From positions 1-64,000 of the forward strand of contig CAMCXO010000006.1 of NCBI GenBank assembly GCA_945883565.1: a DNA stretch of 64,000 bases, given 5' to 3'. Positions 1-64,000 of the stretch are shown here, one piece after another. The DNA comes from Chryseobacterium gleum. Its GTDB lineage: Bacteria > Bacteroidota > Bacteroidia > Flavobacteriales > Schleiferiaceae. The notes under the pieces are model-generated. The model was not told the DNA's origin. It worked only from the letters and a program-made list of their open reading frames with translations, and did no database searches. Made by a program: the position numbers and the translations under genes. The stretch's first letter is position 1; each line of letters opens with the position of its first letter.

Positions 1-78
1 TTCTTCATAGACGGACTCAAACAATCCCGGACCGAGTTCTACATGAATCCGGTAGCAGGTGTCAACTATTATTTTTGA
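1..78 (+). CDS. C-terminal end of an outer-membrane barrel-like protein (partial)
   Basis: The first 78 bases are one open frame ending in TGA; its last residues read MNPVAGVNYYF. A final strand rich in aromatics and ending in Phe at the stop is typical of outer-membrane beta-barrels, so this is probably the last strand of such a protein, whose start lies left of the window. Only 25 residues are visible, so no family can be named. It is the only plus-strand coding sequence before position 6306. Confidence 0.6.
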   Translation, partial: FFIDGLKQSRTEFYMNPVAGVNYYF

Positions 79-100
79 TATTTCGTTTTCTGTCATCCTT

Positions 101-258
101 TTTCTTATTTCTCGCTAAGGCGCAGAGGCGCAAAGGTTTATTTCTTTGCGCCTTCGCGTCTTTGCGTGCAACTTTTCTTATTTCTCGCTAAAGCGCAGAG
201 GTTTATTTCTTTGCGCCTTCGCGTCTTTGCGTGCAACTTTTCTTATTTCTAGCTAAGG
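101..258. repeat. Tandem hairpin-forming repeat, two copies and a partial third
   Basis: A unit beginning TTTCTTATTTCTCGCTAA and ending CTTTGCGTGCAAC occurs at 101-172 and again at 174-237, with a truncated third start at 239-258. Inside each unit CGCAGAGG/CGCAAAG faces CTTTGCGCCTTCGCG, so the transcript can fold. It follows the barrel gene directly and may act as its terminator. Similar CGCAAAGG-type repeats are widespread in bacterial intergenic DNA. Confidence 0.75.
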
Positions 259-324
259 TCTGTTCAAAATGAAATACCAAAGCAAATTGCCCTAGTTAAA
301 GGCCAGCCTGCCATTGTAACAACA

Positions 325-620
325 AGACCAAAAGCAGAAAAGCTCGAAATGGCGATGATTAAAAGTGAGAAAAACTTGGCTAAGGCCATTTATATTTTTT
401 TTGGACCTAAAATGGGCCTATTAACTGCATTTTGAGGGGGTCAAAAAAACCAACAAAGAAATCTACACAAAAAGACCAAAAGCAGAAAAGCTCAAAATGG
501 CGATGATTAAAAGTCAGCAACCCCCAGGCTAAAGCCATTTTTAATGTATTTGGACCTAAAATGAGCACTAAGGCATTTTGAGGGGGTTGAAAAAAACAAC
601 AAAGAAATCTATACAAAAAA
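325..620. repeat. Diverged tandem duplication, about 148-bp unit
   Basis: The stretch starting AGACCAAAAGCAGAAAAGCT at 325 starts again at 473. Both units run through GGCGATGATTAAAAGT, TTTGGACCTAAAATG, CATTTTGAGGGGGT and AACAAAGAAATCTA. The copies differ by substitutions and small indels, so the duplication is not recent. A 69-codon minus-strand frame spans it, but that frame only follows the repeat and has no recognisable protein pattern. I see no gene between 79 and 730. Confidence 0.75.
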
Positions 621-694
621 ACAGAAGCTTTTAAAAAGCCACAATTGAAGCCAAAATTTGAATCTATGGTTTAAGCTTTGACTTCATGATAAAA

Positions 695-724
695 GTTGTG
701 CAACAGGTACTGCTGTTATAAGCC
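695..724 (-). other. attC-like half site after the 369-residue gene
   Basis: Read on the minus strand, the stop codon at 731 is followed by AAAAAC and then GGCTTATAACAGCA, continuing GTACCTGTTGCACAAC. The GGCTxATAACAGCA core also follows the stop of the AIPR gene (minus strand from 2287). Only the gene-proximal arm is recognisable. The distal arm with a second GTTATAAGCC is missing, so the site is probably truncated where the cassette-like block joins the 148-bp repeats. Confidence 0.5.
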
Positions 725-730
725 GTTTTT

Positions 731-1840
731 CTATTTTCTCGATCTGTTGTTCACAATATTAATTCTTGTCGTTATCCCAATTTGTAATTTTGACAAAGCA
801 CCTTTTGTGTCGTCACTTGTGTCAACATTAAAAATATCTGCATAGTCTATTGTTAATCCTGCAACTGGATTAAAAGCGTTTTGATTCTTTAGAAAGAAAA
901 GACCAAACCCTAATTTGGTTTTCGGTTTTTCAGTCTTAGATATATCAGTCCGATTGTAAAGTAGAAATGATTGGTTTTCTAAATTATGTGGAACAAAATA
1001 TAAGTCAAAGTTTAACGGATAAACTGTATTTTCCTTATATGTACCGCTGTAAACAGTTTGCTTTGTAATTACTTTTCTGACTGTTCCCGTTGCAGTGTCA
1101 GTTAATGTTCTAGTATCTTCTTGGGTGCTTTCATTTAAATCATCAAAATTATTTGTTCGTTTAATTCCTATTGTTGCTCCAGCCAAAATAGTACTGTTCA
1201 ATACTCTCGCATTCCAATAATTGAAACCAATATTAATTTCTGTACCTGTAAAATTTATTTTTTCTATCTGTTTAGAAAAAGTAGAGTCTGGACGAAAGTG
1301 TTTAAATGATGAGCCTTTAAAACCACCCGTAGCCACTAACCATAAGTCAGATGCAGGTCGTGTACTGTTGTCTAGTACATCTTGTATTTCTTGGGCTGTC
1401 TTTTTTCCTGCCAATAAGGAAGTCCAATCAGTTTTATTTCTAAAAAGTCTAAAACCAAGTCTTAAATTTGCGTCTCCACCAGAAACTACATTGCCTGTCG
1501 AAAATAAATTTGTTACACTATTCTTTATTTCACCTGAACCTGAAACACCAATAAAAAAATCCGTGAAATTTATAGAGTGGAAATAATTATAATGATTAAG
1601 TTCTAACTTTTTATCAGTTGTTGTAAATCGAATAAGTCCTAAATTGAAAGACACTGTGTCAACTTTTGGTTTATTTTCAGCTTCATCCTTTTTTGTCTCC
1701 TTAAAGCCGGGGTTTAATGGAATTGAACTAGTCCCACCACCCGAAATGATATTTTGGGATAAAACGGAATTTTGGAAAGTGAAAATAGATATTGCTATAA
1801 GTAGAAACTTATAATGTGATTTCTTGATTGAATTGTCCAT
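731..1840 (-). CDS. Secreted or outer-membrane protein of unknown function
   Basis: This 369-residue protein is not recognised. Residues 1-29 form a signal peptide (basic start, hydrophobic FLLIAISIFTFQ, then SVLSQ). The rest alternates polar and hydrophobic residues, with many aromatic-ended strands and a C-terminus KLQIGITTRINI, which fits a beta-barrel or beta-rich surface protein. It overlaps the upstream 103-residue frame by 32 bases, so the two are probably co-transcribed. Both lie between attC-like sequences and look like the cargo of one cassette. The coding sequence is AT-rich compared with the core genes further right. The ATG at 1840 is chosen because the signal peptide begins there. 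Confidence 0.75.
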   Translation of the reverse strand: MDNSIKKSHYKFLLIAISIFTFQNSVLSQNIISGGGTSSIPLNPGFKETKKDEAENKPKVDTVSFNLGLIRFTTTDKKLELNHYNYFHSINFTDFFIGVSGSGEIKNSVTNLFSTGNVVSGGDANLRLGFRLFRNKTDWTSLLAGKKTAQEIQDVLDNSTRPASDLWLVATGGFKGSSFKHFRPDSTFSKQIEKINFTGTEINIGFNYWNARVLNSTILAGATIGIKRTNNFDDLNESTQEDTRTLTDTATGTVRKVITKQTVYSGTYKENTVYPLNFDLYFVPHNLENQSFLLYNRTDISKTEKPKTKLGFGLFFLKNQNAFNPVAGLTIDYADIFNVDTSDDTKGALSKLQIGITTRINIVNNRSRK

Positions 1841-2120
1841 ATCCGTTTCTATTAAATGGTTTGAATAAGTTAAAACTTCCTTTTAAATTTCCGTCAACAA
1901 GAACGGTCATTTTTGAATCTGTATTCGGATTACCCACAGCTAGGATTAGAAGGTCTAAGTCATTATCGTTGTCAATAGGAAAGTTATTGAACTTCCCTAC
2001 CCATTCACCATTCTTAAAGGTGAAATGAGTTTTAGGATTGAGATTTTTGCTTTCTAGCAAACAGAATTCAAGTCTTATTGAGTTACTGTCAATTTTAATC
2101 TCGATGTTTACTTTTGTCAT
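1809..2120 (-). CDS. Small protein of unknown function
   Basis: This 103-residue product starts MTKVNIEIKIDSNS and has no signal peptide or membrane segment. The amphipathic strands and segments such as LLILAVGNPNTDSK and MTVLVDGNLKGSF suggest a small cytoplasmic beta-sandwich. The start ATG lies about 30 bases downstream of the GTTATAAGCC core of the attC-like site. The same geometry is seen for the AIPR gene, so this is probably the first gene of its cassette. Its 3' end overlaps the start of the 369-residue secreted protein gene by 32 bases, which argues for translational coupling. Function unknown. Confidence 0.65.
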   Translation of the reverse strand: MTKVNIEIKIDSNSIRLEFCLLESKNLNPKTHFTFKNGEWVGKFNNFPIDNDNDLDLLILAVGNPNTDSKMTVLVDGNLKGSFNLFKPFNRNGYGQFNQEITL

Positions 2121-2150
2121 ATTATTTTTTTTAGTGATTCCGTTTAAAAT

Positions 2151-2287
2151 GGCTTATAACAATTGGCAGCTGCAAGAAGTTGGCGATTTCGGAGACGAAA
2201 ACTGTCTTCCACCACTGAACTTAATACGAAGCACAACGCTTCATTTAACCACTGAACCGCCAATTTCTTGTAGGTGCTGTTATAGCC
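2151..2287 (-). other. attC-like recombination site (imperfect palindrome)
   Basis: On the minus strand this begins eight bases after the AIPR stop with GGCTATAACAGCACC and TACAAGAAATTGGCG. It ends with CGCCAACTTCTTGCAGCTGCC, AATT and GTTATAAGCC. Folded on itself, the ends pair over about 30 bases: GGCT-ATAACA, GCAxCTxCAAGAA and xTTGGCG match, leaving four unpaired bases (ATTG) and a one-base bulge on one arm. Two paired boxes separated by a spacer with extrahelical bases is the structure of integron attC sites. The variable middle holds a small GAAGC/GCTTC hairpin and a direct repeat TTCAGTGG. The core is GTTATAR rather than the classical GTTRRRY. No recombination activity can be shown from sequence. 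Confidence 0.6.
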
Positions 2288-2294
2288 AGTTTTT

Positions 2295-4007
2295 TTAGTA
2301 TTTCGCTTCAAGTTTTTCAATTACATATTTTGTAAAGTCACCCGATTTTGCCATATTTATTAGGTTCGCAGAAGTATTGATTCTTTGGAATTCACTAATC
2401 GTCTGTGTCAAAAAATCGAGGCTCTCATTAAATTTAGTCTGATCAAACAAAGTCAAGTTAAAAGTTGATAGTTCATCAAAGGTTATACTCTTTTTACTTA
2501 ATGAAACTTTTGAACTTATCCACGTTAAATGTAATTTGAAATTTGCTGTCATTCCCTTTTTGGTTGGATCAGAAATGTTCAACCAAAAGTCATTTGATTT
2601 TTTATTTATTAAACAACAATTTAAATAACCTTCATAATTTTTTGAAGGATCAAAAATTTGATTGTAAATTCTATCATCTTTTAAAAGTGAAGTCGGCTTT
2701 GCTCTTGCTGAATGCGGATCATTGAAGACGATTGCTCGTATTGCTTGAGCAGTATATTGTATGCTAAATATTTTTGAAGAGGGTTTGCCTTGGTTCTTAT
2801 AATAATTTTTCCTCCTGTCATAAAAGTAGCCTTTGTTGTAAAAGAATATTTCTAAGTTTCTCTGAGTTGATTCAGTTGCACGCAGTAATGTTGCGGATAC
2901 TGGGTTCTGACTATTTGTTGATGCAATTATATTGTCTATCGTTTCTTTATTATTATTAATTATCACTTTGACTAATACGGATCTTTCATCCGTTGTATCG
3001 TCATTATGACTATTGAAAATAGAATATGAAGTTTGAAGACCATTAACAATTTGAACATTTTCAATTGCCAATTTTTTTCCAATTTGATTTGGCGATTCTG
3101 CAATTATTGTAATTCCATTATTTAACCACCAGAAATCTTTATCTTCAATAGTTTCAATTGTAGATTTAATTTTTTTATTTACATCTACTTCACCTTGAAA
3201 ATGTCGTATGTTACTTTCAAATAAGTCATCACGAATCTCAGAAGTTTCAGCGGTTAAAAAACTTTTATAATCCGCTAGCTTTACAGTTCCAACATAACCA
3301 ATACCAAACTCCTTATAACTTGTCGAAAGTGGCTGTTCTTTAAATTCTAATGTCAACCTATTCGTTTTATGTGCTTGATATAATTTTAGCAATTCTGAAC
3401 AACTATAATTTGAATAGGTAATATTCTCATTAGAAAAAATTCTTTTTGTTAATGCTTTTAACTGATCGACTTTACTGTTAAAAGCTCCATTTACTTCAAT
3501 TTCGGTTGCATTGCATGCATAAATGAAGTCAATAAAAATATTTCCGCCACTTATTGCAGTTTTTTGCCAAACTTGGTTAACCAATAAAGCTAATGTTACC
3601 AAATCAGCATTGAATCTCGTCAGCAATGCTGTTTCGTTCTTTTCCAAATCAAACAATTCCGGTAGAGTTGTAATTAATTTGTCCAATGGAGCCTCCTTAA
3701 ATGAGTTTTCTTTTTTACATTGTGAGATAATAAATCGACTGTTGGTTTTATTCGAAAATGTGTATTCATTTAACTCATCAATTGACTCTATTACTTCATC
3801 ATCGATTAGTACGATTATTGAATCAATACCTCCATCATTACCACCGTCAACAATTGAGTTTAATATATTTTCATAACTCAAGTCATAAACTTTTGTCGTC
3901 TGAGTTAAGCTAAATAATTCAAATATTTCGCTGTCTCTTAATTCAATTTCATTTGCTGTTTTGAATTGGGTTAAACACCCTTCTAGTATAATTCTGTTGT
4001 TACTCAT
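2295..4007 (-). CDS. AIPR-family protein, putative phage-defence factor with N-terminal nuclease-like region
   Basis: The 570-residue product carries the hallmark of the AIPR (abortive infection phage resistance) family, FWWLNNGITI at residues 292-301, preceded by LFESNIRHFQG at 262-272. Its N-terminus has a restriction-endonuclease-like pattern: GGNDGGIDSI (Asp at 58 and 62), followed about 34 residues later by SQCKK (Gln96, Lys98), resembling the D-(x)n-QxK core of Mrr-like PD-(D/E)xK nucleases. AIPR proteins are associated with phage resistance; nuclease activity here is inferred. The gene starts 28 bases after a GTTATAGCC core and ends eight bases before an attC-like site, so it looks like a single-gene cassette. 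It is AT-rich, consistent with transfer. Confidence 0.85.
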   Translation of the reverse strand: MSNNRIILEGCLTQFKTANEIELRDSEIFELFSLTQTTKVYDLSYENILNSIVDGGNDGGIDSIIVLIDDEVIESIDELNEYTFSNKTNSRFIISQCKKENSFKEAPLDKLITTLPELFDLEKNETALLTRFNADLVTLALLVNQVWQKTAISGGNIFIDFIYACNATEIEVNGAFNSKVDQLKALTKRIFSNENITYSNYSCSELLKLYQAHKTNRLTLEFKEQPLSTSYKEFGIGYVGTVKLADYKSFLTAETSEIRDDLFESNIRHFQGEVDVNKKIKSTIETIEDKDFWWLNNGITIIAESPNQIGKKLAIENVQIVNGLQTSYSIFNSHNDDTTDERSVLVKVIINNNKETIDNIIASTNSQNPVSATLLRATESTQRNLEIFFYNKGYFYDRRKNYYKNQGKPSSKIFSIQYTAQAIRAIVFNDPHSARAKPTSLLKDDRIYNQIFDPSKNYEGYLNCCLINKKSNDFWLNISDPTKKGMTANFKLHLTWISSKVSLSKKSITFDELSTFNLTLFDQTKFNESLDFLTQTISEFQRINTSANLINMAKSGDFTKYVIEKLEAKY

Positions 4008-4034
4008 TATCTTGTTGTATGTCGTTTTAAAATT

Positions 4035-4043
4035 GGCTATAAC
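4035..4043 (-). other. Cassette-junction core GTTATAGCC (attI- or attC-like)
   Basis: On the minus strand GTTATAGCCAATTTTAAAACG lies between the recombinase remnant and the AIPR start codon. The other cassette start, at the end of the attC-like site (2160 down to about 2140), reads GTTATAAGCCATTTTAAACG. The two junctions are therefore nearly identical over about 20 bases and lie at the same distance (28-30 bases) from the next ATG. No paired arm is visible upstream, so this could be an attI-like site or the right half of a decayed attC. Confidence 0.45.
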
Positions 4044-4803
4044 TTATATATATACGAAAATATAATCTACTTCTTCCGGCTTGTTGTGGTCTAATATTTT
4101 GCATAGTATACTCATTATTACTGATTTTGTTGGTTTTGGTAAAATTAGCTTCGTCCTGGTCTTTTGATCTAGGGGGCTGTTTATTCTATTTACTTTGGCT
4201 TGGGTTAAGTGGGTATAAATGGTAGCGGTCTTGATGCTGTAGTGTCCAAAAATCTTTAACACCCAAAATCTGATGAATCCGGCTGCGTACCTTTTCATTT
4301 TGAAAGGCCATATAGCATTTGTGCGAAGCATTCCAATAGACTCCTTTTACGTTTTTAAGTTCTTGCACCCATTTTGGTCGGTAATGAAGTTTAAATGCCC
4401 AGTACCTACCTACTACACCCATATACTGCAAATCGGGAAACATTTCAGCCTCGTCATTATTAGGCTTATGTACAGCGTTCTCTTGGTCCATTTCGGGCGC
4501 AAGGCGCTGCAGAGCGTAGCTGTTTTGAGCCACTATGGGTGGAATTTCTCGGTTTAAACCACCGGCCACCTGTTGTTCCGTTTTACTTTCTGCTTCAGGC
4601 ATGAGCAGCACCACGTCCTCAATGCCTTTTAATTTATTATATGAGGCTAAATCGTCGTTCAGATACCAACATTTTTTGCTTGAACTGTAACGCCCACCTA
4701 TTTGCTTTATACGCTCATTTAACGAACCGTTAAAAGCAAAGTACAGGGCTATGCGCCACTGTCCGCGGTGAAACATTTTCTGTATTTTAACTTCTGTTGT
4801 CAT
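4044..4803 (-). pseudogene. Tyrosine recombinase/integrase remnant with the catalytic core deleted
   Basis: The frame from 4803 encodes two copies of the small N-terminal domain found in many Bacteroidota tyrosine recombinases: RGQWRIALYF...GGRYSSSKKCWYL, then GRYWAFKLHY...GVYWNASHKCYMAF. Shortly after QILGV the other frame takes over with FGHYSIKTATIYTHLT and INSPLD, the C-terminal LGHxSxKTTxIYTH motif including the nucleophilic Tyr. The roughly 180-200 residues between, which should carry the Arg-Lys-His-Arg catalytic residues, are absent, and the two parts are in different frames. The gene is therefore dead. It shares the strand of the cassette-like genes that follow and may be the enzyme that once moved them. 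Confidence 0.8.
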
Positions 4804-5007
4804 CTTTAACTTTATACGTAGGCTAAAACCACTCCATTAATCGATGCTGTAAGGTCAAAATATTTTGAGAATCCACCAAGTAATGAGTAAGAAAATTTTT
4901 CAAAGTGGTGGTGTTCAACTACAGCCGGTCTGCGGCCTCATTCCATCCCCCCCTAGAAAAAACAGTCCTCATATCTTAACTAATGACATATTTTTTTGGA
5001 TACCTCC

Positions 5008-5064
5008 GGAATGGGCTAAATCCGCACTCCCATTCCTTGAATAGCCTCCAGCTTTAGCTGGAGG
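5008..5064. repeat. Two adjacent REP-like hairpins
   Basis: GGAATGGG at 5008-5015 pairs perfectly with CCCATTCC at 5029-5036, and CCTCCAGCT at 5045-5053 pairs with AGCTGGAGG at 5056-5064 around a two-base loop. Such closely spaced GC-rich hairpins resemble REP elements mobilised by REP-associated tyrosine transposases or the ends of IS200/IS605 elements. No transposase is present here. The interval 4804-5118 holds nothing else I can identify. Confidence 0.6.
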
Positions 5065-5118
5065 ATAATAAAATTCCATTTTTTAGCTCCTGAAAAACAC
5101 AATTTTTGGATGCCCAGA

Positions 5119-5796
5119 CCTCGAACTCACTTATAACATACCTCGAACTCACCTTGCAGACTCGTAAGTCACCTTCGCAGACTCGTAATCACATTTTAAT
5201 CAGGTGTGTATGTCTCTTATTTGGGTATAAATGTTGTTTACATAGGTATAAATGCTCTATAAGCCGGCAAGTGTGCCTTTTCAATGGGTGTGTATGCCGC
5301 CTAAAACGGGCATGCACGCATTTAGTTTGGGTCTAGATGCTTTTTACACGGGCGCAGATGCCTTTTAAAATAGGCCTATTGGCATTCAATGAGAGCACTT
5401 AGGCGTTTTACATGACCTTATAGGTATTCTAAGGTGGGCCTTTATCTATTAAAAATTACCATAGATGGCTTTAAAGTGGTCGTATATGCGTTATTCAATG
5501 GGCACGGTGGTATTTTAAGCGGGCACGGTGGTATTTTAAGCGGGCACAGTGGTGTTTTAAATGGGTATACCTACTTTTTACATGGCCATAGGTGCTTTAG
5601 TAAATAGGCTTCAACACATTGTAATTGGGCACAGATGCATTGTAGTCGGGCATGGATGTGTTACTAAGCGGGCACGGCGGTAATGAAGTTGGTTTTGGCG
5701 CTCTTTTATGTGTTTTTACTGCCATTTTAAGCGGGCCTTGTGGTCGTCTATTTGGGTAAAGCGCTTTTTGAAGCGGGCATGTATGTTTTTTGGTCC
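5119..5796. repeat. Degenerate tandem array, about 28 units of 21-22 bp plus four divergent leading units
   Basis: From 5202 the sequence can be cut into 28 consecutive units of 21 or 22 bases, each starting near GGGCA or GGGTA, with a consensus close to GGGCAnngATGCnTTTTAA plus two variable bases. Units start at 5202, 5223, 5244, 5265, 5286, 5308, 5329, 5350, 5372, 5393, 5414, 5436 and so on to 5775. Two neighbours (5500-5520 and 5521-5541) are identical, a recent duplication inside an otherwise old array. Four earlier units of 20-22 bases beginning CCTCGAACTCAC or CTCGTAA lie at 5119-5201. Units of 22 break any reading frame, so the array is not obviously coding. There are no unique spacers, so it is not CRISPR. 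Confidence 0.8.
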
Positions 5797-5928
5797 ATGT
5801 AATTCATTATAGGCAGCTTAAGTTCCCATATGGCTTTGTTTTAGAAGGTTTCAAAAACAAGAATCCAATCCAAAAAGGGGCTAAGGTTATTATCATACCA
5901 AACGGTGTTTTGTTCCATGGCGGTGCGG

Positions 5929-5954
5929 TAGAGACCTTGCATGCAACGTCTCTA
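5929..5954. repeat. Near-perfect 26-bp palindrome
   Basis: TAGAGACCTTGCA joined to TGCAACGTCTCTA is a palindrome with one mismatched pair, centred on TGCATGCA. It is followed by an A-rich, CAACAA-repeating stretch to about 6000. It resembles dispersed palindromes common in intergenic DNA of this phylum and has no gene-linked role I can infer. Confidence 0.6.
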
Positions 5955-6005
5955 TAATAAAAAACAACGTCTCACAACAACAAACAACAAAAAAAACAGA
6001 CAGTC

Positions 6006-6195
6006 CGCGCCAGGGATTGAAGTGGAAAGCCCGCAGCCGCCTTGACCATAGCCTTTTGAATTAATCATGCCCATCCTTAAATCCAGAAAATCATGGTTCA
6101 GACAATGGCGGCGAGGACTTGGAGCGTAAAGCCCGGCCCGCGAGAGGGTGCTGGTGGTTTGGCTTTATATGGTTTTTATACCCCGCGCGGGGGCG
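6006..6195 (+). repeat. Bipartite dispersed repeat, copy 1
   Basis: Half-site A at 6011-6036 (CAGGGATTGAAGTGGAAAGC then CCGCAG) and half-site B at 6113-6138 (GAGGACTTGGAGCGTAAAGC then CCGGCC) are similar to each other, sharing AGGnnTTG-nAG-nG-nAAAGCCCG, and lie in direct orientation. A GC-rich palindrome CCCCGCGCGGGG at 6181-6192 and GGGCGCCC follow. The same pair of half-sites, inverted, occurs at 48905-49032. The 6093-6299 open frame over this copy is a by-product of the repeat. Confidence 0.8.
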
Positions 6196-6248
6196 CCCAC
6201 ATTCGTGCACCTATGGCTGGGTGTTGTGGTAATTTAATATGCAGGGGG

Positions 6249-6279
6249 TTTGATGCGCTTGGGTTTTTGTCTACTTTCG
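6249..6279 (+). promoter_or_regulatory. Bacteroidetes-type promoter of ndk
   Basis: TTTG at 6249-6252 is followed by exactly 19 bases and then TACTTTCG at 6272-6279. This fits the Bacteroidetes primary-sigma consensus TTTG-N19-TAnnTTTG with one change. Transcription would start near 6285, about 20 bases before the ndk ATG. Confidence 0.7.
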
Positions 6280-6305
6280 CGGCCGAAATAAAGCCTTAAA
6301 AAACT

Positions 6306-6716
6306 ATGCGCACTTTTACTATGATTAAGCCTGATGCTGTGGCCAATGGCCATATTGGGGCTATTTTGCACCGCATCAATGCTGCGGGTTTTAGAATTGT
6401 TTCTATGAAATTAACCCGTTTAAGTGTGGAAGAGGCTTCGGCTTTTTATGCGGTTCACCGTGAGCGTGGTTTTTTTAACGATTTGGTGAGTTTTATGACT
6501 TCCGGCCCTATTGTGGCTGCTATTCTGGAGAAGGAAAATGCTGTGGAAGATTTCCGCAAACTTATAGGTGCTACCGATCCTCAAAAGGCGGATGAGGGCA
6601 CGATTAGACGCGATTTTGCCCAGTCTATTGAAGCCAATGCGGTGCATGGTTCTGATAGCAACGAAAATGCGGCCATTGAAGGTGCGTTTTTCTTTGGGGT
6701 TCGCGAGCAATTTTAG
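6306..6716 (+). CDS. ndk: Nucleoside diphosphate kinase
   Basis: This 136-residue enzyme transfers the gamma-phosphate of ATP to nucleoside diphosphates through a phosphohistidine. The sequence shows the N-terminal [11 protein letters not shown] motif and the active-site [12 protein letters not shown] with the catalytic His at about residue 114; the length is normal for the family. It stands alone between a strong promoter (6249-6279) and a terminator (6755-6780), so it is probably monocistronic and constitutive. Cytoplasmic. Confidence 0.97.
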
Positions 6717-6754
6717 AGCTAAATCACCGAGGTTTCACCCATTGGTAATATTTG

Positions 6755-6780
6755 GAGGCGCTTTGGGCGCCTCTTTTTTT
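6755..6780 (+). terminator. Rho-independent terminator of ndk
   Basis: GAGGCGC at 6755-6761 pairs with GCGCCTC at 6767-6773 around a five-base loop, followed directly by seven T. Confidence 0.9.
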
Positions 6781-6863
6781 TAGCCTTACCTCTCTTTTAG
6801 TTTGTGTGGGCTTAGATTAAAATTCGGCTTTACTTTGTGGCTTAGCTAAACGCTTCTGTTTTT

Positions 6864-8765
6864 ATGATTACCATTCAAAACCCCGGGTTGTTGCGCAATT
6901 TGCAAATGTATTTCGAGAAAAAAAGCTGGGATGTGTGGCTGGTGGGCGCGCTTTCGCTTCTGTTTGGCACCTTGCTTTACGAGTTTAAGGTAAGTGAAGG
7001 GGGAGATGATTCGGCCTATATTTTAAGGGCTTATGACCTTATACACGATGGAGTTTTTCCTTCGTTTCAAGGGCCCATTTATCCGTTCTTTCTTTCGATA
7101 TTCATGTTGGCATTTGGGTTAAATATCCAACTGTTTAAAATTCTCTCGCTACTTTGTTTGGCCGGATTTTTTATGCTGGGCTATGCTTATTTAAAAAAAC
7201 GTTTACCCACTGCGGCTTTGTTGCCGGTATTTATTGGGGCGGCTTTTAGTCCGATGCTCATGTATTTTGGTTCTCAAACCTATTCGGAGGCGTTTTTTTT
7301 AATGCTGTTTGCGCTGTTTATTGGGTTTTTCTTTCGGTATTTTGTTGATGAAGACCAAAGTCAGCTTAAGCCTTGGCATTTTGTGGCTTTGGGCCTATGG
7401 CTATGGCTTTTGGGCAATACGCGTACCATTAGTTATGCCTTATTGCCTGCGGTTTTGATGTATTTGGTAAGTGAAAAGCGTTGGCGAAATGCAGCCGTTA
7501 CCACGGGGGTTTTTCTGGGCGTTTATGGGATTTTTACCTTACTAAAACGGCTAATTTGGCCCCAAACCGATTCGGTTTTTTCGAGTCAAGGCAGCACCTT
7601 GCTGTTAAAAGACCCATATGCACCTACCCAAGGACAAGAAGATTTGGCGGGCTTTGTTGAACGCTTTACCGGTAATGCCGATTTGTACATCAGCAAGCAC
7701 TACATGCGCTTTTTGGGTTGGAAAGACATGCTTGATCAAGACATTAGCTCTATTAGCACCATAACGGTCGCCATACTTTTTGCTGGGGCTTTGTATATGG
7801 GGTGGAAAAATAGATACTTGAGGTTTTTGGCCTTTGCGGTGGGCTGTTTTATGGGGTTAACTTTTTTGGCGGTTCAAACCCGCTGGGACCAAGCGCGTTT
7901 GGTTTTGCCCTATTTGCCTTTTTTAAGTTTGGTGATTTTAAGTGGCTTAATAATTTGGCTCGACAAGCTTAAAAACCAGGGGCTGCAAATGGCGTATGTG
8001 GCTTTGATGGCGGTATTTTTATTGAGCGCTTTTTCGAAGAGCCGCGAGCCGATAGAGAAAAATCAAAAGGAATTTAAATTGGCCTTAGGTGGAAACGTAT
8101 TGGCCGGCTACACTCCCGATTGGCAGAATTACATTAAAATGAGCGAATATGCTGCCGAATTTGCACCTGATTCGGTAATGATTGCTTCGCGTAAAGCGGG
8201 CATTAGCTTTATTTACGGCAAGCGCCGTTTTAGAGGGGTGAACAAAATACCGTTTACCTATCCCGATTCGCTAAGTACTCCGGTAAATGGTTGGCTTATA
8301 GTGCCCGGTGATAAATTTGAAGCCACCAAAGCCAAAACGGGCTTGTGGGAAAAGCACATAAAAGGCGTTGCTTTTGGCGAAATAGACGCCTCGAACCCTA
8401 AATCGAAGGTGCCCTTTTACTACGTTCTTGAACCTGAGCAGCGTCTTGAAAAAGTGGATAGTTTGTTCGATTTTAAAACGTACACTTCACTCGAAACTTT
8501 AAGAGAAGGTTACAGCGAGTTTTTTATTGCCGAACCCGACCGTCTGGTAAATGAGTTGAAGCGCGATAATGTGCATTACATCATTATGGCCTCTTTGCGC
8601 CGAAACCCTTTGCAAAAAACCGAGTTCACCATTAATACCATTAGCCGCTATTTGTATTACATCCAAATGAAATATCCCCGGGGTTTAATTCAGTTGCACA
8701 CAATTGGCAACAGCGAACCGGCCAATTTGATACAGCTCAATTACCGGGAACTTCAATACAACTAA
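6864..8765 (+). CDS. GT39/ArnT-like integral membrane glycosyltransferase
   Basis: The 633-residue protein has many hydrophobic helices in its first two thirds (for example residues 25-42, 75-115, 125-150 and 165-185) and a soluble C-terminal domain of about 230 residues. Near the N-terminus, after the first helix, GGDDSAYILRAYDLI carries the acidic pair expected in the first periplasmic loop of GT-C enzymes such as ArnT and protein mannosyltransferases, followed by GPIYPFFLS. These enzymes use a polyprenyl-phosphate sugar on the outer face of the inner membrane. The next gene, 14 bases on, ends in a polyprenyl-phosphate glycosyltransferase-like domain, which could supply that donor. The acceptor is unknown. 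Confidence 0.75.
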   Translation: MITIQNPGLLRNLQMYFEKKSWDVWLVGALSLLFGTLLYEFKVSEGGDDSAYILRAYDLIHDGVFPSFQGPIYPFFLSIFMLAFGLNIQLFKILSLLCLAGFFMLGYAYLKKRLPTAALLPVFIGAAFSPMLMYFGSQTYSEAFFLMLFALFIGFFFRYFVDEDQSQLKPWHFVALGLWLWLLGNTRTISYALLPAVLMYLVSEKRWRNAAVTTGVFLGVYGIFTLLKRLIWPQTDSVFSSQGSTLLLKDPYAPTQGQEDLAGFVERFTGNADLYISKHYMRFLGWKDMLDQDISSISTITVAILFAGALYMGWKNRYLRFLAFAVGCFMGLTFLAVQTRWDQARLVLPYLPFLSLVILSGLIIWLDKLKNQGLQMAYVALMAVFLLSAFSKSREPIEKNQKEFKLALGGNVLAGYTPDWQNYIKMSEYAAEFAPDSVMIASRKAGISFIYGKRRFRGVNKIPFTYPDSLSTPVNGWLIVPGDKFEATKAKTGLWEKHIKGVAFGEIDASNPKSKVPFYYVLEPEQRLEKVDSLFDFKTYTSLETLREGYSEFFIAEPDRLVNELKRDNVHYIIMASLRRNPLQKTEFTINTISRYLYYIQMKYPRGLIQLHTIGNSEPANLIQLNYRELQYN

Positions 8766-8779
8766 ACCTCGGCCTAAAA

Positions 8780-10216
8780 ATGGATTATAAGGCACAGAAA
8801 AAGGCCTACTATCTTGGGTATTTCAACCAAACCGCTACTGGCCGCATCGCCTACAGGCGCAAGCAGCTGTATTATTGGGAAAGCATTACCCATTATGTTG
8901 ACTATTATTTGCGCGAAGACGACCGGGTGCTCGAAATAGGTTGTGGCACCGGCGAAATGTTGAGCAAAATTAAAGGTGCCTATAAGATGGGCATCGACTT
9001 TTCGCCGCGTATGGTAGAAGAGGCCCGAAAACAATTTCCACATTTGCATTTTGAATGCATGGATGCAGAAGCTCTTACCATTAATAGAAGCTTCGATGTG
9101 GTTATTTTATCGAATGTAGTAGGTGTTCTTACCGACATTGAGGCCGTTTTCAAGGCTTTGCATCAAGTTTGCCATGCGCATACCCGGGTAATTGTAACTT
9201 ATTACAATTTTGTTTGGCAGCCGTTTATTCGCTTTGCCGAGCGGTTAAAATTGAAAAAGAAAGCCCCTCAACAAAGCTGGTTGAGTGTGCATGACATTGA
9301 GAATTTACTGCAGCTGGCCGGTTTCGAGGTATACAGACGAAACACCGATTTGCTTTTGCCTTATAAAATTCCGGTTTTGTCGTGGTGGTTAAATACCTAT
9401 TTAGACAAGCTTTGGCCGTTTAACCAATTGGGCATTAACCAATTTTTCTTTGCCCGCCCAATAAGTACCCTGCCTGAAACAGATTGGAAACAGCGTTACA
9501 GCAGTTCGGTGGTGATACCGGCACGCAACGAAAGTGGCAATATAGAAAACGCTATTTTGCGATTGCCCAAGTTTGGCAAACACGTTGAAATTATATTTAT
9601 TGAAGGCAATTCTACCGACAACACCTGGGAAGAGATTAAGCGGGTGCAAGAAAAGTATAAAGATACCCACGACATAAAAATTGGTCAACAAAGCGGAAAA
9701 GGCAAAGGCGATGCCGTTCGCAAAGGCTTTGAGATGGCCTCAGGCGATATTTTGATGATTCTGGATGCCGACTTAACCGTACCACCTGAAGAGGTTCCAA
9801 AGTTTTACAATGCCCTGGCTGCCGGCAAGGGGGAGTTTATAAACGGCTGCCGTTTGGTGTATCCGCTCGAAAAAGGCAGCATGCGGCCCTTTAATATTTT
9901 GGGGAATAAGTTTTTTAGCCTGGCGTTTAGCTGGCTGTTGGAGCAGCCTGTAAAAGACACCCTTTGTGGTACCAAAGTGCTGTTTGCAAGCGACTATAAA
10001 AAGTTGATTGCCAACCGTAAGTATTTTGGGGAATTCGATCCCTTCGGCGATTTTGACTTGCTTTTTGGCGCTTATAAGCTCAATTTGAAGATAGTAGATT
10101 TACCCATTCGCTACCAGGACCGCACCTATGGAAGCACCAATATTTCGCGCTGGAAACACGGTGTTTTATTGTTGAGAATGGTGGTTTACGCCATGCAGAA
10201 GATTAAGTTCAAATAG
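8780..10216 (+). CDS. Fused SAM methyltransferase and GT2 (polyprenyl-phosphate) glycosyltransferase
   Basis: This 478-residue protein joins two domains. Residues about 40-160 are a class I methyltransferase with the SAM-binding motif VLEIGCGTGEM and the acidic MGIDFSPRM loop. Residues about 245-470 are a GT-A family 2 domain like dolichol-phosphate mannose synthase: SVVIPARNESGNIENAI, IEGNSTDNTWEEI, GKGKGDAVRKGF and the metal-binding LDADLTV. I see no membrane helix at the end. It follows the GT39-like gene by 14 bases, so the pair is likely an operon that makes and uses a lipid-linked sugar. The methyl acceptor is unknown. The fusion is continuous, with no sign of a sequencing artefact. Confidence 0.85.
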   Translation: MDYKAQKKAYYLGYFNQTATGRIAYRRKQLYYWESITHYVDYYLREDDRVLEIGCGTGEMLSKIKGAYKMGIDFSPRMVEEARKQFPHLHFECMDAEALTINRSFDVVILSNVVGVLTDIEAVFKALHQVCHAHTRVIVTYYNFVWQPFIRFAERLKLKKKAPQQSWLSVHDIENLLQLAGFEVYRRNTDLLLPYKIPVLSWWLNTYLDKLWPFNQLGINQFFFARPISTLPETDWKQRYSSSVVIPARNESGNIENAILRLPKFGKHVEIIFIEGNSTDNTWEEIKRVQEKYKDTHDIKIGQQSGKGKGDAVRKGFEMASGDILMILDADLTVPPEEVPKFYNALAAGKGEFINGCRLVYPLEKGSMRPFNILGNKFFSLAFSWLLEQPVKDTLCGTKVLFASDYKKLIANRKYFGEFDPFGDFDLLFGAYKLNLKIVDLPIRYQDRTYGSTNISRWKHGVLLLRMVVYAMQKIKFK

Positions 10217-10273
10217 GCCAATTGTAGCGCTTGGGCCTTAACTTCGCACGAAAGATTAAACCCATCCATAACC

Positions 10274-11209
10274 ATGAAAATTAGTGTGATTGGCGCCGGA
10301 AACGTAGGAGCCACCTGTGCCGATGTTTGTGCCCAAAAGGAACTGGCCAACGAAGTGGTATTGCTCGATATTAAAGAGAACTTTGCTGAAGGCAAGGCCC
10401 TCGACATTTGGCAAACTGCCCCCATCAATTTGTACGACTCGCGCACCATTGGGGTTACCAACGACTACGCAGCAACCGCCAATTCGGATGTGGTGGTTAT
10501 AACATCGGGCTTGCCACGCAAACCAGGCATGAGCCGCGACGATTTAATTGAAACCAATGCCAAAATCGTAAAATCGGTTACCGAGCAAGTGGTTGCCCAT
10601 TCGCCAAATGCCATCATTATTGTAGTTAGCAATCCATTGGATGTTATGAGCTATTGCGCTTACCTATCGGCCAAAATAGACCCGAGCCGGGTATTTGGCA
10701 TGGCAGGTATTTTAGATACCGCTCGTTACCGTGCCTTCCTAGCCACCGAATTAAATGTATCGCCCAAAGACATTCAGGCCGTTTTAATGGGTGGACATGG
10801 GGACACCATGGTGCCTCTACCCCGCTACACCACAGTAGGTGGAATTCCGGTTACCGAGCTTATTGAAGAAGAAAAGTTAAATGCCATTATTGAGCGCACC
10901 AAAGTAGGAGGAGGCGAAATAGTAAAGTTATTGGGAACTTCTGCCTGGTATGCACCCGGTGCGGCGGCGGCTCAAATGGTAGAAGCCATTGTTCGCGACC
11001 AAAAACGCATCTTCCCGGTTTGTGCATGGCTTCAAGGCGAATACGGCTTGAACGATATTTACTTGGGCGTACCTGTTAAATTGGGACGCAATGGCATAGA
11101 GGAAATCATCGAATTGCATCTGAATGAAGAAGAAAAAGCTTTGCTAGATGCCTCTGCTAAGGCGGTTAAAGAAGTAATGAATGTGCTTGATGGCATGAAT
11201 ATGTTCTAA
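10274..11209 (+). CDS. mdh: Malate dehydrogenase
   Basis: This 311-residue enzyme oxidises malate to oxaloacetate with NAD in the TCA cycle. It has the NAD-binding GAGNVGA at residues 7-13, the substrate-binding loop LPRKPGMSRDDL (Arg82, Arg88), Asp148 in ILDTARYR and the catalytic His175 in GGHGDTMVPL. It belongs to the LDH-like type common in Bacteroidota. TAACTTCG at 10239-10246 is a likely -7 element, although no good -33 box lies 19 bases upstream. A terminator follows at 11233-11267. Confidence 0.96.
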   Translation: MKISVIGAGNVGATCADVCAQKELANEVVLLDIKENFAEGKALDIWQTAPINLYDSRTIGVTNDYAATANSDVVVITSGLPRKPGMSRDDLIETNAKIVKSVTEQVVAHSPNAIIIVVSNPLDVMSYCAYLSAKIDPSRVFGMAGILDTARYRAFLATELNVSPKDIQAVLMGGHGDTMVPLPRYTTVGGIPVTELIEEEKLNAIIERTKVGGGEIVKLLGTSAWYAPGAAAAQMVEAIVRDQKRIFPVCAWLQGEYGLNDIYLGVPVKLGRNGIEEIIELHLNEEEKALLDASAKAVKEVMNVLDGMNMF

Positions 11210-11232
11210 GCCTAAAACCTCAGAATAAACGG

Positions 11233-11267
11233 GCCGGCTCAAATGTATTTTGGGTCGGCTTTTTTTT
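11233..11267 (+). terminator. Rho-independent terminator of mdh
   Basis: GCCGGCTCAAA pairs with TTTTGGGTCGGC around a short loop, and a run of eight T follows. It sits about 25 bases after the mdh stop. Confidence 0.85.
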
Positions 11268-11381
11268 ATGGGCATTTGTTAAAAAGCCTGTTTCAGAAAA
11301 CTTGGAAGATTGTGCTTTGGGGCTTGTTTAAACCGAGGGGTTTTATCAGCTTGCGCAAGCAAACCAAACCCCCTCGCCATA

Positions 11382-12641
11382 ATGTCGAAACCCCCTATGC
11401 AGCCCGAAAGCCTTATGATGTCGTACGGCTACAAACCCGAATTGAGTGAAGGCGCCATTAAATGCCCCATTTTTCAAACTTCCACTTTTGTATTTAAGAC
11501 CGCCGAAGAGGGCAAATCTTTTTTTCAATTGGCTTATGGCCACCGAGAAAAAGAAGCCAATGAGGAAATGGGATTGATTTATAGCCGCTTAAACAATCCT
11601 GATTTAGAGATTCTCGAAAATCGCTTAACCCTTTGGGACAATGCCGAAGATTGTGCCGTTTTCGAAAGTGGCATGTCGGCCATAAGTACCGTATTCCTTG
11701 AATTTCTGCGTCCAGGCGATTTATTGTTGTTTAGCTCTCCGCTTTATGGCGGAACTGACCACTTTATAAAGCACGTTTTAACCCAATTTGGGGTACACAT
11801 TTTGGGTTTTTACGCCGGAGAAAACGAAGCGGCTATTATAGAAAAGCTCGAGAAATCGGGCTTTGCCGATAAGCTCGCGCTGGTGTATATAGAAACCCCG
11901 GCCAATCCAACGAATGCGTTAATAGACATAGGCATGTGCAAAGCTATTGCCGATAAATACAGTCAAAACGGAAAACACATTCCATTGGCGGTCGACAATA
12001 CCTATATGGGCCCATTGTGGCAACACCCCTTGGCTTTGGGTGCAGATTTGGTATTGTATTCGGCCACCAAATACATTGGCGGACATAGCGATGTAATTGC
12101 CGGAGCCTGCTTGGGCTCGAAAGCCCTAATGCTTAGGGTCAAAACCCTTAGAACCTTTTTGGGCAATATGGCCGGACCGTGGACCGGTTGGTTGTTAATG
12201 CGCAGCCTCGAAACCTTGAAAGCCCGAATGGAAATTCAGGCACGAAATGCCACCGAAATAGCGCATTTTTTAAAACAACATCCTAAGGTAGAAAAGGTGT
12301 ATTACTTGGGATTTTTGGCCGAAGAGGACCCGCAGCAGGCCTTGATTTTACAAAAACAGTGTAAAGGCTTCGGTGCCATGATTTCTTTTGATATAGTAGG
12401 CGGTGAGGCCCAGGCTTTTAAATTCCTCAACAACTTAAAGCTAATAAAACTGGCGGTTAGCTTAGGCAGCACCGAGAGTTTAGCCGAACATCCGGCCACC
12501 ATGACCCATGTTGACGTATCGCCCGAAGACCGTGAACGCTTGTCTATTTCAGAAAAACTTGTCAGGCTTTCTATTGGCGTAGAAGCCCCTCAGGACTTAA
12601 TTTGGGACATTAACCAAGCTCTGGAAACGGTTGTGCTTTAA
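11382..12641 (+). CDS. Cystathionine gamma-synthase/methionine gamma-lyase family PLP enzyme
   Basis: A Cys/Met-metabolism PLP enzyme; the PLP-binding Lys is residue 230 in SATKYIGGHSD, with LIYSRLNNPD and ESGMSA upstream and SLGSTESL near the C-terminus. The frame is open from 11310, but the ATG at 11382 (MSKPPMQPES) is preferred: it gives 419 residues, the usual length, and the extra N-terminus has no family resemblance. Whether it works as cystathionine gamma-synthase, methionine gamma-lyase or a relative cannot be settled from sequence. It converges on the aldehyde dehydrogenase gene, overlapping it by four bases at the stops. Confidence 0.85.
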   Translation: MSKPPMQPESLMMSYGYKPELSEGAIKCPIFQTSTFVFKTAEEGKSFFQLAYGHREKEANEEMGLIYSRLNNPDLEILENRLTLWDNAEDCAVFESGMSAISTVFLEFLRPGDLLLFSSPLYGGTDHFIKHVLTQFGVHILGFYAGENEAAIIEKLEKSGFADKLALVYIETPANPTNALIDIGMCKAIADKYSQNGKHIPLAVDNTYMGPLWQHPLALGADLVLYSATKYIGGHSDVIAGACLGSKALMLRVKTLRTFLGNMAGPWTGWLLMRSLETLKARMEIQARNATEIAHFLKQHPKVEKVYYLGFLAEEDPQQALILQKQCKGFGAMISFDIVGGEAQAFKFLNNLKLIKLAVSLGSTESLAEHPATMTHVDVSPEDRERLSISEKLVRLSIGVEAPQDLIWDINQALETVVL

Positions 12642-14080
12642 AGCTTCACACATACATTTTTAGGTTCTGTAAAAAAGTTTAGGGCTTCGAAGCCACCTTC
12701 GCGGCCCATTCCACTTTGCTTCATTCCGCCAAAAGGGGTTCTTAAATCGCGCAGTAACCAGCAATTTATCCACACAATACCACAGTGAAGGGCAGCCGCA
12801 ACCCGGTGTGCCCTTTGCAAATGGTTGGTCCAAACTGTAGCCGCCAGCCCGTAGCGGGTGCTGTTTGCATACATCAATACCTCCTCTTCTGTATCAAAAG
12901 GGTGAAGGGTTACCACCGGGCCAAAAATTTCTTCTTGATTGGTGCGGCAGCTGTAAGGCAACCCTTCAATAACTGTAGGTTGCAAATAAAACCCGCCGGC
13001 CAAATGTCCGGACAGTTTTAATCTTTGACCTCCACACAATACCGTTCCACCTTCAGATTTGGCCAAGTCGATATAAGACAACACCTTGTTTAAGTGGTCT
13101 TCAGAAACCAATGCCCCCATTTTGGTAGAATCTAAGGCCGGATCGCCCACCTCCAAGTTTTTCACCTTTTCTACAAAGGCCTCCCGAAATTGGCTGTAAA
13201 GACTTCTTTCAATAAATATTCGCGAACCACATAAGCAAATTTGCCCTTGATTGGCAAAGCTCGACCTCAGGGTAGTGCGGAGCATTTCATCGAAATCGCA
13301 GTCGCTGAAAATAATATTGGGATTTTTACCCCCCAATTCGAGTGATAATTTCTTAAACATAGGCGCAGCTGTAGCGCTTATTCGCTTGCCGGTTTCGGTG
13401 CCACCGGTAAAAGAAATGACCGGAACCTCAGGGTGCTCGGTTAAGGCTTGCCCAACTTTGGGACCTAAGCCATGTACGATGTTTAACACTCCGGCCGGAA
13501 GTCCAACTTCTATACAAATTTCACTCAGCAGATAAGCTGTAAATGGGGTTACCTCGCTGGGTTTGGCCACCACGGTATTGCCGGCAGCCAAAGCAGGGGC
13601 AATTTTCCAACTAAAAAGATACAGAGGCAAATTCCATGGCGAAATGCAGGCCGCAACGCCAATGGCACTGCGCAGGGTGTAGTTAAACCCCTCGGTACCC
13701 ATTAAATGCGCTTCGCTGTGTTCGTGTAAAATTGCAGTGGCATAGAATTCAAAATTGTCGCGGGCTCGAGGTATATCAACCGTTCTGGCCAGCTGTATAG
13801 GTTTGCCATTGTCGCGGCTTTCGGCGGCAGCCATAAATTCCAGCTTGTTGTGAATGGCTTCGCTAATGGCTAAAAGGTAAGAAGAACGCTTTTTGGCGCT
13901 TAAACGGCTCCACGATTCAAAAGCCTGTTTGGCCGCTTTAACTGCCAACTCCACATCCCGGGCATCAGAATCCGGAATCAAGCTGTAAACCTCGCCAGTT
14001 GAAGGGTTGATGTTATTTAAATACTGCTCCGAAACCGGGGCTTTCATTTCACCATTTATGTAGTTCGAGAGTGTTTCCAT
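12638..14080 (-). CDS. NAD-dependent aldehyde dehydrogenase, muconic-semialdehyde/ALDH8-like
   Basis: The 480-residue enzyme has the full ALDH set: SPWNLPLYLFSWKIAPALAA, FTGGTETGK, the general base in LELGGKNP and the catalytic Cys in NQGQICLCGSR. Overall it resembles 2-hydroxy-/2-aminomuconic semialdehyde dehydrogenases (ALDH8A1-like) more than P5C dehydrogenase, but the substrate is not certain. The frame is open to 14212, which would overlap the divergent pruA start. The ATG at 14080 (METLSNYINGE) gives the family N-terminus and leaves a 118-base promoter region between the two genes. Confidence 0.85.
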   Translation of the reverse strand: METLSNYINGEMKAPVSEQYLNNINPSTGEVYSLIPDSDARDVELAVKAAKQAFESWSRLSAKKRSSYLLAISEAIHNKLEFMAAAESRDNGKPIQLARTVDIPRARDNFEFYATAILHEHSEAHLMGTEGFNYTLRSAIGVAACISPWNLPLYLFSWKIAPALAAGNTVVAKPSEVTPFTAYLLSEICIEVGLPAGVLNIVHGLGPKVGQALTEHPEVPVISFTGGTETGKRISATAAPMFKKLSLELGGKNPNIIFSDCDFDEMLRTTLRSSFANQGQICLCGSRIFIERSLYSQFREAFVEKVKNLEVGDPALDSTKMGALVSEDHLNKVLSYIDLAKSEGGTVLCGGQRLKLSGHLAGGFYLQPTVIEGLPYSCRTNQEEIFGPVVTLHPFDTEEEVLMYANSTRYGLAATVWTNHLQRAHRVAAALHCGIVWINCWLLRDLRTPFGGMKQSGMGREGGFEALNFFTEPKNVCVKL

Positions 14081-14198
14081 GGAGCGAAAAGTACGCAAAC
14101 CCCCCTTCCTTTCAAAGTAACTTTGGTTCACCCTTTGGCAGGCCCTCTTGCTTAACTTCGCAAGATCGGAATAACGCAACCCCCTAAAATTCTCATCT

Positions 14199-15824
14199 AT
14201 GTCGAACGCCATTTTTCAGGTACCTATTGCCGTTAACGAAGCTGTTAAGTCGTATGCCAATGGAAGCCCTGAGCGCGAAAGCCTGTTGACTACATACCGT
14301 AAAATGTGGAGCGAATCCATTGACATTCCTATGTTTATCGGAGGTAAAAAGGTCACTACAGAAAACCGCCGATCTATTCATCCACCCCATAAACTTTCGC
14401 ACACATTAGGCCATTACCACTATGGCACAGCCGAACACATTAAAATGGCTATAGACGCCGCATTAGAAGCCCGTAAAAACTGGGGCAGAATGCCTTGGGA
14501 AGAACGGGCGTCGATTTTTTTAAAAGCAGCCGACCTATTGGCCGGACCTTTTCGCGACCGTATGAACGCGGCTACCATGTTGTGCCAAAGCAAAAATGCC
14601 CATCAAGCCGAAATTGATGCGGCTTGCGAAATGGCCGACTTTTTTAGATTTAACGTGCAGTACATGACCGAAATATACCGTCAGCAGCCCGAAAGCCTTC
14701 CGGGTATGTGGAACCGTTTGGAATACCGCCCATTAGAAGGCTTTGTGTTTGCCTTAACGCCTTTCAATTTTACTTCTATTGCCGCCAACCTACCGGCTAG
14801 CCCGGCCATGATGGGGAATACCGTGGTTTGGAAAGCCGCCGACAGTCAAATTTATTCGGCTTATGTTATAATGGAATTGTTTAAAGCCGCAGGCTTGCCA
14901 GATGGGGTTATCAATTTGGTTTTTGTAGATGGGCCAACTGCGGGTGATGTTATTTTCAAACATGCTGATTTTGCAGGCCTGCATTTTACGGGATCCACAG
15001 CGGTGTTTAAACACCTATGGAAAACCATAGGACAAAACATAGACATGTACAAAGCCTACCCGCGCATTGTAGGTGAAACCGGGGGGAAAGATTTTGTTTG
15101 GGCGCATCCTAGTGCAGATGCCGAAGAAGTAGCAGTGGCTTTGGGCAGAGGGGCTTTTGAATTTCAGGGACAAAAATGTTCGGCCGCTTCAAGGGCCTAC
15201 ATCCCACAAAGCCTATGGCCCAAGGTTAAAGAGCGCTTAGTTGCCGATGTTGAGAGTTTCAAAATGGGCAGTCCGGATGATTTTTCGAATTTCATCAATG
15301 CTGTAATTGACCGCAGAGCTTACGATAAAATAAGCGCCTACATTAAATACGCTTCCGAAAGCCAGGACGCAGAAATTATTGCCGGGGGAACCTACAGCGA
15401 TGAGGAAGGGTACTTTATTCGCCCTACCGTGATTCATACCACCAACCCCCATTTCAAAACCATGGTGGAAGAAATTTTCGGTCCCGTTTTAACCATTTTT
15501 GTTTATGAAGATGAGGAATGGCAAGCCAGCTTGAATTTGGTGGATTCAACATCTGAATACGCTTTAACGGGTGCCATATTTAGCAACGACCGTTATGCAA
15601 CCGTTTTGGCTACAGAAGTTTTAAGCCAAGCCGCGGGTAATTTTTACATCAACGACAAACCAACCGGAGCCGTAGTGGGCCAGCAACCCTTTGGGGGCGC
15701 CCGGGGTTCGGGCACGAACGATAAAGCGGGTTCTTATCTCAATTTATTGCGATGGGTTTCGGCTCGAACCATAAAAGAAACCTTTGTGCCGGCCCGCAAT
15801 TACCGATACCCATTTTTAGGTTAA
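14199..15824 (+). CDS. pruA: L-glutamate gamma-semialdehyde (P5C) dehydrogenase
   Basis: The 541-residue enzyme performs the second step of proline degradation, P5C to glutamate with NAD. The N-terminal segment through IPMFIGGKKV, LTPFNFTSIAANLP, the catalytic Glu in VGETGGKDF and the catalytic Cys in FQGQKCSAASRAY match the stand-alone P5C dehydrogenase family. It lacks the PRODH domain of PutA. TAACTTCG at 14153-14160 is a plausible -7 element. The gene ends at a strong bidirectional terminator. Confidence 0.93.
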   Translation: MSNAIFQVPIAVNEAVKSYANGSPERESLLTTYRKMWSESIDIPMFIGGKKVTTENRRSIHPPHKLSHTLGHYHYGTAEHIKMAIDAALEARKNWGRMPWEERASIFLKAADLLAGPFRDRMNAATMLCQSKNAHQAEIDAACEMADFFRFNVQYMTEIYRQQPESLPGMWNRLEYRPLEGFVFALTPFNFTSIAANLPASPAMMGNTVVWKAADSQIYSAYVIMELFKAAGLPDGVINLVFVDGPTAGDVIFKHADFAGLHFTGSTAVFKHLWKTIGQNIDMYKAYPRIVGETGGKDFVWAHPSADAEEVAVALGRGAFEFQGQKCSAASRAYIPQSLWPKVKERLVADVESFKMGSPDDFSNFINAVIDRRAYDKISAYIKYASESQDAEIIAGGTYSDEEGYFIRPTVIHTTNPHFKTMVEEIFGPVLTIFVYEDEEWQASLNLVDSTSEYALTGAIFSNDRYATVLATEVLSQAAGNFYINDKPTGAVVGQQPFGGARGSGTNDKAGSYLNLLRWVSARTIKETFVPARNYRYPFLG

Positions 15825-15836
15825 TACCATTTCAAT

Positions 15837-15872
15837 AAAAAAGGGCTTTGATAAAATCAAAGCCCTTTTTTA
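15837..15872. terminator. Bidirectional terminator between pruA and scoB
   Basis: AAAAAGGGCTTTGAT and ATCAAAGCCCTTTTTT form a perfect stem with a three-base loop. A runs precede it and T runs follow it, so it can stop transcription from both converging genes. Confidence 0.93.
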
Positions 15873-15890
15873 TTTGGATAATCAGCAAGT

Positions 15891-16550
15891 TTAATCGCCC
15901 AATTGCATTTCAGGCACATCACTTGGCACCACCAATAAGCCCTCGGTGCTTTTTACAATGTGGTCAACACTTACCCCTGGGGCTCTTTCGAGCAAATGAA
16001 ATGCCCCGTCTTTAATTTCAAGCACAGCCAAATCGGTTACTACTTTTTTAACACAACCAAGTCCTGTTAAAGGAAGGCTGCACTTCGAAAGTATTTTAGA
16101 CTCTCCGGCTTTGTTGGTGTGCATCATGGCCACAATAATGTTTTCGGCCGAGGCCACCAAATCCATGGCTCCTCCCATACCTTTTACCATTTTGCCGGGG
16201 ATTTTCCAATTGGCAATGTCGCCATTTTGGCTTACTTCCATGGCCCCTAAAACCGTCATATGCACGTGTTGGCCTCTAATCATGGCGAAGCTATTGGCCG
16301 AATCAAAAAAACTGGCACCGGGCAGGGTGGTAATGGTTTGTTTACCTGCATTGATAAGATCAGGGTCTTCTTCTCCTTCCCATGGGAAAGGCCCCATGCC
16401 CAATACCCCATTTTCTGATTGAAACTCAACCGAAATACCTTTAGGAATGTAGTTGGCCACCAAAGTTGGAATGCCAATGCCGAGATTTACAAAATACCCG
16501 TCTTTGAGTTCTTGGGCGATTCGTTTGGCGATGCCATTTTTATCGAGCAT
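15891..16550 (-). CDS. scoB: 3-oxoacid CoA-transferase subunit B
   Basis: The 219-residue beta subunit of succinyl-CoA:3-oxoacid CoA-transferase. It begins with the GYFVNLGIGIPTLVANY segment and carries the catalytic Glu in FQSENGVLGMGPF, the residue that forms the CoA thioester. Together with ScoA it activates acetoacetate with CoA from succinyl-CoA. It lies 17 bases after scoA and is the last gene of the ricT-gldH-PBP1A-scoA-scoB run, before the terminator at 15837-15872. Confidence 0.95.
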   Translation of the reverse strand: MLDKNGIAKRIAQELKDGYFVNLGIGIPTLVANYIPKGISVEFQSENGVLGMGPFPWEGEEDPDLINAGKQTITTLPGASFFDSANSFAMIRGQHVHMTVLGAMEVSQNGDIANWKIPGKMVKGMGGAMDLVASAENIIVAMMHTNKAGESKILSKCSLPLTGLGCVKKVVTDLAVLEIKDGAFHLLERAPGVSVDHIVKSTEGLLVVPSDVPEMQLGD

Positions 16551-16567
16551 GTTGAAAATTTTAAATG

Positions 16568-17272
16568 TTAAACCGGACGTTTTCTTACAGTACGTTGTTC
16601 GATGCGCTTTTCGTAACGTTCGCCTTGAAAAATGCGTTGAACAAAAATGCCGGGTGTATGAATAAAGTTAGGATCTAAACTACCAGCAGGAAGCAATTCT
16701 TCAACTTCGGCCACAGTAATTTTTCCTGCCATTGCCATTAGTGGGTTGAAATTCCGAGCGCTTCCTTTAAAAACCAAGTTACCAGCTTCATCTCCTTTCC
16801 ATGCTTTTACAAAGGCAAAATCGGCTTCGAAAGCATGTTCCAGAATATGGGGCTTTCCATTAAACACCCTCACTTCTTTGCCTTCACCCACTTCGGTTCC
16901 ATATCCTGCCGGTGTAAAAAACGCGGGAATGCCGGCCCCGGCTGCTCTGCACCTTTCTGCTAAGGTGCCTTGTGGAATCAATTCCACTTCCAATTCGCCG
17001 CTCAACATAAGCCTTTCGAAAGTATCGTTTTCGCCTACGTAACTCGAAATCATTTTTTTGATTTGACCTGTTTGTAACAAAAAACCCAAACCAAAATCAT
17101 CAACACCAGCATTATTCGAAATACAGGTAAGCTTGTTTACGCCGCTTTCGCGAATGGCCAGAATAAGGTTTTCGGGTATTCCACATAAACCAAAACCACC
17201 AAACATGGCCGTCATACCATGTTTAAGACCTTCAATGGCTACTTTCGGTCCTGAAACAACTTTATTTATCAT
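16568..17272 (-). CDS. scoA: 3-oxoacid CoA-transferase subunit A
   Basis: The 234-residue alpha subunit. Landmarks are the N-terminal [37 protein letters not shown] and [16 protein letters not shown]. It pairs with the downstream scoB subunit (17-base gap). It begins only six bases after the PBP1A stop, so it is probably transcribed with the envelope genes upstream. Confidence 0.95.
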
Positions 17273-17278
17273 AATCGG

Positions 17279-19570
17279 TTAAAAATCTGGATTAAGGTCG
17301 CCCTCTGCACCCATACGCGCTTCGTATTTGGCACAATCGAGTTCAATAAACATTTCACCCTCTGGTCTTGGGAAATCGCCTTTGCTGATGCCCAATTCAG
17401 GTTGTTGGTAAAGGCGCCGCATATAATTGGCCCAAATAGGCAAGGCCGTAGTGGCCCCTTGTCCATAAGCAGTGCCCCTAAAATGCACCGAACGGTCTTC
17501 GCAACCCGCCCAAACACCGGTAATTAAATTGGGTACCATTCCAATGAACCATCCATCTGAATTGTTTTGGGTGGTACCGGTTTTTCCGGCAATGGGATTT
17601 TCAAAACCCCAAGGAAAACCTGTTACGACATCGTTTTGCCATGAATAAGAGCCACTTTTGGATCGCAAGCGAACGCCGGTTCCTGATTGAGAAACCCCTT
17701 GAAGCAAACTGCAAATGGCGTAAGCCTCTTCCTCGGTCATTACCTCTCGGCTTACATTGGCAAATTCTTCCAAAACAATTCCATTTGCATCTTCAATTCG
17801 CAATAAAACTATAGGTTCGGTATAGGTGCCTCGGTTGGCAAAAGCCGAATAACTGCCCACCATTTCGTAAACCGATAAGTCGACCGTTCCCAAAGCTATT
17901 GAATACACTTCCGGGATTTCCGCCGTGATGCCTAAATCGCGTGCCAATTTGATAACAGCCGGAGGCCGAACTTGCTTTATAAGATAAGTGGTAATGGTGT
18001 TTAGCGATTTGGCAAGACCTTCTTTTAGGGTTACCCAATCGCCATAATTAGCTTCCGAATTCTCAGGACACCAACGGTTAATGGTATATTGATCAGGGTC
18101 AATGCAAACCACTTGATTAGGCACTTTTAAGCAAGGCGAATACATCATTTGCCTGATGGCCGTGGCGTATACAAATGGTTTGAATGTAGAACCTACCTGT
18201 CGACGGCCTTCTTTAACGTGGTCGTATTTGAAATGCTTAAAATCTATACCACCTACCCAAGCTTTAATATGTCCATTTTGAGGGTCCATAGACATCATGC
18301 CGGCCCGGTAAAACTGTTTGTAGTATTTGATGGAATCGCGCGGGGACATCACAGTATCTTTTTCACCGCTCCAATGGTAAACAGTCATTTTGTGTGGTGT
18401 ATTGAATGCCTCTTCTATTTCCTGGGCTGTGGCCCCGGCAGCTTTTAAGCTTCGGTAGCGGTCGCTACGTCGAATACCCTGATTGATGACGGTTTCGATG
18501 TCTTTTTCATTTAAACGGTGAAAGGGGAAGCTTTTACGCTTACCCTCAACCTTTTCAAAAACCCTTTGAACGTTTCGCATGTGCTCGTTTACCGACACTT
18601 CGGCTGCTTCTTGCATACGAGCATCGAGGGTGGTATAAATTTTAAGTCCATCGGTGTACAAATTGTACAAACTGCCATCTGGTTTGGGGTGCTTTTCAAT
18701 CCAATCGCGCAAAAACAGCCGCAAATGTTCCCTAAAATGGGGGGCTAAACCGTCGGCATGGCTTTCTTTCTTAAAGTGTACCACTATTGGCAATTTTGAA
18801 AGAGAATCATAGGTTTCCTCGCTTATAAAACCATTGCGTTCCATTTGCCTGAACACCACATTGCGACGATCAAACATTCTGGTGCTGTCGCGCATTGGGT
18901 TGTACAAAGCCGAGTTTTTAGCCATTCCTACCAAAACGGCGGCTTCTTCCATTTTCAATTCAGAAGGCAATTTGTCGAAATAAATACGTGAAGCCGAGTG
19001 AATTCCGACAGCCTGGTAGAGAAAATCGAATTGATTTAAATACATGGCCAGAATTTCTTCTTTGGTATAATTGCGTTCTAGCTTGACCGCAATAACCCAT
19101 TCTTTAAACTTTTGAAGGATACGTTTAAAAATATTTTTATCACGTTCGTGAAACAGCATTTTGGCCAACTGTTGGGTGAGGGTACTTCCCCCCCCGGCTT
19201 TTCCTAAACTGGCCACAGAACGCAGCAACGACCTAAAGTCGATTCCACTGTGCTTGAAAAACCGTTCATCTTCGGTTGCCACTAAGGCATTCACTACGTG
19301 GGGAGATAATTCTTCATATTCCACATGAACCCGGTTTTCGCGGTAATACTTTCCTAAAATTTCACCATCAATGCTGTAAATGGTGCTGGCTCGGTGGCTT
19401 ATGGGATTTTCGATTTCGGCAAAAGTGGGTAATTTGCCAAAGACGCCAAATGCCGCCAGCAAAACCGTTAACAAAAGCATTCCAAACCCAAATGCCATCA
19501 AACGCCAAAAAGACCGCACAAAAGCACTAAAGTCTTCTTGTTTCGATTTTTTTGTCGATTTATTCGCCAT
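17279..19570 (-). CDS. mrcA: Bifunctional class A penicillin-binding protein 1A
   Basis: A 763-residue peptidoglycan synthase: one transmembrane helix near residues 25-50, a GT51 glycosyltransferase domain (EDERFFKHSGIDFRSLLR, GGGSTLTQQLAKML), then a transpeptidase domain with the active-site Ser in STFKPFVYA, SLN in the second motif and KTGTTQNNSDGWF as the third. It polymerises and cross-links wall strands in the periplasm. The frame starts with TTG at 19576, but the ATG at 19570 (MANKSTKKSK) is the likely start, overlapping gldH by 11 bases. PBP1A next to gldH is a conserved arrangement in gliding-type Bacteroidota. Confidence 0.95.
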   Translation of the reverse strand: MANKSTKKSKQEDFSAFVRSFWRLMAFGFGMLLLTVLLAAFGVFGKLPTFAEIENPISHRASTIYSIDGEILGKYYRENRVHVEYEELSPHVVNALVATEDERFFKHSGIDFRSLLRSVASLGKAGGGSTLTQQLAKMLFHERDKNIFKRILQKFKEWVIAVKLERNYTKEEILAMYLNQFDFLYQAVGIHSASRIYFDKLPSELKMEEAAVLVGMAKNSALYNPMRDSTRMFDRRNVVFRQMERNGFISEETYDSLSKLPIVVHFKKESHADGLAPHFREHLRLFLRDWIEKHPKPDGSLYNLYTDGLKIYTTLDARMQEAAEVSVNEHMRNVQRVFEKVEGKRKSFPFHRLNEKDIETVINQGIRRSDRYRSLKAAGATAQEIEEAFNTPHKMTVYHWSGEKDTVMSPRDSIKYYKQFYRAGMMSMDPQNGHIKAWVGGIDFKHFKYDHVKEGRRQVGSTFKPFVYATAIRQMMYSPCLKVPNQVVCIDPDQYTINRWCPENSEANYGDWVTLKEGLAKSLNTITTYLIKQVRPPAVIKLARDLGITAEIPEVYSIALGTVDLSVYEMVGSYSAFANRGTYTEPIVLLRIEDANGIVLEEFANVSREVMTEEEAYAICSLLQGVSQSGTGVRLRSKSGSYSWQNDVVTGFPWGFENPIAGKTGTTQNNSDGWFIGMVPNLITGVWAGCEDRSVHFRGTAYGQGATTALPIWANYMRRLYQQPELGISKGDFPRPEGEMFIELDCAKYEARMGAEGDLNPDF

Positions 19571-20036
19571 CTTCAATCTGCAATATAGTAATGCCTATTT
19601 TCTCTATTCCTTGAAGCGAATCTATACGCATACCATGTTGAAAGGTAAAGGTATAGAGGCCTTCGCTTTCTAGACGAAGTTTTTGATTGCGAAAAGGAAA
19701 GTCCATACTTTTTACTGATCCAATGCCTTTGCTATTCCAACGGCCGTAATCGTCGGCTAATTCAATTTCAATGGTATCTCCGAATTGTTTTTCACCGTTG
19801 AGCCATATTTCTCTAAAAAGAAACAAGTTAGAAAACGGATATATAGAGTTGTGCCTGAGGTGCACCAAAACCCCAACATTTTCACCGGCTTGATCAGATT
19901 CGTACTTAAAACTCAAGGCCGAATCGGCTGGCCACCCCCCTTGTGGCACACTTTCAAACTTGGAGAACAAAACCTTTTCTTTTTGACAGGCAACGATGAA
20001 GAAAATGCAGAGAATAAGAGTCAGGGGTTTGATCAT
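19560..20036 (-). CDS. gldH: Gliding-motility lipoprotein GldH
   Basis: The 158-residue protein has a lipoprotein signal ending in FFIVACQK (Cys at residue 17) and the GldH signature YPFSNLFLFREIW in the middle, followed by DDYGRWNSKGIG. GldH is needed for gliding in Flavobacterium, where it is tied to the type IX secretion machinery. Its ATG overlaps the ricT stop (ATGA) and its end overlaps PBP1A, so the three genes are translationally coupled. A T9SS cargo protein encoded at 37400-38206 supports a working T9SS. Confidence 0.92.
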   Translation of the reverse strand: MIKPLTLILCIFFIVACQKEKVLFSKFESVPQGGWPADSALSFKYESDQAGENVGVLVHLRHNSIYPFSNLFLFREIWLNGEKQFGDTIEIELADDYGRWNSKGIGSVKSMDFPFRNQKLRLESEGLYTFTFQHGMRIDSLQGIEKIGITILQIEDGE

Positions 20037-21211
20037 AATTTACCAGGACGCTTTCTTTGGTTTTTGTTTCTTCGGTTTTTGTTTTTGCCAGCCTGCTGCT
20101 TTGGACCATCGAAACGTTTAATATCATCCTGAGTGTCTTCAACTAAGACCGCTTCAGGCAAATAATCATTTCGAGTGTTTTCTTTAGGACCGGTTTCAGG
20201 AACAGCAAAGGTTTCTAAGTCAGGTACCTTAACGTTGTCTTTGTTCTTTTTTAATATCTCGGCCACATCTTCGGCCTTCAGCTTGTGCCAGTTTATCCCA
20301 TCTTCTTTGTAGGCATACCAAAGATACCCACTGAAAATGTCCATTTTCATGAATATTCCTGAGCCCTTTTCAGTTTGGAGCTTTTTGGTGGTATCTGGAA
20401 ATCCTTTGAGGGCGTCTAAATAGCCATCAAGTTCGTAATTCAAACAGCATTTTAACTTACCGCATTGACCGGCCAGTTTTTGTGGGTTCAAGCTAAGCTG
20501 CTGATAGCGTGCGGCAGAAGTACTTACCGAGCGAAAATCGCTCAGCCAAGAAGAACAGCATAGTTCGCGCCCGCAGCTGCCAATGCCACCCATCCGAGAG
20601 GCTTCTTGCCTAGCGCCTATTTGCTTCATTTCAACTCGAATATGAAAGGAGGATGCAAAATCGCGAATGAGTTGCCTGAAATCAACCCGATTTTCGGCCG
20701 TATAGTAAAATGTGGCCTTAGTACCATCGCCCTGAAACTCCACGTCCGAAATTTTCATTTCTAAACCATGCTTTTGGGCAATTTCACGGGCTTCAACCAT
20801 GGTTTGATGTTCACGGCTTCGGGCTTGCTGCCAGGTATCTATGTCTTTTTGATTCGCTTTTCTTAGAATCTTAGGGAGTTCTGTACCAGTTTGAAAACCA
20901 TGTTTCTTGAGCTGCAAACGAACCAATTCGCCTTGAAGACTTAAAACGCCAATATCGAAACCTGGATTGCCTTCAACCACCAGCGCATCGCCCATGCTTA
21001 TGCGCAAGTTTGAAGCGTTTTCGAAATACTCTTTTCTGCCGTTTTTAAAACGAATTTCTAAAATATTAAATGGGGTATGTCCTTCGGGTAAGCGCATATT
21101 CGACAACCAGTCGAACACCGGGTATGGTGTACAGCCTTGCGTTCCACAGCTGCCGTTGTTTTTACATCCCTTGGGCAATCCCCCGCCAGAGCCACAATTG
21201 CTACATGCCAT
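20033..21211 (-). CDS. ricT: PSP1-domain protein, RicT/YaaT family
   Basis: The 392-residue protein has a Cys- and Gly-rich N-terminus (CSNCGSGGG, CGTQGC) and a central PSP1 domain with GIGSCGRELCCSSWL and GQCGKLKCCLNYE, the Cys pairs that bind an iron-sulfur cluster in the RicT complex of Bacillus. In Firmicutes RicT acts in RNA maturation; the role in Bacteroidota is less clear. The C-terminus is a basic, low-complexity tail (KNKNRRNKNQRKRPGK). First gene of the ricT-gldH-PBP1A-sco operon. The divergent 277-base gap to 21489 must hold its promoter. Confidence 0.9.
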   Translation of the reverse strand: MACSNCGSGGGLPKGCKNNGSCGTQGCTPYPVFDWLSNMRLPEGHTPFNILEIRFKNGRKEYFENASNLRISMGDALVVEGNPGFDIGVLSLQGELVRLQLKKHGFQTGTELPKILRKANQKDIDTWQQARSREHQTMVEAREIAQKHGLEMKISDVEFQGDGTKATFYYTAENRVDFRQLIRDFASSFHIRVEMKQIGARQEASRMGGIGSCGRELCCSSWLSDFRSVSTSAARYQQLSLNPQKLAGQCGKLKCCLNYELDGYLDALKGFPDTTKKLQTEKGSGIFMKMDIFSGYLWYAYKEDGINWHKLKAEDVAEILKKNKDNVKVPDLETFAVPETGPKENTRNDYLPEAVLVEDTQDDIKRFDGPKQQAGKNKNRRNKNQRKRPGKL

Positions 21212-21488
21212 TTTCTTGGGATTGTTTTGGATTAAATGCTTTAAAATTTTTCAGCATCGCCAAGCCCAAAAGTAAAGCAATCCAAGCTTTTTGAAACTTT
21301 TTCTTAGCTATAAAAATGAAGATTTAAGTATTAAATGAATAAGAAAGTTTTGTGCGCATTAATATAAACTCGAATTAGATTGGTATAAGGCAAAATCAAC
21401 TTCATTGATAAAGATTAAATTTTAAAAGAACTTAAACCTATCGGACTTAAAAACCGTTAAACGATATTTACCGCTTAGAACTTAACCT

Positions 21489-22283
21489 ATGCTGCATCAC
21501 ACCGTTTACAAAAATTCGAACAGCCAAGAGTGGGTTTGCTTTGTTCACGGTGCCGGTGGAAGCAGCAGTATTTGGTACAAGCAAGTTCGCGATTTCAAAC
21601 AGCATTTTAATGTTCTTTTGGTCGATTTAAGGGGGCATGGTAAATCGAAACAACCCTTTTACGACAAGCTCAAACGCTATACGTTTGACCATATTGGGAA
21701 CGATGTGATGGAAGTAATTGATTACTTAAAGATAGAAAAGGCACATTTTGTGGGTATTTCGCTGGGCACCATTATTATTCGTGAGCTTAGCGAAAGATTT
21801 CCGAATCGGATGCACAGCATGATTATGGGCGGAGCGGTTATGAAAATTAACTTTAGAGGACAGCTGTTAATGCGCATGGGCGTTTTGTTAAAATCCGTTA
21901 TTCCTTATTTACTGCTTTATAAATTGTTTGCATTTGTTATAATGCCAAGAAAAAACCACCGTGAATCGCGTTTGCTCTTCGTAAATGAAGCACGAAAACT
22001 CTATCAAAAAGAATTCAAAAAATGGTTTGCTCTGGCCTCAGAAGTTAATCCTTTATTGTCATGGTTCAGAATTCAAGAAGCCAAAGTGCCTTCGTTGTAT
22101 GTTATGGGAGCCGAAGACCACATGTTTCTTCCGAGCATTTCTAAATTGGTTTCAAAACATAAAAATACAAGGCTTGAAATTGTTGAAAACTGTGGTCATG
22201 TGGTAAATATTGAACAGCCTGATGTATTCAACAAATTGGTTATAAAATACCTCAACCAGTTTCACCTCACAGTTCCGGTTTAG
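21489..22283 (+). CDS. Alpha/beta-hydrolase fold protein
   Basis: A 264-residue hydrolase with the oxyanion-hole region FVHGAGGSSSIWYKQ, the nucleophile elbow VGISLGTII (Ser about residue 95), a candidate Asp in MGAEDHMFLP and the terminal His in NCGHVVNIEQP, so the triad appears complete. No signal peptide. The substrate cannot be read from sequence. It stands alone, divergent from ricT and convergent with the TPR gene (two bases apart at the stops). Confidence 0.85.
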   Translation: MLHHTVYKNSNSQEWVCFVHGAGGSSSIWYKQVRDFKQHFNVLLVDLRGHGKSKQPFYDKLKRYTFDHIGNDVMEVIDYLKIEKAHFVGISLGTIIIRELSERFPNRMHSMIMGGAVMKINFRGQLLMRMGVLLKSVIPYLLLYKLFAFVIMPRKNHRESRLLFVNEARKLYQKEFKKWFALASEVNPLLSWFRIQEAKVPSLYVMGAEDHMFLPSISKLVSKHKNTRLEIVENCGHVVNIEQPDVFNKLVIKYLNQFHLTVPV

Positions 22284-22285
22284 AT

Positions 22286-23773
22286 TTAATCGCTTATTTT
22301 CACAGTCGATTTCAACTTCAGCTCTTCGAGACTAGTGCGTGCCTTTTGGTGCAATCCTTCAGAAAAAGGAAATCCTTTTTGAGCCAGTGTTTTTTTAAAT
22401 TGTTCGGATGCTGCTGTATTTTTTCCTTGTTCCTGATAAACAAAACCCAAGTGTAAGTGGCTGTTTGCACAGTTAAAGCTATGTGTTTTGCAGTATTGCA
22501 AAGCTTTTATAAAAGCTTCTTCTGCATCGTTTAAGCGTTTTTTGCGGTATAGAATTCGACCTAATCGGTAATGTCGTTCTTGAAAGTGCTCAAGGGATTT
22601 GCATTGCTTTATCAGTTCAGACGAGTTCAAGTATTTCAAGGCTTCAGAATCGTACCCCCCATCAAAATACAAACGGGCTTTAATGAGAGGCCATGGCATT
22701 TTGCTTTCAAGGTCTATTTTGGCCATAGCATCTGACGATGAAACAACTTTAAGTTTTATGGCTTTTTGATAATAAAAATTGGCGGCTTCTTCTTGGTTTT
22801 TTAGGGCTGCATCCCACCACAAATATCTGTAAAGCGATACCCAGTGGTTTCTTCCTTTGTACGATTTAGCAAATTGCCAGAAATACACTGACGATCGTGG
22901 ATCTTGTTTGTTTAACAAAGCCTTGCCACATAAATAATCGATGTAAGGAAAAGGAGAATACGCCTCGCTTTTGGGCCGATTCATCATTAACGTTATCGCT
23001 TTGTCGTTTTCACCTCTTTTGTTGAGAAGCAATACCTCTAAATTCATCATAAAGGCACTTTCGCGGCTGTTCACCCCAAAATCTGCCAGAAGTTGGCTGT
23101 CGTCTTCCAAAAGCTGAAATCGAACCAAAACATACATATAGGCGAATTCATCATAAAAAAGCGCATTGTTTTTGAGCTGTTGGCTTTCTAAAGCCGATTG
23201 CATTTGTTTTATTCCATGGTCTACCGAACCTTTCATGCCTATAAGTTTGGTGAAAATTCGGTAGTTCTCGGGCAAACTCCCCACAGTAGCTTGAAGCAAT
23301 CCGTATCCAAAACGCACCAAAGGTTTTTCGGGAAATCGTTCAAAAGCCGTGTTTAACTTTCGATAAGCCTGTAAACCCGACCAGGCAGCTTTCATGTTTT
23401 CGCCATAGCGCATGCTCAGAAAAGCTTGCATCAAATACAGTTCAGAAGCCGCAATAAGCGCCAAATGGCCGGTTTCTTCAAATTTTTCACAAGCCGTTAT
23501 GGCCTTTTCCAGTTCGGGTTTTATGGCCAAATAACCTTCTGCATCATCGGGCAAAAAGGCCCTAAAAAAATACAAACGGCCTTGGAGAAGCGATAAATAG
23601 GCATTTTGAGGGTGAAGAGATTTTAATCTGTCGAGGCGCTTCTGTGCGGCATTTAGTTTGAGTACAAGAATGTCATTTTGGATACTATCGAGACCATTAA
23701 TTACAACAAAGCCCTGTTGAGCAAACCCCAATAAAGAGGACAGGCTCAGCAGGGCTGCTAAAATCCATTTCAA
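22286..23773 (-). CDS. Secreted TPR-repeat protein
   Basis: The 495-residue protein begins with a signal peptide (MKWILAALLSLSSLLGFAQQ). Its body is helical and contains TPR-like pairs, clearest at the C-terminus (YRLGRILYRKKRLNDAEEAFIKALQYC, then SHLHLGFVYQEQGKNTAASEQFKKTL). Such proteins usually scaffold periplasmic complexes; no partner is evident. It lies ten bases after the coiled-coil gene and ends the REC-nif3-coiled-coil-TPR operon. Confidence 0.8.
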   Translation of the reverse strand: MKWILAALLSLSSLLGFAQQGFVVINGLDSIQNDILVLKLNAAQKRLDRLKSLHPQNAYLSLLQGRLYFFRAFLPDDAEGYLAIKPELEKAITACEKFEETGHLALIAASELYLMQAFLSMRYGENMKAAWSGLQAYRKLNTAFERFPEKPLVRFGYGLLQATVGSLPENYRIFTKLIGMKGSVDHGIKQMQSALESQQLKNNALFYDEFAYMYVLVRFQLLEDDSQLLADFGVNSRESAFMMNLEVLLLNKRGENDKAITLMMNRPKSEAYSPFPYIDYLCGKALLNKQDPRSSVYFWQFAKSYKGRNHWVSLYRYLWWDAALKNQEEAANFYYQKAIKLKVVSSSDAMAKIDLESKMPWPLIKARLYFDGGYDSEALKYLNSSELIKQCKSLEHFQERHYRLGRILYRKKRLNDAEEAFIKALQYCKTHSFNCANSHLHLGFVYQEQGKNTAASEQFKKTLAQKGFPFSEGLHQKARTSLEELKLKSTVKISD

Positions 23774-23783
23774 AGCGAAAAAT

Positions 23784-24572
23784 TTAATGCTGCAGCGAGC
23801 GGAAGATCTCGTTCATGCGTTCTTCTTCTTCGCGGGCCAAAGCGGCATCTACCAAAATTCGGCCTGAATGCTCATCGCTTATTATTTTTCTTCTGGTGGC
23901 AATCTCAAGCTGACGTTGAGGCGGTATGGTGAAAAACGACCCTCCAGAAGCACCTCTTTCGATGGGCACAACCGACAATCCATTTCGGGCGCTGTTTCGT
24001 ATTCTGGTGTAAGCTGCTAATAAACGGGCATCTATTTTGGCTTTGTATTCTTCTGCCAAAGCCAAAAGGGCATTTTCTTCTTTCTCGGTTTCTTGCAAAA
24101 TGCCATCGAGCTCTTCGCGCTTGTGATGCAGGTGCAAGGTGCGTTCTTCCAATTTACTTTTTAGCTCTTCAATTTGCATGATTTTGGCTTCGATGCGGGC
24201 TTTTTGCTCGCGTATGCGTTTTTCGGCCAATTGTATTTCAAGCTCTTGAAATTCTATTTCTTTCGAAATGGCATCAAACTCGCGATTGTTTCGTACGTTT
24301 TTTTGTTGTTCTTCGTACTTTTTAATCTGAGCCTGATGGTCTTTTATGTTATTCTTCTTTTCCTTAATGTCGTTCTCTTGGTCCTTCACTTCGTCTTCCA
24401 TACGCGACAAACGTGTTTCCATGCCGGCAATTTCATCTGCAAGATCTTCTACCTCCAGAGGCAATTCACCACGAACATTCTGAATGCTGTCTAGTCTGGA
24501 GTGAATAAGTTGTAGGTCGTAAATTGCTCTAAGTTTATCTTCTACTGTAAACTCTTTCGTTGTATCAGCCAT
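23784..24572 (-). CDS. CdsZ/zf-RING_7-family coiled-coil protein that has lost its zinc ligands
   Basis: The 262-residue protein has a long coiled coil (residues about 40-190) and the C-terminal module of the C4 zinc-ribbon family. Normally that module reads like ACGGC...IPPQ...CEHCGRIL. Here the equivalent is RGASGGSFFTIPPQ and IISDEHSGRIL, so ligand positions 209, 212, 233 and 236 are Ser, Ser, Asp and Ser. The surrounding residues (IPPQRQ, GRILVD) are kept, so the fold may survive without zinc. It starts inside the end of nif3 (eight-base overlap); the nif3-zinc-ribbon pair is conserved in many bacteria. No frameshift is present. Confidence 0.85.
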   Translation of the reverse strand: MADTTKEFTVEDKLRAIYDLQLIHSRLDSIQNVRGELPLEVEDLADEIAGMETRLSRMEDEVKDQENDIKEKKNNIKDHQAQIKKYEEQQKNVRNNREFDAISKEIEFQELEIQLAEKRIREQKARIEAKIMQIEELKSKLEERTLHLHHKREELDGILQETEKEENALLALAEEYKAKIDARLLAAYTRIRNSARNGLSVVPIERGASGGSFFTIPPQRQLEIATRRKIISDEHSGRILVDAALAREEEERMNEIFRSLQH

Positions 24573-25665
24573 ACGAAATGGGGTTGGTATTTGTTTCCGT
24601 TAAAAGGACCGCAAAAGTATCAAATTCTGAGCGCAGTTTTTCAGCAATTAATTCGGAAGTGAATTGTTCGGTTTCATAATGGCCGGCATCTACCAAAAGC
24701 AATTGATTATCGGCCTTAAAATAATCGTGATACTTCAAGTCAGAAGTTATATACACTTGAGCTCCAGATGCTTTAGCGTCTTCAATTAAAAAACTACCGC
24801 TTCCACCACAAATGGCCACTTTTTCTACTATGCGGTTTAATTTCGGGCTGTGTTTAACAAAAGGCACCTGAAGTACTTGTTTGATTTGAGCCAATAGTTC
24901 GTTTTCGCTCAACGGCTCAGGTAACATAGACAACATGCCTGAGCCAAGTTCTAAATCGGTATTTGAAAGTGGAATACAATCGTATGCCACTTCTTCGTAA
25001 GGATGGGCCTGTTTAAGGGCATCAATTACTTTTTGAGTCGATTCTTTGCGAATTAATACTTCTATTCGCTTTTCGGCAACCGCATTGCGAATACCTTTTT
25101 CGCCAATCGCCGGATTGGTGTTTGCCGTTGGCAGAAAACTGCCTTTTCCTTCCAAAACAAAACTGCATTCTTTATATCCTCCCAAAGAACCTGCTCCGGC
25201 TGCAAACATGGCCTGTAAAACACTTTCTGTAGACGATACTGGCGCATAGGTCACCAATTTTTCGAGATTGCCTCTAAACGGCCTCAGTACTTGTGTGGGT
25301 TTAAAGCCCAATTTCAAGGCTAAAGTTTGGTTAACACCAAAAAAAGAATTGTCGAGATTGGTGTGTATAGCATGAATACAAATGCCATGACGAATGGCCT
25401 TTAAAACCAACCGCTCGGTATATTGGGCACCAGTAATTTTATGTAGTCCTTTGAAAATAACGGGATGATGAGCCACCACCATTTGGCATTGCCTTTCAAT
25501 AGCTTCCTCAATTACTTCGGGGCTTACATCTAAGCATACCAAAACAGCATTTACTTCTGTATCCGGCTCCCCTACGAGCAAGCCCACATTGTCGTAGGAT
25601 TCGGCCCAACTAATCTGTGCCCAGTTATTTAAGAAATTAGATACAACAGAGGCCTTTACACTCAT
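24565..25665 (-). CDS. Nif3-like dinuclear metal-centre protein (YqfO family)
   Basis: The 366-residue protein starts WAESYDNVGLLVG and has the metal-binding MVVAHHPVIFKGLHKI and the C-terminal DAGHYETEQF. In between, residues about 120-235 form the YqfO/CutA-like insertion (VLIRKESTQKVIDALKQAHPYEEVAYD). The family is often named GTP cyclohydrolase I type 2, but its activity is debated. Its ATG overlaps the stop of the response-regulator gene (ATGA), and its end overlaps the next gene. Confidence 0.92.
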   Translation of the reverse strand: MSVKASVVSNFLNNWAQISWAESYDNVGLLVGEPDTEVNAVLVCLDVSPEVIEEAIERQCQMVVAHHPVIFKGLHKITGAQYTERLVLKAIRHGICIHAIHTNLDNSFFGVNQTLALKLGFKPTQVLRPFRGNLEKLVTYAPVSSTESVLQAMFAAGAGSLGGYKECSFVLEGKGSFLPTANTNPAIGEKGIRNAVAEKRIEVLIRKESTQKVIDALKQAHPYEEVAYDCIPLSNTDLELGSGMLSMLPEPLSENELLAQIKQVLQVPFVKHSPKLNRIVEKVAICGGSGSFLIEDAKASGAQVYITSDLKYHDYFKADNQLLLVDAGHYETEQFTSELIAEKLRSEFDTFAVLLTETNTNPISYG

Positions 25666-26060
25666 TGCTCTAAAAGGCCTATTATTTTTTGGCCCAAATG
25701 CTCTGGCTTGAATGGTTTGCTTAAGGCATCGTTCATACCAGCTTTTAGTACAGCCTGAGCTGTTTCTTGAGAGTTATCGGCGGTTAAAGCCAAAATTGGT
25801 AAATTGGCTACTTCTAAATTTTCGGATGCCCGAATGGCGGCTGTACAAGCAAAACCATCCATTATAGGCATTTGAATATCCATGAGCACCAAATTAAACG
25901 CAGTATTCTCCAAGCATACTAAAGCCTCTTTTCCATTCACCGCTATAACCACTTTAGCACCCCAACGGCTTAAAAAACGCTCGGTCACTTTTTGGTTGAT
26001 GGGATTATCTTCTACCAACAAGATGGATTTTCCGGCCAAATCCAAAAGAACTTCACTCAT
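25662..26060 (-). CDS. Single-domain response regulator (REC)
   Basis: A 132-residue receiver domain with no output domain: acidic pair in LLVEDNPINQK, phosphoacceptor Asp in LVLMDIQMPIMDG, then LALTAD and the Lys in LSKPFKPEHL. The NPINQ motif is typical of REC domains from hybrid kinases. The frame is open from 26117, but the ATG at 26060 (MSEVLLDLAGK) gives the normal length. No histidine kinase is in the window, so its partner is encoded elsewhere. First gene of the operon with nif3. Confidence 0.88.
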   Translation of the reverse strand: MSEVLLDLAGKSILLVEDNPINQKVTERFLSRWGAKVVIAVNGKEALVCLENTAFNLVLMDIQMPIMDGFACTAAIRASENLEVANLPILALTADNSQETAQAVLKAGMNDALSKPFKPEHLGQKIIGLLEQ

Positions 26061-26205
26061 TAGGGTAAAAAAATAGACGTATTCAACGATTGGCGAATTT
26101 AAAGCCTCCAAGGGCATTTTAGAACCTGCTTTTTTATTTAACTCAAAATTTAAGAATGTCGGTTATTCTAATACTTACTTCTCTTTTTTATTATAAACAC
26201 TTGGT

Positions 26206-26213
26206 TAGTTTTG
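26206..26213 (+). promoter_or_regulatory. -7 promoter element of the META lipoprotein gene
   Basis: TAGTTTTG matches the Bacteroidetes -7 box TAnnTTTG and lies 20 bases before the ATG at 26233. The -33 region is only a T-rich stretch, so the match is partial. Confidence 0.5.
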
Positions 26214-26232
26214 TATAAAAACCAAGCTTTAA

Positions 26233-26667
26233 ATGAAACCCCACCCATCGGTATTCATTTACGCCATTTTATTGTGCTCTATAGGATGTACAGGATTGGA
26301 AACAAAAAATTCAGCTCCATTACAACTGAATAATAAAAAATGGACAGCTGTGTCTTTATCGGAAGAAAAAATGCCTCTCGATTCTATTCACAATCATCTA
26401 CCGTATGTTTTTTTTACACAAGATGGTGGTTTTAGAGGATTTACAGGTTGTAACCGATTTAATGGCCATTATCAAATTCAGAGCGAACAAATCCTTTTAT
26501 ACACAGGGGCCACCACACGAATGGCCTGCCAACAATCATACGAAAATGCGTTTTTGGAGTCCGTATCTCGCGTTGCAAAATTTCAAATTATCGAAGATCA
26601 ACTCCATTTGTTAGATCCGAACGGAAAAAACCAAATTATACTCTTTCACAAAGATGAAAACGAATGA
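26233..26667 (+). CDS. META/HslJ-domain lipoprotein
   Basis: The 144-residue product has a lipoprotein signal (YAILLCSIGCTG, Cys at residue 19) and a META domain recognisable from FRGFTGCNRFNGHYQI and TTRMACQQSYENAFL. META proteins such as HslJ are small envelope-associated beta-barrels linked to stress or drug tolerance; the precise role is unknown. Its 3' end overlaps the following esterase gene by 14 bases, so the two are co-expressed. Confidence 0.85.
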   Translation: MKPHPSVFIYAILLCSIGCTGLETKNSAPLQLNNKKWTAVSLSEEKMPLDSIHNHLPYVFFTQDGGFRGFTGCNRFNGHYQIQSEQILLYTGATTRMACQQSYENAFLESVSRVAKFQIIEDQLHLLDPNGKNQIILFHKDENE

Positions 26668-27589
26668 ACCGCTTAAAATATTCTTAGGAATCATGCTTGC
26701 ATGGTTATGTTTATCATGTCAGTCCCTAACAGCTCAAAACATTAAAAACGAAGCATCTCAATATCTGACTTGGGAGAGTTTTGATTCGAAATTCGTATTA
26801 CCAAGGCATATCGAAATTCGACTTCCGCCCAATTACGATTCTAACAAAACGTATCCGGTGTTATATATGCACGATGGCCAAAACGTATTCGACTCCGAAA
26901 ACAGCCATTGGGGAAAATCGTGGGAATTGGGAAAAACCCTTGATTCATTAGACCAAAACCACCCATTAAGTCAAATCATTATTGTGGCCCCTTGGAGCAC
27001 CGAAAGGCGGTTTTTAGAATATTGCCCGGCCAAACCGGCTGAAGCCATTCCCGTTGATAGCTTGAAAAAATGGCGGCATCAAAACACCGACTTAAGTCTG
27101 CAAAGTGACTATTATCTGCGATTTTTGGTGGAAGAGCTCAAACCGGCGGTTGACAATGCGTTTTCTACAAAAGCCGATAGAGCCCACACCTTTATAGCCG
27201 GAAGCTCGATGGGAGGGCTTATTTCATGGTATGCCGTAAGCGAGTACCCTATGGTTTTCGGCGGAGCAGCTTGTTTGTCGCCGCACTGGCCTTTGCGTTT
27301 AGATTCAGATAGTAAATGGTTTACGAATGCAGCCCTAGACTATTTATCTAAGCAAAGCTTAAACAGCGAAACCCTTCCAAAATTGTACTTCGATTGCGGA
27401 ACGGCTACCCTCGATACCCCTTATCGCTTCCATCAAAAACGAATAGACAGTTTGTATTTATCTACCGGATTTTACAATGAAAAAAATTTTAAAAGCTTGG
27501 TCTTTGAAGGCGCTGAACACGATGAAAATGCTTGGAAGCCCAGAATTGCACCAGCTTTGGGCTTTATAATGGGAATCAATCAACAGTAA
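26654..27589 (+). CDS. Secreted esterase, esterase-D/Fes-type alpha/beta hydrolase
   Basis: A 311-residue protein with a signal peptide (LGIMLAWLCLSCQSLTAQ). The Cys in LSCQS makes a lipoprotein possible. The esterase core shows YPVLYMHDGQNVFD, the nucleophile elbow IAGSSMGGLISWYA and the terminal His in EGAEHDENAW. This is the putative-esterase family (Fes, esterase D, Ag85-like), often acting on acetylated or feruloylated sugars or siderophores. The substrate here is unknown. It overlaps the META lipoprotein gene. Confidence 0.85.
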   Translation: MKTNEPLKIFLGIMLAWLCLSCQSLTAQNIKNEASQYLTWESFDSKFVLPRHIEIRLPPNYDSNKTYPVLYMHDGQNVFDSENSHWGKSWELGKTLDSLDQNHPLSQIIIVAPWSTERRFLEYCPAKPAEAIPVDSLKKWRHQNTDLSLQSDYYLRFLVEELKPAVDNAFSTKADRAHTFIAGSSMGGLISWYAVSEYPMVFGGAACLSPHWPLRLDSDSKWFTNAALDYLSKQSLNSETLPKLYFDCGTATLDTPYRFHQKRIDSLYLSTGFYNEKNFKSLVFEGAEHDENAWKPRIAPALGFIMGINQQ

Positions 27590-27607
27590 GACCGCACAAT
27601 TTCCCTG

Positions 27608-28375
27608 TTACCAACTTCCGCTGGCACCGCCTCCACCAAAGCTACCTCCACCAAAACCACCAAAACCGCCGCCACCGCCACCAAAACCACCCCCGCCAAA
27701 TCCTCCAAAATGACGCGGACCAAAAAAATGGCCGCCTCCGGGTCCTAACATATAACCTCCTCCCCCTCCTCGGTTACGAGCAGCGAGAACAATGAATACA
27801 ATGAGAATAATTAGAGCAATTAAAACTAAAGGTGGCATGGGTTTGCCGTTGGGGTTTTCATTAACAAACTGGCCTGACAAAACCGCTATAATCTGCAGTA
27901 CGCCTTTTTGAACGCCAGCATAGTAATTGCGGTTCTTAAATTCGGGTACAATAAAATCTTCTATAATGCGCTTGGTAAGCCTCGCATTAAGATGTTCTTC
28001 TATACCCCTTCCGGTTTGTATGGCCATTTTCCTGTCATTCACCGCTACACAAAGCACTAAGCCATTGTCTTTATATTTTTGACCTACACCCCATTCGTCT
28101 CCAATTTTAGCAGCGTAAAAATTTATATCTTGTCCTTCAGTACTTTTTACTGTAACAACCACAATTTGGGTTGAGGTACAGTCGTTGTAAGCCACAAGCA
28201 TTTGCTCTAGTTCCTGGCGCTCGTTTGGTTCAAAAATGTTGGCTAAATCGTTTACCAATCTTGGCGGTTGAGGGCGTTTCGGATAGTCTTCAGCGTTTAA
28301 CCCAAAACCGAAAACCAAAACAGAAGCCCATGTTAAAAAGGCGCGCCGTAAAATGCCGTGTATCTGAAACATCAT
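27608..28375 (-). CDS. TPM-domain (YgcG-like) membrane protein with Gly-rich tail
   Basis: The 255-residue protein has a signal peptide, a TPM domain (residues about 35-160: LVNDLANIFEPNERQELEQML, QIVVVTVKSTEGQDI, DNGLVLCVAVNDRKMAIQTG, DFIVPEFKNRNYY), one transmembrane helix (PPLVLIALIILIVFIVLAAR) and a tail made mostly of Gly and Phe ending GGGGASGSW. The domain faces the periplasm. TPM proteins have been linked to phosphatase activity and photosystem repair; the role in Bacteroidota is unknown. The frame starts with TTG at 28381, but ATG at 28375 is preferred. Confidence 0.88.
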   Translation of the reverse strand: MMFQIHGILRRAFLTWASVLVFGFGLNAEDYPKRPQPPRLVNDLANIFEPNERQELEQMLVAYNDCTSTQIVVVTVKSTEGQDINFYAAKIGDEWGVGQKYKDNGLVLCVAVNDRKMAIQTGRGIEEHLNARLTKRIIEDFIVPEFKNRNYYAGVQKGVLQIIAVLSGQFVNENPNGKPMPPLVLIALIILIVFIVLAARNRGGGGGYMLGPGGGHFFGPRHFGGFGGGGFGGGGGGFGGFGGGSFGGGGASGSW

Positions 28376-28475
28376 AATCAAAGGTAGCTATGCCCGTTCA
28401 AGTGCAAAAATTGATTTTAATTTGAACGGTCGAAACAGTGCAAAAAAAATACGGCTTAATGGTAAATAGTAAAGA

Positions 28476-29096
28476 ATGAAATTGTTTAGTTCAAAATGTA
28501 GCCTGCTTTTTAGCCCTTTTTTTTTGGTTATGGCTATTTTAATTGAACCCATTGGTTTATTTGGGCAAAGTGATGAATGGAAACAAAGCCTTTCGTCATT
28601 TGTCGAGTGGGCTTCAAATGCGGGTTTTGAAGAAAAAGCATTAAATGTTACCGAACCAAAATGGGGCAGTTTGAACAACAGCAATCCTGATTTTCAAAGG
28701 TATATCCAATTCAAATCGAAAGAAAAAAGGGAAGACAATTTGGAACGTACGGCCTATTTTAAATGGCATCTGGCACTTTATGCTTTCGACGAAACCGATG
28801 ATTACTTATACGCGAGAAAAGACTGGTTGAACGATTTTTTAGAAAACAAAACCTTAAGGCCCGGAAAAGATTTTAGGGTTTACGAATATGGTAAGCCCGG
28901 GCTGGTTCTTTTTACTGAAAACGCATTTGTTATTTTTCAAATGGAATGCAGTCAATATTTTGAAGAAGAGTTTAGAACTTGGACTAAAGCTATACTCAAA
29001 CATTTCGCAGACGAAAACACTTCTGTTATAGAAATTGGCTGCAATGGGCCGTTGAAGTGGATTAAAAACGCTCCCGACCCTAAAGCCTGGAAGTAA
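28476..29096 (+). CDS. Secreted protein of unknown function
   Basis: The 206-residue product begins with a signal peptide (SLLFSPFFLVMAILIEPIGLFGQ) and is otherwise a mixed alpha/beta, acidic, aromatic-rich protein (WKQSLSSFVEWASNAGFEEK, FKWHLALYAFDETDDYLYAR, WTKAILKHFADENTSVIEIG). No family recognised. It lies 33 bases upstream of the thioredoxin-fold gene on the same strand and may share its transcript. Confidence 0.7.
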   Translation: MKLFSSKCSLLFSPFFLVMAILIEPIGLFGQSDEWKQSLSSFVEWASNAGFEEKALNVTEPKWGSLNNSNPDFQRYIQFKSKEKREDNLERTAYFKWHLALYAFDETDDYLYARKDWLNDFLENKTLRPGKDFRVYEYGKPGLVLFTENAFVIFQMECSQYFEEEFRTWTKAILKHFADENTSVIEIGCNGPLKWIKNAPDPKAWK

Positions 29097-29129
29097 AATT
29101 AATTCTTAACCAAAAACCTCAGGAGCAAC

Positions 29130-29738
29130 ATGAAAAAAATGCAAAACCTCTTAATTATCGTTTTGGCCTTAATGTCTTCGGCCTTTATCGATAAAAAAGA
29201 AGAACTTAAAATAGGCGACCTTGCGCCTTTGGCAAATCTGAAAATGCAGGATATAAGCGGAACTTCTTACAGTTTGAACGACTTGAAACAAACCAATGGA
29301 CTATTGGTCATCTTCTCTTGTAACACCTGTCCGTTTGTAGCCGGTTGGGAAGATGAGTACCCAGTTTTAGGTGATATTGCATCTCGCAACAACCTGGGTG
29401 TAGCGCTGATTAACAGCAATGAGGCCAAAAGAAAAGACGAAGACGCCCTCATGGCCATGAAATCCCATGCTCAAAATAAAAATTATAATACGCCTTATTT
29501 GGTTGATGTAAACAGCCAACTGGCCGATGCTTTTGGGGCCAGCACCACACCACATGTGTTTTTATTCGATAAAAACATGAAACTCGTTTATAAAGGCAGT
29601 ATTAATGACAAATTTGAAAACAAAGACAAATCCGTTAGTAAGCATTATTTGCGCGATGCTATTGTAAATATGATGGCCGGTAAAAAACCCAATCCTTCAG
29701 AAACCAAACAAATAGGTTGCAGCATTAAAAGAATTTAA
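29130..29738 (+). CDS. Exported thioredoxin-family protein
   Basis: The 202-residue protein has an N-terminal signal (LLIIVLALMSSAF) and a thioredoxin/AhpC-TSA fold: LKIGDLAPLANLKMQD, then LLVIFSCNTCPFVAGWEDEYP with a CNTC redox motif, cis-Pro region TTPHVFLFDKNMKLVYKGSI and GKKPNPSETKQIGCSIKR. This is the resA-like subgroup with a CxxC in place of CxxC-Trp types. It probably acts in periplasmic redox homeostasis. A preceding GGAG about ten bases before the ATG is a fair ribosome-binding site. It ends convergently, overlapping the Nudix gene by four bases. Confidence 0.88.
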   Translation: MKKMQNLLIIVLALMSSAFIDKKEELKIGDLAPLANLKMQDISGTSYSLNDLKQTNGLLVIFSCNTCPFVAGWEDEYPVLGDIASRNNLGVALINSNEAKRKDEDALMAMKSHAQNKNYNTPYLVDVNSQLADAFGASTTPHVFLFDKNMKLVYKGSINDKFENKDKSVSKHYLRDAIVNMMAGKKPNPSETKQIGCSIKRI

Positions 29739-30355
29739 TCTTGAATATCTATCCCTATGGCTTTTGCCAATAGCTTGATGGCAGGATAGGTTTGAAGAAG
29801 AGCCATTTTTACCCCTATATAATCGAGCCAAACAGCCTCAGTTATGTCTTCCTCAACTTGAGGCTTCAATAATCCAGTGTATTGGGTTTGCATTTTAAAC
29901 CAATGGGTGGTTTTCAATACCCTGTTGCCATGCATTTGATAGGTGTGATAGGTTTTTGGCAATGGGGCTATAATTTTTAAGCCCTCTAAACCGACTTCTT
30001 CCATCACCTCGCGAATGGCAGCGATTTCAGGAGTTTCGTTCTTTTCAATTTTACCTTTCGGCAAATCCCAAAATCCCAAACGGTGGATGAAAAGATTTTG
30101 ATTAAAACTGTTTTGTACCCAGCCACCTGCGGCTTCAATCGGTATAAAATAGCTAAAAAGTGCCTCAAACACTTTTTCCGGCTTTTCGTGTACCAATTCA
30201 AAAATGCGTTCACCAGAGCTTTCATAAAGCATCTCCCAATTATTCAGCCAATTGGGCAAATCAGCTAAAACCAAGCGCTCGGCATTTAACGAAAAAGGCT
30301 CTGAAACCAACCTCAACACGTGCGTCCGCACGAAAACTTCATACTTTTGACTCAT
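29735..30355 (-). CDS. Nudix hydrolase
   Basis: A 206-residue Nudix protein with a complete Nudix box GKIEKNETPEIAAIREVMEE followed by VGL, preceded by GFWDLPK. It hydrolyses a nucleoside diphosphate linked to another group; the substrate is unknown. The frame is open from 30373, but the ATG at 30355 (MSQKYEVFVRTH) fits the family N-terminus. That choice makes its start codon overlap the divergent pyrE start codon by two bases (CATG at 30353-30356). The PyrE neighbour is a common partner in Bacteroidota. Confidence 0.88.
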   Translation of the reverse strand: MSQKYEVFVRTHVLRLVSEPFSLNAERLVLADLPNWLNNWEMLYESSGERIFELVHEKPEKVFEALFSYFIPIEAAGGWVQNSFNQNLFIHRLGFWDLPKGKIEKNETPEIAAIREVMEEVGLEGLKIIAPLPKTYHTYQMHGNRVLKTTHWFKMQTQYTGLLKPQVEEDITEAVWLDYIGVKMALLQTYPAIKLLAKAIGIDIQD

Positions 30356-30995
30356 GGTTTTCAATCGTGACACGGCTTATAAGACTGCCGAATTTCTTTT
30401 GCAAATAAAGGCCATTCAACTGCGTACAAATCCTCCTTTTGTTTGGGCCAGTGGTTGGCAGTCGCCTATATACTGCGACAATAGAGTAGCCCTTAGTTTT
30501 CCACTGGTTCGAACGTATTTGAGAGAACAAATGGTAAAGCTTATTCGCGACCGCTACGACAACGCAGAAGTATTGGCTGGAGTAGCTACCGGTGCCATCG
30601 CCTTAGGGGCCTTGGTGGCCGAATCGCTCAATCTGCCATTTGTATATGTAAGGCCTGAGCCAAAAGGCCACGGTAAGCAAAATCAAGTGGAAGGGTTTCT
30701 TGAAAAAGGCAAGCGGGTGGTGGTAATTGAAGATTTGATAAGTACAGGAGGCAGTTCGCTAAAGGCAGTACATGCCTTAAGAGCCCATGAAGCCCAAGTA
30801 CAGGGCATGGTAGCTATTTTTACTTATGGTTTTGAAGCAAGCCAACAGGCCTTTGAACAGGCCCAATGTGCCATCACCACTTTAAGCGATTACGAACACT
30901 TACTCGAACAGTCGGTTAAAACGGGTTACATTTCTGAAAACGAACAAGAAATTTTAAAGAACTGGCGCCATTCTCCTCAATCCTGGAAGCCTTAA
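30354..30995 (+). CDS. pyrE: Orotate phosphoribosyltransferase
   Basis: The 213-residue enzyme makes OMP from orotate and PRPP in pyrimidine synthesis. It shows LLQIKAIQLRTNPPFVWASG and SPIYCDNRVALS at the N-terminus and the PRPP loop VVVIEDLISTGGSS. The N-terminus MVFNRDTAYKTAEFLLQIKA matches Bacteroidota PyrE, so the ATG at 30354 is secure. There is no untranslated space between it and the divergent Nudix start, so its promoter must lie inside the Nudix coding sequence. The SRPBCC gene follows after 15 bases. Confidence 0.96.
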   Translation: MVFNRDTAYKTAEFLLQIKAIQLRTNPPFVWASGWQSPIYCDNRVALSFPLVRTYLREQMVKLIRDRYDNAEVLAGVATGAIALGALVAESLNLPFVYVRPEPKGHGKQNQVEGFLEKGKRVVVIEDLISTGGSSLKAVHALRAHEAQVQGMVAIFTYGFEASQQAFEQAQCAITTLSDYEHLLEQSVKTGYISENEQEILKNWRHSPQSWKP

Positions 30996-31010
30996 ATCAA
31001 TCTCATTGAA

Positions 31011-31400
31011 ATGAATCTGGAAAGCCCTCTCGTAATTGTGCCCAAAAGTGTAGACGAAATAAAGCAGTTTTTGGCCAACTATTCAAACTTTAAGCAAATA
31101 TTCCCAAAAGAAGTTAACCACTTTGAAGTCCACGAAAACGGCTTTACTTTTGGATTAGGTGCCTTGCCTAAAGTAGGCCTTAAACGCTCTACTCCTATGC
31201 ACGACAAGCAAATTGCTTTAGAATCGACGGGAGGACCTGTCACATTCAAATTATTATGCGACATGCGTGATGTTGATGATCAAAACACTGAATGTCAAAT
31301 ATGTTTTGAAGGTGATGTAAACCCAATGTTGCGCATGATGCTAGAAAAGCCTCTTCAAAATTTGCTGAATCAGTTGGCAGACGGCCTGAGCAAATCTTAA
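31011..31400 (+). CDS. SRPBCC-like small protein
   Basis: This 129-residue protein resembles the START/SRPBCC helix-grip fold: two beta strands and a helix at the start (SVDEIKQFLANYSNFKQIFP), a beta-rich middle and a long C-terminal helix (MMLEKPLQNLLNQLADGLSK). It follows pyrE by 15 bases, a pairing frequent in Bacteroidota. The ligand is unknown. Confidence 0.75.
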   Translation: MNLESPLVIVPKSVDEIKQFLANYSNFKQIFPKEVNHFEVHENGFTFGLGALPKVGLKRSTPMHDKQIALESTGGPVTFKLLCDMRDVDDQNTECQICFEGDVNPMLRMMLEKPLQNLLNQLADGLSKS

Positions 31401-31431
31401 TTTGTATGCACGCATATTTTATGTAGATTTG
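31401..31431 (+). promoter_or_regulatory. Perfect Bacteroidetes promoter of the marR-fad operon
   Basis: TTTG at 31401-31404, exactly 19 bases, then TAGATTTG at 31424-31431: an exact match to TTTG-N19-TAnnTTTG. It begins at the base after the SRPBCC stop codon. The spacer holds a small inverted repeat ATGC-AC-GCAT. The start point should fall near 31437, inside the palindrome described next. Confidence 0.85.
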
Positions 31432-31446
31432 GGGAAATACTTCCCC
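31431..31446. promoter_or_regulatory. Candidate MarR operator
   Basis: GGGGAAATACTTCCCC is a 16-base inverted repeat with one mismatched pair. It lies between the -7 box and the MarR start codon and covers the expected transcription start. MarR regulators often bind such palindromes to repress their own operon, so autoregulation responding to an acyl-CoA is a reasonable inference. Confidence 0.6.
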
Positions 31447-31450
31447 GAAT

Positions 31451-31906
31451 TTGAAACCTGAAGAAACAGTAGATTTTCATTTGCGCGCCACTTGGCAATC
31501 GTTGGTGCGCATGTACAACGAAATTGCCGCTGACTATGGAGGGACCATGGCCAGCGGTTTTTTATTGCTACAAATTGAGCCTACAGGAACTCCCTCTACT
31601 GCTCTCGGCCCTAGAATGGGCATGGAAGCCACCAGTATGAGTAGAACTCTAAAAAGTTTAGAAGACAAAGGCTTAATTGCTAAAAGACGTTCACCCGACG
31701 ACAAACGCATGGTGTTTATACACCTAACCAATGAAGGGCAAATTATGCGCGATAAGGCCCGTGAAGCAGTCCTACATTTTAACAATGTGGTCCGAGAAAA
31801 AATAGCGCCTGAAAGGCTTCATCTTTTTTTTGAAACAGCTAAAGCTTTGGTACGAATAATTGAAACCGAAAAGAAACAATTGTTATATGCACAACAGAAC
31901 CATTAA
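31451..31906 (+). CDS. MarR-family transcriptional regulator of the beta-oxidation operon
   Basis: The 151-residue protein has the MarR winged helix: MGMEATSMSRTLKSLEDKGLI (recognition helix) and AKRRSPDDKRMVFIHLTNEG (wing), with dimer helices at both ends. The best start is TTG at 31451. The first ATG, at 31511, would remove the first dimerisation helix. The leader is only about 14 bases. It heads the operon with fadB, fadA and an acyl-CoA dehydrogenase, so it most likely represses fatty-acid degradation when substrate is absent. Confidence 0.88.
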   Translation: MKPEETVDFHLRATWQSLVRMYNEIAADYGGTMASGFLLLQIEPTGTPSTALGPRMGMEATSMSRTLKSLEDKGLIAKRRSPDDKRMVFIHLTNEGQIMRDKAREAVLHFNNVVREKIAPERLHLFFETAKALVRIIETEKKQLLYAQQNH

Positions 31907-34292
31907 AAAAGTAGCCATTTTAGGCTCGGGCATTATGGGCGCCCAAATTGCCTGCCATTTTGCAAATATTGGCGTTCAGGCTTTGTTGCTCGACATGGCC
32001 TTTAAAGAATCGACTGAAGCCCATGAGGCATCTGGCAAGCCTGGCATTCCCTCTAGCCATAAAAACCGTATTGCACGAGAAGGACTGGAAAAAGCCATCA
32101 AAACCAATCCGGCACCTCTCTTCGACAAATCATTTGCCTCGCGCATCACGGTCGGCAATTTCGATGATGATATGCCCAAAATACAAGAGTGTGACTGGGT
32201 TATAGAAGTGGTAGTTGAACGTTTGGATGTTAAACACATCATCTTCGAACAAGTCGACAAATTCCGAAAGCCGGGCTCTTTGGTTAGCTCAAATACTTCG
32301 GGAATACCCATTCATTTTATGCTTAAAGGGCGCAGCGAAGATTTTAAACGCCATTTCTGCGGCACGCACTTTTTTAATCCCCCAAGGTATTTACAACTCC
32401 TTGAAATCATTCCAACGCCGGAAACAGCCCCGGAAGTAGTGGATTTTCTAATGCACTATGGCGATCTTTTTTTGGGGAAATTAACAGTTCTAGCCAAAGA
32501 TAGCCCAGCTTTTATTGCTAATCGAATTGGGGTCTTTGGAATAATGTCGCTTTTTCATGCCCTAAAAGATTTTGATTTAACAGTAGAAGATGTTGATAAG
32601 TTAACCGGTCCTGTTATTGGAAGGCCAAAGTCTGCCACTTTTAGAACCAGTGATGTGGTGGGCCTCGACACTTTAGTTAGAGTTGCACAAGGCTTGGCCC
32701 AAGCCTGCCCCAACGATGAACGTAACTCGGTGTTTGTATTGCCAGACTTCGTTCAAAAAATGATGAACGATAATCGGTTAGGAAGTAAAACAGGAGAGGG
32801 ATTCTACAAAAAAGTTAACCAGCCCGATGGCAATAGTGAAATTTTATCGCTCGATTTAAAAACAGGCCTTTACAAATCTCAACAAAAAAAACGCTTCGAG
32901 ATACTCGAAAAAACTAAAAATATAGACATGGTTGGCCATCGTTTTCCGGTTCTCATTTCCGGTAACGACGAAGCTTCTCGCTTTTACAGGCGCATATTAG
33001 CCGAATTGCTCGCCTATGTTAGCCATAGAATTCCGGAAATAAGCGATGAGATTTTTAGAGTAGACGATGCTTTACGTGCCGGCTTTGGTTGGGAACATGG
33101 GCCATTTGAAATTTGGGATGCCATTGGCATTCATAAAGGAATCGAACTAATAGAAGAGCACGGACTTCAAATGGCTCCTTGGATTAGTGATTTAACAAAA
33201 CAAGGAAGAACACATTTTTATGAGGTCAACAATGGTCAGAAGAAATGCTACTCCATTCTTAAAAAAGGTACAGAACCCCTACCTGGTGGAAATCAATACA
33301 TCGATCTCAACGCTTTAAGAGCAAACCACACCTTATGGAAAAACGATGAATGCTCTATTATAGACCTGGGTGATGGCATTTTAAACTTCGAAGTACATTC
33401 GAAAATGAACAGCCTCGGCGGTGGGGTTCTTTCCGGATTAAACAAAGCCATAGACTTAGCTGAAAGCCAATATAGAGGATTGGTTGTGGCCAATCAAGGC
33501 ATAAATTTTAGCGTAGGCGCCAATTTAGCCATGATTTTTATGATGGCCATAGAGCAAGATTGGGACGAATTGAGCTTTGCCATTAAGTTCTTTCAAAACA
33601 GTATGATGCGACTTCGTTATTCATCTATTCCAACCGTTGTGGCCCCGCATGCCATGACATTAGGGGGAGGCTGCGAAATGACCCTTCACGCCGATGCCGT
33701 TCAGGCCGCTGCCGAAACTTATATCGGTTTGGTAGAATTCGGGGTTGGGGTGATTCCGGGAGGAGGCGGTAGTAAAGAAATGACCCAACGCGCGGCACAG
33801 CGCTATGTGAAAGATGATGTGGAATTGAACGCCCTTCGCGAAAATTACCTCACCATAGCTATGGCAAAAGTGGCGACTTCGGCTAGCGAAGCCTACAATC
33901 TCGGCATTCTGGAAAAAGGCAAGGATCAAATAAGCATGAGCAGAAGAAGGCAAATTGCCGATGCCAAACGCAAAGCGGTTTTTTTAGCAGAGTTAGGTTA
34001 TACCCAACCACCTCCTCAAAAAGTAAAAGTGCTTGGCAAACAAGCTTTAGCCATGTTTTTTGCTGGTGCTCACGCCATGTTGGAAGGCCGATTTGTAAGC
34101 GAACACGATGTAAAAGTGAGCCAAAAACTGGCCTATGTTATGAGTGGAGGCGATTTATCGGAACCCACAGAAGTAAGCGAGCAATACCTGCTCGACCTTG
34201 AACGCGAGGCCTTTTTAAGCCTTTGTGGTGAACGAAAAACATTGGAACGCATTCAACATATGCTAAAAACCGGCAAACCCCTTCGCAATTAA
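31887..34292 (+). CDS. fadB: 3-Hydroxyacyl-CoA dehydrogenase/enoyl-CoA hydratase fusion
   Basis: The 801-residue trifunctional-type protein catalyses two steps of beta-oxidation. The N-terminal half is the NAD-dependent dehydrogenase (VAILGSGIMGAQIACHF, SSNTSGIP, CGTHFFNPPRYLQLLEI). The C-terminal part (about 480-690) is a crotonase with both catalytic Glu contexts, GGGCEMTLHAD and GLVEFGVGVIPGGGG. This order is the reverse of E. coli FadB and is usual in Bacteroidota. The frame is open from 31860, but the ATG at 31887 (MHNRTIKKVAIL) is the real start, overlapping marR by 20 bases. Confidence 0.95.
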   Translation: MHNRTIKKVAILGSGIMGAQIACHFANIGVQALLLDMAFKESTEAHEASGKPGIPSSHKNRIAREGLEKAIKTNPAPLFDKSFASRITVGNFDDDMPKIQECDWVIEVVVERLDVKHIIFEQVDKFRKPGSLVSSNTSGIPIHFMLKGRSEDFKRHFCGTHFFNPPRYLQLLEIIPTPETAPEVVDFLMHYGDLFLGKLTVLAKDSPAFIANRIGVFGIMSLFHALKDFDLTVEDVDKLTGPVIGRPKSATFRTSDVVGLDTLVRVAQGLAQACPNDERNSVFVLPDFVQKMMNDNRLGSKTGEGFYKKVNQPDGNSEILSLDLKTGLYKSQQKKRFEILEKTKNIDMVGHRFPVLISGNDEASRFYRRILAELLAYVSHRIPEISDEIFRVDDALRAGFGWEHGPFEIWDAIGIHKGIELIEEHGLQMAPWISDLTKQGRTHFYEVNNGQKKCYSILKKGTEPLPGGNQYIDLNALRANHTLWKNDECSIIDLGDGILNFEVHSKMNSLGGGVLSGLNKAIDLAESQYRGLVVANQGINFSVGANLAMIFMMAIEQDWDELSFAIKFFQNSMMRLRYSSIPTVVAPHAMTLGGGCEMTLHADAVQAAAETYIGLVEFGVGVIPGGGGSKEMTQRAAQRYVKDDVELNALRENYLTIAMAKVATSASEAYNLGILEKGKDQISMSRRRQIADAKRKAVFLAELGYTQPPPQKVKVLGKQALAMFFAGAHAMLEGRFVSEHDVKVSQKLAYVMSGGDLSEPTEVSEQYLLDLEREAFLSLCGERKTLERIQHMLKTGKPLRN

Positions 34293-34310
34293 TCTCTTAA
34301 AAACAATATT

Positions 34311-35486
34311 ATGGAAGCTTATATAGTAGCCGCTAAACGCACAGCCGTAGGAAAAGCCCCTCGAGGCAGTTTGCGCTTTTTCAGACCCGACGATTTAGCT
34401 GCCCGGGTAATTGAAGCTTTAATGAAAGAACTGCCTCAATTAGATAAAAACAGAATCGACGATCTAATAGTAGGCAATGCCATGCCCGAAGCAGAACAAG
34501 GCTTGAATGTTGGTCGACTTATTTCACTTCTCGGTTTAAACACCGTTGAAGTACCCGGTATGACGGTAAACCGTTATTGTTCCAGTGGATTAGAAACCAT
34601 TGCCATTGCCACGGCCAAAATAAGAAGCGGCATGGCCGACGTAATCATTGCCGGAGGTGCCGAATCCATGAGCTTTATTCCTATGGGCGGCTGGAAAGTT
34701 ACACCCAATTATTCAATCGTTAAGGAGCATGCCGATTGGTACAACAACATGGGTCTGACCGCCGAAGCCGTGGCCGAAATGTATAATGTTAGCCGAGAAG
34801 AACAAGATGCCTTTGCCTTTGCATCGCATCAAAAAGCATTGAATGCCAAAAAAGAAGGGCGATTCGCCGGAGAAATTGTACCCCTAGAAATTGAACAAAC
34901 CTATTTGGATGCGCGCGAAAAACGTCAAACCAATAAATTGATTTTTGCTGAGGATGAAGGGCCCCGGGCCGATACCCATTTAGAAGCTTTAGCAAAACTA
35001 AAGGCTGTTTTTGCTTCGGGTGGAAGTGTTACGGCCGGGAATGCATCTCAAACCAGCGATGGTGCTGCTTTTGTAGTGGTGGTAAGCGAGAAAATTGTTA
35101 AAGAGCTAAACTTACAACCCATTGCCCGTTTGGCGAGCTATGCGGCTGCCGGTGTTGAACCTCGAATAATGGGAATCGGCCCGGTTAAAGCCATTCCTAA
35201 GGCTCTAAATCAAGCCGGTATTGGGCTTAACAATATTCAACTTATCGAGCTCAACGAGGCTTTTGCGTCACAAAGTTTGGCTGTGATGAAAACTCTTGAT
35301 TTAAATCCCGATTTGGTTAATGTAAATGGTGGGGCCATTGCACTTGGGCATCCTCTTGGATGCACAGGCGCGAAACTAAGCGTTCAGCTTTTCTCTGAAC
35401 TTAAAAGAAGAAACCAATCTTATGGCTTGGTAAGTATGTGTGTAGGCACTGGCCAAGGTGCGGCAGGTGTATATGAAATATTCTAA
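34311..35486 (+). CDS. fadA: Acetyl-CoA acyltransferase (thiolase)
   Basis: The 391-residue thiolase carries out the last step of beta-oxidation. The nucleophilic Cys is in TVNRYCSSGLETIA, the catalytic His in NGGAIALGHPLGCTGAK and the second Cys in SMCVGTGQGAAGVYE, so the active site is complete. It lies 18 bases after fadB and 18 before the acyl-CoA dehydrogenase gene. Confidence 0.95.
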   Translation: MEAYIVAAKRTAVGKAPRGSLRFFRPDDLAARVIEALMKELPQLDKNRIDDLIVGNAMPEAEQGLNVGRLISLLGLNTVEVPGMTVNRYCSSGLETIAIATAKIRSGMADVIIAGGAESMSFIPMGGWKVTPNYSIVKEHADWYNNMGLTAEAVAEMYNVSREEQDAFAFASHQKALNAKKEGRFAGEIVPLEIEQTYLDAREKRQTNKLIFAEDEGPRADTHLEALAKLKAVFASGGSVTAGNASQTSDGAAFVVVVSEKIVKELNLQPIARLASYAAAGVEPRIMGIGPVKAIPKALNQAGIGLNNIQLIELNEAFASQSLAVMKTLDLNPDLVNVNGGAIALGHPLGCTGAKLSVQLFSELKRRNQSYGLVSMCVGTGQGAAGVYEIF

Positions 35487-35504
35487 TTTTTAAAAAAAAC
35501 AAAT

Positions 35505-37286
35505 ATGAAAAACCAATCAGGAGGCAGTTTTATTGTGCGAGAAAGTCATATGCATGAGGTTTTTATTCCGGAAGAATTTTCTGAAGAACAGCTCATGATG
35601 GCTCAAGCTACAAGCGATTTTGTTGACAAAGAAGTTTGGCCAAATAAACTTAGATTCGAAAAACCCGACTACGGTTTCACGCTCGAACTAATGAAAAAAG
35701 CGGGAGAGTTGGGTCTTCTAGGTATTTATGTGCCCGAACAATATGGTGGACTGGGCATGGGTTTCAATACCTCTATGTTGGTTTGTGACCGCATAAGCGG
35801 AGCCACAGGCTCTTTATCAACAGCATATGGCGCTCATACTGGAATCGGTATTTTGCCCATTTTGCTCTATGGAAGTGAAGAACAAAAAGTAAAATACCTT
35901 CCTAAATTAAGCAGCGGCGAATGGATAGGGGCCTATTGTTTAACAGAACCCGGAGCCGGATCAGATGCCAACAGTGGGAAGACCAAAGCCGTTCCATCGG
36001 CCGACGGTAAATCCTTTAAAATAACAGGTCAAAAAATGTGGATTTCCAATGCCGGTTATGCCGACTTGTTTATTGTTTTCGCTCGCATAGAAAACGATGC
36101 CAACATTACGGGTTTTCTGGTAGAAAAAGGCAGTAAAGGCTTGAGCATGGGCGAAGAAGAACATAAAATGGGTATTAAGTCCAGCTCTACACGACAGGTT
36201 TTTTTTAACGACTTAGAGGTACCGGCCGAAAACCTTTTAGGCGAACGCAATGGCGGGTTCAAAATTGCCATGAATGCCTTAAATGTAGGCAGAATTAAAC
36301 TGGCGGCAGCCTGCCTCGATGCCAACAGACGCATTATAACCGAGTCACTTAAATACGCCAACGAGCGTCATCAGTTTGGACAAGCCATTTCGAACTTTGG
36401 CGCTATTCAACAAAAGCTGGCCCGAATGGCTACCCTGCACTGGATTTCTGAAAGCGCAACCTATAGGGCCGGTCAAGACATTGAAAACAACATTCAACGA
36501 CTCGAAAGTGAAGGTCTTAGTGCACAAAAAGCCAAATTGAAAGGCGTTGAAGATTATGCAATTGAATGCGCACTCCTTAAAGTACATGCATCAGAAGTAG
36601 CAACTTACATTGCAGATGAAGGCGTACAGATTTTTGGTGGTATGGGCTATTCGGCTGATGCCAATATGGAAAGTGCTTACCGTGATGTGCGTATAGCCCG
36701 AATTTATGAAGGCACCAACGAAATTAACCGCATGCTCTCTGTGGGTATGTTGTTGAAAAAAGCCCTTAAAGGCGAAATCGATTTAATGGGGCCTGCCATG
36801 AAAGTTGGTCAAGAACTCATGGAAATCCCCTCGTTCGACATACCCGACGAAAATCAAGCCTTTGCGTTCGAAAAAGAGCTTTTGGGCAATCTTAAAAAAG
36901 CATTGTTGATGGTGGCCGGAAAGGCTGTAGAAAAATTCGGAATGCATGTAGAAGAAGAACAAGAAATTTTAATGCTCGCCAGCGACATGCTCATGGAGAT
37001 TTACCACCTCGAAAGTGGTATTCTCAGAGCCGAAAAACTGCAACAAATGGCTGCACCTACTGCTGATTTCGCTAAAATGATGGTTCAACTTTACGCTTTA
37101 GAAGCAGCAGAAAAAACAGCTCGCAGCGGCCGTGAAGCCATTTACTCATTTACGGAAGGCGACGAACAACAACTTTTGCTAATGGGATTGAAGCGGTTTA
37201 CAAAATTGAGAAGAGGGCCTAATGTGAAACTTTTAAGAAGATCTCTGGCAGCAAAACTCATCGAATCAAATAAGTACTGTTTCTAG
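35505..37286 (+). CDS. Acyl-CoA dehydrogenase, long C-terminal form
   Basis: The 593-residue flavoprotein introduces the double bond in the first step of beta-oxidation. The standard ACAD core is followed by about 190 extra helical residues, as in VLCAD-like enzymes. It shows YCLTEPGAGSDANS, MWISNAGYADLFIVFA, RHQFGQAISNFGAIQQKLA and FGGMGYSADANMESAYRDVR followed by IARIYEGTNEINRM. Last gene of the marR-fadB-fadA operon, ending at a terminator. A second, short acyl-CoA dehydrogenase is encoded at 46625-47767. Confidence 0.93.
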   Translation: MKNQSGGSFIVRESHMHEVFIPEEFSEEQLMMAQATSDFVDKEVWPNKLRFEKPDYGFTLELMKKAGELGLLGIYVPEQYGGLGMGFNTSMLVCDRISGATGSLSTAYGAHTGIGILPILLYGSEEQKVKYLPKLSSGEWIGAYCLTEPGAGSDANSGKTKAVPSADGKSFKITGQKMWISNAGYADLFIVFARIENDANITGFLVEKGSKGLSMGEEEHKMGIKSSSTRQVFFNDLEVPAENLLGERNGGFKIAMNALNVGRIKLAAACLDANRRIITESLKYANERHQFGQAISNFGAIQQKLARMATLHWISESATYRAGQDIENNIQRLESEGLSAQKAKLKGVEDYAIECALLKVHASEVATYIADEGVQIFGGMGYSADANMESAYRDVRIARIYEGTNEINRMLSVGMLLKKALKGEIDLMGPAMKVGQELMEIPSFDIPDENQAFAFEKELLGNLKKALLMVAGKAVEKFGMHVEEEQEILMLASDMLMEIYHLESGILRAEKLQQMAAPTADFAKMMVQLYALEAAEKTARSGREAIYSFTEGDEQQLLLMGLKRFTKLRRGPNVKLLRRSLAAKLIESNKYCF

Positions 37287-37302
37287 AATCCTGCTTTATT
37301 AA

Positions 37303-37333
37303 AAAAGCTGCCTTTCTAGGGCAGCTTTTTTTT
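37303..37333 (+). terminator. Terminator of the beta-oxidation operon
   Basis: AAAGCTGCC pairs with GGCAGCTTT around a short loop and is followed by a run of T, 20 bases after the acyl-CoA dehydrogenase stop. Confidence 0.88.
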
Positions 37334-37399
37334 ATGTATACAAATGTTTTTAATCCTAAATAAGCAACAAGCTTTTTATTGTTCTTATTCTATTCTAAA

Positions 37400-38206
37400 C
37401 TAATCTAGCTTTATATAGCGGTGATTTACAGTTTGATTATCCATTTTTATGGTCAACGTATAAATTCCCTCCGCCAAATTCTGAATATCTAATGTAGTTT
37501 CTAAATCGAAAGGTTGCGTCTTCATTTGTATTTGTCCTAAGGCATTTAACACCACTACCTCTTTTATTGGCAACTGGCTTTGGATATTTACTAAACCATT
37601 CCCAGGATTTGGCCAAACTTTCAATCCATCTTTAACAAATTCGTCTGCAGAAAAAGGAATAACCTCAGCTCCGAAAACATCGTCAAAATAAATTACCTCA
37701 TTTGCCGACCGCGGCCTGAAATCGGGGAATATTACCACTTGGTCATAATTCGGACTCAAGCCTATATGGCTAGTGAAATCAAAACTTAGCTGTTCCCATT
37801 GGTTAACCAAGGTATTGCTTACTTTAATTTCGCCCAAACTCCAACCATCAGGTCGAACAAGTTTAATGCCTACATCGCTAATCACACTTTTCCAAACTGT
37901 AATGCGAATGATGGCGTTGCTGCTTTGAATGGCAAACGATCCGGTTCCACTACCGTGCTGGCTTTCGCAACCTGCCCATGGATTGCCTTGAGCCATGGCA
38001 GTGAATTTGGCGACTTTAGATGAAGGGTTGGTATTAGAAACATCGGGATTATCGACAATTTCGAGCAAAACATTGCCTGCATTTTCAAATACAGTCCATT
38101 GCCAGTTGGCTCCAATTCCACCTGGTTCAAAATCAATCGGCCCATTTTGGGCATGGAGGGCCACACAACCAAGTGCAGCCAGAGCGCTGAGTAGAGTATT
38201 GCGCAT
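37400..38206 (-). CDS. Secreted protein with type IX secretion sorting domain
   Basis: The 268-residue protein has a signal peptide (LLSALAALGCVALHAQ), a beta-rich passenger (residues about 20-185, carbohydrate-binding-like jelly-roll pattern: VKLVRPDGWSLGEIKV, WEQLSFDFTSHIGL) and a C-terminal type A sorting domain: LKVWPNPGNGLVNIQS, VVVLNALGQ, LAEGIYTLTI, and a final basic KLD. T9SS removes this domain and attaches or releases the passenger at the surface. The passenger has no obvious catalytic domain; binding to a surface polymer is possible. Confidence 0.88.
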   Translation of the reverse strand: MRNTLLSALAALGCVALHAQNGPIDFEPGGIGANWQWTVFENAGNVLLEIVDNPDVSNTNPSSKVAKFTAMAQGNPWAGCESQHGSGTGSFAIQSSNAIIRITVWKSVISDVGIKLVRPDGWSLGEIKVSNTLVNQWEQLSFDFTSHIGLSPNYDQVVIFPDFRPRSANEVIYFDDVFGAEVIPFSADEFVKDGLKVWPNPGNGLVNIQSQLPIKEVVVLNALGQIQMKTQPFDLETTLDIQNLAEGIYTLTIKMDNQTVNHRYIKLD

Positions 38207-38526
38207 GTTATGGTTTTACAGCCAACCAACGTGGGAGGCTTATAGTAAAAATAACTATAATTATAACACCACGCACCTAACACTGAAAAATATTTGTTTT
38301 TCAATCCATTATTGAAATCAATAAATTAGATTTTCTGTATATATACACTTATGCTCTTGAGAAAAAACCTATTATCTGCTGCCATCTTTTTAAAAAACCC
38401 GCTGGGTTAAACTTCAAAGTATTATAAGATTCAAAACAAATGAAATTCAAAAAGACGCTAAAATTCAAATACCAACGCTTGTAACCAAATTGTTTTTACC
38501 ATTACAGAAGATTTTAAATTGGGCGA
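38207..38526. other. Divergent intergenic region
   Basis: This 320-base AT-rich gap separates the T9SS cargo gene (minus) and the DUF5686 gene (plus) and must hold both promoters. A GAAAAA/TTTTTC hairpin sits near 38284-38302. I see no strict TTTG-N19-TAnnTTTG match and no small gene. Confidence 0.6.
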
Positions 38527-40980
38527 ATGAAAATACTTGGTCTATCCATAGCCATTATGGCTTTTGCATTAAAACCCATTATAGCTCAAAATGTGGTAAA
38601 AGGCCGCGTTTTAGATGCCGCCGACCAACAGGCCCTGCCATTTGTTAACATCACCTACAACGGAAGCTCGGCCGGTACCCTTGGCGATTTAGACGGCTAT
38701 TTTGAATTAAAAAGCAAAGAACCCATCCGCTCTATACAGCTATCGTATTTGGGGTATATAAAAAAGGAAATCAAGTTATTACCGGATATGAATCTTAACA
38801 ACTTGGTTATTAAATTGGATCGCGACAACGTGTTGCTAATGGAAGCGGTGATTTTGCCTGGGGAAAATCCTGCACATCGAATTATTCGCCAAGCTTCTTT
38901 GCAAAAGGACGCCAACGACCCACTCAGTTTAAGCGATTTTAGCTATAAGTCGTACAATAAGTTGCTCATGACCGTTAACGGCGACAGCATCAAATTGTAC
39001 GATAAAGATGGAAAATTTGATAGCAGTGCTTTCAGTTTTCAAAAATTTACCCAACGTTCGCATTTTTTCTTAATGGAATCCGTAACCGAACGTAAATACT
39101 TGAAAGGCAAACGCGACCATGAAGAAGTATTGGCTTCGCGCATTTCAGGCTTTGAAAACCCTATGTTTACTTTAATTGGTACCCAGTTTCAATCGTTTTC
39201 TTTTTACCAAGCCGAATTGGAGGTTTTGGGAAATCGCTTTATAAACCCCTTAAGGGCCAATTCAATGCGCGAGTATTTTTTTGTTATTCAAGACACACTG
39301 CAAACTGCAGAACTCGAAACCGACACTGTATACGCCATAAGCTTTAGACCCAGAGATACAAAGCGTCGCGATTTGCTTGAAGGCACTTTGTTTATCGGAA
39401 CCGATGGCTTTTCGCTCCGAAATGTTATAGCCCGAAAGACCGATTCTGTTGGTCTCAAGGTCGAAGTTCATCAGAAATATGTCCAATATGGCAAGGTTTG
39501 GTTTCCTGTTCAACTACTTTTAGATATAGATTTTGGCTCCACTCTTCAAATTAATGGCCTGGCTCCTAAAGCCATTGGCAGAACTTATATTCAAGATATT
39601 GCCATTAATGCCGGTTTAGATAAAAAAGGCATTCCACGTGTTGAACTCAGTTTAGGGGCCGAAGCCGCAAAGCGCGAACAAGATTATTGGAACCGATTCA
39701 GAAATGCCCCCTTGGATGCCAAAGAACAGCAAACTTATGGCACCATCGACAGCATTGGTCAAGACATAAATCTCGATCAAAAAGTTGCGGCCATCTCAGC
39801 TTTGATAAACGGAAAATTTAGATGGAAATGGGTTGATTTTGAGCTCGACCGGTTGCTACGATTCAACGAACCCTACGAAGGATTACGCCTTGGATTGGGA
39901 CTTCACACCAACGAACGTCTCTCAAAATACATTTCCACTGGCGGTTATTTTGCCTATGGCTTTAAAGACAAAGCCTGGAAATATGGTGCTGATGTGTCGT
40001 TTAGGTCGTCATTGTATTCACCTTGGAAACTAACCTCTTTTATAAACAGCGACATTGCTGAAATGAGCCAATCTCAATGGGCTCTTCAAAGAAAACCCGG
40101 GCTGTTGGCCGCACAGGATAACCGTTATTACGCCATAGACCGATTCGACGAAGTGGAACAATTTGGTTTGAAGTTGGATGTGGACTTGAGGCCCAACATT
40201 AAGTCTCGATTTGGCGTTTGGCGCGAAGACCGCCGTTATTTACCTCAAAACAAAGTAGAAATACCCGCAGCCGGAAAATCATCTTTTCAAGGCATGATTT
40301 ATCAGTTTTCTTTGGCCTATGCTCCAGGCGATAAGTACATGAACACCCCAGAAGGCAGAAGGCTGTTGAGAAGCACCTACCCCATTGCCTATCTGGATGT
40401 TATTCATGCCCAAGCCGATAATAACAGCGCCAATGCGTTTCAGCGCTTGCAATTGAGAATTGAACACAGTTGGAAAAGCCTTCGTTGGGGCGATTGGCGC
40501 GTTCAAATGCGTTCTGAGGCCTTGCTAAACAGAGCCCCTGTTTCGTATTTCTTCAGTCCCCTAACCAACCTTAGACAAGCTCAATTTGATTATGTTCCCC
40601 GTTTTGATATTGGTTCTCGAGATGCCTTCGAAACCATGCTGAACAACGAGTTTCTTTCCGACCGTCAGTTGCAATTGGCCCTAGAATATGCTGCTCCTAA
40701 ACACCTTATCAAAATCAAAAAATGGAACCCACAGTTGGCTGCGGTTCATCGCTTTGCTATTGGTGATCTACAACAAACAGCATGGGAGCAAGGCCCTCAA
40801 TTTCAGGAAGTACTACCTCAATTCAATACCTTGGAAAAGGGGTTTTGGGAAAGTGGTGTAGAAATGCGGAACCTGTACAGGGGTTTAGGCCTTGGTTTTT
40901 ATTACCGCTATGGCCCATATGCTTACTCAGATGCCTTAGAAAACCTCGCTATCAAATTTACCTCGACCTTCACATTCTGA
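38527..40980 (+). CDS. DUF5686 outer-membrane protein with CarboxypepD-regulatory-like domain
   Basis: The 817-residue protein has a signal peptide (SIAIMAFALKPIIAQ), an N-terminal carboxypeptidase-regulatory-like domain (VVKGRVLDAADQQALPFVNI, GTLGDLDGYFELKSKEPI, LSYLGYIKKEI) and a long remainder typical of DUF5686, ending in barrel-like strands (LGLGFYYRYGPYAYSDALENL, FTSTFTF, final Phe). The same N-terminal module precedes TonB-dependent receptors in this phylum, but no plug domain follows. The function is unknown. The MMPL transporter gene follows 60 bases downstream on the same strand. Confidence 0.85.
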   Translation: MKILGLSIAIMAFALKPIIAQNVVKGRVLDAADQQALPFVNITYNGSSAGTLGDLDGYFELKSKEPIRSIQLSYLGYIKKEIKLLPDMNLNNLVIKLDRDNVLLMEAVILPGENPAHRIIRQASLQKDANDPLSLSDFSYKSYNKLLMTVNGDSIKLYDKDGKFDSSAFSFQKFTQRSHFFLMESVTERKYLKGKRDHEEVLASRISGFENPMFTLIGTQFQSFSFYQAELEVLGNRFINPLRANSMREYFFVIQDTLQTAELETDTVYAISFRPRDTKRRDLLEGTLFIGTDGFSLRNVIARKTDSVGLKVEVHQKYVQYGKVWFPVQLLLDIDFGSTLQINGLAPKAIGRTYIQDIAINAGLDKKGIPRVELSLGAEAAKREQDYWNRFRNAPLDAKEQQTYGTIDSIGQDINLDQKVAAISALINGKFRWKWVDFELDRLLRFNEPYEGLRLGLGLHTNERLSKYISTGGYFAYGFKDKAWKYGADVSFRSSLYSPWKLTSFINSDIAEMSQSQWALQRKPGLLAAQDNRYYAIDRFDEVEQFGLKLDVDLRPNIKSRFGVWREDRRYLPQNKVEIPAAGKSSFQGMIYQFSLAYAPGDKYMNTPEGRRLLRSTYPIAYLDVIHAQADNNSANAFQRLQLRIEHSWKSLRWGDWRVQMRSEALLNRAPVSYFFSPLTNLRQAQFDYVPRFDIGSRDAFETMLNNEFLSDRQLQLALEYAAPKHLIKIKKWNPQLAAVHRFAIGDLQQTAWEQGPQFQEVLPQFNTLEKGFWESGVEMRNLYRGLGLGFYYRYGPYAYSDALENLAIKFTSTFTF

Positions 40981-41040
40981 AAAAAAGCAAAAACCGCTTA
41001 GCCAAATTTTTGTGTTTTCTTTGCGCCCACTTTGCACAAT

Positions 41041-43434
41041 ATGTGGCCATTAATTGCCCGAATTTTACTTAGAAACCGAATCTTGATGTTGGGCCTGGTG
41101 GCATTGACCACCGCCTTTATGGCTTACAAAGCCCAAAAAGTTAACGCATCTTATAAATTTTCGCGCATTTTACCACAAACCGATAGCACCCACCTTCGCT
41201 ATGAAGCTTTTAAGGAAACCTTTGGCGAAGTGGGTAATACCGTTGTGGTGGCGGTTAAAAGCAAGGACCTCTTTAGTCCAAAGGTATTAAACCATTTGCA
41301 AAGCCTTACCGATTCGCTCAGAGCCATAGAAGGGGTTGAACAGGTTATCGCCATTACCCACTACTACCAAATCGTTCAAAACGATTCAGGGAAACTGGCC
41401 ATTCAAACTGTTAACAACTTCAAGCCCTATAATACCCTTTCAAGCAAAATTTTGCGAAAAAATCTAATGGCCCTGCCCTTTTACAATCGGCTTTTGATAA
41501 ACGACAGTGCCAACAGCACCTTGATGTTTGTTCAACTAGATTCCGACCGATTGTACAATGCGCAAATTATTCCATTGGTTGAATCCATTAAAAGTAGCAG
41601 TCGAATCTTTGAGGGTTTAATTGGATCCAAAATTCACATTTCGGGCTTGCCATACATCCGAATGGCCAATACGCAGAAAATAAAGCGTGAAGTGTATTTG
41701 TTTATATTCCTTGCCCTTTTTGTAACCGCTATACTGTTGTTTTTATTCCTTAGGAGTTTTAAAGCCACTCTCATTTCAATGTTGGTTGTGGTTTTCGGGG
41801 TTATTTGGTCTCTGGGATTAATAGCTTGGTTCAACTTCGAAATCACCATTTTAAGCAGCATCATTCCGCCCTTGGTTATCGTTATTGGCATTCCAAATTG
41901 CATATTTCTGATCAATAAGTATCATCAAGAATTTAAAAAACACGGCAACCAAATTTTAGCACTTCAAAGGGTTATTCGACGCATCGGCAACGCAACCCTT
42001 TTAACCAATACCACCACCGCATTGGGCTTTGCCTCTTTTACCTTAACAAGCAGCGTCATTTTAAAAGAATTTGGCTTAGTGGCTTGCATCAATGTGTTGG
42101 TAGTCTTCTTGCTTTCTATCATCCTTATTCCCATTGCTTATAGCTTTTTAAGTCCACCTAAAGAGAGGCATTACAAGCATTTAGACCGCAGATGGGTGAG
42201 CAAAATGAATGGGGTTCTTATTCATTTGGTTACCCGAAAAAGGATTTTAATTTATTCCATTTCCGGTGCCATTTTAATGATAGGCCTTTGGGGCATGCAG
42301 CTCATGCAAACCACCGGTAATCTAACCGACGATTTCCAAAAAAATGATCCCGTTTTTATCGATTTAAAATTCATAGAGTCTCAATTCAATGGGGTAGTCC
42401 CCTTAGAGGTGGTGGTGGAAAGTAAAATCCCCGGAGGCATTAAAAAGCTATCGACCTTAAAAAAAATGGAGGCGTTTCAACGAAGTCTCGACAGCCTTTC
42501 ATGGCTTTCACGATCAATTGCTATAACCGATTTACTAAAATTTGCCCGACAAGGCTTTTATAGAGGCGACTCTTCCTTTTACGCCCTTCCCAACAACCAA
42601 GACAAAGAATGGATTTTTGCTTCCATGCCACATGGAATTGGCTACGGGAAGATGCTGGAATCATTGGTTGACTCGAGCGGAAGCAAAGCCCGAATTGCCA
42701 TACAGGTGGCCGACATTGGCACAACCGATATGCGGGCTTTAACCGAGCTCATACAAAAAATGGCTCTGAAACATTTTGAAACAGAACGCTACACTGTGCA
42801 AATCACTGGCGCCAGTGTGTTGTTTTTAAGTGGAACCACCTACCTCATTAAAAACCTGGTATTGAGCTTACTTCTGGCTATAGGACTTATTTCTCTCATA
42901 ATGGCAGTACTATTTAGATCGGCTCGCATGGTACTTATTTCTTTAATTCCCAATCTTCTCCCCCTGCTGTTAACCGCCGGCATTATGGGTTTTGTGGGGA
43001 TTTCTATTAAACCCAGTACCATATTAGTATTTAGTATTGCGTTTGGCATTTCAGTTGACGACACCATTCACTTCTTGGCGAAATATCGTCAAGAACTTCA
43101 AAGAACCAAATGGAATATTAGGCAAGCGGTTGTAGAAACCATTCGCGAAACCAGTGTAAGCATGTTCTACACTTCGGTGGTCTTGTTTTTTGGTTTTAGC
43201 ATTTTTGCGGCCAGCGAGTTCGGCGGAACGCAAGCCTTAGGCATTCTGGTTTCCATAACCTTGTTTTTGGCGATGTTTTCTAACCTCATCATACTGCCTA
43301 GCCTATTGCTCTCCCTCGATAAGCTCATTAATGAACGAAGTTTTAGCAAACTAAGCATAAGACTTTCCAGCAAAGAATCGGAAAAAGACGAAGACGAAAG
43401 CGAAGAAGCGCCTACCTTTCGTCATCCAAATTAA
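41041..43434 (+). CDS. MMPL/RND-superfamily transporter with sterol-sensing-like domain
   Basis: The 797-residue inner-membrane protein has the duplicated RND layout: one helix, a large periplasmic loop and five to six helices, twice. The first bundle is near residues 215-370 (EVYLFIFLALFVTAILLFLF, IPPLVIVIGIPNCIFLINKY). The second is near 610-770, with SIAFGISVDDTIHFLAKYRQ carrying the intramembrane acidic residues. The family exports lipids or hydrophobic compounds. The frame starts with TTG at 41032; the ATG at 41041 (MWPLIARILLRN) is preferred. It may share a transcript with the DUF5686 gene. The C-terminus is an acidic, charged tail. Confidence 0.9.
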   Translation: MWPLIARILLRNRILMLGLVALTTAFMAYKAQKVNASYKFSRILPQTDSTHLRYEAFKETFGEVGNTVVVAVKSKDLFSPKVLNHLQSLTDSLRAIEGVEQVIAITHYYQIVQNDSGKLAIQTVNNFKPYNTLSSKILRKNLMALPFYNRLLINDSANSTLMFVQLDSDRLYNAQIIPLVESIKSSSRIFEGLIGSKIHISGLPYIRMANTQKIKREVYLFIFLALFVTAILLFLFLRSFKATLISMLVVVFGVIWSLGLIAWFNFEITILSSIIPPLVIVIGIPNCIFLINKYHQEFKKHGNQILALQRVIRRIGNATLLTNTTTALGFASFTLTSSVILKEFGLVACINVLVVFLLSIILIPIAYSFLSPPKERHYKHLDRRWVSKMNGVLIHLVTRKRILIYSISGAILMIGLWGMQLMQTTGNLTDDFQKNDPVFIDLKFIESQFNGVVPLEVVVESKIPGGIKKLSTLKKMEAFQRSLDSLSWLSRSIAITDLLKFARQGFYRGDSSFYALPNNQDKEWIFASMPHGIGYGKMLESLVDSSGSKARIAIQVADIGTTDMRALTELIQKMALKHFETERYTVQITGASVLFLSGTTYLIKNLVLSLLLAIGLISLIMAVLFRSARMVLISLIPNLLPLLLTAGIMGFVGISIKPSTILVFSIAFGISVDDTIHFLAKYRQELQRTKWNIRQAVVETIRETSVSMFYTSVVLFFGFSIFAASEFGGTQALGILVSITLFLAMFSNLIILPSLLLSLDKLINERSFSKLSIRLSSKESEKDEDESEEAPTFRHPN

Positions 43435-43454
43435 GCGGAACTCTTTCAAGACGG

Positions 43455-44393
43455 CTAAAGCAGAGCCTTGCCGATATGAAAAACAGCATCGCCTTTGTGA
43501 ACCAATGGAAAGTTGTTATGGCCAATAATATAACCTTCAAAGGGAGCGCGAATGCTGTGTTCATATTGACCATATGGGCTATGGATGTTACCCAAAATCT
43601 CGCCCTCTTTAACTTTTTGTCCGGCGGTTTTTCTAAAAACAAACATGCCCGATACTTCCGCCCGCACCCAAGAAGAATCGCCCAATAATATGTTTCGTCC
43701 TTTTGGTTTTTGTGAATCTATCATATCAAAATGACTCAAAACCTGCTTAATACCTCTCAAGCCATAATTTATCGACAATTCATCGAGCCTCAATGATTCA
43801 CCGCCCTCGAATACCACAATGCTTTTTCCTAAATCGCGGGCAGTTGCCCTCAAAGAGCCTGTTATTAAACCCGATTGCAAACTAAATGGCGCTCTAAACG
43901 CCTGGGCAATTTCGGCACCCAATTCATCACCTTTGGCATACCGTATTTGAGGAAAATTGGTTCGACTGGCTCCACCAGTGTGAAAATCAATGCCAAAATC
44001 AATTAGCGGTAGCAAATAATTAGAAATATGCCAAGCCACAATGGAAGCCAAAGAGCCCTCAGGATTCCCCGGAAAACTACGGTTAACATCTTTGCCATCG
44101 GGTACATCGCGAGAAAAATGTATAAATCCGTATACATTGATGATTGGAAGTGCTATTAAAGTGCCTTGTTTCAGCTTCTGAACCCATTTTCCGGCCACCA
44201 GCCTTCTAATGGTTTCTATGCCATTTACTTCGTCGCCATGCAAACCTCCACTAAGCAAAACCACCGGCCCTTTTTTAGGCGCACGAAACACATGAACCGG
44301 CATGTGAATTAAGGTACCGGAGGGCAAACGCGCCACTGGAACTTCTACAAATCGATATTTTCCTTTGCTTATTTTCTCGCCAAAAATCTCCAT
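43455..44393 (-). CDS. Succinylglutamate desuccinylase/aspartoacylase-family zinc hydrolase
   Basis: A 312-residue M14-like deacylase with the zinc-binding LLSGGLHGDEVNGIETIRRL (His, Glu) and a second His in DFGIDFHTGGASRTNFPQ, plus a C-terminal beta-domain resembling a biotinyl/lipoyl carrier hairpin (KVKEGEILGNIHSPYG). These enzymes release an acyl or amino acid group from small molecules; the substrate is unknown. It begins three bases after the purB stop, so it is probably cotranscribed with purB. Confidence 0.85.
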   Translation of the reverse strand: MEIFGEKISKGKYRFVEVPVARLPSGTLIHMPVHVFRAPKKGPVVLLSGGLHGDEVNGIETIRRLVAGKWVQKLKQGTLIALPIINVYGFIHFSRDVPDGKDVNRSFPGNPEGSLASIVAWHISNYLLPLIDFGIDFHTGGASRTNFPQIRYAKGDELGAEIAQAFRAPFSLQSGLITGSLRATARDLGKSIVVFEGGESLRLDELSINYGLRGIKQVLSHFDMIDSQKPKGRNILLGDSSWVRAEVSGMFVFRKTAGQKVKEGEILGNIHSPYGQYEHSIRAPFEGYIIGHNNFPLVHKGDAVFHIGKALL

Positions 44394-44396
44394 GGC

Positions 44397-45737
44397 CTAA
44401 GCCCCTGTATAGTTGAATGGGGTAATCTCCAATATCTCAAGTTTTACTTCCTCCGCAACCGCTAAACCGTTTATAAAGGCCTCCATTTCTGCCCTTCCCG
44501 GCTTCTGCTCTTTTCGGGTTAAAGCTTTCAAAGCTTCATAAGGGTGGGCGTATCCTTCTCTACGCAGTACCGTTTGAACCGCTTCGGCCACCACTGCCCA
44601 ATTTGCCTCCAAATCGGCATCAATGGCGGCTTTGTTTACCAAAAGTTTATCCAACCCTCGCAAGATGCTCTTTAACGCTATCAGGGTATAACCAAAAGGC
44701 AAACCCAAATTGCGCAATACGGTACTGTCAGTCAAGTCGCGCTGCAAACGAGAAATGGGCAGCTTGGCCGCCAAATGCTGAAAAAGGGCATTGGCCAATC
44801 CTAAATTTCCTTCTGCATTCTCAAAATCTATTGGATTCACTTTATGCGGCATGGCCGATGAACCCACTTCGTTTGGATTTACTTTTTGCCTGAAATAGTC
44901 CATGCTGATGTAGGTCCATACATCGCGGCATAAATCGATTAATATGGTATTGATGCGTTCTAAGTTTTGGCAAAGTGCCGCCAAATGGTCGTAATGCTCT
45001 ATTTGGGTAGTAGGAAAGCTTCGACTCAAATCCAAATGGTCTTCTACAAAAGCCCGGGCTAAAGTTTGCCAGTCAATTTCCGGAAAAGCGGCATAATGGG
45101 CATTCATATTTCCGGTGGCCCCCCCAAACTTAGCCGCATACGGTATATGTCGCATCAATCGCATTTGCTGGTCGATACGTTCAACAAAAACGTCAATTTC
45201 TTTGCCTAAGCGCGTTGGCGAGGCCGGCTGCCCGTGTGTTCGTGCCAACATGGCAATATCAGCCCACTTATCTCCAAATTCATTTAAACTCACCACCAAA
45301 AGGCCCAAAAGCGGCATAAATTCATCTTCCATCATCTCCTTCAAAGCCAAAGGCAAGGCGGTATTGTTGATGTCTTGAGATGTTAAACCAAAATGAATGA
45401 ACTCTTTAAATTCCCCTAAACCCAAAGCCTCAAAGGCTTCTTTCATGTAATATTCAACAGCCTTCACATCGTGGTTGGTGGTGGCTTCAATGGCTTTTAT
45501 GCGCTGGGCTGCTTCTAAATCAAAATCGAGATACAAATCCTGTAAATCAGAAAACCGCTCTTTCGGAAAATGCTCTAATGGCTTTAAAGGCATGCCACAT
45601 AAGGTTATAAAATACTCTACCTCAATTCTTAAGCGGTATTGAATAAGTGCAAATTCCGAAAAATAAGCCCTCAGGCCTTCTGTTTGTTTGGCATATCGTC
45701 CGTCAATGGGCGAAATTGCCATGAGTTTGTCAATCAT
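44397..45737 (-). CDS. purB: Adenylosuccinate lyase
   Basis: The 446-residue enzyme acts twice in purine synthesis, releasing fumarate from SAICAR and from adenylosuccinate. It has the fumarase/aspartase signature SSAMPHKVNPIDFENAEGN, RTHGQPASPTRLGKE with the catalytic His and TTNHDVKAVEYYMKE. It is divergent from the EI24 gene with a 30-base gap, and upstream of the aspartoacylase-like gene in the same operon. Confidence 0.96.
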   Translation of the reverse strand: MIDKLMAISPIDGRYAKQTEGLRAYFSEFALIQYRLRIEVEYFITLCGMPLKPLEHFPKERFSDLQDLYLDFDLEAAQRIKAIEATTNHDVKAVEYYMKEAFEALGLGEFKEFIHFGLTSQDINNTALPLALKEMMEDEFMPLLGLLVVSLNEFGDKWADIAMLARTHGQPASPTRLGKEIDVFVERIDQQMRLMRHIPYAAKFGGATGNMNAHYAAFPEIDWQTLARAFVEDHLDLSRSFPTTQIEHYDHLAALCQNLERINTILIDLCRDVWTYISMDYFRQKVNPNEVGSSAMPHKVNPIDFENAEGNLGLANALFQHLAAKLPISRLQRDLTDSTVLRNLGLPFGYTLIALKSILRGLDKLLVNKAAIDADLEANWAVVAEAVQTVLRREGYAHPYEALKALTRKEQKPGRAEMEAFINGLAVAEEVKLEILEITPFNYTGA

Positions 45738-45767
45738 CTAAGCAATTAAAAACCAAAAGTAAAACCT

Positions 45768-46553
45768 ATGGGCCGATTTGCATTGGAATTCAGCCGATCT
45801 GTGGGAATGTATGCAAAAGCCATCCAATTTATTATCCAACAAAAGGTTTGGCATTGGTTCGCTTTACCCTTATTACTCAACAGTCTACTATTTGCTATAT
45901 CCCTGTATTTCAGCTGGCAATACAGCGCAAAATGGGCCACTGACCTATTAGAATGGCTTCAGGTTAAAAACAACGACTGGAATGCTATTCTAAAATGGGC
46001 CTTCCTAATCGGATTCCGAATTTTGACCTTTTTGGCCTATGCCTTCCTCTATAAATACCTGGTTTTTCTACTTATGTCGCCCGTTTTGGCTTGGATAAGC
46101 GAAAGGGTTTCAGCCCGTTTAAACAAACGTGAATTCGAATTTAATTTCATACAGCTTCTCTCTGATATGTGGAGAGGCATCAAACTCTCTTTTAGAAACC
46201 TATTTTTCGAATTGTTTTATACCATTATACTGCTGCTTTCGGCATTCATTCCTTTTGTAGGCCTTTTAAGCCCCCTCTTCATTTTGCTGATTCAAGCCTA
46301 TTACTATGGATTTCAAATGCTAGATTATAACTGCGAGCGATACCGCATCAATAGCCGCGATGCGCTGGCTTACATGAAAAGGCATAAAGCCTTGGCATTG
46401 GGCAATGGCTTAATGTTTTACGCCTTGTTTTTGTTGCCCATAGTGGGTTGGATGGTCGCTCCTATTTTAGGTGCCATAGCCGCTACTCTGGCTTTCGAAA
46501 GCACCCACGACCCTTTAAGAACCGCTAATTCTCAAACACATTCCTTGTCTTAA
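45768..46553 (+). CDS. EI24/CysZ-like integral membrane protein
   Basis: The 261-residue protein has about four to five transmembrane helices (VWHWFALPLLLNSLLFAISLY, AFLIGFRILTFLAYAFLYKY, LFYTIILLLSAFIPFVG, LMFYALFLLPIVGWMVAPIL) and a loop with AYYYGFQMLDYNCERYR, characteristic of EI24/CysZ proteins. CysZ of E. coli takes up sulfate; others in this family have unknown roles. Start ATG at 45768 chosen; MYAKAIQF at 45810 is an alternative. It lies divergent from purB. Confidence 0.8.
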   Translation: MGRFALEFSRSVGMYAKAIQFIIQQKVWHWFALPLLLNSLLFAISLYFSWQYSAKWATDLLEWLQVKNNDWNAILKWAFLIGFRILTFLAYAFLYKYLVFLLMSPVLAWISERVSARLNKREFEFNFIQLLSDMWRGIKLSFRNLFFELFYTIILLLSAFIPFVGLLSPLFILLIQAYYYGFQMLDYNCERYRINSRDALAYMKRHKALALGNGLMFYALFLLPIVGWMVAPILGAIAATLAFESTHDPLRTANSQTHSLS

Positions 46554-46567
46554 TGCAATTCAACTTT

Positions 46568-46598
46568 AAAAAAAAACCCCTGCAATGGTTTGCAAGGG
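46568..46598 (-). terminator. Terminator of the short acyl-CoA dehydrogenase gene
   Basis: On the minus strand CCCTTGCAA and TTGCAGGGG form a stem followed by a run of nine T, starting 27 bases after the acyl-CoA dehydrogenase stop. Confidence 0.75.
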
Positions 46599-46624
46599 TG
46601 CCGTATTTTCTAGACTTTTTGAAA

Positions 46625-47767
46625 TTAATCGCTTAACAAAAACCTTGAAATCACCACTTTTTGAATTTCGCTGGTACCTTCGTATATCTGGGTGATTTTG
46701 GCATCCCGCATCAAACGCTCTACATGAAACTCTTTTACATAGCCATAACCACCATGCACTTGAACCGCTTCGGATGTAACTTTTTGGGCAATTGTAGAAG
46801 CAAAAAGTTTAGCCATAGCACTTTCTTTGTCGAAATTCATTCCTTGGTCTTTTAACCAAGCCGACTTCAAAGTCAACAAACGAGCCGCTTCCACTTCAGT
46901 GGCCATATCGGCCAATTTAAAAGCAATGGCCTGATGCTTATAAATTTCTTTTCCAAAGGCTTTGCGCTCCTTAGCGTACTTCACCGCTAGTTCCATGGCG
47001 CCACTGGCAATGCCTAAAGCCTGAGCCGCAATGCCAATTCTTCCCCCAGAAAGCACCTTCATGGCGAATTTAAATCCGAAACCATTTTCGCCCAAGCGGT
47101 TGGCTTTCGGCACTTTTACATCTTGAAACATAAGCGAATGGGTATCTGAACCTCTAATACCCATTTTATCTTCTTTCTTGCCCACCACAAAACCGGGCAT
47201 CCCACGCTCCACAATCAAACAATTAATGCCTCTATGCCCCAATTCAGCATCGGTTTGGGCCATAACCAAATACACCGAAGCCGAACTTCCATTGGTAATC
47301 CAGTTCTTGGTTCCGTTTAACAAGTAATGGTCTCCCATATCTAAAGCCGAGGTGCGTTGACTGGTAGCATCCGAACCGGCTTCAGGCTCCGACAAACAGA
47401 AAGCCCCAATTATTTCGCCCTTAGCCAAAGGCACCAAATATTTTTGCTTTTGCTCTTCTGAACCATACTTCTCCAATCCCCAACAAACCAATGAGTTGTT
47501 TACACTCATTACCACAGAAGCCGAAGCATCTACCTTCGAAATCTCTTCCATAGCCAAAACATAGCTAATGGTATCCATGCCCCCACCCCCATACTCGGGC
47601 GAAACCATCATGCCCATAAAACCCAATTCGCCCATGCGCTTAACCTGCTCGGCAGGAAATGCTTGCTTGTCGTCGCGTTCAATAACACCCGGCAACAACT
47701 CATTTTGGGCAAAATCACGAGCTGCCTGACGAATCATTTCGTGTTCTTCGGTAAGGGTAAAGTCCAT
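46625..47767 (-). CDS. Short/medium-chain acyl-CoA dehydrogenase
   Basis: This 380-residue enzyme has the usual ACAD length and motifs: GEIIGAFCLSEPEAGSDATS, NWITNGSSASVYLVMAQT, MGIRGSDTHSL, the catalytic-Glu region QIYEGTSEIQKVVISRFLL and HGGYGYVKEFHVERLMRDAK. It resembles butyryl-CoA dehydrogenases (Bcd). It stands alone between divergent anmK and its own terminator. Confidence 0.93.
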   Translation of the reverse strand: MDFTLTEEHEMIRQAARDFAQNELLPGVIERDDKQAFPAEQVKRMGELGFMGMMVSPEYGGGGMDTISYVLAMEEISKVDASASVVMSVNNSLVCWGLEKYGSEEQKQKYLVPLAKGEIIGAFCLSEPEAGSDATSQRTSALDMGDHYLLNGTKNWITNGSSASVYLVMAQTDAELGHRGINCLIVERGMPGFVVGKKEDKMGIRGSDTHSLMFQDVKVPKANRLGENGFGFKFAMKVLSGGRIGIAAQALGIASGAMELAVKYAKERKAFGKEIYKHQAIAFKLADMATEVEAARLLTLKSAWLKDQGMNFDKESAMAKLFASTIAQKVTSEAVQVHGGYGYVKEFHVERLMRDAKITQIYEGTSEIQKVVISRFLLSD

Positions 47768-47815
47768 TTCTTGGAAATTTGTTAACTATTTTGGAACAGC
47801 TTGCAAAGCTAAAAG

Positions 47816-47844
47816 TTTGAAGCCTCAATTTGCCTTTATTTTTG
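47816..47844 (+). promoter_or_regulatory. Promoter of anmK
   Basis: TTTG at 47816-47819 is followed by 17 bases and then TATTTTTG at 47837-47844, a full -7 match with a slightly short spacer. The ATG at 47849 is only five bases further on, so the transcript would be nearly leaderless. Confidence 0.55.
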
Positions 47845-47848
47845 AAAC

Positions 47849-48883
47849 ATGGAGCGTAAAATATTAGGGGTCATGAGCGGCACCTCCGCCGATGGTCTCG
47901 ATTTGTGTTTGGCCTCTTTCAACGAATTTGGCGAAACCTATGCATATCAAATAGTTGAAGCTAACCAAATCGATTACCCTCAACACTGGAGCGGCATTTT
48001 AAGGCAAGCCCATACCCTAAGCGCTGAGCAACTCATCAAAACCCATACTGCCTACGGCATTTGGTGCGCCCGTCAAATTCTGCACTTTTTGCAAAATCAC
48101 CAAAATGTAACCGCCATCGCCTTTCACGGAAGCACCGTTTTTCATCAACCCGAACATCAAATCAGCTTCCAATTGGGCCATCCAGCCACCATTTCCCGTA
48201 TTTGCGCCTTGCCCGTTGTGGCCGATTTTAGAAGCGCCGACCTCCTATTACAAGGCCGGGGTGCCCCATTGGTGCCTTTTGGCGACGAAATGCTGTTCCC
48301 GGAATACGATGTTTGCCTCAATTTGGGTGGATTTGCCAATTATTCTGCCAAAGTAAACGGCGTTCGACTCGCCAGCGATCTCTGCATTGCGAATTACGCC
48401 TTAAACCACCTTGCCCGACAAAAAAACCAAGAATACGACCCCAACGGACAAGGCGCAGCCGCCGGAACAATATTGCCCGACCTCCTCCAAAACCTGCACA
48501 ATGCCATGCACAAACTCGGCCCCGGACCCCATGCCCTTACCCGCGAATGGGCCGAAACCCACCTCCTACCACTACTCAATTCTAGCGAAATAAACAACCA
48601 GCTCGCCACCGTCTGCGAGCATATAGCCCTGCAAATCAGCCACCAAGTGCCCATACGCGGAAAATGGCTCGTTAGCGGAGGCGGCGCACACAATCAACAC
48701 CTCATGCAGCGCCTCAGCCACCATCTGGGCATCCCCCTACCACACACAGGCCACCTCATCAACCACAAAGAAGCCCTCATTTTTGCCTTCCTCGGCCTGC
48801 GCCGCTTAAACGGCCAAATAAACTGCCTCGCATCTGTAACAGGTGCCCGAAACGACCACAGCACCGGAACCATATACAGCTAA
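47849..48883 (+). CDS. anmK: Anhydro-N-acetylmuramic acid kinase
   Basis: The 344-residue kinase converts 1,6-anhydroMurNAc from wall turnover into MurNAc-6-phosphate. It has the N-terminal MSGTSADGLDL nucleotide motif, AFHGSTVFHQP, ADFRSADLLLQGRGAPLVPF and VSGGGAHN near the C-terminus. It ends about 20 bases before the inverted copy of the bipartite dispersed repeat. Confidence 0.93.
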   Translation: MERKILGVMSGTSADGLDLCLASFNEFGETYAYQIVEANQIDYPQHWSGILRQAHTLSAEQLIKTHTAYGIWCARQILHFLQNHQNVTAIAFHGSTVFHQPEHQISFQLGHPATISRICALPVVADFRSADLLLQGRGAPLVPFGDEMLFPEYDVCLNLGGFANYSAKVNGVRLASDLCIANYALNHLARQKNQEYDPNGQGAAAGTILPDLLQNLHNAMHKLGPGPHALTREWAETHLLPLLNSSEINNQLATVCEHIALQISHQVPIRGKWLVSGGGAHNQHLMQRLSHHLGIPLPHTGHLINHKEALIFAFLGLRRLNGQINCLASVTGARNDHSTGTIYS

Positions 48884-48904
48884 ATAACAAAGTATTAAAA
48901 CCCT

Positions 48905-49032
48905 TGGGCGCCCCCGCAAGCGGGCCGGGCTTTACGCTACAAGTCCTCGCCGCCAAAATCCATGGCCTTCCAAAACCACCTAAAGTCAAAACGGCTGCGG
49001 GCTTTCCGCTACAATCCCTGGCGCGGCTTAAT
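48905..49032 (-). repeat. Bipartite dispersed repeat, copy 2 (inverted)
   Basis: Read on the minus strand, half-site A (CAGGGATTGTAGCGGAAAGC then CCGCAG, 48995-49020) is followed by half-site B (GAGGACTTGTAGCGTAAAGC then CCGGCC, 48923-48948), then a CCCGC-TT-GCGGG hairpin and GGGCGCCC. It matches copy 1 at 6006-6195 except for a shorter spacer (72 against 102 bases between half-site starts) and an intact terminal hairpin. It fills most of the 290-base gap between anmK and the sugar isomerase gene. Confidence 0.8.
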
Positions 49033-49143
49033 CCCTTCACCCTCACCAATTCACAAACACATCGGCCAATTCTTTTAAAAAAAACTTCTGCTTTTATACA
49101 CAAATCGGCAAAGGGCTTTGGCCATTGGCTCAATGCCATGCTT

Positions 49144-49151
49144 TAGATTTG
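49144..49151 (+). promoter_or_regulatory. -7 element upstream of the isomerase-lipB operon
   Basis: TAGATTTG is an exact -7 match 22 bases before the ATG at 49174. The nearest TTTG (49117-49120) is 23 bases upstream, longer than the usual spacer. Confidence 0.5.
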
Positions 49152-49173
49152 ACCATTCAATTTACAACACTCC

Positions 49174-50157
49174 ATGAAACAACTCATTGCCGATTTTCCA
49201 AACCACCTAAGCGATGCATTGGCCCTTGTAGAAGCCTCTAACTGGCGAAACCCGGCCAAACGTTTCAAAGCCGTCCTAATAACCGGATTAGGTGGAAGTG
49301 GCATTGGCGGCAGCATTGTAGCCGAATGGATGGCACCCTATGCCAGAACTCCCATTTTGGTGAATAAAGATTACAGTTTACCCGCTTTTGTAGATGCCGA
49401 TACCTTGGTTTTGGCCAGCAGCTATTCGGGCAATACCGAAGAAACCTTATCTGCCCTTGAAGAAGCCATTCATAAAGGGGCCGAAGTAGCGGTTATAACC
49501 AGCGGAGGCAAAACAGCCGAATTGGCAAAAACCCATCAACTCAACAGCCTTTTGGTACCAGGTGGCAATCCTCCCCGCTCTATGTTGGGCTATAGCTTAA
49601 CCGGACTCATGGCGTTTATGGAATTTTACGGACTCAACGCGCCAGAATATAAAAGTGCCTGGCATGAAGCCATTAACCATATGAAATCTTCGGCCGATAA
49701 AATACATCACGACGCCAAAGCAGCAGCCGAAATCCTTTACCAAACGTATCCGGTAGTTTACACCACCAACGGTTTGGCTGCCATGGGCGAACGGTTTCGT
49801 CAGCAATACAACGAAAACAGCAAAATGTTGGGCTGGTCGTCGGCCATTCCCGAAATGAACCACAACGAATTGGTGGGCTGGGCCGGTGGAAGCTCCGCTT
49901 TTTCTGTGGTGCTAATGCGCAGCAGCTTCGAGCACCCAAGAAATGCAATCCGAGCCAACATTAACAAAGACATTTTATTGAAAAAAACCAATAAAATAGT
50001 TGAATGGCAAGCAGAGGGCAGTAGCCTAATGGCCCAAAGCCTTTATCTTAACCATTTAGGCGACTGGACCAGTTACTACCTAAGCGAAATGAATCAGGTC
50101 GACATTATGGACATTAAGGTTATCGATTTCCTCAAAGACGCCTTATCGAAAGTTTAA
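49174..50157 (+). CDS. Bifunctional phosphoglucose/phosphomannose isomerase (SIS domain)
   Basis: The 327-residue protein has two SIS lobes: LITGLGGSGIGGSIVAEWM (phosphosugar-binding), LASSYSGNTEETLSALEEA and a C-terminal lobe with MNHNELVGWAG. It resembles the archaeal-type bifunctional PGI/PMI that interconverts fructose-6-P with glucose-6-P and mannose-6-P. First gene of a run with lipB, a serine hydrolase, an exonuclease and an ABC ATPase, all within zero to five bases of one another. Confidence 0.88.
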   Translation: MKQLIADFPNHLSDALALVEASNWRNPAKRFKAVLITGLGGSGIGGSIVAEWMAPYARTPILVNKDYSLPAFVDADTLVLASSYSGNTEETLSALEEAIHKGAEVAVITSGGKTAELAKTHQLNSLLVPGGNPPRSMLGYSLTGLMAFMEFYGLNAPEYKSAWHEAINHMKSSADKIHHDAKAAAEILYQTYPVVYTTNGLAAMGERFRQQYNENSKMLGWSSAIPEMNHNELVGWAGGSSAFSVVLMRSSFEHPRNAIRANINKDILLKKTNKIVEWQAEGSSLMAQSLYLNHLGDWTSYYLSEMNQVDIMDIKVIDFLKDALSKV

Positions 50158-50162
50158 ATTCT

Positions 50163-50864
50163 ATGCGAAGGGTTGAGGTTTTGGATGTTGGGGCGATGGA
50201 ATACAAAGCCGCATGGGAATTGCAAGAGCGGTTTTTTCAGGAGCTTATAGACCGAAAACTTCGAAACCGAAAAGCGCCCCCCGAAGAGAGAGAGCCTCTT
50301 AAGCATTATTTCATTATTTGCGAGCATCCCCATGTGTATACCTTGGGCAAAAGCGGCAAACCCGAACATTTGCTTATTGGCCCTGAGCGCATGCAGAAAG
50401 AGGGCATTTCCTATTTCCCCATAAACCGGGGCGGCGATATAACCTACCATGGGCCCGGACAAATTGTGGGCTACCCCATTCTCGATCTCGATGATTTTTT
50501 CACAGACATTCACAAATACCTTCGACTTTTAGAAGAAATGGTCATTTTAAGCTTGGCCGATTTTGGAATTTCAGCCTCGCGCTCGGCAGGCGAAACCGGT
50601 GTTTGGCTGGACCCTTCTACCCCCAATGCCCGTAAAATTTGTGCAATGGGCATAAAGGCTTCCCGCTGGATTACCATGCACGGCTTCGCCTTTAATCATA
50701 GCGTTGATTTAAAATACTTTGACTACATTGTACCATGTGGCATTGCCGATAAAGCGGTGGCTTCTTTGCAAAACGAAACCAACCAACTACCAACGCGTCA
50801 AGCCTTTATAAACCGACTGTTGTTTCATTTCCAAAACCTGTTTAACTGCGAATGTCATTTCTAA
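50163..50864 (+). CDS. lipB: Octanoyl (lipoyl) transferase
   Basis: The 233-residue enzyme moves octanoyl from ACP to lipoyl domains. It has the HPHVYTLGKSG motif, RGGDITYHGPGQIVGYPI, the Lys in AMGIKASRW and the catalytic Cys in YIVPCGIADKAV. It begins five bases after the isomerase and its 3' end overlaps the next gene by 13 bases. Confidence 0.95.
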   Translation: MRRVEVLDVGAMEYKAAWELQERFFQELIDRKLRNRKAPPEEREPLKHYFIICEHPHVYTLGKSGKPEHLLIGPERMQKEGISYFPINRGGDITYHGPGQIVGYPILDLDDFFTDIHKYLRLLEEMVILSLADFGISASRSAGETGVWLDPSTPNARKICAMGIKASRWITMHGFAFNHSVDLKYFDYIVPCGIADKAVASLQNETNQLPTRQAFINRLLFHFQNLFNCECHF

Positions 50865-51997
50865 AATTTATCCGCATTGCCCTTATCAGCGCTCTTATAA
50901 TTAGCCTGGGCGCGGTTATTACCCTATTGGCAACCGATACTACCTACCTCATTAAAGGCATTAGAGCCACTTACTTACGAGGCGTAAAGTCGGCCGAAAT
51001 AGACGATCACCAGTTTTTCGACACCCGTGTAGTGGAAAACAAAGAAGCCCAAGCCTTGTACGTTTCTAAGCAGTACAACAAAAAACCCTTAAGCGATTCA
51101 CTTAAAAACGTTCTCGAAAGTACCCAAACAGTCGGATTTGTGGTTTTGAAGCACGACAGCCTGGTGCAGGAACATTATTGGAGTGGCTTTAATGATAAAT
51201 CGCATACCAATACGTTTAGTGCTTCCAAAACCTTGGTTACCTTGTTAACGCAAAAGGCCATTGAACAAGGGTATTTAAAAAGCTGGAATCAAAAAGTGAA
51301 CGAACTTATTCCAGAATTGAAAGGGCCCTATGCTTCCGAACTCAGTTTGGCGCATCTTAGCACCATGTCGTCGGGCATAAATTGGGACGAACACTATTCT
51401 TCGCCCTTCACTATTACCGCAAAAAGCTATTACACCAGCCACTTAGAAAAAGTAATATTGGGTTTAGAGGTAGTTGAAAAACCCGGCGAACGCTATTTGT
51501 ATCAAAGTGGAAGCACCCAACTTTTGGCCATTTGTGTAATGCGTGCCAGCGGTAAATCCCTTTCTGAGTATTTGAGTGAAGCTTTTTGGCAGCCCATGGG
51601 CGCCGAACAAGCGGCATTATGGCATACCGACGCTCCAAACGGTATGGAAATAGCGTATTGCTGTTTCAATTCCAACGCCCGCGATTTTGCCCGTTTTGGG
51701 TTACTTGCCTTGCATAAAGGCCATTGGCGTGGCCAACAACTGCTCGATTCGGCTTTTTTTGATATGGCCAGCAGCCCTCAGCTAAGCGATTATTACGGCT
51801 ATAGCTATTGGATTGATGAAAAATCTCATGGCACACCTGTTTTTTATATGCGTGGACGAGAAGGCCAATACGTGATAGTGGTGCCCGAAAAAAACCTGGT
51901 TATTTGTCGCCTGGGCTATCGCTACCTGCCCGAAGGCCACCCACATAAATCATGTTTTCATGCTTATGTGGGCGAAATACTCAAAATGTACCCTTAA
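50852..51997 (+). CDS. Serine hydrolase, beta-lactamase class C/esterase-like
   Basis: The 381-residue protein has an N-terminal membrane anchor or signal (ALISALIISLGAVITLLA) and a class C beta-lactamase fold: the nucleophile SxxK in FSASKTLVTLL, then LYQSGSTQLLAICVM (Tyr-x-Ser) and MRGREGQYVIVVP in place of the KTG motif. Such proteins are mostly esterases or peptidases, not true beta-lactamases. It overlaps lipB by 13 bases. Confidence 0.85.
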   Translation: MSFLKFIRIALISALIISLGAVITLLATDTTYLIKGIRATYLRGVKSAEIDDHQFFDTRVVENKEAQALYVSKQYNKKPLSDSLKNVLESTQTVGFVVLKHDSLVQEHYWSGFNDKSHTNTFSASKTLVTLLTQKAIEQGYLKSWNQKVNELIPELKGPYASELSLAHLSTMSSGINWDEHYSSPFTITAKSYYTSHLEKVILGLEVVEKPGERYLYQSGSTQLLAICVMRASGKSLSEYLSEAFWQPMGAEQAALWHTDAPNGMEIAYCCFNSNARDFARFGLLALHKGHWRGQQLLDSAFFDMASSPQLSDYYGYSYWIDEKSHGTPVFYMRGREGQYVIVVPEKNLVICRLGYRYLPEGHPHKSCFHAYVGEILKMYP

Positions 51998-52000
51998 TAC

Positions 52001-52723
52001 ATGCTAAAGCAGTTGGATTTAAGTGAGGTTTTGTTTCTCGATATCGAAACCGTTTCTGAAAAGCCAAATTTTGAAGATTTATCGCCTGAGTGGCAAAAAC
52101 TGTGGGACGAGAAAACGCGCTTTCAGCGTGGAGAAAACAAAACAGCCGAGGACTACTATCCCGAAAGAGCCGGCATTTTGGCCGAATTTGGCAAAATTGT
52201 TTGTGTTTCTATGGGCTATTTCGATCGCGCCCATGGACAAGGACGTCGGTTTTTGATTAAATCGTTTTTTGGCGAAAATGAAAACGAACTCCTTGAAGAG
52301 GTTTGCCAAGTTCTACATAAAAAAAGCCAAATGCGGCTTTGTGCCCATAATGGCAAAGAATTCGACTTTCCTTACCTATGCCGTCGTTTGCTGATTAATG
52401 GCCTGGAAATTCCCGGCGTTTTAAACCTTCAAGGTAAAAAACCTTGGGAAGTTCATCACCTCGACACCATGGAATTGTGGAGATTTGGAGATTATAAGAA
52501 CTTCACCTCTTTAAAACTGCTAACCCAATGCTTAGGCATCGAAAGTTCTAAGAATGATATTGACGGCAGCGAGGTGGGCAGGGTGTTTTGGCAAGAAAAC
52601 GATTTAGAACGCATTGCCCGTTACTGCGCTCAAGACGTAAAGGCCTTGGCACAAATACTTTTGAAAATGCGACAGGAATCGCTTTTGGCAGCCGACGAAG
52701 TGGCATTTCTGGGGCTTAGCTGA
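52001..52723 (+). CDS. DEDDy-type 3'-5' exonuclease
   Basis: The 240-residue RNase H-fold protein has the four acidic residues of DEDD exonucleases: Asp and Glu in VLFLDIETVSEKP, Asp in LCAHNGKEFDFPYLCRRLL and YxxxD in RYCAQDVKALA. It resembles the stand-alone PolB-exonuclease-like family (predicted 3'-5' exonuclease). No polymerase domain is attached. It starts three bases after the serine hydrolase. Confidence 0.88.
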   Translation: MLKQLDLSEVLFLDIETVSEKPNFEDLSPEWQKLWDEKTRFQRGENKTAEDYYPERAGILAEFGKIVCVSMGYFDRAHGQGRRFLIKSFFGENENELLEEVCQVLHKKSQMRLCAHNGKEFDFPYLCRRLLINGLEIPGVLNLQGKKPWEVHHLDTMELWRFGDYKNFTSLKLLTQCLGIESSKNDIDGSEVGRVFWQENDLERIARYCAQDVKALAQILLKMRQESLLAADEVAFLGLS

Positions 52724-52725
52724 TT

Positions 52726-54372
52726 ATGTTTCAAACGGCAGCTATAAAAAATGAGCGTGAAGGCCCTTTGCTCGAAGTAAAAGGATTGCAGCTCACCTTT
52801 GGCGATACCATTCGTTTGCACCCCTTAGATCTAACATTAGAACACGGACAAACCCTGGCTTTGGTAGGCGAATCGGGTTCGGGAAAATCGCTCACGGCTT
52901 TGGCCATCATGCAATTGCTCCCAAACTTTTGCCAGATGAAAGGCGAAATTTGGTTTAAGCCCCAAGCAGAATCCTGGCCTTTACACCTTTCCAGCGCTAA
53001 AGTGCTTCAACAACTTCGTAAAAAGCATATGGCAATGGTTTTTCAAGAACCCATGAGCGCCTTAAATCCGGTGATTAAATGTGGTAAACAGCTTCAAGAA
53101 GTTAAAGCTGATGCCAGCACCCTTCAATTGCGGGAAGTTTTAAACGATGTTCAACTTACGGAGCCCGAGCGCATGTTAAATGCCTATCCTCACCAACTAA
53201 GTGGGGGTCAACGGCAGCGGGTTTTAATTGCCATGGCCCTGCTCAAAAAAGCTTCCATTCTAATAGCCGACGAGCCTACCACGGCCTTGGATGCCTCTGT
53301 TCAAAAAGACATCTTAAAACTTCTAAAAGACTTACAAGACAAATACCAATTTGGTATGTTGTTTATTTCGCACGATTTGGGCGTGGTGAAGGCAGTTGCC
53401 CACAATCTTATGGTGCTTCAAAAAGGCCGTTGCCTCGAAAAAGGCTCCGTAAACAGAGTGTTTCAGAACCCAGTAAGCGCCTATACCAAAGGACTTCTGG
53501 CCTGCCGCCCATCGGCTTGGCCAAGAGCCGACCGCTTGCCCGAATTGGATCAGGTTCTCAAAACCGGAAAAGTGGAAATTCCCAAAAATCGAAAAGCCTA
53601 TGAAGCGGCTAATGCACCTGCGGTGCTCGAGCTTAAAAACCTTAGCTTTTCCTATTCTTCGAGCCAAAAGCCCATTGTACAAGATTTGAATTTGAGCTTG
53701 TATCGAACGCAAACGTTGGCCCTGCTGGGCGAATCGGGTTCGGGCAAAAGTACCCTAGGCCGGTTAATGTGCGGCCTGCTACAGCCCGGCTCAGGCTATT
53801 TGCGGTATAAAGAAAGGCTGATTGGCCCAAAGGATTTAAAAGGCAAAACCGAATTTAGAAGAGGGGTACAAATGGTTTTTCAAGATCCATTTAGCAGTTT
53901 AAATCCCCGAATGCGCATAGGAGACGCTTTAATGGAACCCCTACTCTACCACAATATTTCGAAAAAGAAATCTGATGCGAAAAATAAGGCTTTTGACCTT
54001 TTGGCAAAAACCGGCCTCGACAGCAGCGCTTTTAATCGTTATCCACATGCTTTTTCGGGCGGACAACGACAGCGCATTGTGGTGGCCAGAAGTTTATGCT
54101 TAGAACCAGAAGTTTTAATTTGCGACGAGAGCGTGGCTGCACTTGATGTTTCTGTACAGGCAAAGGTGCTCAATTGGCTAAAAGACCTGCAAGAAAGCTT
54201 TGGTTTTGCCATGGTGTTTATAACCCACGATGTAGCGGTAGCTCGGTTTATTAGCCATCAACTGGCAGTATTACACAAAGGACAATTGGTGGAATATGGC
54301 GAAACCGAGAGCATATTGAAGAACCCCCAGGCCGAGTATACCCAAAAACTGCTGCATTCGGTGCTTGAATAA
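52726..54372 (+). CDS. Dipeptide/oligopeptide-type ABC transporter ATPase, two nucleotide-binding domains
   Basis: The 548-residue protein has two ABC domains in tandem as in YejF or fused OppDF: Walker A GESGSGKSLTAL and GESGSGKSTLGR, signatures LSGGQRQRVLIAMAL and FSGGQRQRIVVARSL, Walker B IADEPTTALD and ICDESVAALD. The second Walker B has Ser where Pro is usual after Glu; the catalytic Glu remains. No permease or binding protein is in the window, so it would be an orphan ATPase whose partners are elsewhere. Last gene of the isomerase-lipB run. Confidence 0.92.
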   Translation: MFQTAAIKNEREGPLLEVKGLQLTFGDTIRLHPLDLTLEHGQTLALVGESGSGKSLTALAIMQLLPNFCQMKGEIWFKPQAESWPLHLSSAKVLQQLRKKHMAMVFQEPMSALNPVIKCGKQLQEVKADASTLQLREVLNDVQLTEPERMLNAYPHQLSGGQRQRVLIAMALLKKASILIADEPTTALDASVQKDILKLLKDLQDKYQFGMLFISHDLGVVKAVAHNLMVLQKGRCLEKGSVNRVFQNPVSAYTKGLLACRPSAWPRADRLPELDQVLKTGKVEIPKNRKAYEAANAPAVLELKNLSFSYSSSQKPIVQDLNLSLYRTQTLALLGESGSGKSTLGRLMCGLLQPGSGYLRYKERLIGPKDLKGKTEFRRGVQMVFQDPFSSLNPRMRIGDALMEPLLYHNISKKKSDAKNKAFDLLAKTGLDSSAFNRYPHAFSGGQRQRIVVARSLCLEPEVLICDESVAALDVSVQAKVLNWLKDLQESFGFAMVFITHDVAVARFISHQLAVLHKGQLVEYGETESILKNPQAEYTQKLLHSVLE

Positions 54373-54407
54373 ACCTTTTAGGGTGAAACATTATGTTTAA
54401 GATTATA

Positions 54408-54415
54408 TAGTTTCG
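54408..54415 (+). promoter_or_regulatory. -7 element of the first sugar transferase gene
   Basis: TAGTTTCG fits the -7 box with one change and lies 17 bases before the ATG at 54433. No clear -33 TTTG sits 19 bases upstream. Confidence 0.4.
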
Positions 54416-54432
54416 TTATTGGTTATCAAAGA

Positions 54433-55056
54433 ATGCTCAATAGCAACTCAAACATGCTGTATTTATACATAAAACGATTTTTTGATTTCACTTTTGCCTT
54501 TTTGGCCATTTGGTGTTTAGGGCCATTCATATTGATATTGGCTTTATTGGTTTGGGTTGTGGATGGGCTTCCAATTTGGTTTGTTCAAGTGAGACCTGGT
54601 CTCCAAGCAAAGGACTTCAAATTGATAAAATTCAGAACCATGAAGGTTGAGCCAAACAAGGGAGACGAAACGCAACCTGACCTTCGCCGCATCAGTCCAT
54701 TAGGCCATTTTTTAAGGGCCTCACACTTAGATGAACGCCCACAATTGATTAATATACTTAAGGGTGAAATGAGTTTTGTGGGGCCGCGCCCTTTGCTTAA
54801 ATCGTATTTGCCCCATTATTCCTCAGAGCAGCAAAAACGGCATTTGGTAAAACCCGGTTTAACCGGATGGGCTCAACTACATTATACCCCCGATATGGAT
54901 TGGGTTAGTTATTTTAAATATGACATGTTTTATATTGAGCATTTAGGATGGAAACTTGACCTCATTATTTTACCAAGAACATTAGCAAAAATCACAAAAA
55001 AAGAAAGTCAAAAACCCAAAAAGGGCTGTACGAGGCAGCCCTTTGCAAAAATTTAA
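54433..55056 (+). CDS. Polyprenyl-phosphate sugar-1-phosphate transferase (bacterial sugar transferase)
   Basis: The 207-residue protein has one N-terminal membrane helix (FAFLAIWCLGPFILILALLVW) and a cytoplasmic PglC/WcaJ-like catalytic domain: KLIKFRTMKVEP, LRASHLDERPQLINILKGEM (catalytic Asp-Glu), SFVGPRPLL and KPGLTGWAQLHY. It starts a glycan by placing a sugar phosphate on undecaprenyl phosphate. ATG 54454 (MLYLYIKRFF) is an alternative start. The last codons (KKGCTRQPFAKI) coincide with a hairpin. Confidence 0.92.
   Translation: MLNSNSNMLYLYIKRFFDFTFAFLAIWCLGPFILILALLVWVVDGLPIWFVQVRPGLQAKDFKLIKFRTMKVEPNKGDETQPDLRRISPLGHFLRASHLDERPQLINILKGEMSFVGPRPLLKSYLPHYSSEQQKRHLVKPGLTGWAQLHYTPDMDWVSYFKYDMFYIEHLGWKLDLIILPRTLAKITKKESQKPKKGCTRQPFAKI
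55020..55044 (+). terminator. Hairpin within the last codons of the sugar transferase
   Basis: AAAGGGCTG pairs with CAGCCCTTT around a seven-base loop. The stop codon lies ten bases further on, at 55054. The A/T-rich stretch after it is weak for termination, so it may be an attenuator. Confidence 0.55.
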
Positions 55057-55072
55057 TGCCTGCGTAACACAA

Positions 55073-55103
55073 AAAGCCCGCGATGGTTCACTTTTCGGGC
55101 TTT
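55073..55103 (+). terminator. Second hairpin between sugar transferase and wza-like gene
   Basis: AAAGCCCG pairs with CGGGCTTT with a 15-base loop, 17 bases after the stop codon. It ends where the -33 box of the next promoter begins. Confidence 0.55.
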
Positions 55104-55128
55104 GTTGCTTGTAATGCCTCTATATTTG
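55101..55128 (+). promoter_or_regulatory. Promoter of the wza-wzc polysaccharide export operon
   Basis: TTTG at 55101-55104 is followed by 16 bases and an exact -7 box TATATTTG at 55121-55128. The start point would be near 55134, which makes the ATG at 55148 more plausible than that at 55136 for the next gene. Confidence 0.55.
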
Positions 55129-55147
55129 CCGCCAAATGCAAAACCGC

Positions 55148-55960
55148 ATGTATAAAGCCTTTTCATGGCGCACTTCTTTAATAGGCGCTTTTTTTGTTCT
55201 TTTTTTAATGGGTACCACCACTTCTTGCATAAGCCGCAAAAAGCTCACCTATTTGCAAACCCCTACCGAAGTTAGCGACTCTATGGTATTTCAGCTTAAG
55301 CGAAGCGACTATAAATTGCAGATTAACGATATTGTGAACATTGACATTCGTTCCATTAATCCTGAATCCAGTGCGCTATTTAATCCAGGCGGTGATTTGC
55401 GGCAAAACTTAATCGCCGGGGATATTATTTTTTACTTACAGGGTTATTCTGTGGACAATGAAGGCTACATCGAAATTCCTGTTGTGGGCAGGGTATATGT
55501 TGTAGGTAAAACCATCAAAGAGCTTAAAGAAACTTTAGACCAAAAATTGACCGAATATTTTCAAGAAAACAGCGTGAGTACAAGGGTGCAATTAGCAGGC
55601 ATACGCTTTTCGGTAATAGGCGATATCAACAGACCCGGGAAATACGTGGTGTATCAGAACCAGGCCAATATTTTTGATGCCCTAGCGCTTTGTGGGGATA
55701 TTAACATAGTAGGCGATAGGCGGCAAGTACAGATTATACGCCAATACCCCGAAGGCCTTAAGTTATATGAAGTAGATCTTACCGATGTTAATGCTTTGAG
55801 TGATCCAAGATTTTTTATTCAGCCGAATGACATCATTAATGTGAAGCCCATGCGGGTTAAAACTTGGGGTATAGGCACCACCGGTTGGCAAACCATTAGC
55901 TTGAGCTTAGCCACTTTGGCCTCGGCGCTTACCATTGTGCTTACCCTTCAACGATTATAA
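55148..55960 (+). CDS. Wza-like polysaccharide export lipoprotein
   Basis: The 270-residue protein has a lipoprotein signal ending GTTTSCISRKK (Cys 27 counting from the ATG at 55148), a Poly_export domain (YKLQINDIVNIDIRSINP, EIPVVGRVYVVGKTIKELKE) and SLBB repeats (FSVIGDINRPGKYVVYQ, IQPNDIINVKPM). A C-terminal hydrophobic helix (SLSLATLASALTIVLTL) crosses the outer membrane. It forms the export channel for a capsule or exopolysaccharide. The tyrosine autokinase gene follows 10 bases on. Confidence 0.92.
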   Translation: MYKAFSWRTSLIGAFFVLFLMGTTTSCISRKKLTYLQTPTEVSDSMVFQLKRSDYKLQINDIVNIDIRSINPESSALFNPGGDLRQNLIAGDIIFYLQGYSVDNEGYIEIPVVGRVYVVGKTIKELKETLDQKLTEYFQENSVSTRVQLAGIRFSVIGDINRPGKYVVYQNQANIFDALALCGDINIVGDRRQVQIIRQYPEGLKLYEVDLTDVNALSDPRFFIQPNDIINVKPMRVKTWGIGTTGWQTISLSLATLASALTIVLTLQRL

Positions 55961-55970
55961 AGTTTTATTT

Positions 55971-58445
<2,475 letters not shown>

Positions 58446-58477
58446 ATTTAATATTCAATCAAGTGTCAAACTTTGAG

Positions 58478-59497
58478 ATGTACGAAAGCCCCTTTCACCA
58501 AGGTGATTTAAGCGCCTATAGCTTTTTAGTGACCGGAGGGGCTGGCTTTATTGGTTCCAATTTGGTGGAGTATCTGTTGAAATACGGAGCCAAAAAAGTG
58601 AGGGTTTTAGACAATTTAAGCAATGGCTACCGCGAAAATGTTGAACTCTTTTTGCATAATCCCCATTACGAATTTATAGATGGGGATATACGCAATTTGG
58701 CAACCTGCCATAGGGCCCTTGAGGGCATGGATTTTTTAAGCCACCAAGCTGCCTTAGGCAGTGTGCCCCGAAGCATTAAAGACCCTATTACCACCAACGC
58801 GGTTAATATCGATGGGTTTTTAAATATTTTGGTAGCGGCTAAAGAAAGTACCCAACTGAAGCGTATGGTGTATGCCGCCTCCAGCAGCACCTATGGAGAC
58901 AGCCCTCTCTTGCCAAAAGTAGAAGGGAATGAGGGCAAACCTTTGAGCCCCTATGCCGTTACCAAAGCCGTAAATGAATACTATGCCGATGTTTTTAGTC
59001 GCGTATACGGCTTTAACACCATAGGGCTAAGGTATTTCAATATTTTTGGACCACGTCAGAATGCCAACAACCCCTATGCCGCCGTTATCCCCATTTTCTG
59101 CAAACAGTTTTTAAAAGGAGAGGCCCCGACCATAAATGGAGATGGCATCACCAGCCGGGATTTTACCTTCGTGGAAAATGCCGTACAAGCCAACATTAAG
59201 GCGATGTTGTTGGGCTTTGAAAGCGAAACCCTTTTACCTAATATAAATAAGCATGAGGTTTTTAATGTAGCCTGTGGCGATCAGATAAGCCTAAACGAAA
59301 TGGTGGATATGCTAAAGCGCATAAGTGGGAAGGAATTACAGGCCCAGTACGGGCCCGAGCGTGCAGGAGATGTTCGACACAGCAGGGCGTCTATAAAAAA
59401 AGTTGAACAACTTTTGGGTTATAAGCCCACTATTCGATTTGAAAAAGGACTTAAGCTTGCCTATAATTGGTATTTAACCAACCTCACCAGCCTTTAA
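58478..59497 (+). CDS. UDP-N-acetylglucosamine 4-epimerase-like SDR (WbpP family)
   Basis: The 339-residue enzyme has the NAD-binding VTGGAGFIGSNLVEYLL, YAASSSTYGDSP, the catalytic Tyr-x3-Lys in SPYAVTKAVNEYYADVFSR, and RYFNIFGPRQNANNPYAAVI as in WbpP/TviC-type UDP-GlcNAc/GalNAc epimerases. It supplies a sugar nucleotide for the surface polymer. The frame is open from a GTG at 58463, but ATG 58478 is preferred. Third gene of the wza-wzc operon, ending convergently with the acyl-pathway operon. Confidence 0.9.
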   Translation: MYESPFHQGDLSAYSFLVTGGAGFIGSNLVEYLLKYGAKKVRVLDNLSNGYRENVELFLHNPHYEFIDGDIRNLATCHRALEGMDFLSHQAALGSVPRSIKDPITTNAVNIDGFLNILVAAKESTQLKRMVYAASSSTYGDSPLLPKVEGNEGKPLSPYAVTKAVNEYYADVFSRVYGFNTIGLRYFNIFGPRQNANNPYAAVIPIFCKQFLKGEAPTINGDGITSRDFTFVENAVQANIKAMLLGFESETLLPNINKHEVFNVACGDQISLNEMVDMLKRISGKELQAQYGPERAGDVRHSRASIKKVEQLLGYKPTIRFEKGLKLAYNWYLTNLTSL

Positions 59498-59524
59498 AAG
59501 AGAATAAATTTATCAAATAAAAAA

Positions 59525-60127
59525 TCAATTGCCAGTAAACGGAGGCATAGTGACTGTTTCACTTTTGGAAACCCCCTCTTTTTTAAAGACTTTTTTTAAT
59601 GTCAGAATTAGAATTTTTATATCCAAAGAAAGTGTCCGATTGTCTACATACCAAATATCAAATTCAAACTTTTGCTGCCAAGAAATAGCGTTTCGCCCGT
59701 TAACTTGAGCCCAACCGGTAATGCCTGGTTTTACCTCATGACGTCGAAGTTGATGCTCATTATACAATTCCAAATATTTCATTAATAATGGTCTTGGACC
59801 AACCAAACTCATTTCACCTTTTAGCACATTCCAAAACTGAGGCAACTCATCTAAACTGGTTTTACGAATCCAGCTACCAATCCAGGTAATTCTTTTATGG
59901 TCTGGCAGAAAATTACCATGCTCATCTCTGGCATCATTCATCGTCTTAAATTTATAAATATAGAATGGTTTATTTCTAAGGCCCGGCCGTTGTTGAATAA
60001 AGAATACTTTTCCATTATTGGAAAAATAAAGCGAAATGAAAAGAAAAAACAATACCGGACTTGATACTAGTAAGATTAAAGAAGAAGCCAATATGTCAAT
60101 TGTTCTTTTTAGCATATTGTATTTCAT
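59525..60127 (-). CDS. Second polyprenyl-phosphate sugar-1-phosphate transferase
   Basis: The 200-residue protein has one membrane helix (ILASSLILLVSSPVLFFLF) and the PglC-like domain: YIYKFKTMND, IRKTSLDELPQFWNVLKGEM, SLVGPRPLL, KPGITGWAQVNGRN. It is AT-rich and clearly different from the copy at 54433, which lies on the opposite strand. The first ATG, at 60127, is taken as start (60115 is an alternative); the frame also opens at a TTG, 60172. Last gene of the minus-strand operon. Confidence 0.92.
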   Translation of the reverse strand: MKYNMLKRTIDILASSLILLVSSPVLFFLFISLYFSNNGKVFFIQQRPGLRNKPFYIYKFKTMNDARDEHGNFLPDHKRITWIGSWIRKTSLDELPQFWNVLKGEMSLVGPRPLLMKYLELYNEHQLRRHEVKPGITGWAQVNGRNAISWQQKFEFDIWYVDNRTLSLDIKILILTLKKVFKKEGVSKSETVTMPPFTGN

Positions 60128-60186
60128 TTTACGTATTATTTCAAAATTTTCAAGTGAATTAAATAATAACAAATACTGTATTGTTT

Positions 60187-60897
60187 TTAGGTCCTTCCAC
60201 TATTTAAAAGCATTTGTTTCTTTGTCTCTAGGATTTCTTTGTTGAACAGTCCAAAATCGCCGTGGCCTCCAAAAAAATAATCATAATCATCAGTCACTTC
60301 CAGATACTTATCAATTGTTTTTTCATATTTCAGTTTATCGCTGTGGGGAAAGTTTAATGGGGTATGATAATCTAGCATTAAAGCATCACCAGTAAACAAC
60401 ACTCTTTCCAAGCCATATGATAAACAGGTAGTTGTATGACCAAAAGTTTCGTAACAGACAAATTTCAGATCACCAAATAACAAAACAGAGGACTCCCTTA
60501 CAAAATGCTGGCTTGTACTATCTTTAAATTCTATTGGCTTAATACCGTCCATATACTTTGATAAGTTGAGTTTTGAATCTTTCATAAAATTAAAGCATTC
60601 ATCAGAACAAAAAAAAGGTACTTCCGGACTTATATCCAATAAGCCCTTAAAATGATCTAAATGGCCGTGAGTAATTAAAATTCCTTTTGGTTCTGCCTCA
60701 CAATCTCTTATTAAATCTAAACATCTTTGGGCCACCCCAAATCCCATATCGACTATTATCGCAGTTTCTGAGAACTTACTTATTATAATTAAACTGTTTG
60801 CTTGACGATAGGTTTCTTTGATGCGGTAAATATTAAACCTATCGGTTGAAAACAATTTTTCCCGATGATGTTCTTTTAAGTTCGTCAACCCTTTCAA
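60187..60897 (-). CDS. Metallo-beta-lactamase-fold hydrolase
   Basis: The 236-residue protein has the MBL zinc motif ILITHGHLDHFKG (HxHxDH), the Asp in IIVDMGFG, a later His in CYETFGHTTTCLSYGL with VLFTGDALM, and FFGGHGDFGLF. The fold covers thioesterases, glyoxalases and others; in this setting a thioesterase or acyl hydrolase is possible. The start is uncertain: TTG at 60897 or TTG at 60855 are the only nearby options. Both overlap the acyl ligase gene, so translation is coupled. Confidence 0.85.
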   Translation of the reverse strand: MKGLTNLKEHHREKLFSTDRFNIYRIKETYRQANSLIIISKFSETAIIVDMGFGVAQRCLDLIRDCEAEPKGILITHGHLDHFKGLLDISPEVPFFCSDECFNFMKDSKLNLSKYMDGIKPIEFKDSTSQHFVRESSVLLFGDLKFVCYETFGHTTTCLSYGLERVLFTGDALMLDYHTPLNFPHSDKLKYEKTIDKYLEVTDDYDYFFGGHGDFGLFNKEILETKKQMLLNSGRT

Positions 60898-62236
60898 GTT
60901 TTATGGCACTATGATGTATTCCAATAATTTCAGAAATATGTTTAACAACTTTGCTCGAATCATCTATGCTATTTTCAAGCTGAATGATCAGATTATCGTC
61001 TACACCCCCTACGGCACAGGCCATTTGAAATCTATTCAATATTATTTGTTCGACTTCATCCAATGAAATACGTGAACCATATACTTTTAAAAATCTTGAT
61101 TTTCTTCCTTTTATGTAATAAAAGCCTTCTTCATCTACATAAGCCAAATCACCAGTTTTTAAAACATTCATGTTAACGTCGCCTAATGCCAAATCTTCTA
61201 TTTGTTGGGCATAACCCATTGTAACATTAGGCCCAAAAAAAACAATCTCGCCAGTTTCTCCTAAGTTAACTAGACTTCCATTTTCACTATGTAATTCAAT
61301 TCTGCATTCACTTATTGGAATCCCAATACTTCCAACCTTATCGAGTGCACGGCCAGGAGGTAAATAGGTCATTCTTGCAGATGACTCGGTTTGACCATAT
61401 GTTGCAATAAAAAGCTTGTTATTTTTAACACAATACTGTGCTATTTTCTCAAATAAAGCTGTCCTTAGTTTGCCTCCGCCTTGGCTTAATACTTTTAGCT
61501 GATCAGGAATAATTCTTTCAAACCTAAGCTTATCAAGAATTTCAAAACTATAAGGAACGCCCGTAAAATTGCTTACGTCCGCTGATTTTACTTGCTGCCA
61601 AAGATTTCGATCTGTTAATGACAAATGAGACATATGCAATTTTGCCCCAGCAAATAAATGGCTAAGAACGACCGACATCCCCATTGTATAATACAACGGT
61701 AAAATGCCTAGTGCCACATCTTCCTCTTTTATTCCTAATGATTTCGATACCATTCTAGAACTAGCAGTGATATTCTCCAAGCTATGTCGAACCAATTTAG
61801 GACTACCGGTACTGCCGCTTGTTGGCAATAAAAATTTCAACTTCGGATGAAGATTATAATTAATATTTTTACTTTTTGAATTTTTATAAATGCTAAATCT
61901 TTCAAAAGTGTAAACTAAATTTAGATTGATTTCTTCTGAGTGTTGCTTTAGTTTTATAATAAAGTTGGGTGGGTACTGTTTGTTCAATTTGTTAAGTAGA
62001 GTGCCGTCCAGTTCATGGCTTAACATTAATGTCACTGCATTGTGGTTTAATAACCCAACTAAAACCGCTACGGATTCAGCAGAGTTATCGGCTAAAAAAA
62101 ATACAAGCGAACCACTAGGTATATTTCCAACAAGTGTTTCATAAACACGAACAAAATCGCCTAAATTATAATTGCTCAAATAGCTATCGCTAACTATTCC
62201 AAATTGCCTATTGTTTGTGGAATTTAATAAAAACAT
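60839..62236 (-). CDS. AMP-binding acyl ligase (acyl-CoA/ACP synthetase-like)
   Basis: A 465-residue adenylate-forming enzyme: P-loop motif LPTSGSTGSPKLVRHS, YGQTESSARMTYLPPG, KTGDLAYVDEEGFYYIKGR and the C-terminal catalytic Lys in RTSSGKIVFNR. It is shorter than typical acyl-CoA synthetases (about 500-550). It lies four bases after the SDR gene and would load an acyl group on the operon's ACP or on CoA. The acyl substrate is unknown. Confidence 0.88.
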   Translation of the reverse strand: MFLLNSTNNRQFGIVSDSYLSNYNLGDFVRVYETLVGNIPSGSLVFFLADNSAESVAVLVGLLNHNAVTLMLSHELDGTLLNKLNKQYPPNFIIKLKQHSEEINLNLVYTFERFSIYKNSKSKNINYNLHPKLKFLLPTSGSTGSPKLVRHSLENITASSRMVSKSLGIKEEDVALGILPLYYTMGMSVVLSHLFAGAKLHMSHLSLTDRNLWQQVKSADVSNFTGVPYSFEILDKLRFERIIPDQLKVLSQGGGKLRTALFEKIAQYCVKNNKLFIATYGQTESSARMTYLPPGRALDKVGSIGIPISECRIELHSENGSLVNLGETGEIVFFGPNVTMGYAQQIEDLALGDVNMNVLKTGDLAYVDEEGFYYIKGRKSRFLKVYGSRISLDEVEQIILNRFQMACAVGGVDDNLIIQLENSIDDSSKVVKHISEIIGIHHSAIKLERVDELKRTSSGKIVFNR

Positions 62237-62240
62237 TGTC

Positions 62241-62972
62241 TTAAAGCACTAAGCCACCATCTACCCTCAAAACTTGACCTGTTATATATGAGGACTTATC
62301 AGATAGAAGAAATGCGCATACATCGGCAATTTCTTCCGGTTGTGCAAGCCTCCCAAGGGCGATATTGTATTGATTTGAAGCAAACTTTTCCTCTATGTTT
62401 TTTAAAAGCCTATCTGTAGCCACCATACCTGGTGCAATGGCATTTACTCGAATCCCCATACTGCCAAGTTCCTTTGCAGCTGAATAGGTTAAAGCATTTA
62501 CAGCGCCTTTAGTGGCAGAATAGTTTAATTGACCTGAGACGCCCGATAATGATACCGAGGACGAAATGTTGACAATGGATGGGTTAGTAGTTCTTTTTAA
62601 ATAAGGAATCATTGCCCTCATTAATAGCAGGACTGCTTTTAAGTTAACATCAATCATTTCATTTAATTTCTGTGTATCAAACAACCTAAACATTTCATAT
62701 TGAACAACACCGGCGCAATTCACTAATCCATTTATTTCTACACAAAAATCCTTTAATTTCTTTCCGAACAACACTATATCTGATTCATTTCTTAAATCAA
62801 TTTCAAATATTGTTAGTTGGTTTGAATATACTTTCTTTAGCTCTTCTAAAGCATTGTTTGTGTTTCGAATTAAAGCGACTACCCTAGATTTTTCAAGTAA
62901 AAGTTTCTTCGTTATCGAAAATCCAATTCCCGAACCAGCACCGCTTACAACAAAAGTATTGTCTTCAAACAT
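62241..62972 (-). CDS. SDR-family 3-oxoacyl-ACP reductase-like enzyme
   Basis: The 243-residue protein has the NAD(P) motif VSGAGSGIGFSI, NCAG, the catalytic Ser in NISSSVSLSGVSG, Tyr-x3-Lys in YSATKGAVNALTYSAAKELG and the terminal ITGQVLRVDGG of FabG. The frame opens at a TTG (62984), but ATG at 62972 follows the ACP stop by one base and is preferred. It would reduce a beta-ketoacyl chain on the neighbouring ACP. Confidence 0.9.
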   Translation of the reverse strand: MFEDNTFVVSGAGSGIGFSITKKLLLEKSRVVALIRNTNNALEELKKVYSNQLTIFEIDLRNESDIVLFGKKLKDFCVEINGLVNCAGVVQYEMFRLFDTQKLNEMIDVNLKAVLLLMRAMIPYLKRTTNPSIVNISSSVSLSGVSGQLNYSATKGAVNALTYSAAKELGSMGIRVNAIAPGMVATDRLLKNIEEKFASNQYNIALGRLAQPEEIADVCAFLLSDKSSYITGQVLRVDGGLVL

Positions 62973-62973
62973 G

Positions 62974-63213
62974 TCACAAATCAACTTTACATTTATCTAA
63001 AACATCATTAACCTTCAAGTAGCTCGTACAATCTAGAATATCTTCTGCATCTAACATGATGTTAAATGTATCCTCTAATGCTGTCGCAAGAGATAATTGC
63101 GCAACAGAATCCCAACTCTCTAAATTTTCTTTACTAAGGTCTTCATTCACTTCATTTTCAGAAATGTTAAAGACCTCCACAAACACCTTAACTAGTTTCT
63201 CTTTCCTGTTCAT
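62974..63213 (-). CDS. Acyl carrier protein
   Basis: A 79-residue acidic ACP; the phosphopantetheine Ser is residue 36 in ENLESWDSVAQLSLA, in the usual DS context (DSL is DSV here). The length is typical of a stand-alone carrier. It overlaps the end of the KAS III gene by 26 bases and sits one base before the SDR ATG. It is probably dedicated to this locus and separate from the fatty-acid AcpP. Confidence 0.9.
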   Translation of the reverse strand: MNRKEKLVKVFVEVFNISENEVNEDLSKENLESWDSVAQLSLATALEDTFNIMLDAEDILDCTSYLKVNDVLDKCKVDL

Positions 63214-64000
63214 AATTTGTTGATTTTAACTCGATAATTGGCAAAATCGCGGCATTCAATAAATTTACACTGCCACAAGCCCATGATAAACCTGCTCCAA
63301 AACCACTTATAAACACCTTTTTTCTCACCTCTTCACTCTGAGCGGGCTCTTTACCCCAATGGTCGCACCATAATAAAGGAATCGAGTTGCTGCTATTATT
63401 TCCAAATTCATGAATCGAAATGAGCATTTTGTCAAATGGTATCTTGGCTTTTCTGCTAATCTGCTTCAACATGTAGAGATTTGCTTGGTGAATGGCAAAA
63501 GACGAATAATCAGAAGTTGTCGTATTTGTATAATGGAAAAAATCATTAAAAAGCAATGGAACGTCTGTAATGCTAAAATTAAATACCGCCATGCCCTTCA
63601 TATGGGTATTATAATATGATCTCAAAATCCCATCGCCCCACACAAACTTTTGATTCACGACATCAAGATTTTTAAAAGCCCCGGCAGGAGTAATAATAGA
63701 AGATGCCCTAGCCCCATCTGTCTTGAAAGCGAAGTTCATTGTTTCTGAATGGGCATCCGAAGCCTTTTCTAACGAAACAGCACTTCCACTGTCACCAAAT
63801 AGCATAATAACTGTCTTATCCTCTTCATTTAGAGTTCGGTGTGACGTATCTGCTGTAATCAATAAGGCCCTATTTTTACTAGATGTTTGCAGTAGCCTTG
63901 AAGTTAGATTGAGAGCATAAACAAATCCAGAGCAAGCCAAACTAATATCCAAGCAAAAAACATCATCGGGCAATCCAAGTCTTCCACATAAATCATATGC
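63188..64000 (-). CDS. 3-Oxoacyl-ACP synthase III (FabH-like), cut by the window edge
   Basis: The frame runs without a stop to base 64000, so the N-terminus is missing. The visible 270 residues include the active-site Cys in LDISLACSGFVYAL, the His in FAIHQANLYML and the Asn in HEFGNNSSNSIPLL, so the Cys-His-Asn triad is complete, followed by SGFGAGLSWACGSV. It is a KAS III type condensing enzyme that starts acyl chains from an acyl-CoA and malonyl-ACP. First visible gene of the acyl-pathway operon. Confidence 0.93.
   Translation of the reverse strand, partial: AYDLCGRLGLPDDVFCLDISLACSGFVYALNLTSRLLQTSSKNRALLITADTSHRTLNEEDKTVIMLFGDSGSAVSLEKASDAHSETMNFAFKTDGARASSIITPAGAFKNLDVVNQKFVWGDGILRSYYNTHMKGMAVFNFSITDVPLLFNDFFHYTNTTTSDYSSFAIHQANLYMLKQISRKAKIPFDKMLISIHEFGNNSSNSIPLLWCDHWGKEPAQSEEVRKKVFISGFGAGLSWACGSVNLLNAAILPIIELKSTNYEQERETS

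Follow-up and report, generated by a model that had tools for sequence, protein, structure and literature searches.

A probable decayed chromosomal integron of Bacteroidia from a lineage that appears to use an integrase without the IntI insertion

A recombinase remnant followed by two cassettes

The window, which is the whole stretch of 64,000 nucleotides analysed here, carries on its minus strand a decayed tyrosine recombinase gene followed by an attI-like site and two gene cassettes (Table 1). All features listed in the first-pass annotation were present in the sequence when the minus strand was read from 4803 to 695. The tyrosine-recombinase remnant recognised there is real and decayed: its catalytic core is missing, and no intact integrase was found at the window locus. 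The two N-terminal domains of the remnant were 40-41% identical to a near-complete recombinase of another genome (G009, C71), and its C-terminal 30-36 residues showed 42-50% identity to several intact members of the family. In the genome to which the window belongs (assembly 99.4% complete), the XerC- and XerD-like proteins were the only intact tyrosine recombinases, and no intact copy of the family was found. The placement of this genome in the class Bacteroidia is inferred from the named relatives of its recombinase and from its kinship grouping.

Table 1. Features of the locus, in the order in which they are met on the minus strand (a slash marks the insertion point)
Feature	Position	Strand	Details
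Decayed tyrosine recombinase (integrase) gene	4044..4803	-	pair of tandem N-terminal domains, weakly HARP-like; catalytic core lost; C-terminal piece KTATIYTHLTQAKVNRINSPLDQ retained
attI-like site, ...TATTTTCGTATATATATAAG/TT	4043..4082	-	insertion point G4043/T4042
Cassette 1, AIPR/AbiU gene with its own attC	2160..4042	-	start GTTATAGCC complementary to R'' GGCTATAAC over 10 nt
AIPR / AbiU abortive-infection-type gene, 570 aa	2295..4007	-	PF10592 E 8e-42; PADLOC AbiU 564 bits
attC	2151..2288	-	R'' GGCTATAAC, L'' GCACCTACAAGAAATTGGCGG, variable terminal structure, L' CGCCAACTTCTTGCAGCTGC, R' GTTATAAGCC
Cassette 2, two genes	715..2159	-	start GTTATAAGCC and end GGCTTATAAC complementary over 10 nt
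Cassette 2 gene 1, 103 aa, unknown function	1809..2120	-	Pfam match sub-threshold only
Cassette 2 gene 2, 369 aa, unknown function	731..1840	-	no Pfam or PADLOC match
Interrupted attC of cassette 2: R'' and first bases of L''	710..724	-	GGCTTATAACAGCAG, then constant element
End of IS1182-like element inside attC, and decayed repeats beyond (D3, D5, D8)	300..709, lower limit approximate	-	terminal sequence TRCCTGTTGCACAAC at 695-709

The window thus has one intact and one interrupted attC. The palindrome of the intact site had been described as attC-like, and its fold agreed with this description: z was -5.0 on the coding strand and -5.9 on the other strand, and none of 200 shuffles folded as well. 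An Rfam search of window positions 1-8000 returned no matching family. Weak Rfam matches to Flavo-1, BjrC68 and one microRNA were below threshold and unrelated. The Flavo-1-like repeat, at 6004-6200, and a region of 21-bp minisatellites (5200-5780) recur 1-2 kb upstream of several recombinase remnants (L012, L015, L033, L035, L036, L037, L038).

Some details of the first-pass annotation had to be revised. The distance between the ATG and the G of GTTATA is 36 nt in cassette 1 and 40 nt in cassette 2, instead of 28-30. The near-identity of the two cassette starts is present, and is explained in part by a loose leader (GTTRRRYGYAAT, then A-rich) that cassette starts share throughout the group. 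The half site, at 695-729, belongs to an attC; it has a complete R'' and only the beginning of L'', where the end of an IS1182-type insertion breaks the site.

The sequence at 695-709 gave 11 pattern matches in the genome, while the reverse-read control gave none. Besides the window copy, these were at C8:287, C8:14824, C64:1856, C4:68338, C14:133, C14:1825, C17:3180, C28:27857, C34:16277 and C62:1297. This sequence followed a cassette R'' by 4-5 nt in 9 of the 10 copies read out (the C62 copy was left out), and one C14 copy abutted an attC L'' arm from the opposite side. An IS1182-family transposase (NF033551, 300 bits, cut-off 270) was found inside such an element at L017. Since the element seems to occupy a fixed spot in attC and contains this transposase, it is most likely an insertion sequence that targets attC. 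Such targeting is known for the unrelated IS1111-attC group, whose members likewise land at a fixed place in attC sites; these have a DEDD-type IS1111 transposase, whereas the window-type element has one of the IS1182 family.

Cassettes and attI copies in the same genome and in relatives

The window palindrome had six strong blastn relatives on other contigs of the same genome. A covariance model built from nine sites of this genome detected 13 attC sites there altogether. The remnant and attI region, used as a query, gave 15 matches, and 12 dispersed copies of the recombinase 3' end with attI were read out (C2, C3, C4, C5, C6, C7, C8, C18, C26, C34, C48, C64). A different sequence followed G/TT at each of them. 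Nine of the 12 copies, with a clean ...TATATATAAG/TT or the variant TATTATG/TT, were aligned: the 40 nt to the left of G/TT were 74% alike, and the 40 nt to the right 44%. Of the three unaligned copies, C18 has the same junction, and C5 and C7 have altered junctions.

Complementarity between the start of a cassette and the R'' of its attC is a hallmark of integrons, in which a cassette circularises through its attC. All eight cassettes listed from this genome showed it over 10 nt, which is beyond chance. The R'' complemented the cassette's own first 10 nt in C6 (1755 nt, in the window), C4 (1250), C26 (811), C48 (2824), C8 (9914), C2 (649) and C64 (913), and in the C18 cassette, of about 1.6 kb, GTTATAGCTC pairs with GAGCTATAAC. 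For the C3 and C34 cassettes, R'' was not found within the stretch examined.

Several cassettes of this genome look like carriers of phage-defence genes. In addition to AbiU in window cassette 1, there were type I restriction-modification genes and two PDC proteins in C8, of which PDC-S21 has SIR2-like similarity and PDC-S60 contains a metallophosphatase domain. A reverse transcriptase (DRT RT_UG14, 719 bits) was found in C18, and a weak TIR match in C64. The first cassette of an intact array in a relative (G017) also carries AIPR/AbiU. Defence cargo as such is already known for integrons, judging from the 2025 papers on Vibrio and mobile integrons as they are cited in PMC12444791. At about 10 kb, one cassette that carries four defence-like genes (L011 1399-11438) is unusually long for an integron.

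With the covariance model, attC-type sites were found in 32 of 88 family genomes, 111 of 248 order genomes and 185 of 393 genomes of a phylum sample, in which 76 attC-positive genomes belong to Bacteroidia. These counts rest on rough E-values, although array-level complementarity backs many of the sites examined; many sampled genomes are metagenome-assembled, and counts over related sequences are not independent. In these sites the R''/R' boxes (RYYYAAC/GTTRRRY) are conserved, and L arms as well as a variable terminal structure are present. The GTTATAR core proposed in the first-pass annotation holds as a local variant of the general core, which is GTTRRRY. The bottom strand folded better in 46 of 66 sites of related sequence, which gives only weak support for a strand preference.

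The first-pass annotation had asked whether intact recombinases of this family lie beside cassette arrays in related genomes, and such loci were found. In G017, an intact recombinase of 379 residues is followed on the same strand by the AIPR cassette and 12 attC. Its cassettes mostly contain one gene or a short operon per attC, and each R'' is, with few exceptions, the complement of the R' of the preceding attC. Among adjacent attC pairs in relatives, 32 of 33 showed such complementarity over 9-10 nt. An attI G/TT lies shortly after the recombinase and is chained to the first attC in G018, G043, G065, L112, L124 and L148. Counting first members of arrays, 18 of 49 R2 hits were chained to a neighbouring attC; no chaining to a neighbouring attC was found for the hits in G006 C97 and part of G039, and unchained hits may be degraded or have undetected neighbours. 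One genome in a single contig (G280; L226, L227; G280:C1:3600001-3630376) has about 40 attC in 28 kb, which is the size of a superintegron; its integrase lies outside the sequence region examined. The arrays of G017 and G280 satisfy the integron criterion of at least two attC no more than 4 kb apart.

Cassette turnover with breakpoints at G/TT, the observation on which the first-pass proposal depended, was found in three ways. One is the set of attI copies described above. The second is a pair of Chryseobacterium plasmids, which share the backbone, the recombinase and attI (about 90%) and diverge at ...ATAAACAAG/TT into different cassettes. The third is a three-gene cassette of 1.83 kb common to two genera (G005 and G017), with 92.9% identity over 1833 nt. 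It is the first cassette, at attI, in one array and the seventh in the other, and G/TT exactly bounds the identity. In addition, relatives of a cassette next to C2 in the window's genome were found in Flavobacterium aciduliphilum (84% over 2.1 kb) and G006 (78%). At the level of sequence comparison, the architecture, the exact G/TT breakpoints, the complementarity of cassette ends and the exchange of cassettes between genomes are therefore documented.

On a Chryseobacterium plasmid (L240; about 13120, 15280, 17660 and 20730), the same hairpin start GTTGGGAAAAATCGCCC...TTTTTCCCAAC occurs after attI and after three attC, and a similar one stands at one cassette start in another genome. This recurrent hairpin is possibly an element that inserts at G/TT.

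Linkage of the arrays to the recombinase and properties of the enzyme

The relation between recombinase and array was analysed independently of the covariance model, by counting AAC/GTT-flanked hairpins whose R'' complements a GTT 8-mer that lies upstream. The flanks of 43 recombinases from the Bacteroidota group were covered, over a maximum of 10 kb per side. A search for complementarity without the hairpin was judged too noisy and was replaced by this hairpin-chained test with three control positions. Chained hairpins were found downstream on the same strand in 36 cases, downstream on the other strand in 2, upstream on the same strand in none, and upstream on the other strand in 2. At eight canonical IntI loci, all five matches were upstream on the other strand, which is the classical divergent arrangement; thus, the method recovers the known geometry. 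A small subclade (G005, L139, L141) has its attC upstream of and divergent from the recombinase, as do G143 and G198. When attC arrays were taken as the starting point, a recombinase of the same group without the insertion was found beside 7 of 12, and no recombinase was found in the flanking part examined of the other 5.

The predominance of one arrangement bears on the possibility that a canonical IntI or XerC/XerD acts on the arrays in trans, the adjacent recombinase being an unrelated neighbour. This possibility is not empty, since canonical IntI scored above cut-off in 107 of the 393 genomes of the phylum sample and the window's own genome retains only XerC and XerD intact. It is nevertheless very unlikely. 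All but one of the 107 genomes are outside the window's class, and canonical IntI was above cut-off in none of the 76 attC-positive genomes of that class or order in the same sample. At nine canonical IntI loci, which come from genomes outside the class and from the one class member with a canonical IntI (G320), no attC of this type was found within about 10 kb. Moreover, recombinase and attC keep a fixed order and strand relative to each other. Whether every attC-bearing Bacteroidota genome uses the enzyme without the insertion was also considered; canonical IntI proved to be frequent in the other classes, and our claim is therefore limited to Bacteroidia. The idea that the attC type belongs to IntI in genomes with a canonical IntI was not supported at the nine loci. 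Outside the class, a canonical IntI and an insertion-less integron occur together in one genome (G375; L256, L255); the latter has an attC array of its own, with the insertion-less enzyme at the head and oriented the same way.

An additional domain near patch III, an insertion of about 42 residues specific to IntI, is treated as a signature of integrons. It is absent from the recombinases described here. TIGR02249 was below cut-off in all 88 family genomes, and its matches skip profile positions of about 180-239. In an alignment to the IntI4 structure 2A3V, 17 residues of the G017 enzyme stand opposite 59. The spacing from KGxKDR to LRHS is 102 residues in canonical IntI and nearly always 60-61 (range 59-65) in the Bacteroidota enzymes. 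In a tree of 75 sequences, canonical IntI formed one starred clade (100), and the Bacteroidota enzymes, falling outside it, formed a separate group with a support of 88, through which the enzymes with attC are spread. Recombinases of genus g5 (L210, L211, L212) resemble the family; they differ from it in the C-terminus and are not accompanied by attC, and a role as integron enzymes is improbable. The best curated model of the recombinase was XerA_Arch NF040815 (230.5 bits, cut-off 220). As far as sequences can tell, both the linkage of recombinase and array and the absence of the insertion are established.

These properties are difficult to reconcile with a standard IntI integron of the kind already catalogued. 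Integrons have been recorded in Bacteroidota (PMC8618304, PMC9668308), and NCBI calls at least one of the proteins 'site-specific tyrosine recombinase/integron integrase'; this is the name of the XerA_Arch model. Given the sub-threshold TIGR02249 scores, the motif spacing and the separate position in the tree, an ordinary IntI is hardly credible. Furthermore, the IntegronFinder 2.0 survey had at first only In0 in Bacteroidetes and later names one complete integron in Bacteroidetes proper, that of Salinibacter ruber (PMC9024848). The 2008 survey had chosen integrases by the IntI additional domain (PMC2426708). No description of insertion-less integrases heading attC arrays was found in the open-access literature, preprints and most subscription papers being outside the scope of this search.

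That the palindromes are generic repeats (REP/MITE-like or terminators) lying by chance between genes, as their conservation, multiple intergenic copies and stray single copies in several genomes might suggest, is already contradicted, because a dispersed repeat cannot produce 9-10 nt of complementarity between R'' and the start of its own cassette, the flanks switch exactly at G/TT, and the control orientations of the hairpin test were almost empty.

The predicted structure of an Algoriphagus enzyme (pLDDT 83, pTM 0.56) had the IntI4-attC complex 2A3V as its best fold match in the PDB. The N-terminal domain was modelled with a pLDDT of 88. It matched Pfam HARP in 2 of 20 sequences (E 0.0014) and DUF5710 in 7 of 20 (E 5e-5), and Foldseek comparison with the SMARCAL1 HARP domain and the XPB damage-recognition domain gave E-values of 0.05-0.1. 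Its resemblance to these domains is weak and near noise level.

Interpretation and comparison with known systems

The first-pass annotation had proposed that a system in Bacteroidota works on the integron principle, the recombinase being of another family and bearing tandem N-terminal domains. The present results support this proposal: the two conditions named as refuting it, a lack of cassette turnover and a generic palindrome, both turned out in its favour, and the enzymes have no IntI insertion and fall outside the canonical IntI clade. We consider it probable, with a probability of about 0.88, that Bacteroidia have an integron variant with an insertion-less integrase and that the window holds a decayed chromosomal integron of this kind. 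The locus would then be what remains of a chromosomal integron from a lineage in which the tyrosine recombinase, as predicted from intact relatives, consists of one or more extra N-terminal domains, a SAM-like core-binding domain and a catalytic domain. This recombinase would most likely recombine the folded attC hairpin of circular cassettes with attI, which is usually expected directly behind the stop codon of the recombinase gene, although one subclade has it upstream. Cassettes would enter at G/TT, and may be excised or reordered by recombination between two attC. Catalysis of insertion and excision by the adjacent recombinase, the use of single-stranded attC as the substrate and a contribution of the N-terminal domain to the reading of folded DNA are inferences. 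With a broken integrase and an insertion sequence in one attC, the window copy would be static unless another recombinase acts in trans.

Some points count against this variant integron. The integrase gene of the window is a pseudogene without an intact counterpart in its own assembly, and a strand preference of attC has only weak support. The insertion was reported to be necessary for IntI activity, according to the title of Messier and Roy 2001 as cited in PMC2426708; an enzyme without it should therefore need a compensation, which is as yet unshown. The 12 dispersed attI copies in one genome, with decayed genes, remain unaccounted for. In addition, the array of the window lies downstream of the remnant, whereas the subclade nearest to the remnant (G005, L139, L141) has its array upstream and divergent.

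A broader proposal is that there are two lineages of integron enzymes, IntI and the insertion-less one of Bacteroidota, that a HARP-like N-terminal domain replaces the insertion in the latter, and that the latter is the main machinery in Bacteroidia and coexists with IntI in other classes. We regard this as a tentative hypothesis, possible and somewhat short of an even chance. The insertion was reported to be necessary for IntI activity, according to the title of Messier and Roy 2001 as cited in PMC2426708; an enzyme without it should therefore need a compensation, which is as yet unshown.

This is a widespread and apparently undescribed kind of integron: its attC type is present in about half of the sampled Bacteroidota genomes and also on plasmids. 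If the lineage is real, the integrons of Bacteroidia have so far been largely missed, the minimal requirements for recombining a folded attC need rethinking, and a large stock of cassettes, defence systems included, is open to study. The insertion-less lineage would also offer a direct test of the purpose of the IntI insertion.

Among known systems, the SMARCAL1 HARP and XPB damage-recognition domains share only a weak likeness of sequence and fold with the N-terminal domain, which in the Bacteroidia enzyme is joined to a tyrosine recombinase. XerA and the archaeal Xer proteins (NF040815) are alike in the length of the catalytic core and provide the best curated model. Xer enzymes resolve chromosome dimers at dif and are not known to have cassette arrays. 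In the accessible part of Smyshlyaev et al. 2021 (PMC8138268), the integron insertion is stated to be not fully conserved in an integron-like subgroup of simple tyrosine recombinases, and that part does not describe arrays, attI/attC or cassette exchange for the insertion-less members.

There is also a close likeness to the integron, the gene-collecting machine of bacteria, in its sedentary chromosomal form with IntI, attI and attC, such as the Vibrio superintegron. Both have attI at the head of a one-directional array, attC of the form R''-L''-VTS-L'-R' that are homogeneous within a genome, a GTTRRRY core cut at G/TT, and phage-defence cargo. In contrast to that form, the Bacteroidia integrase lacks the IntI insertion, lies in a separate clade and carries an additional N-terminal domain; its gene usually stands upstream of attI and is read toward the array.
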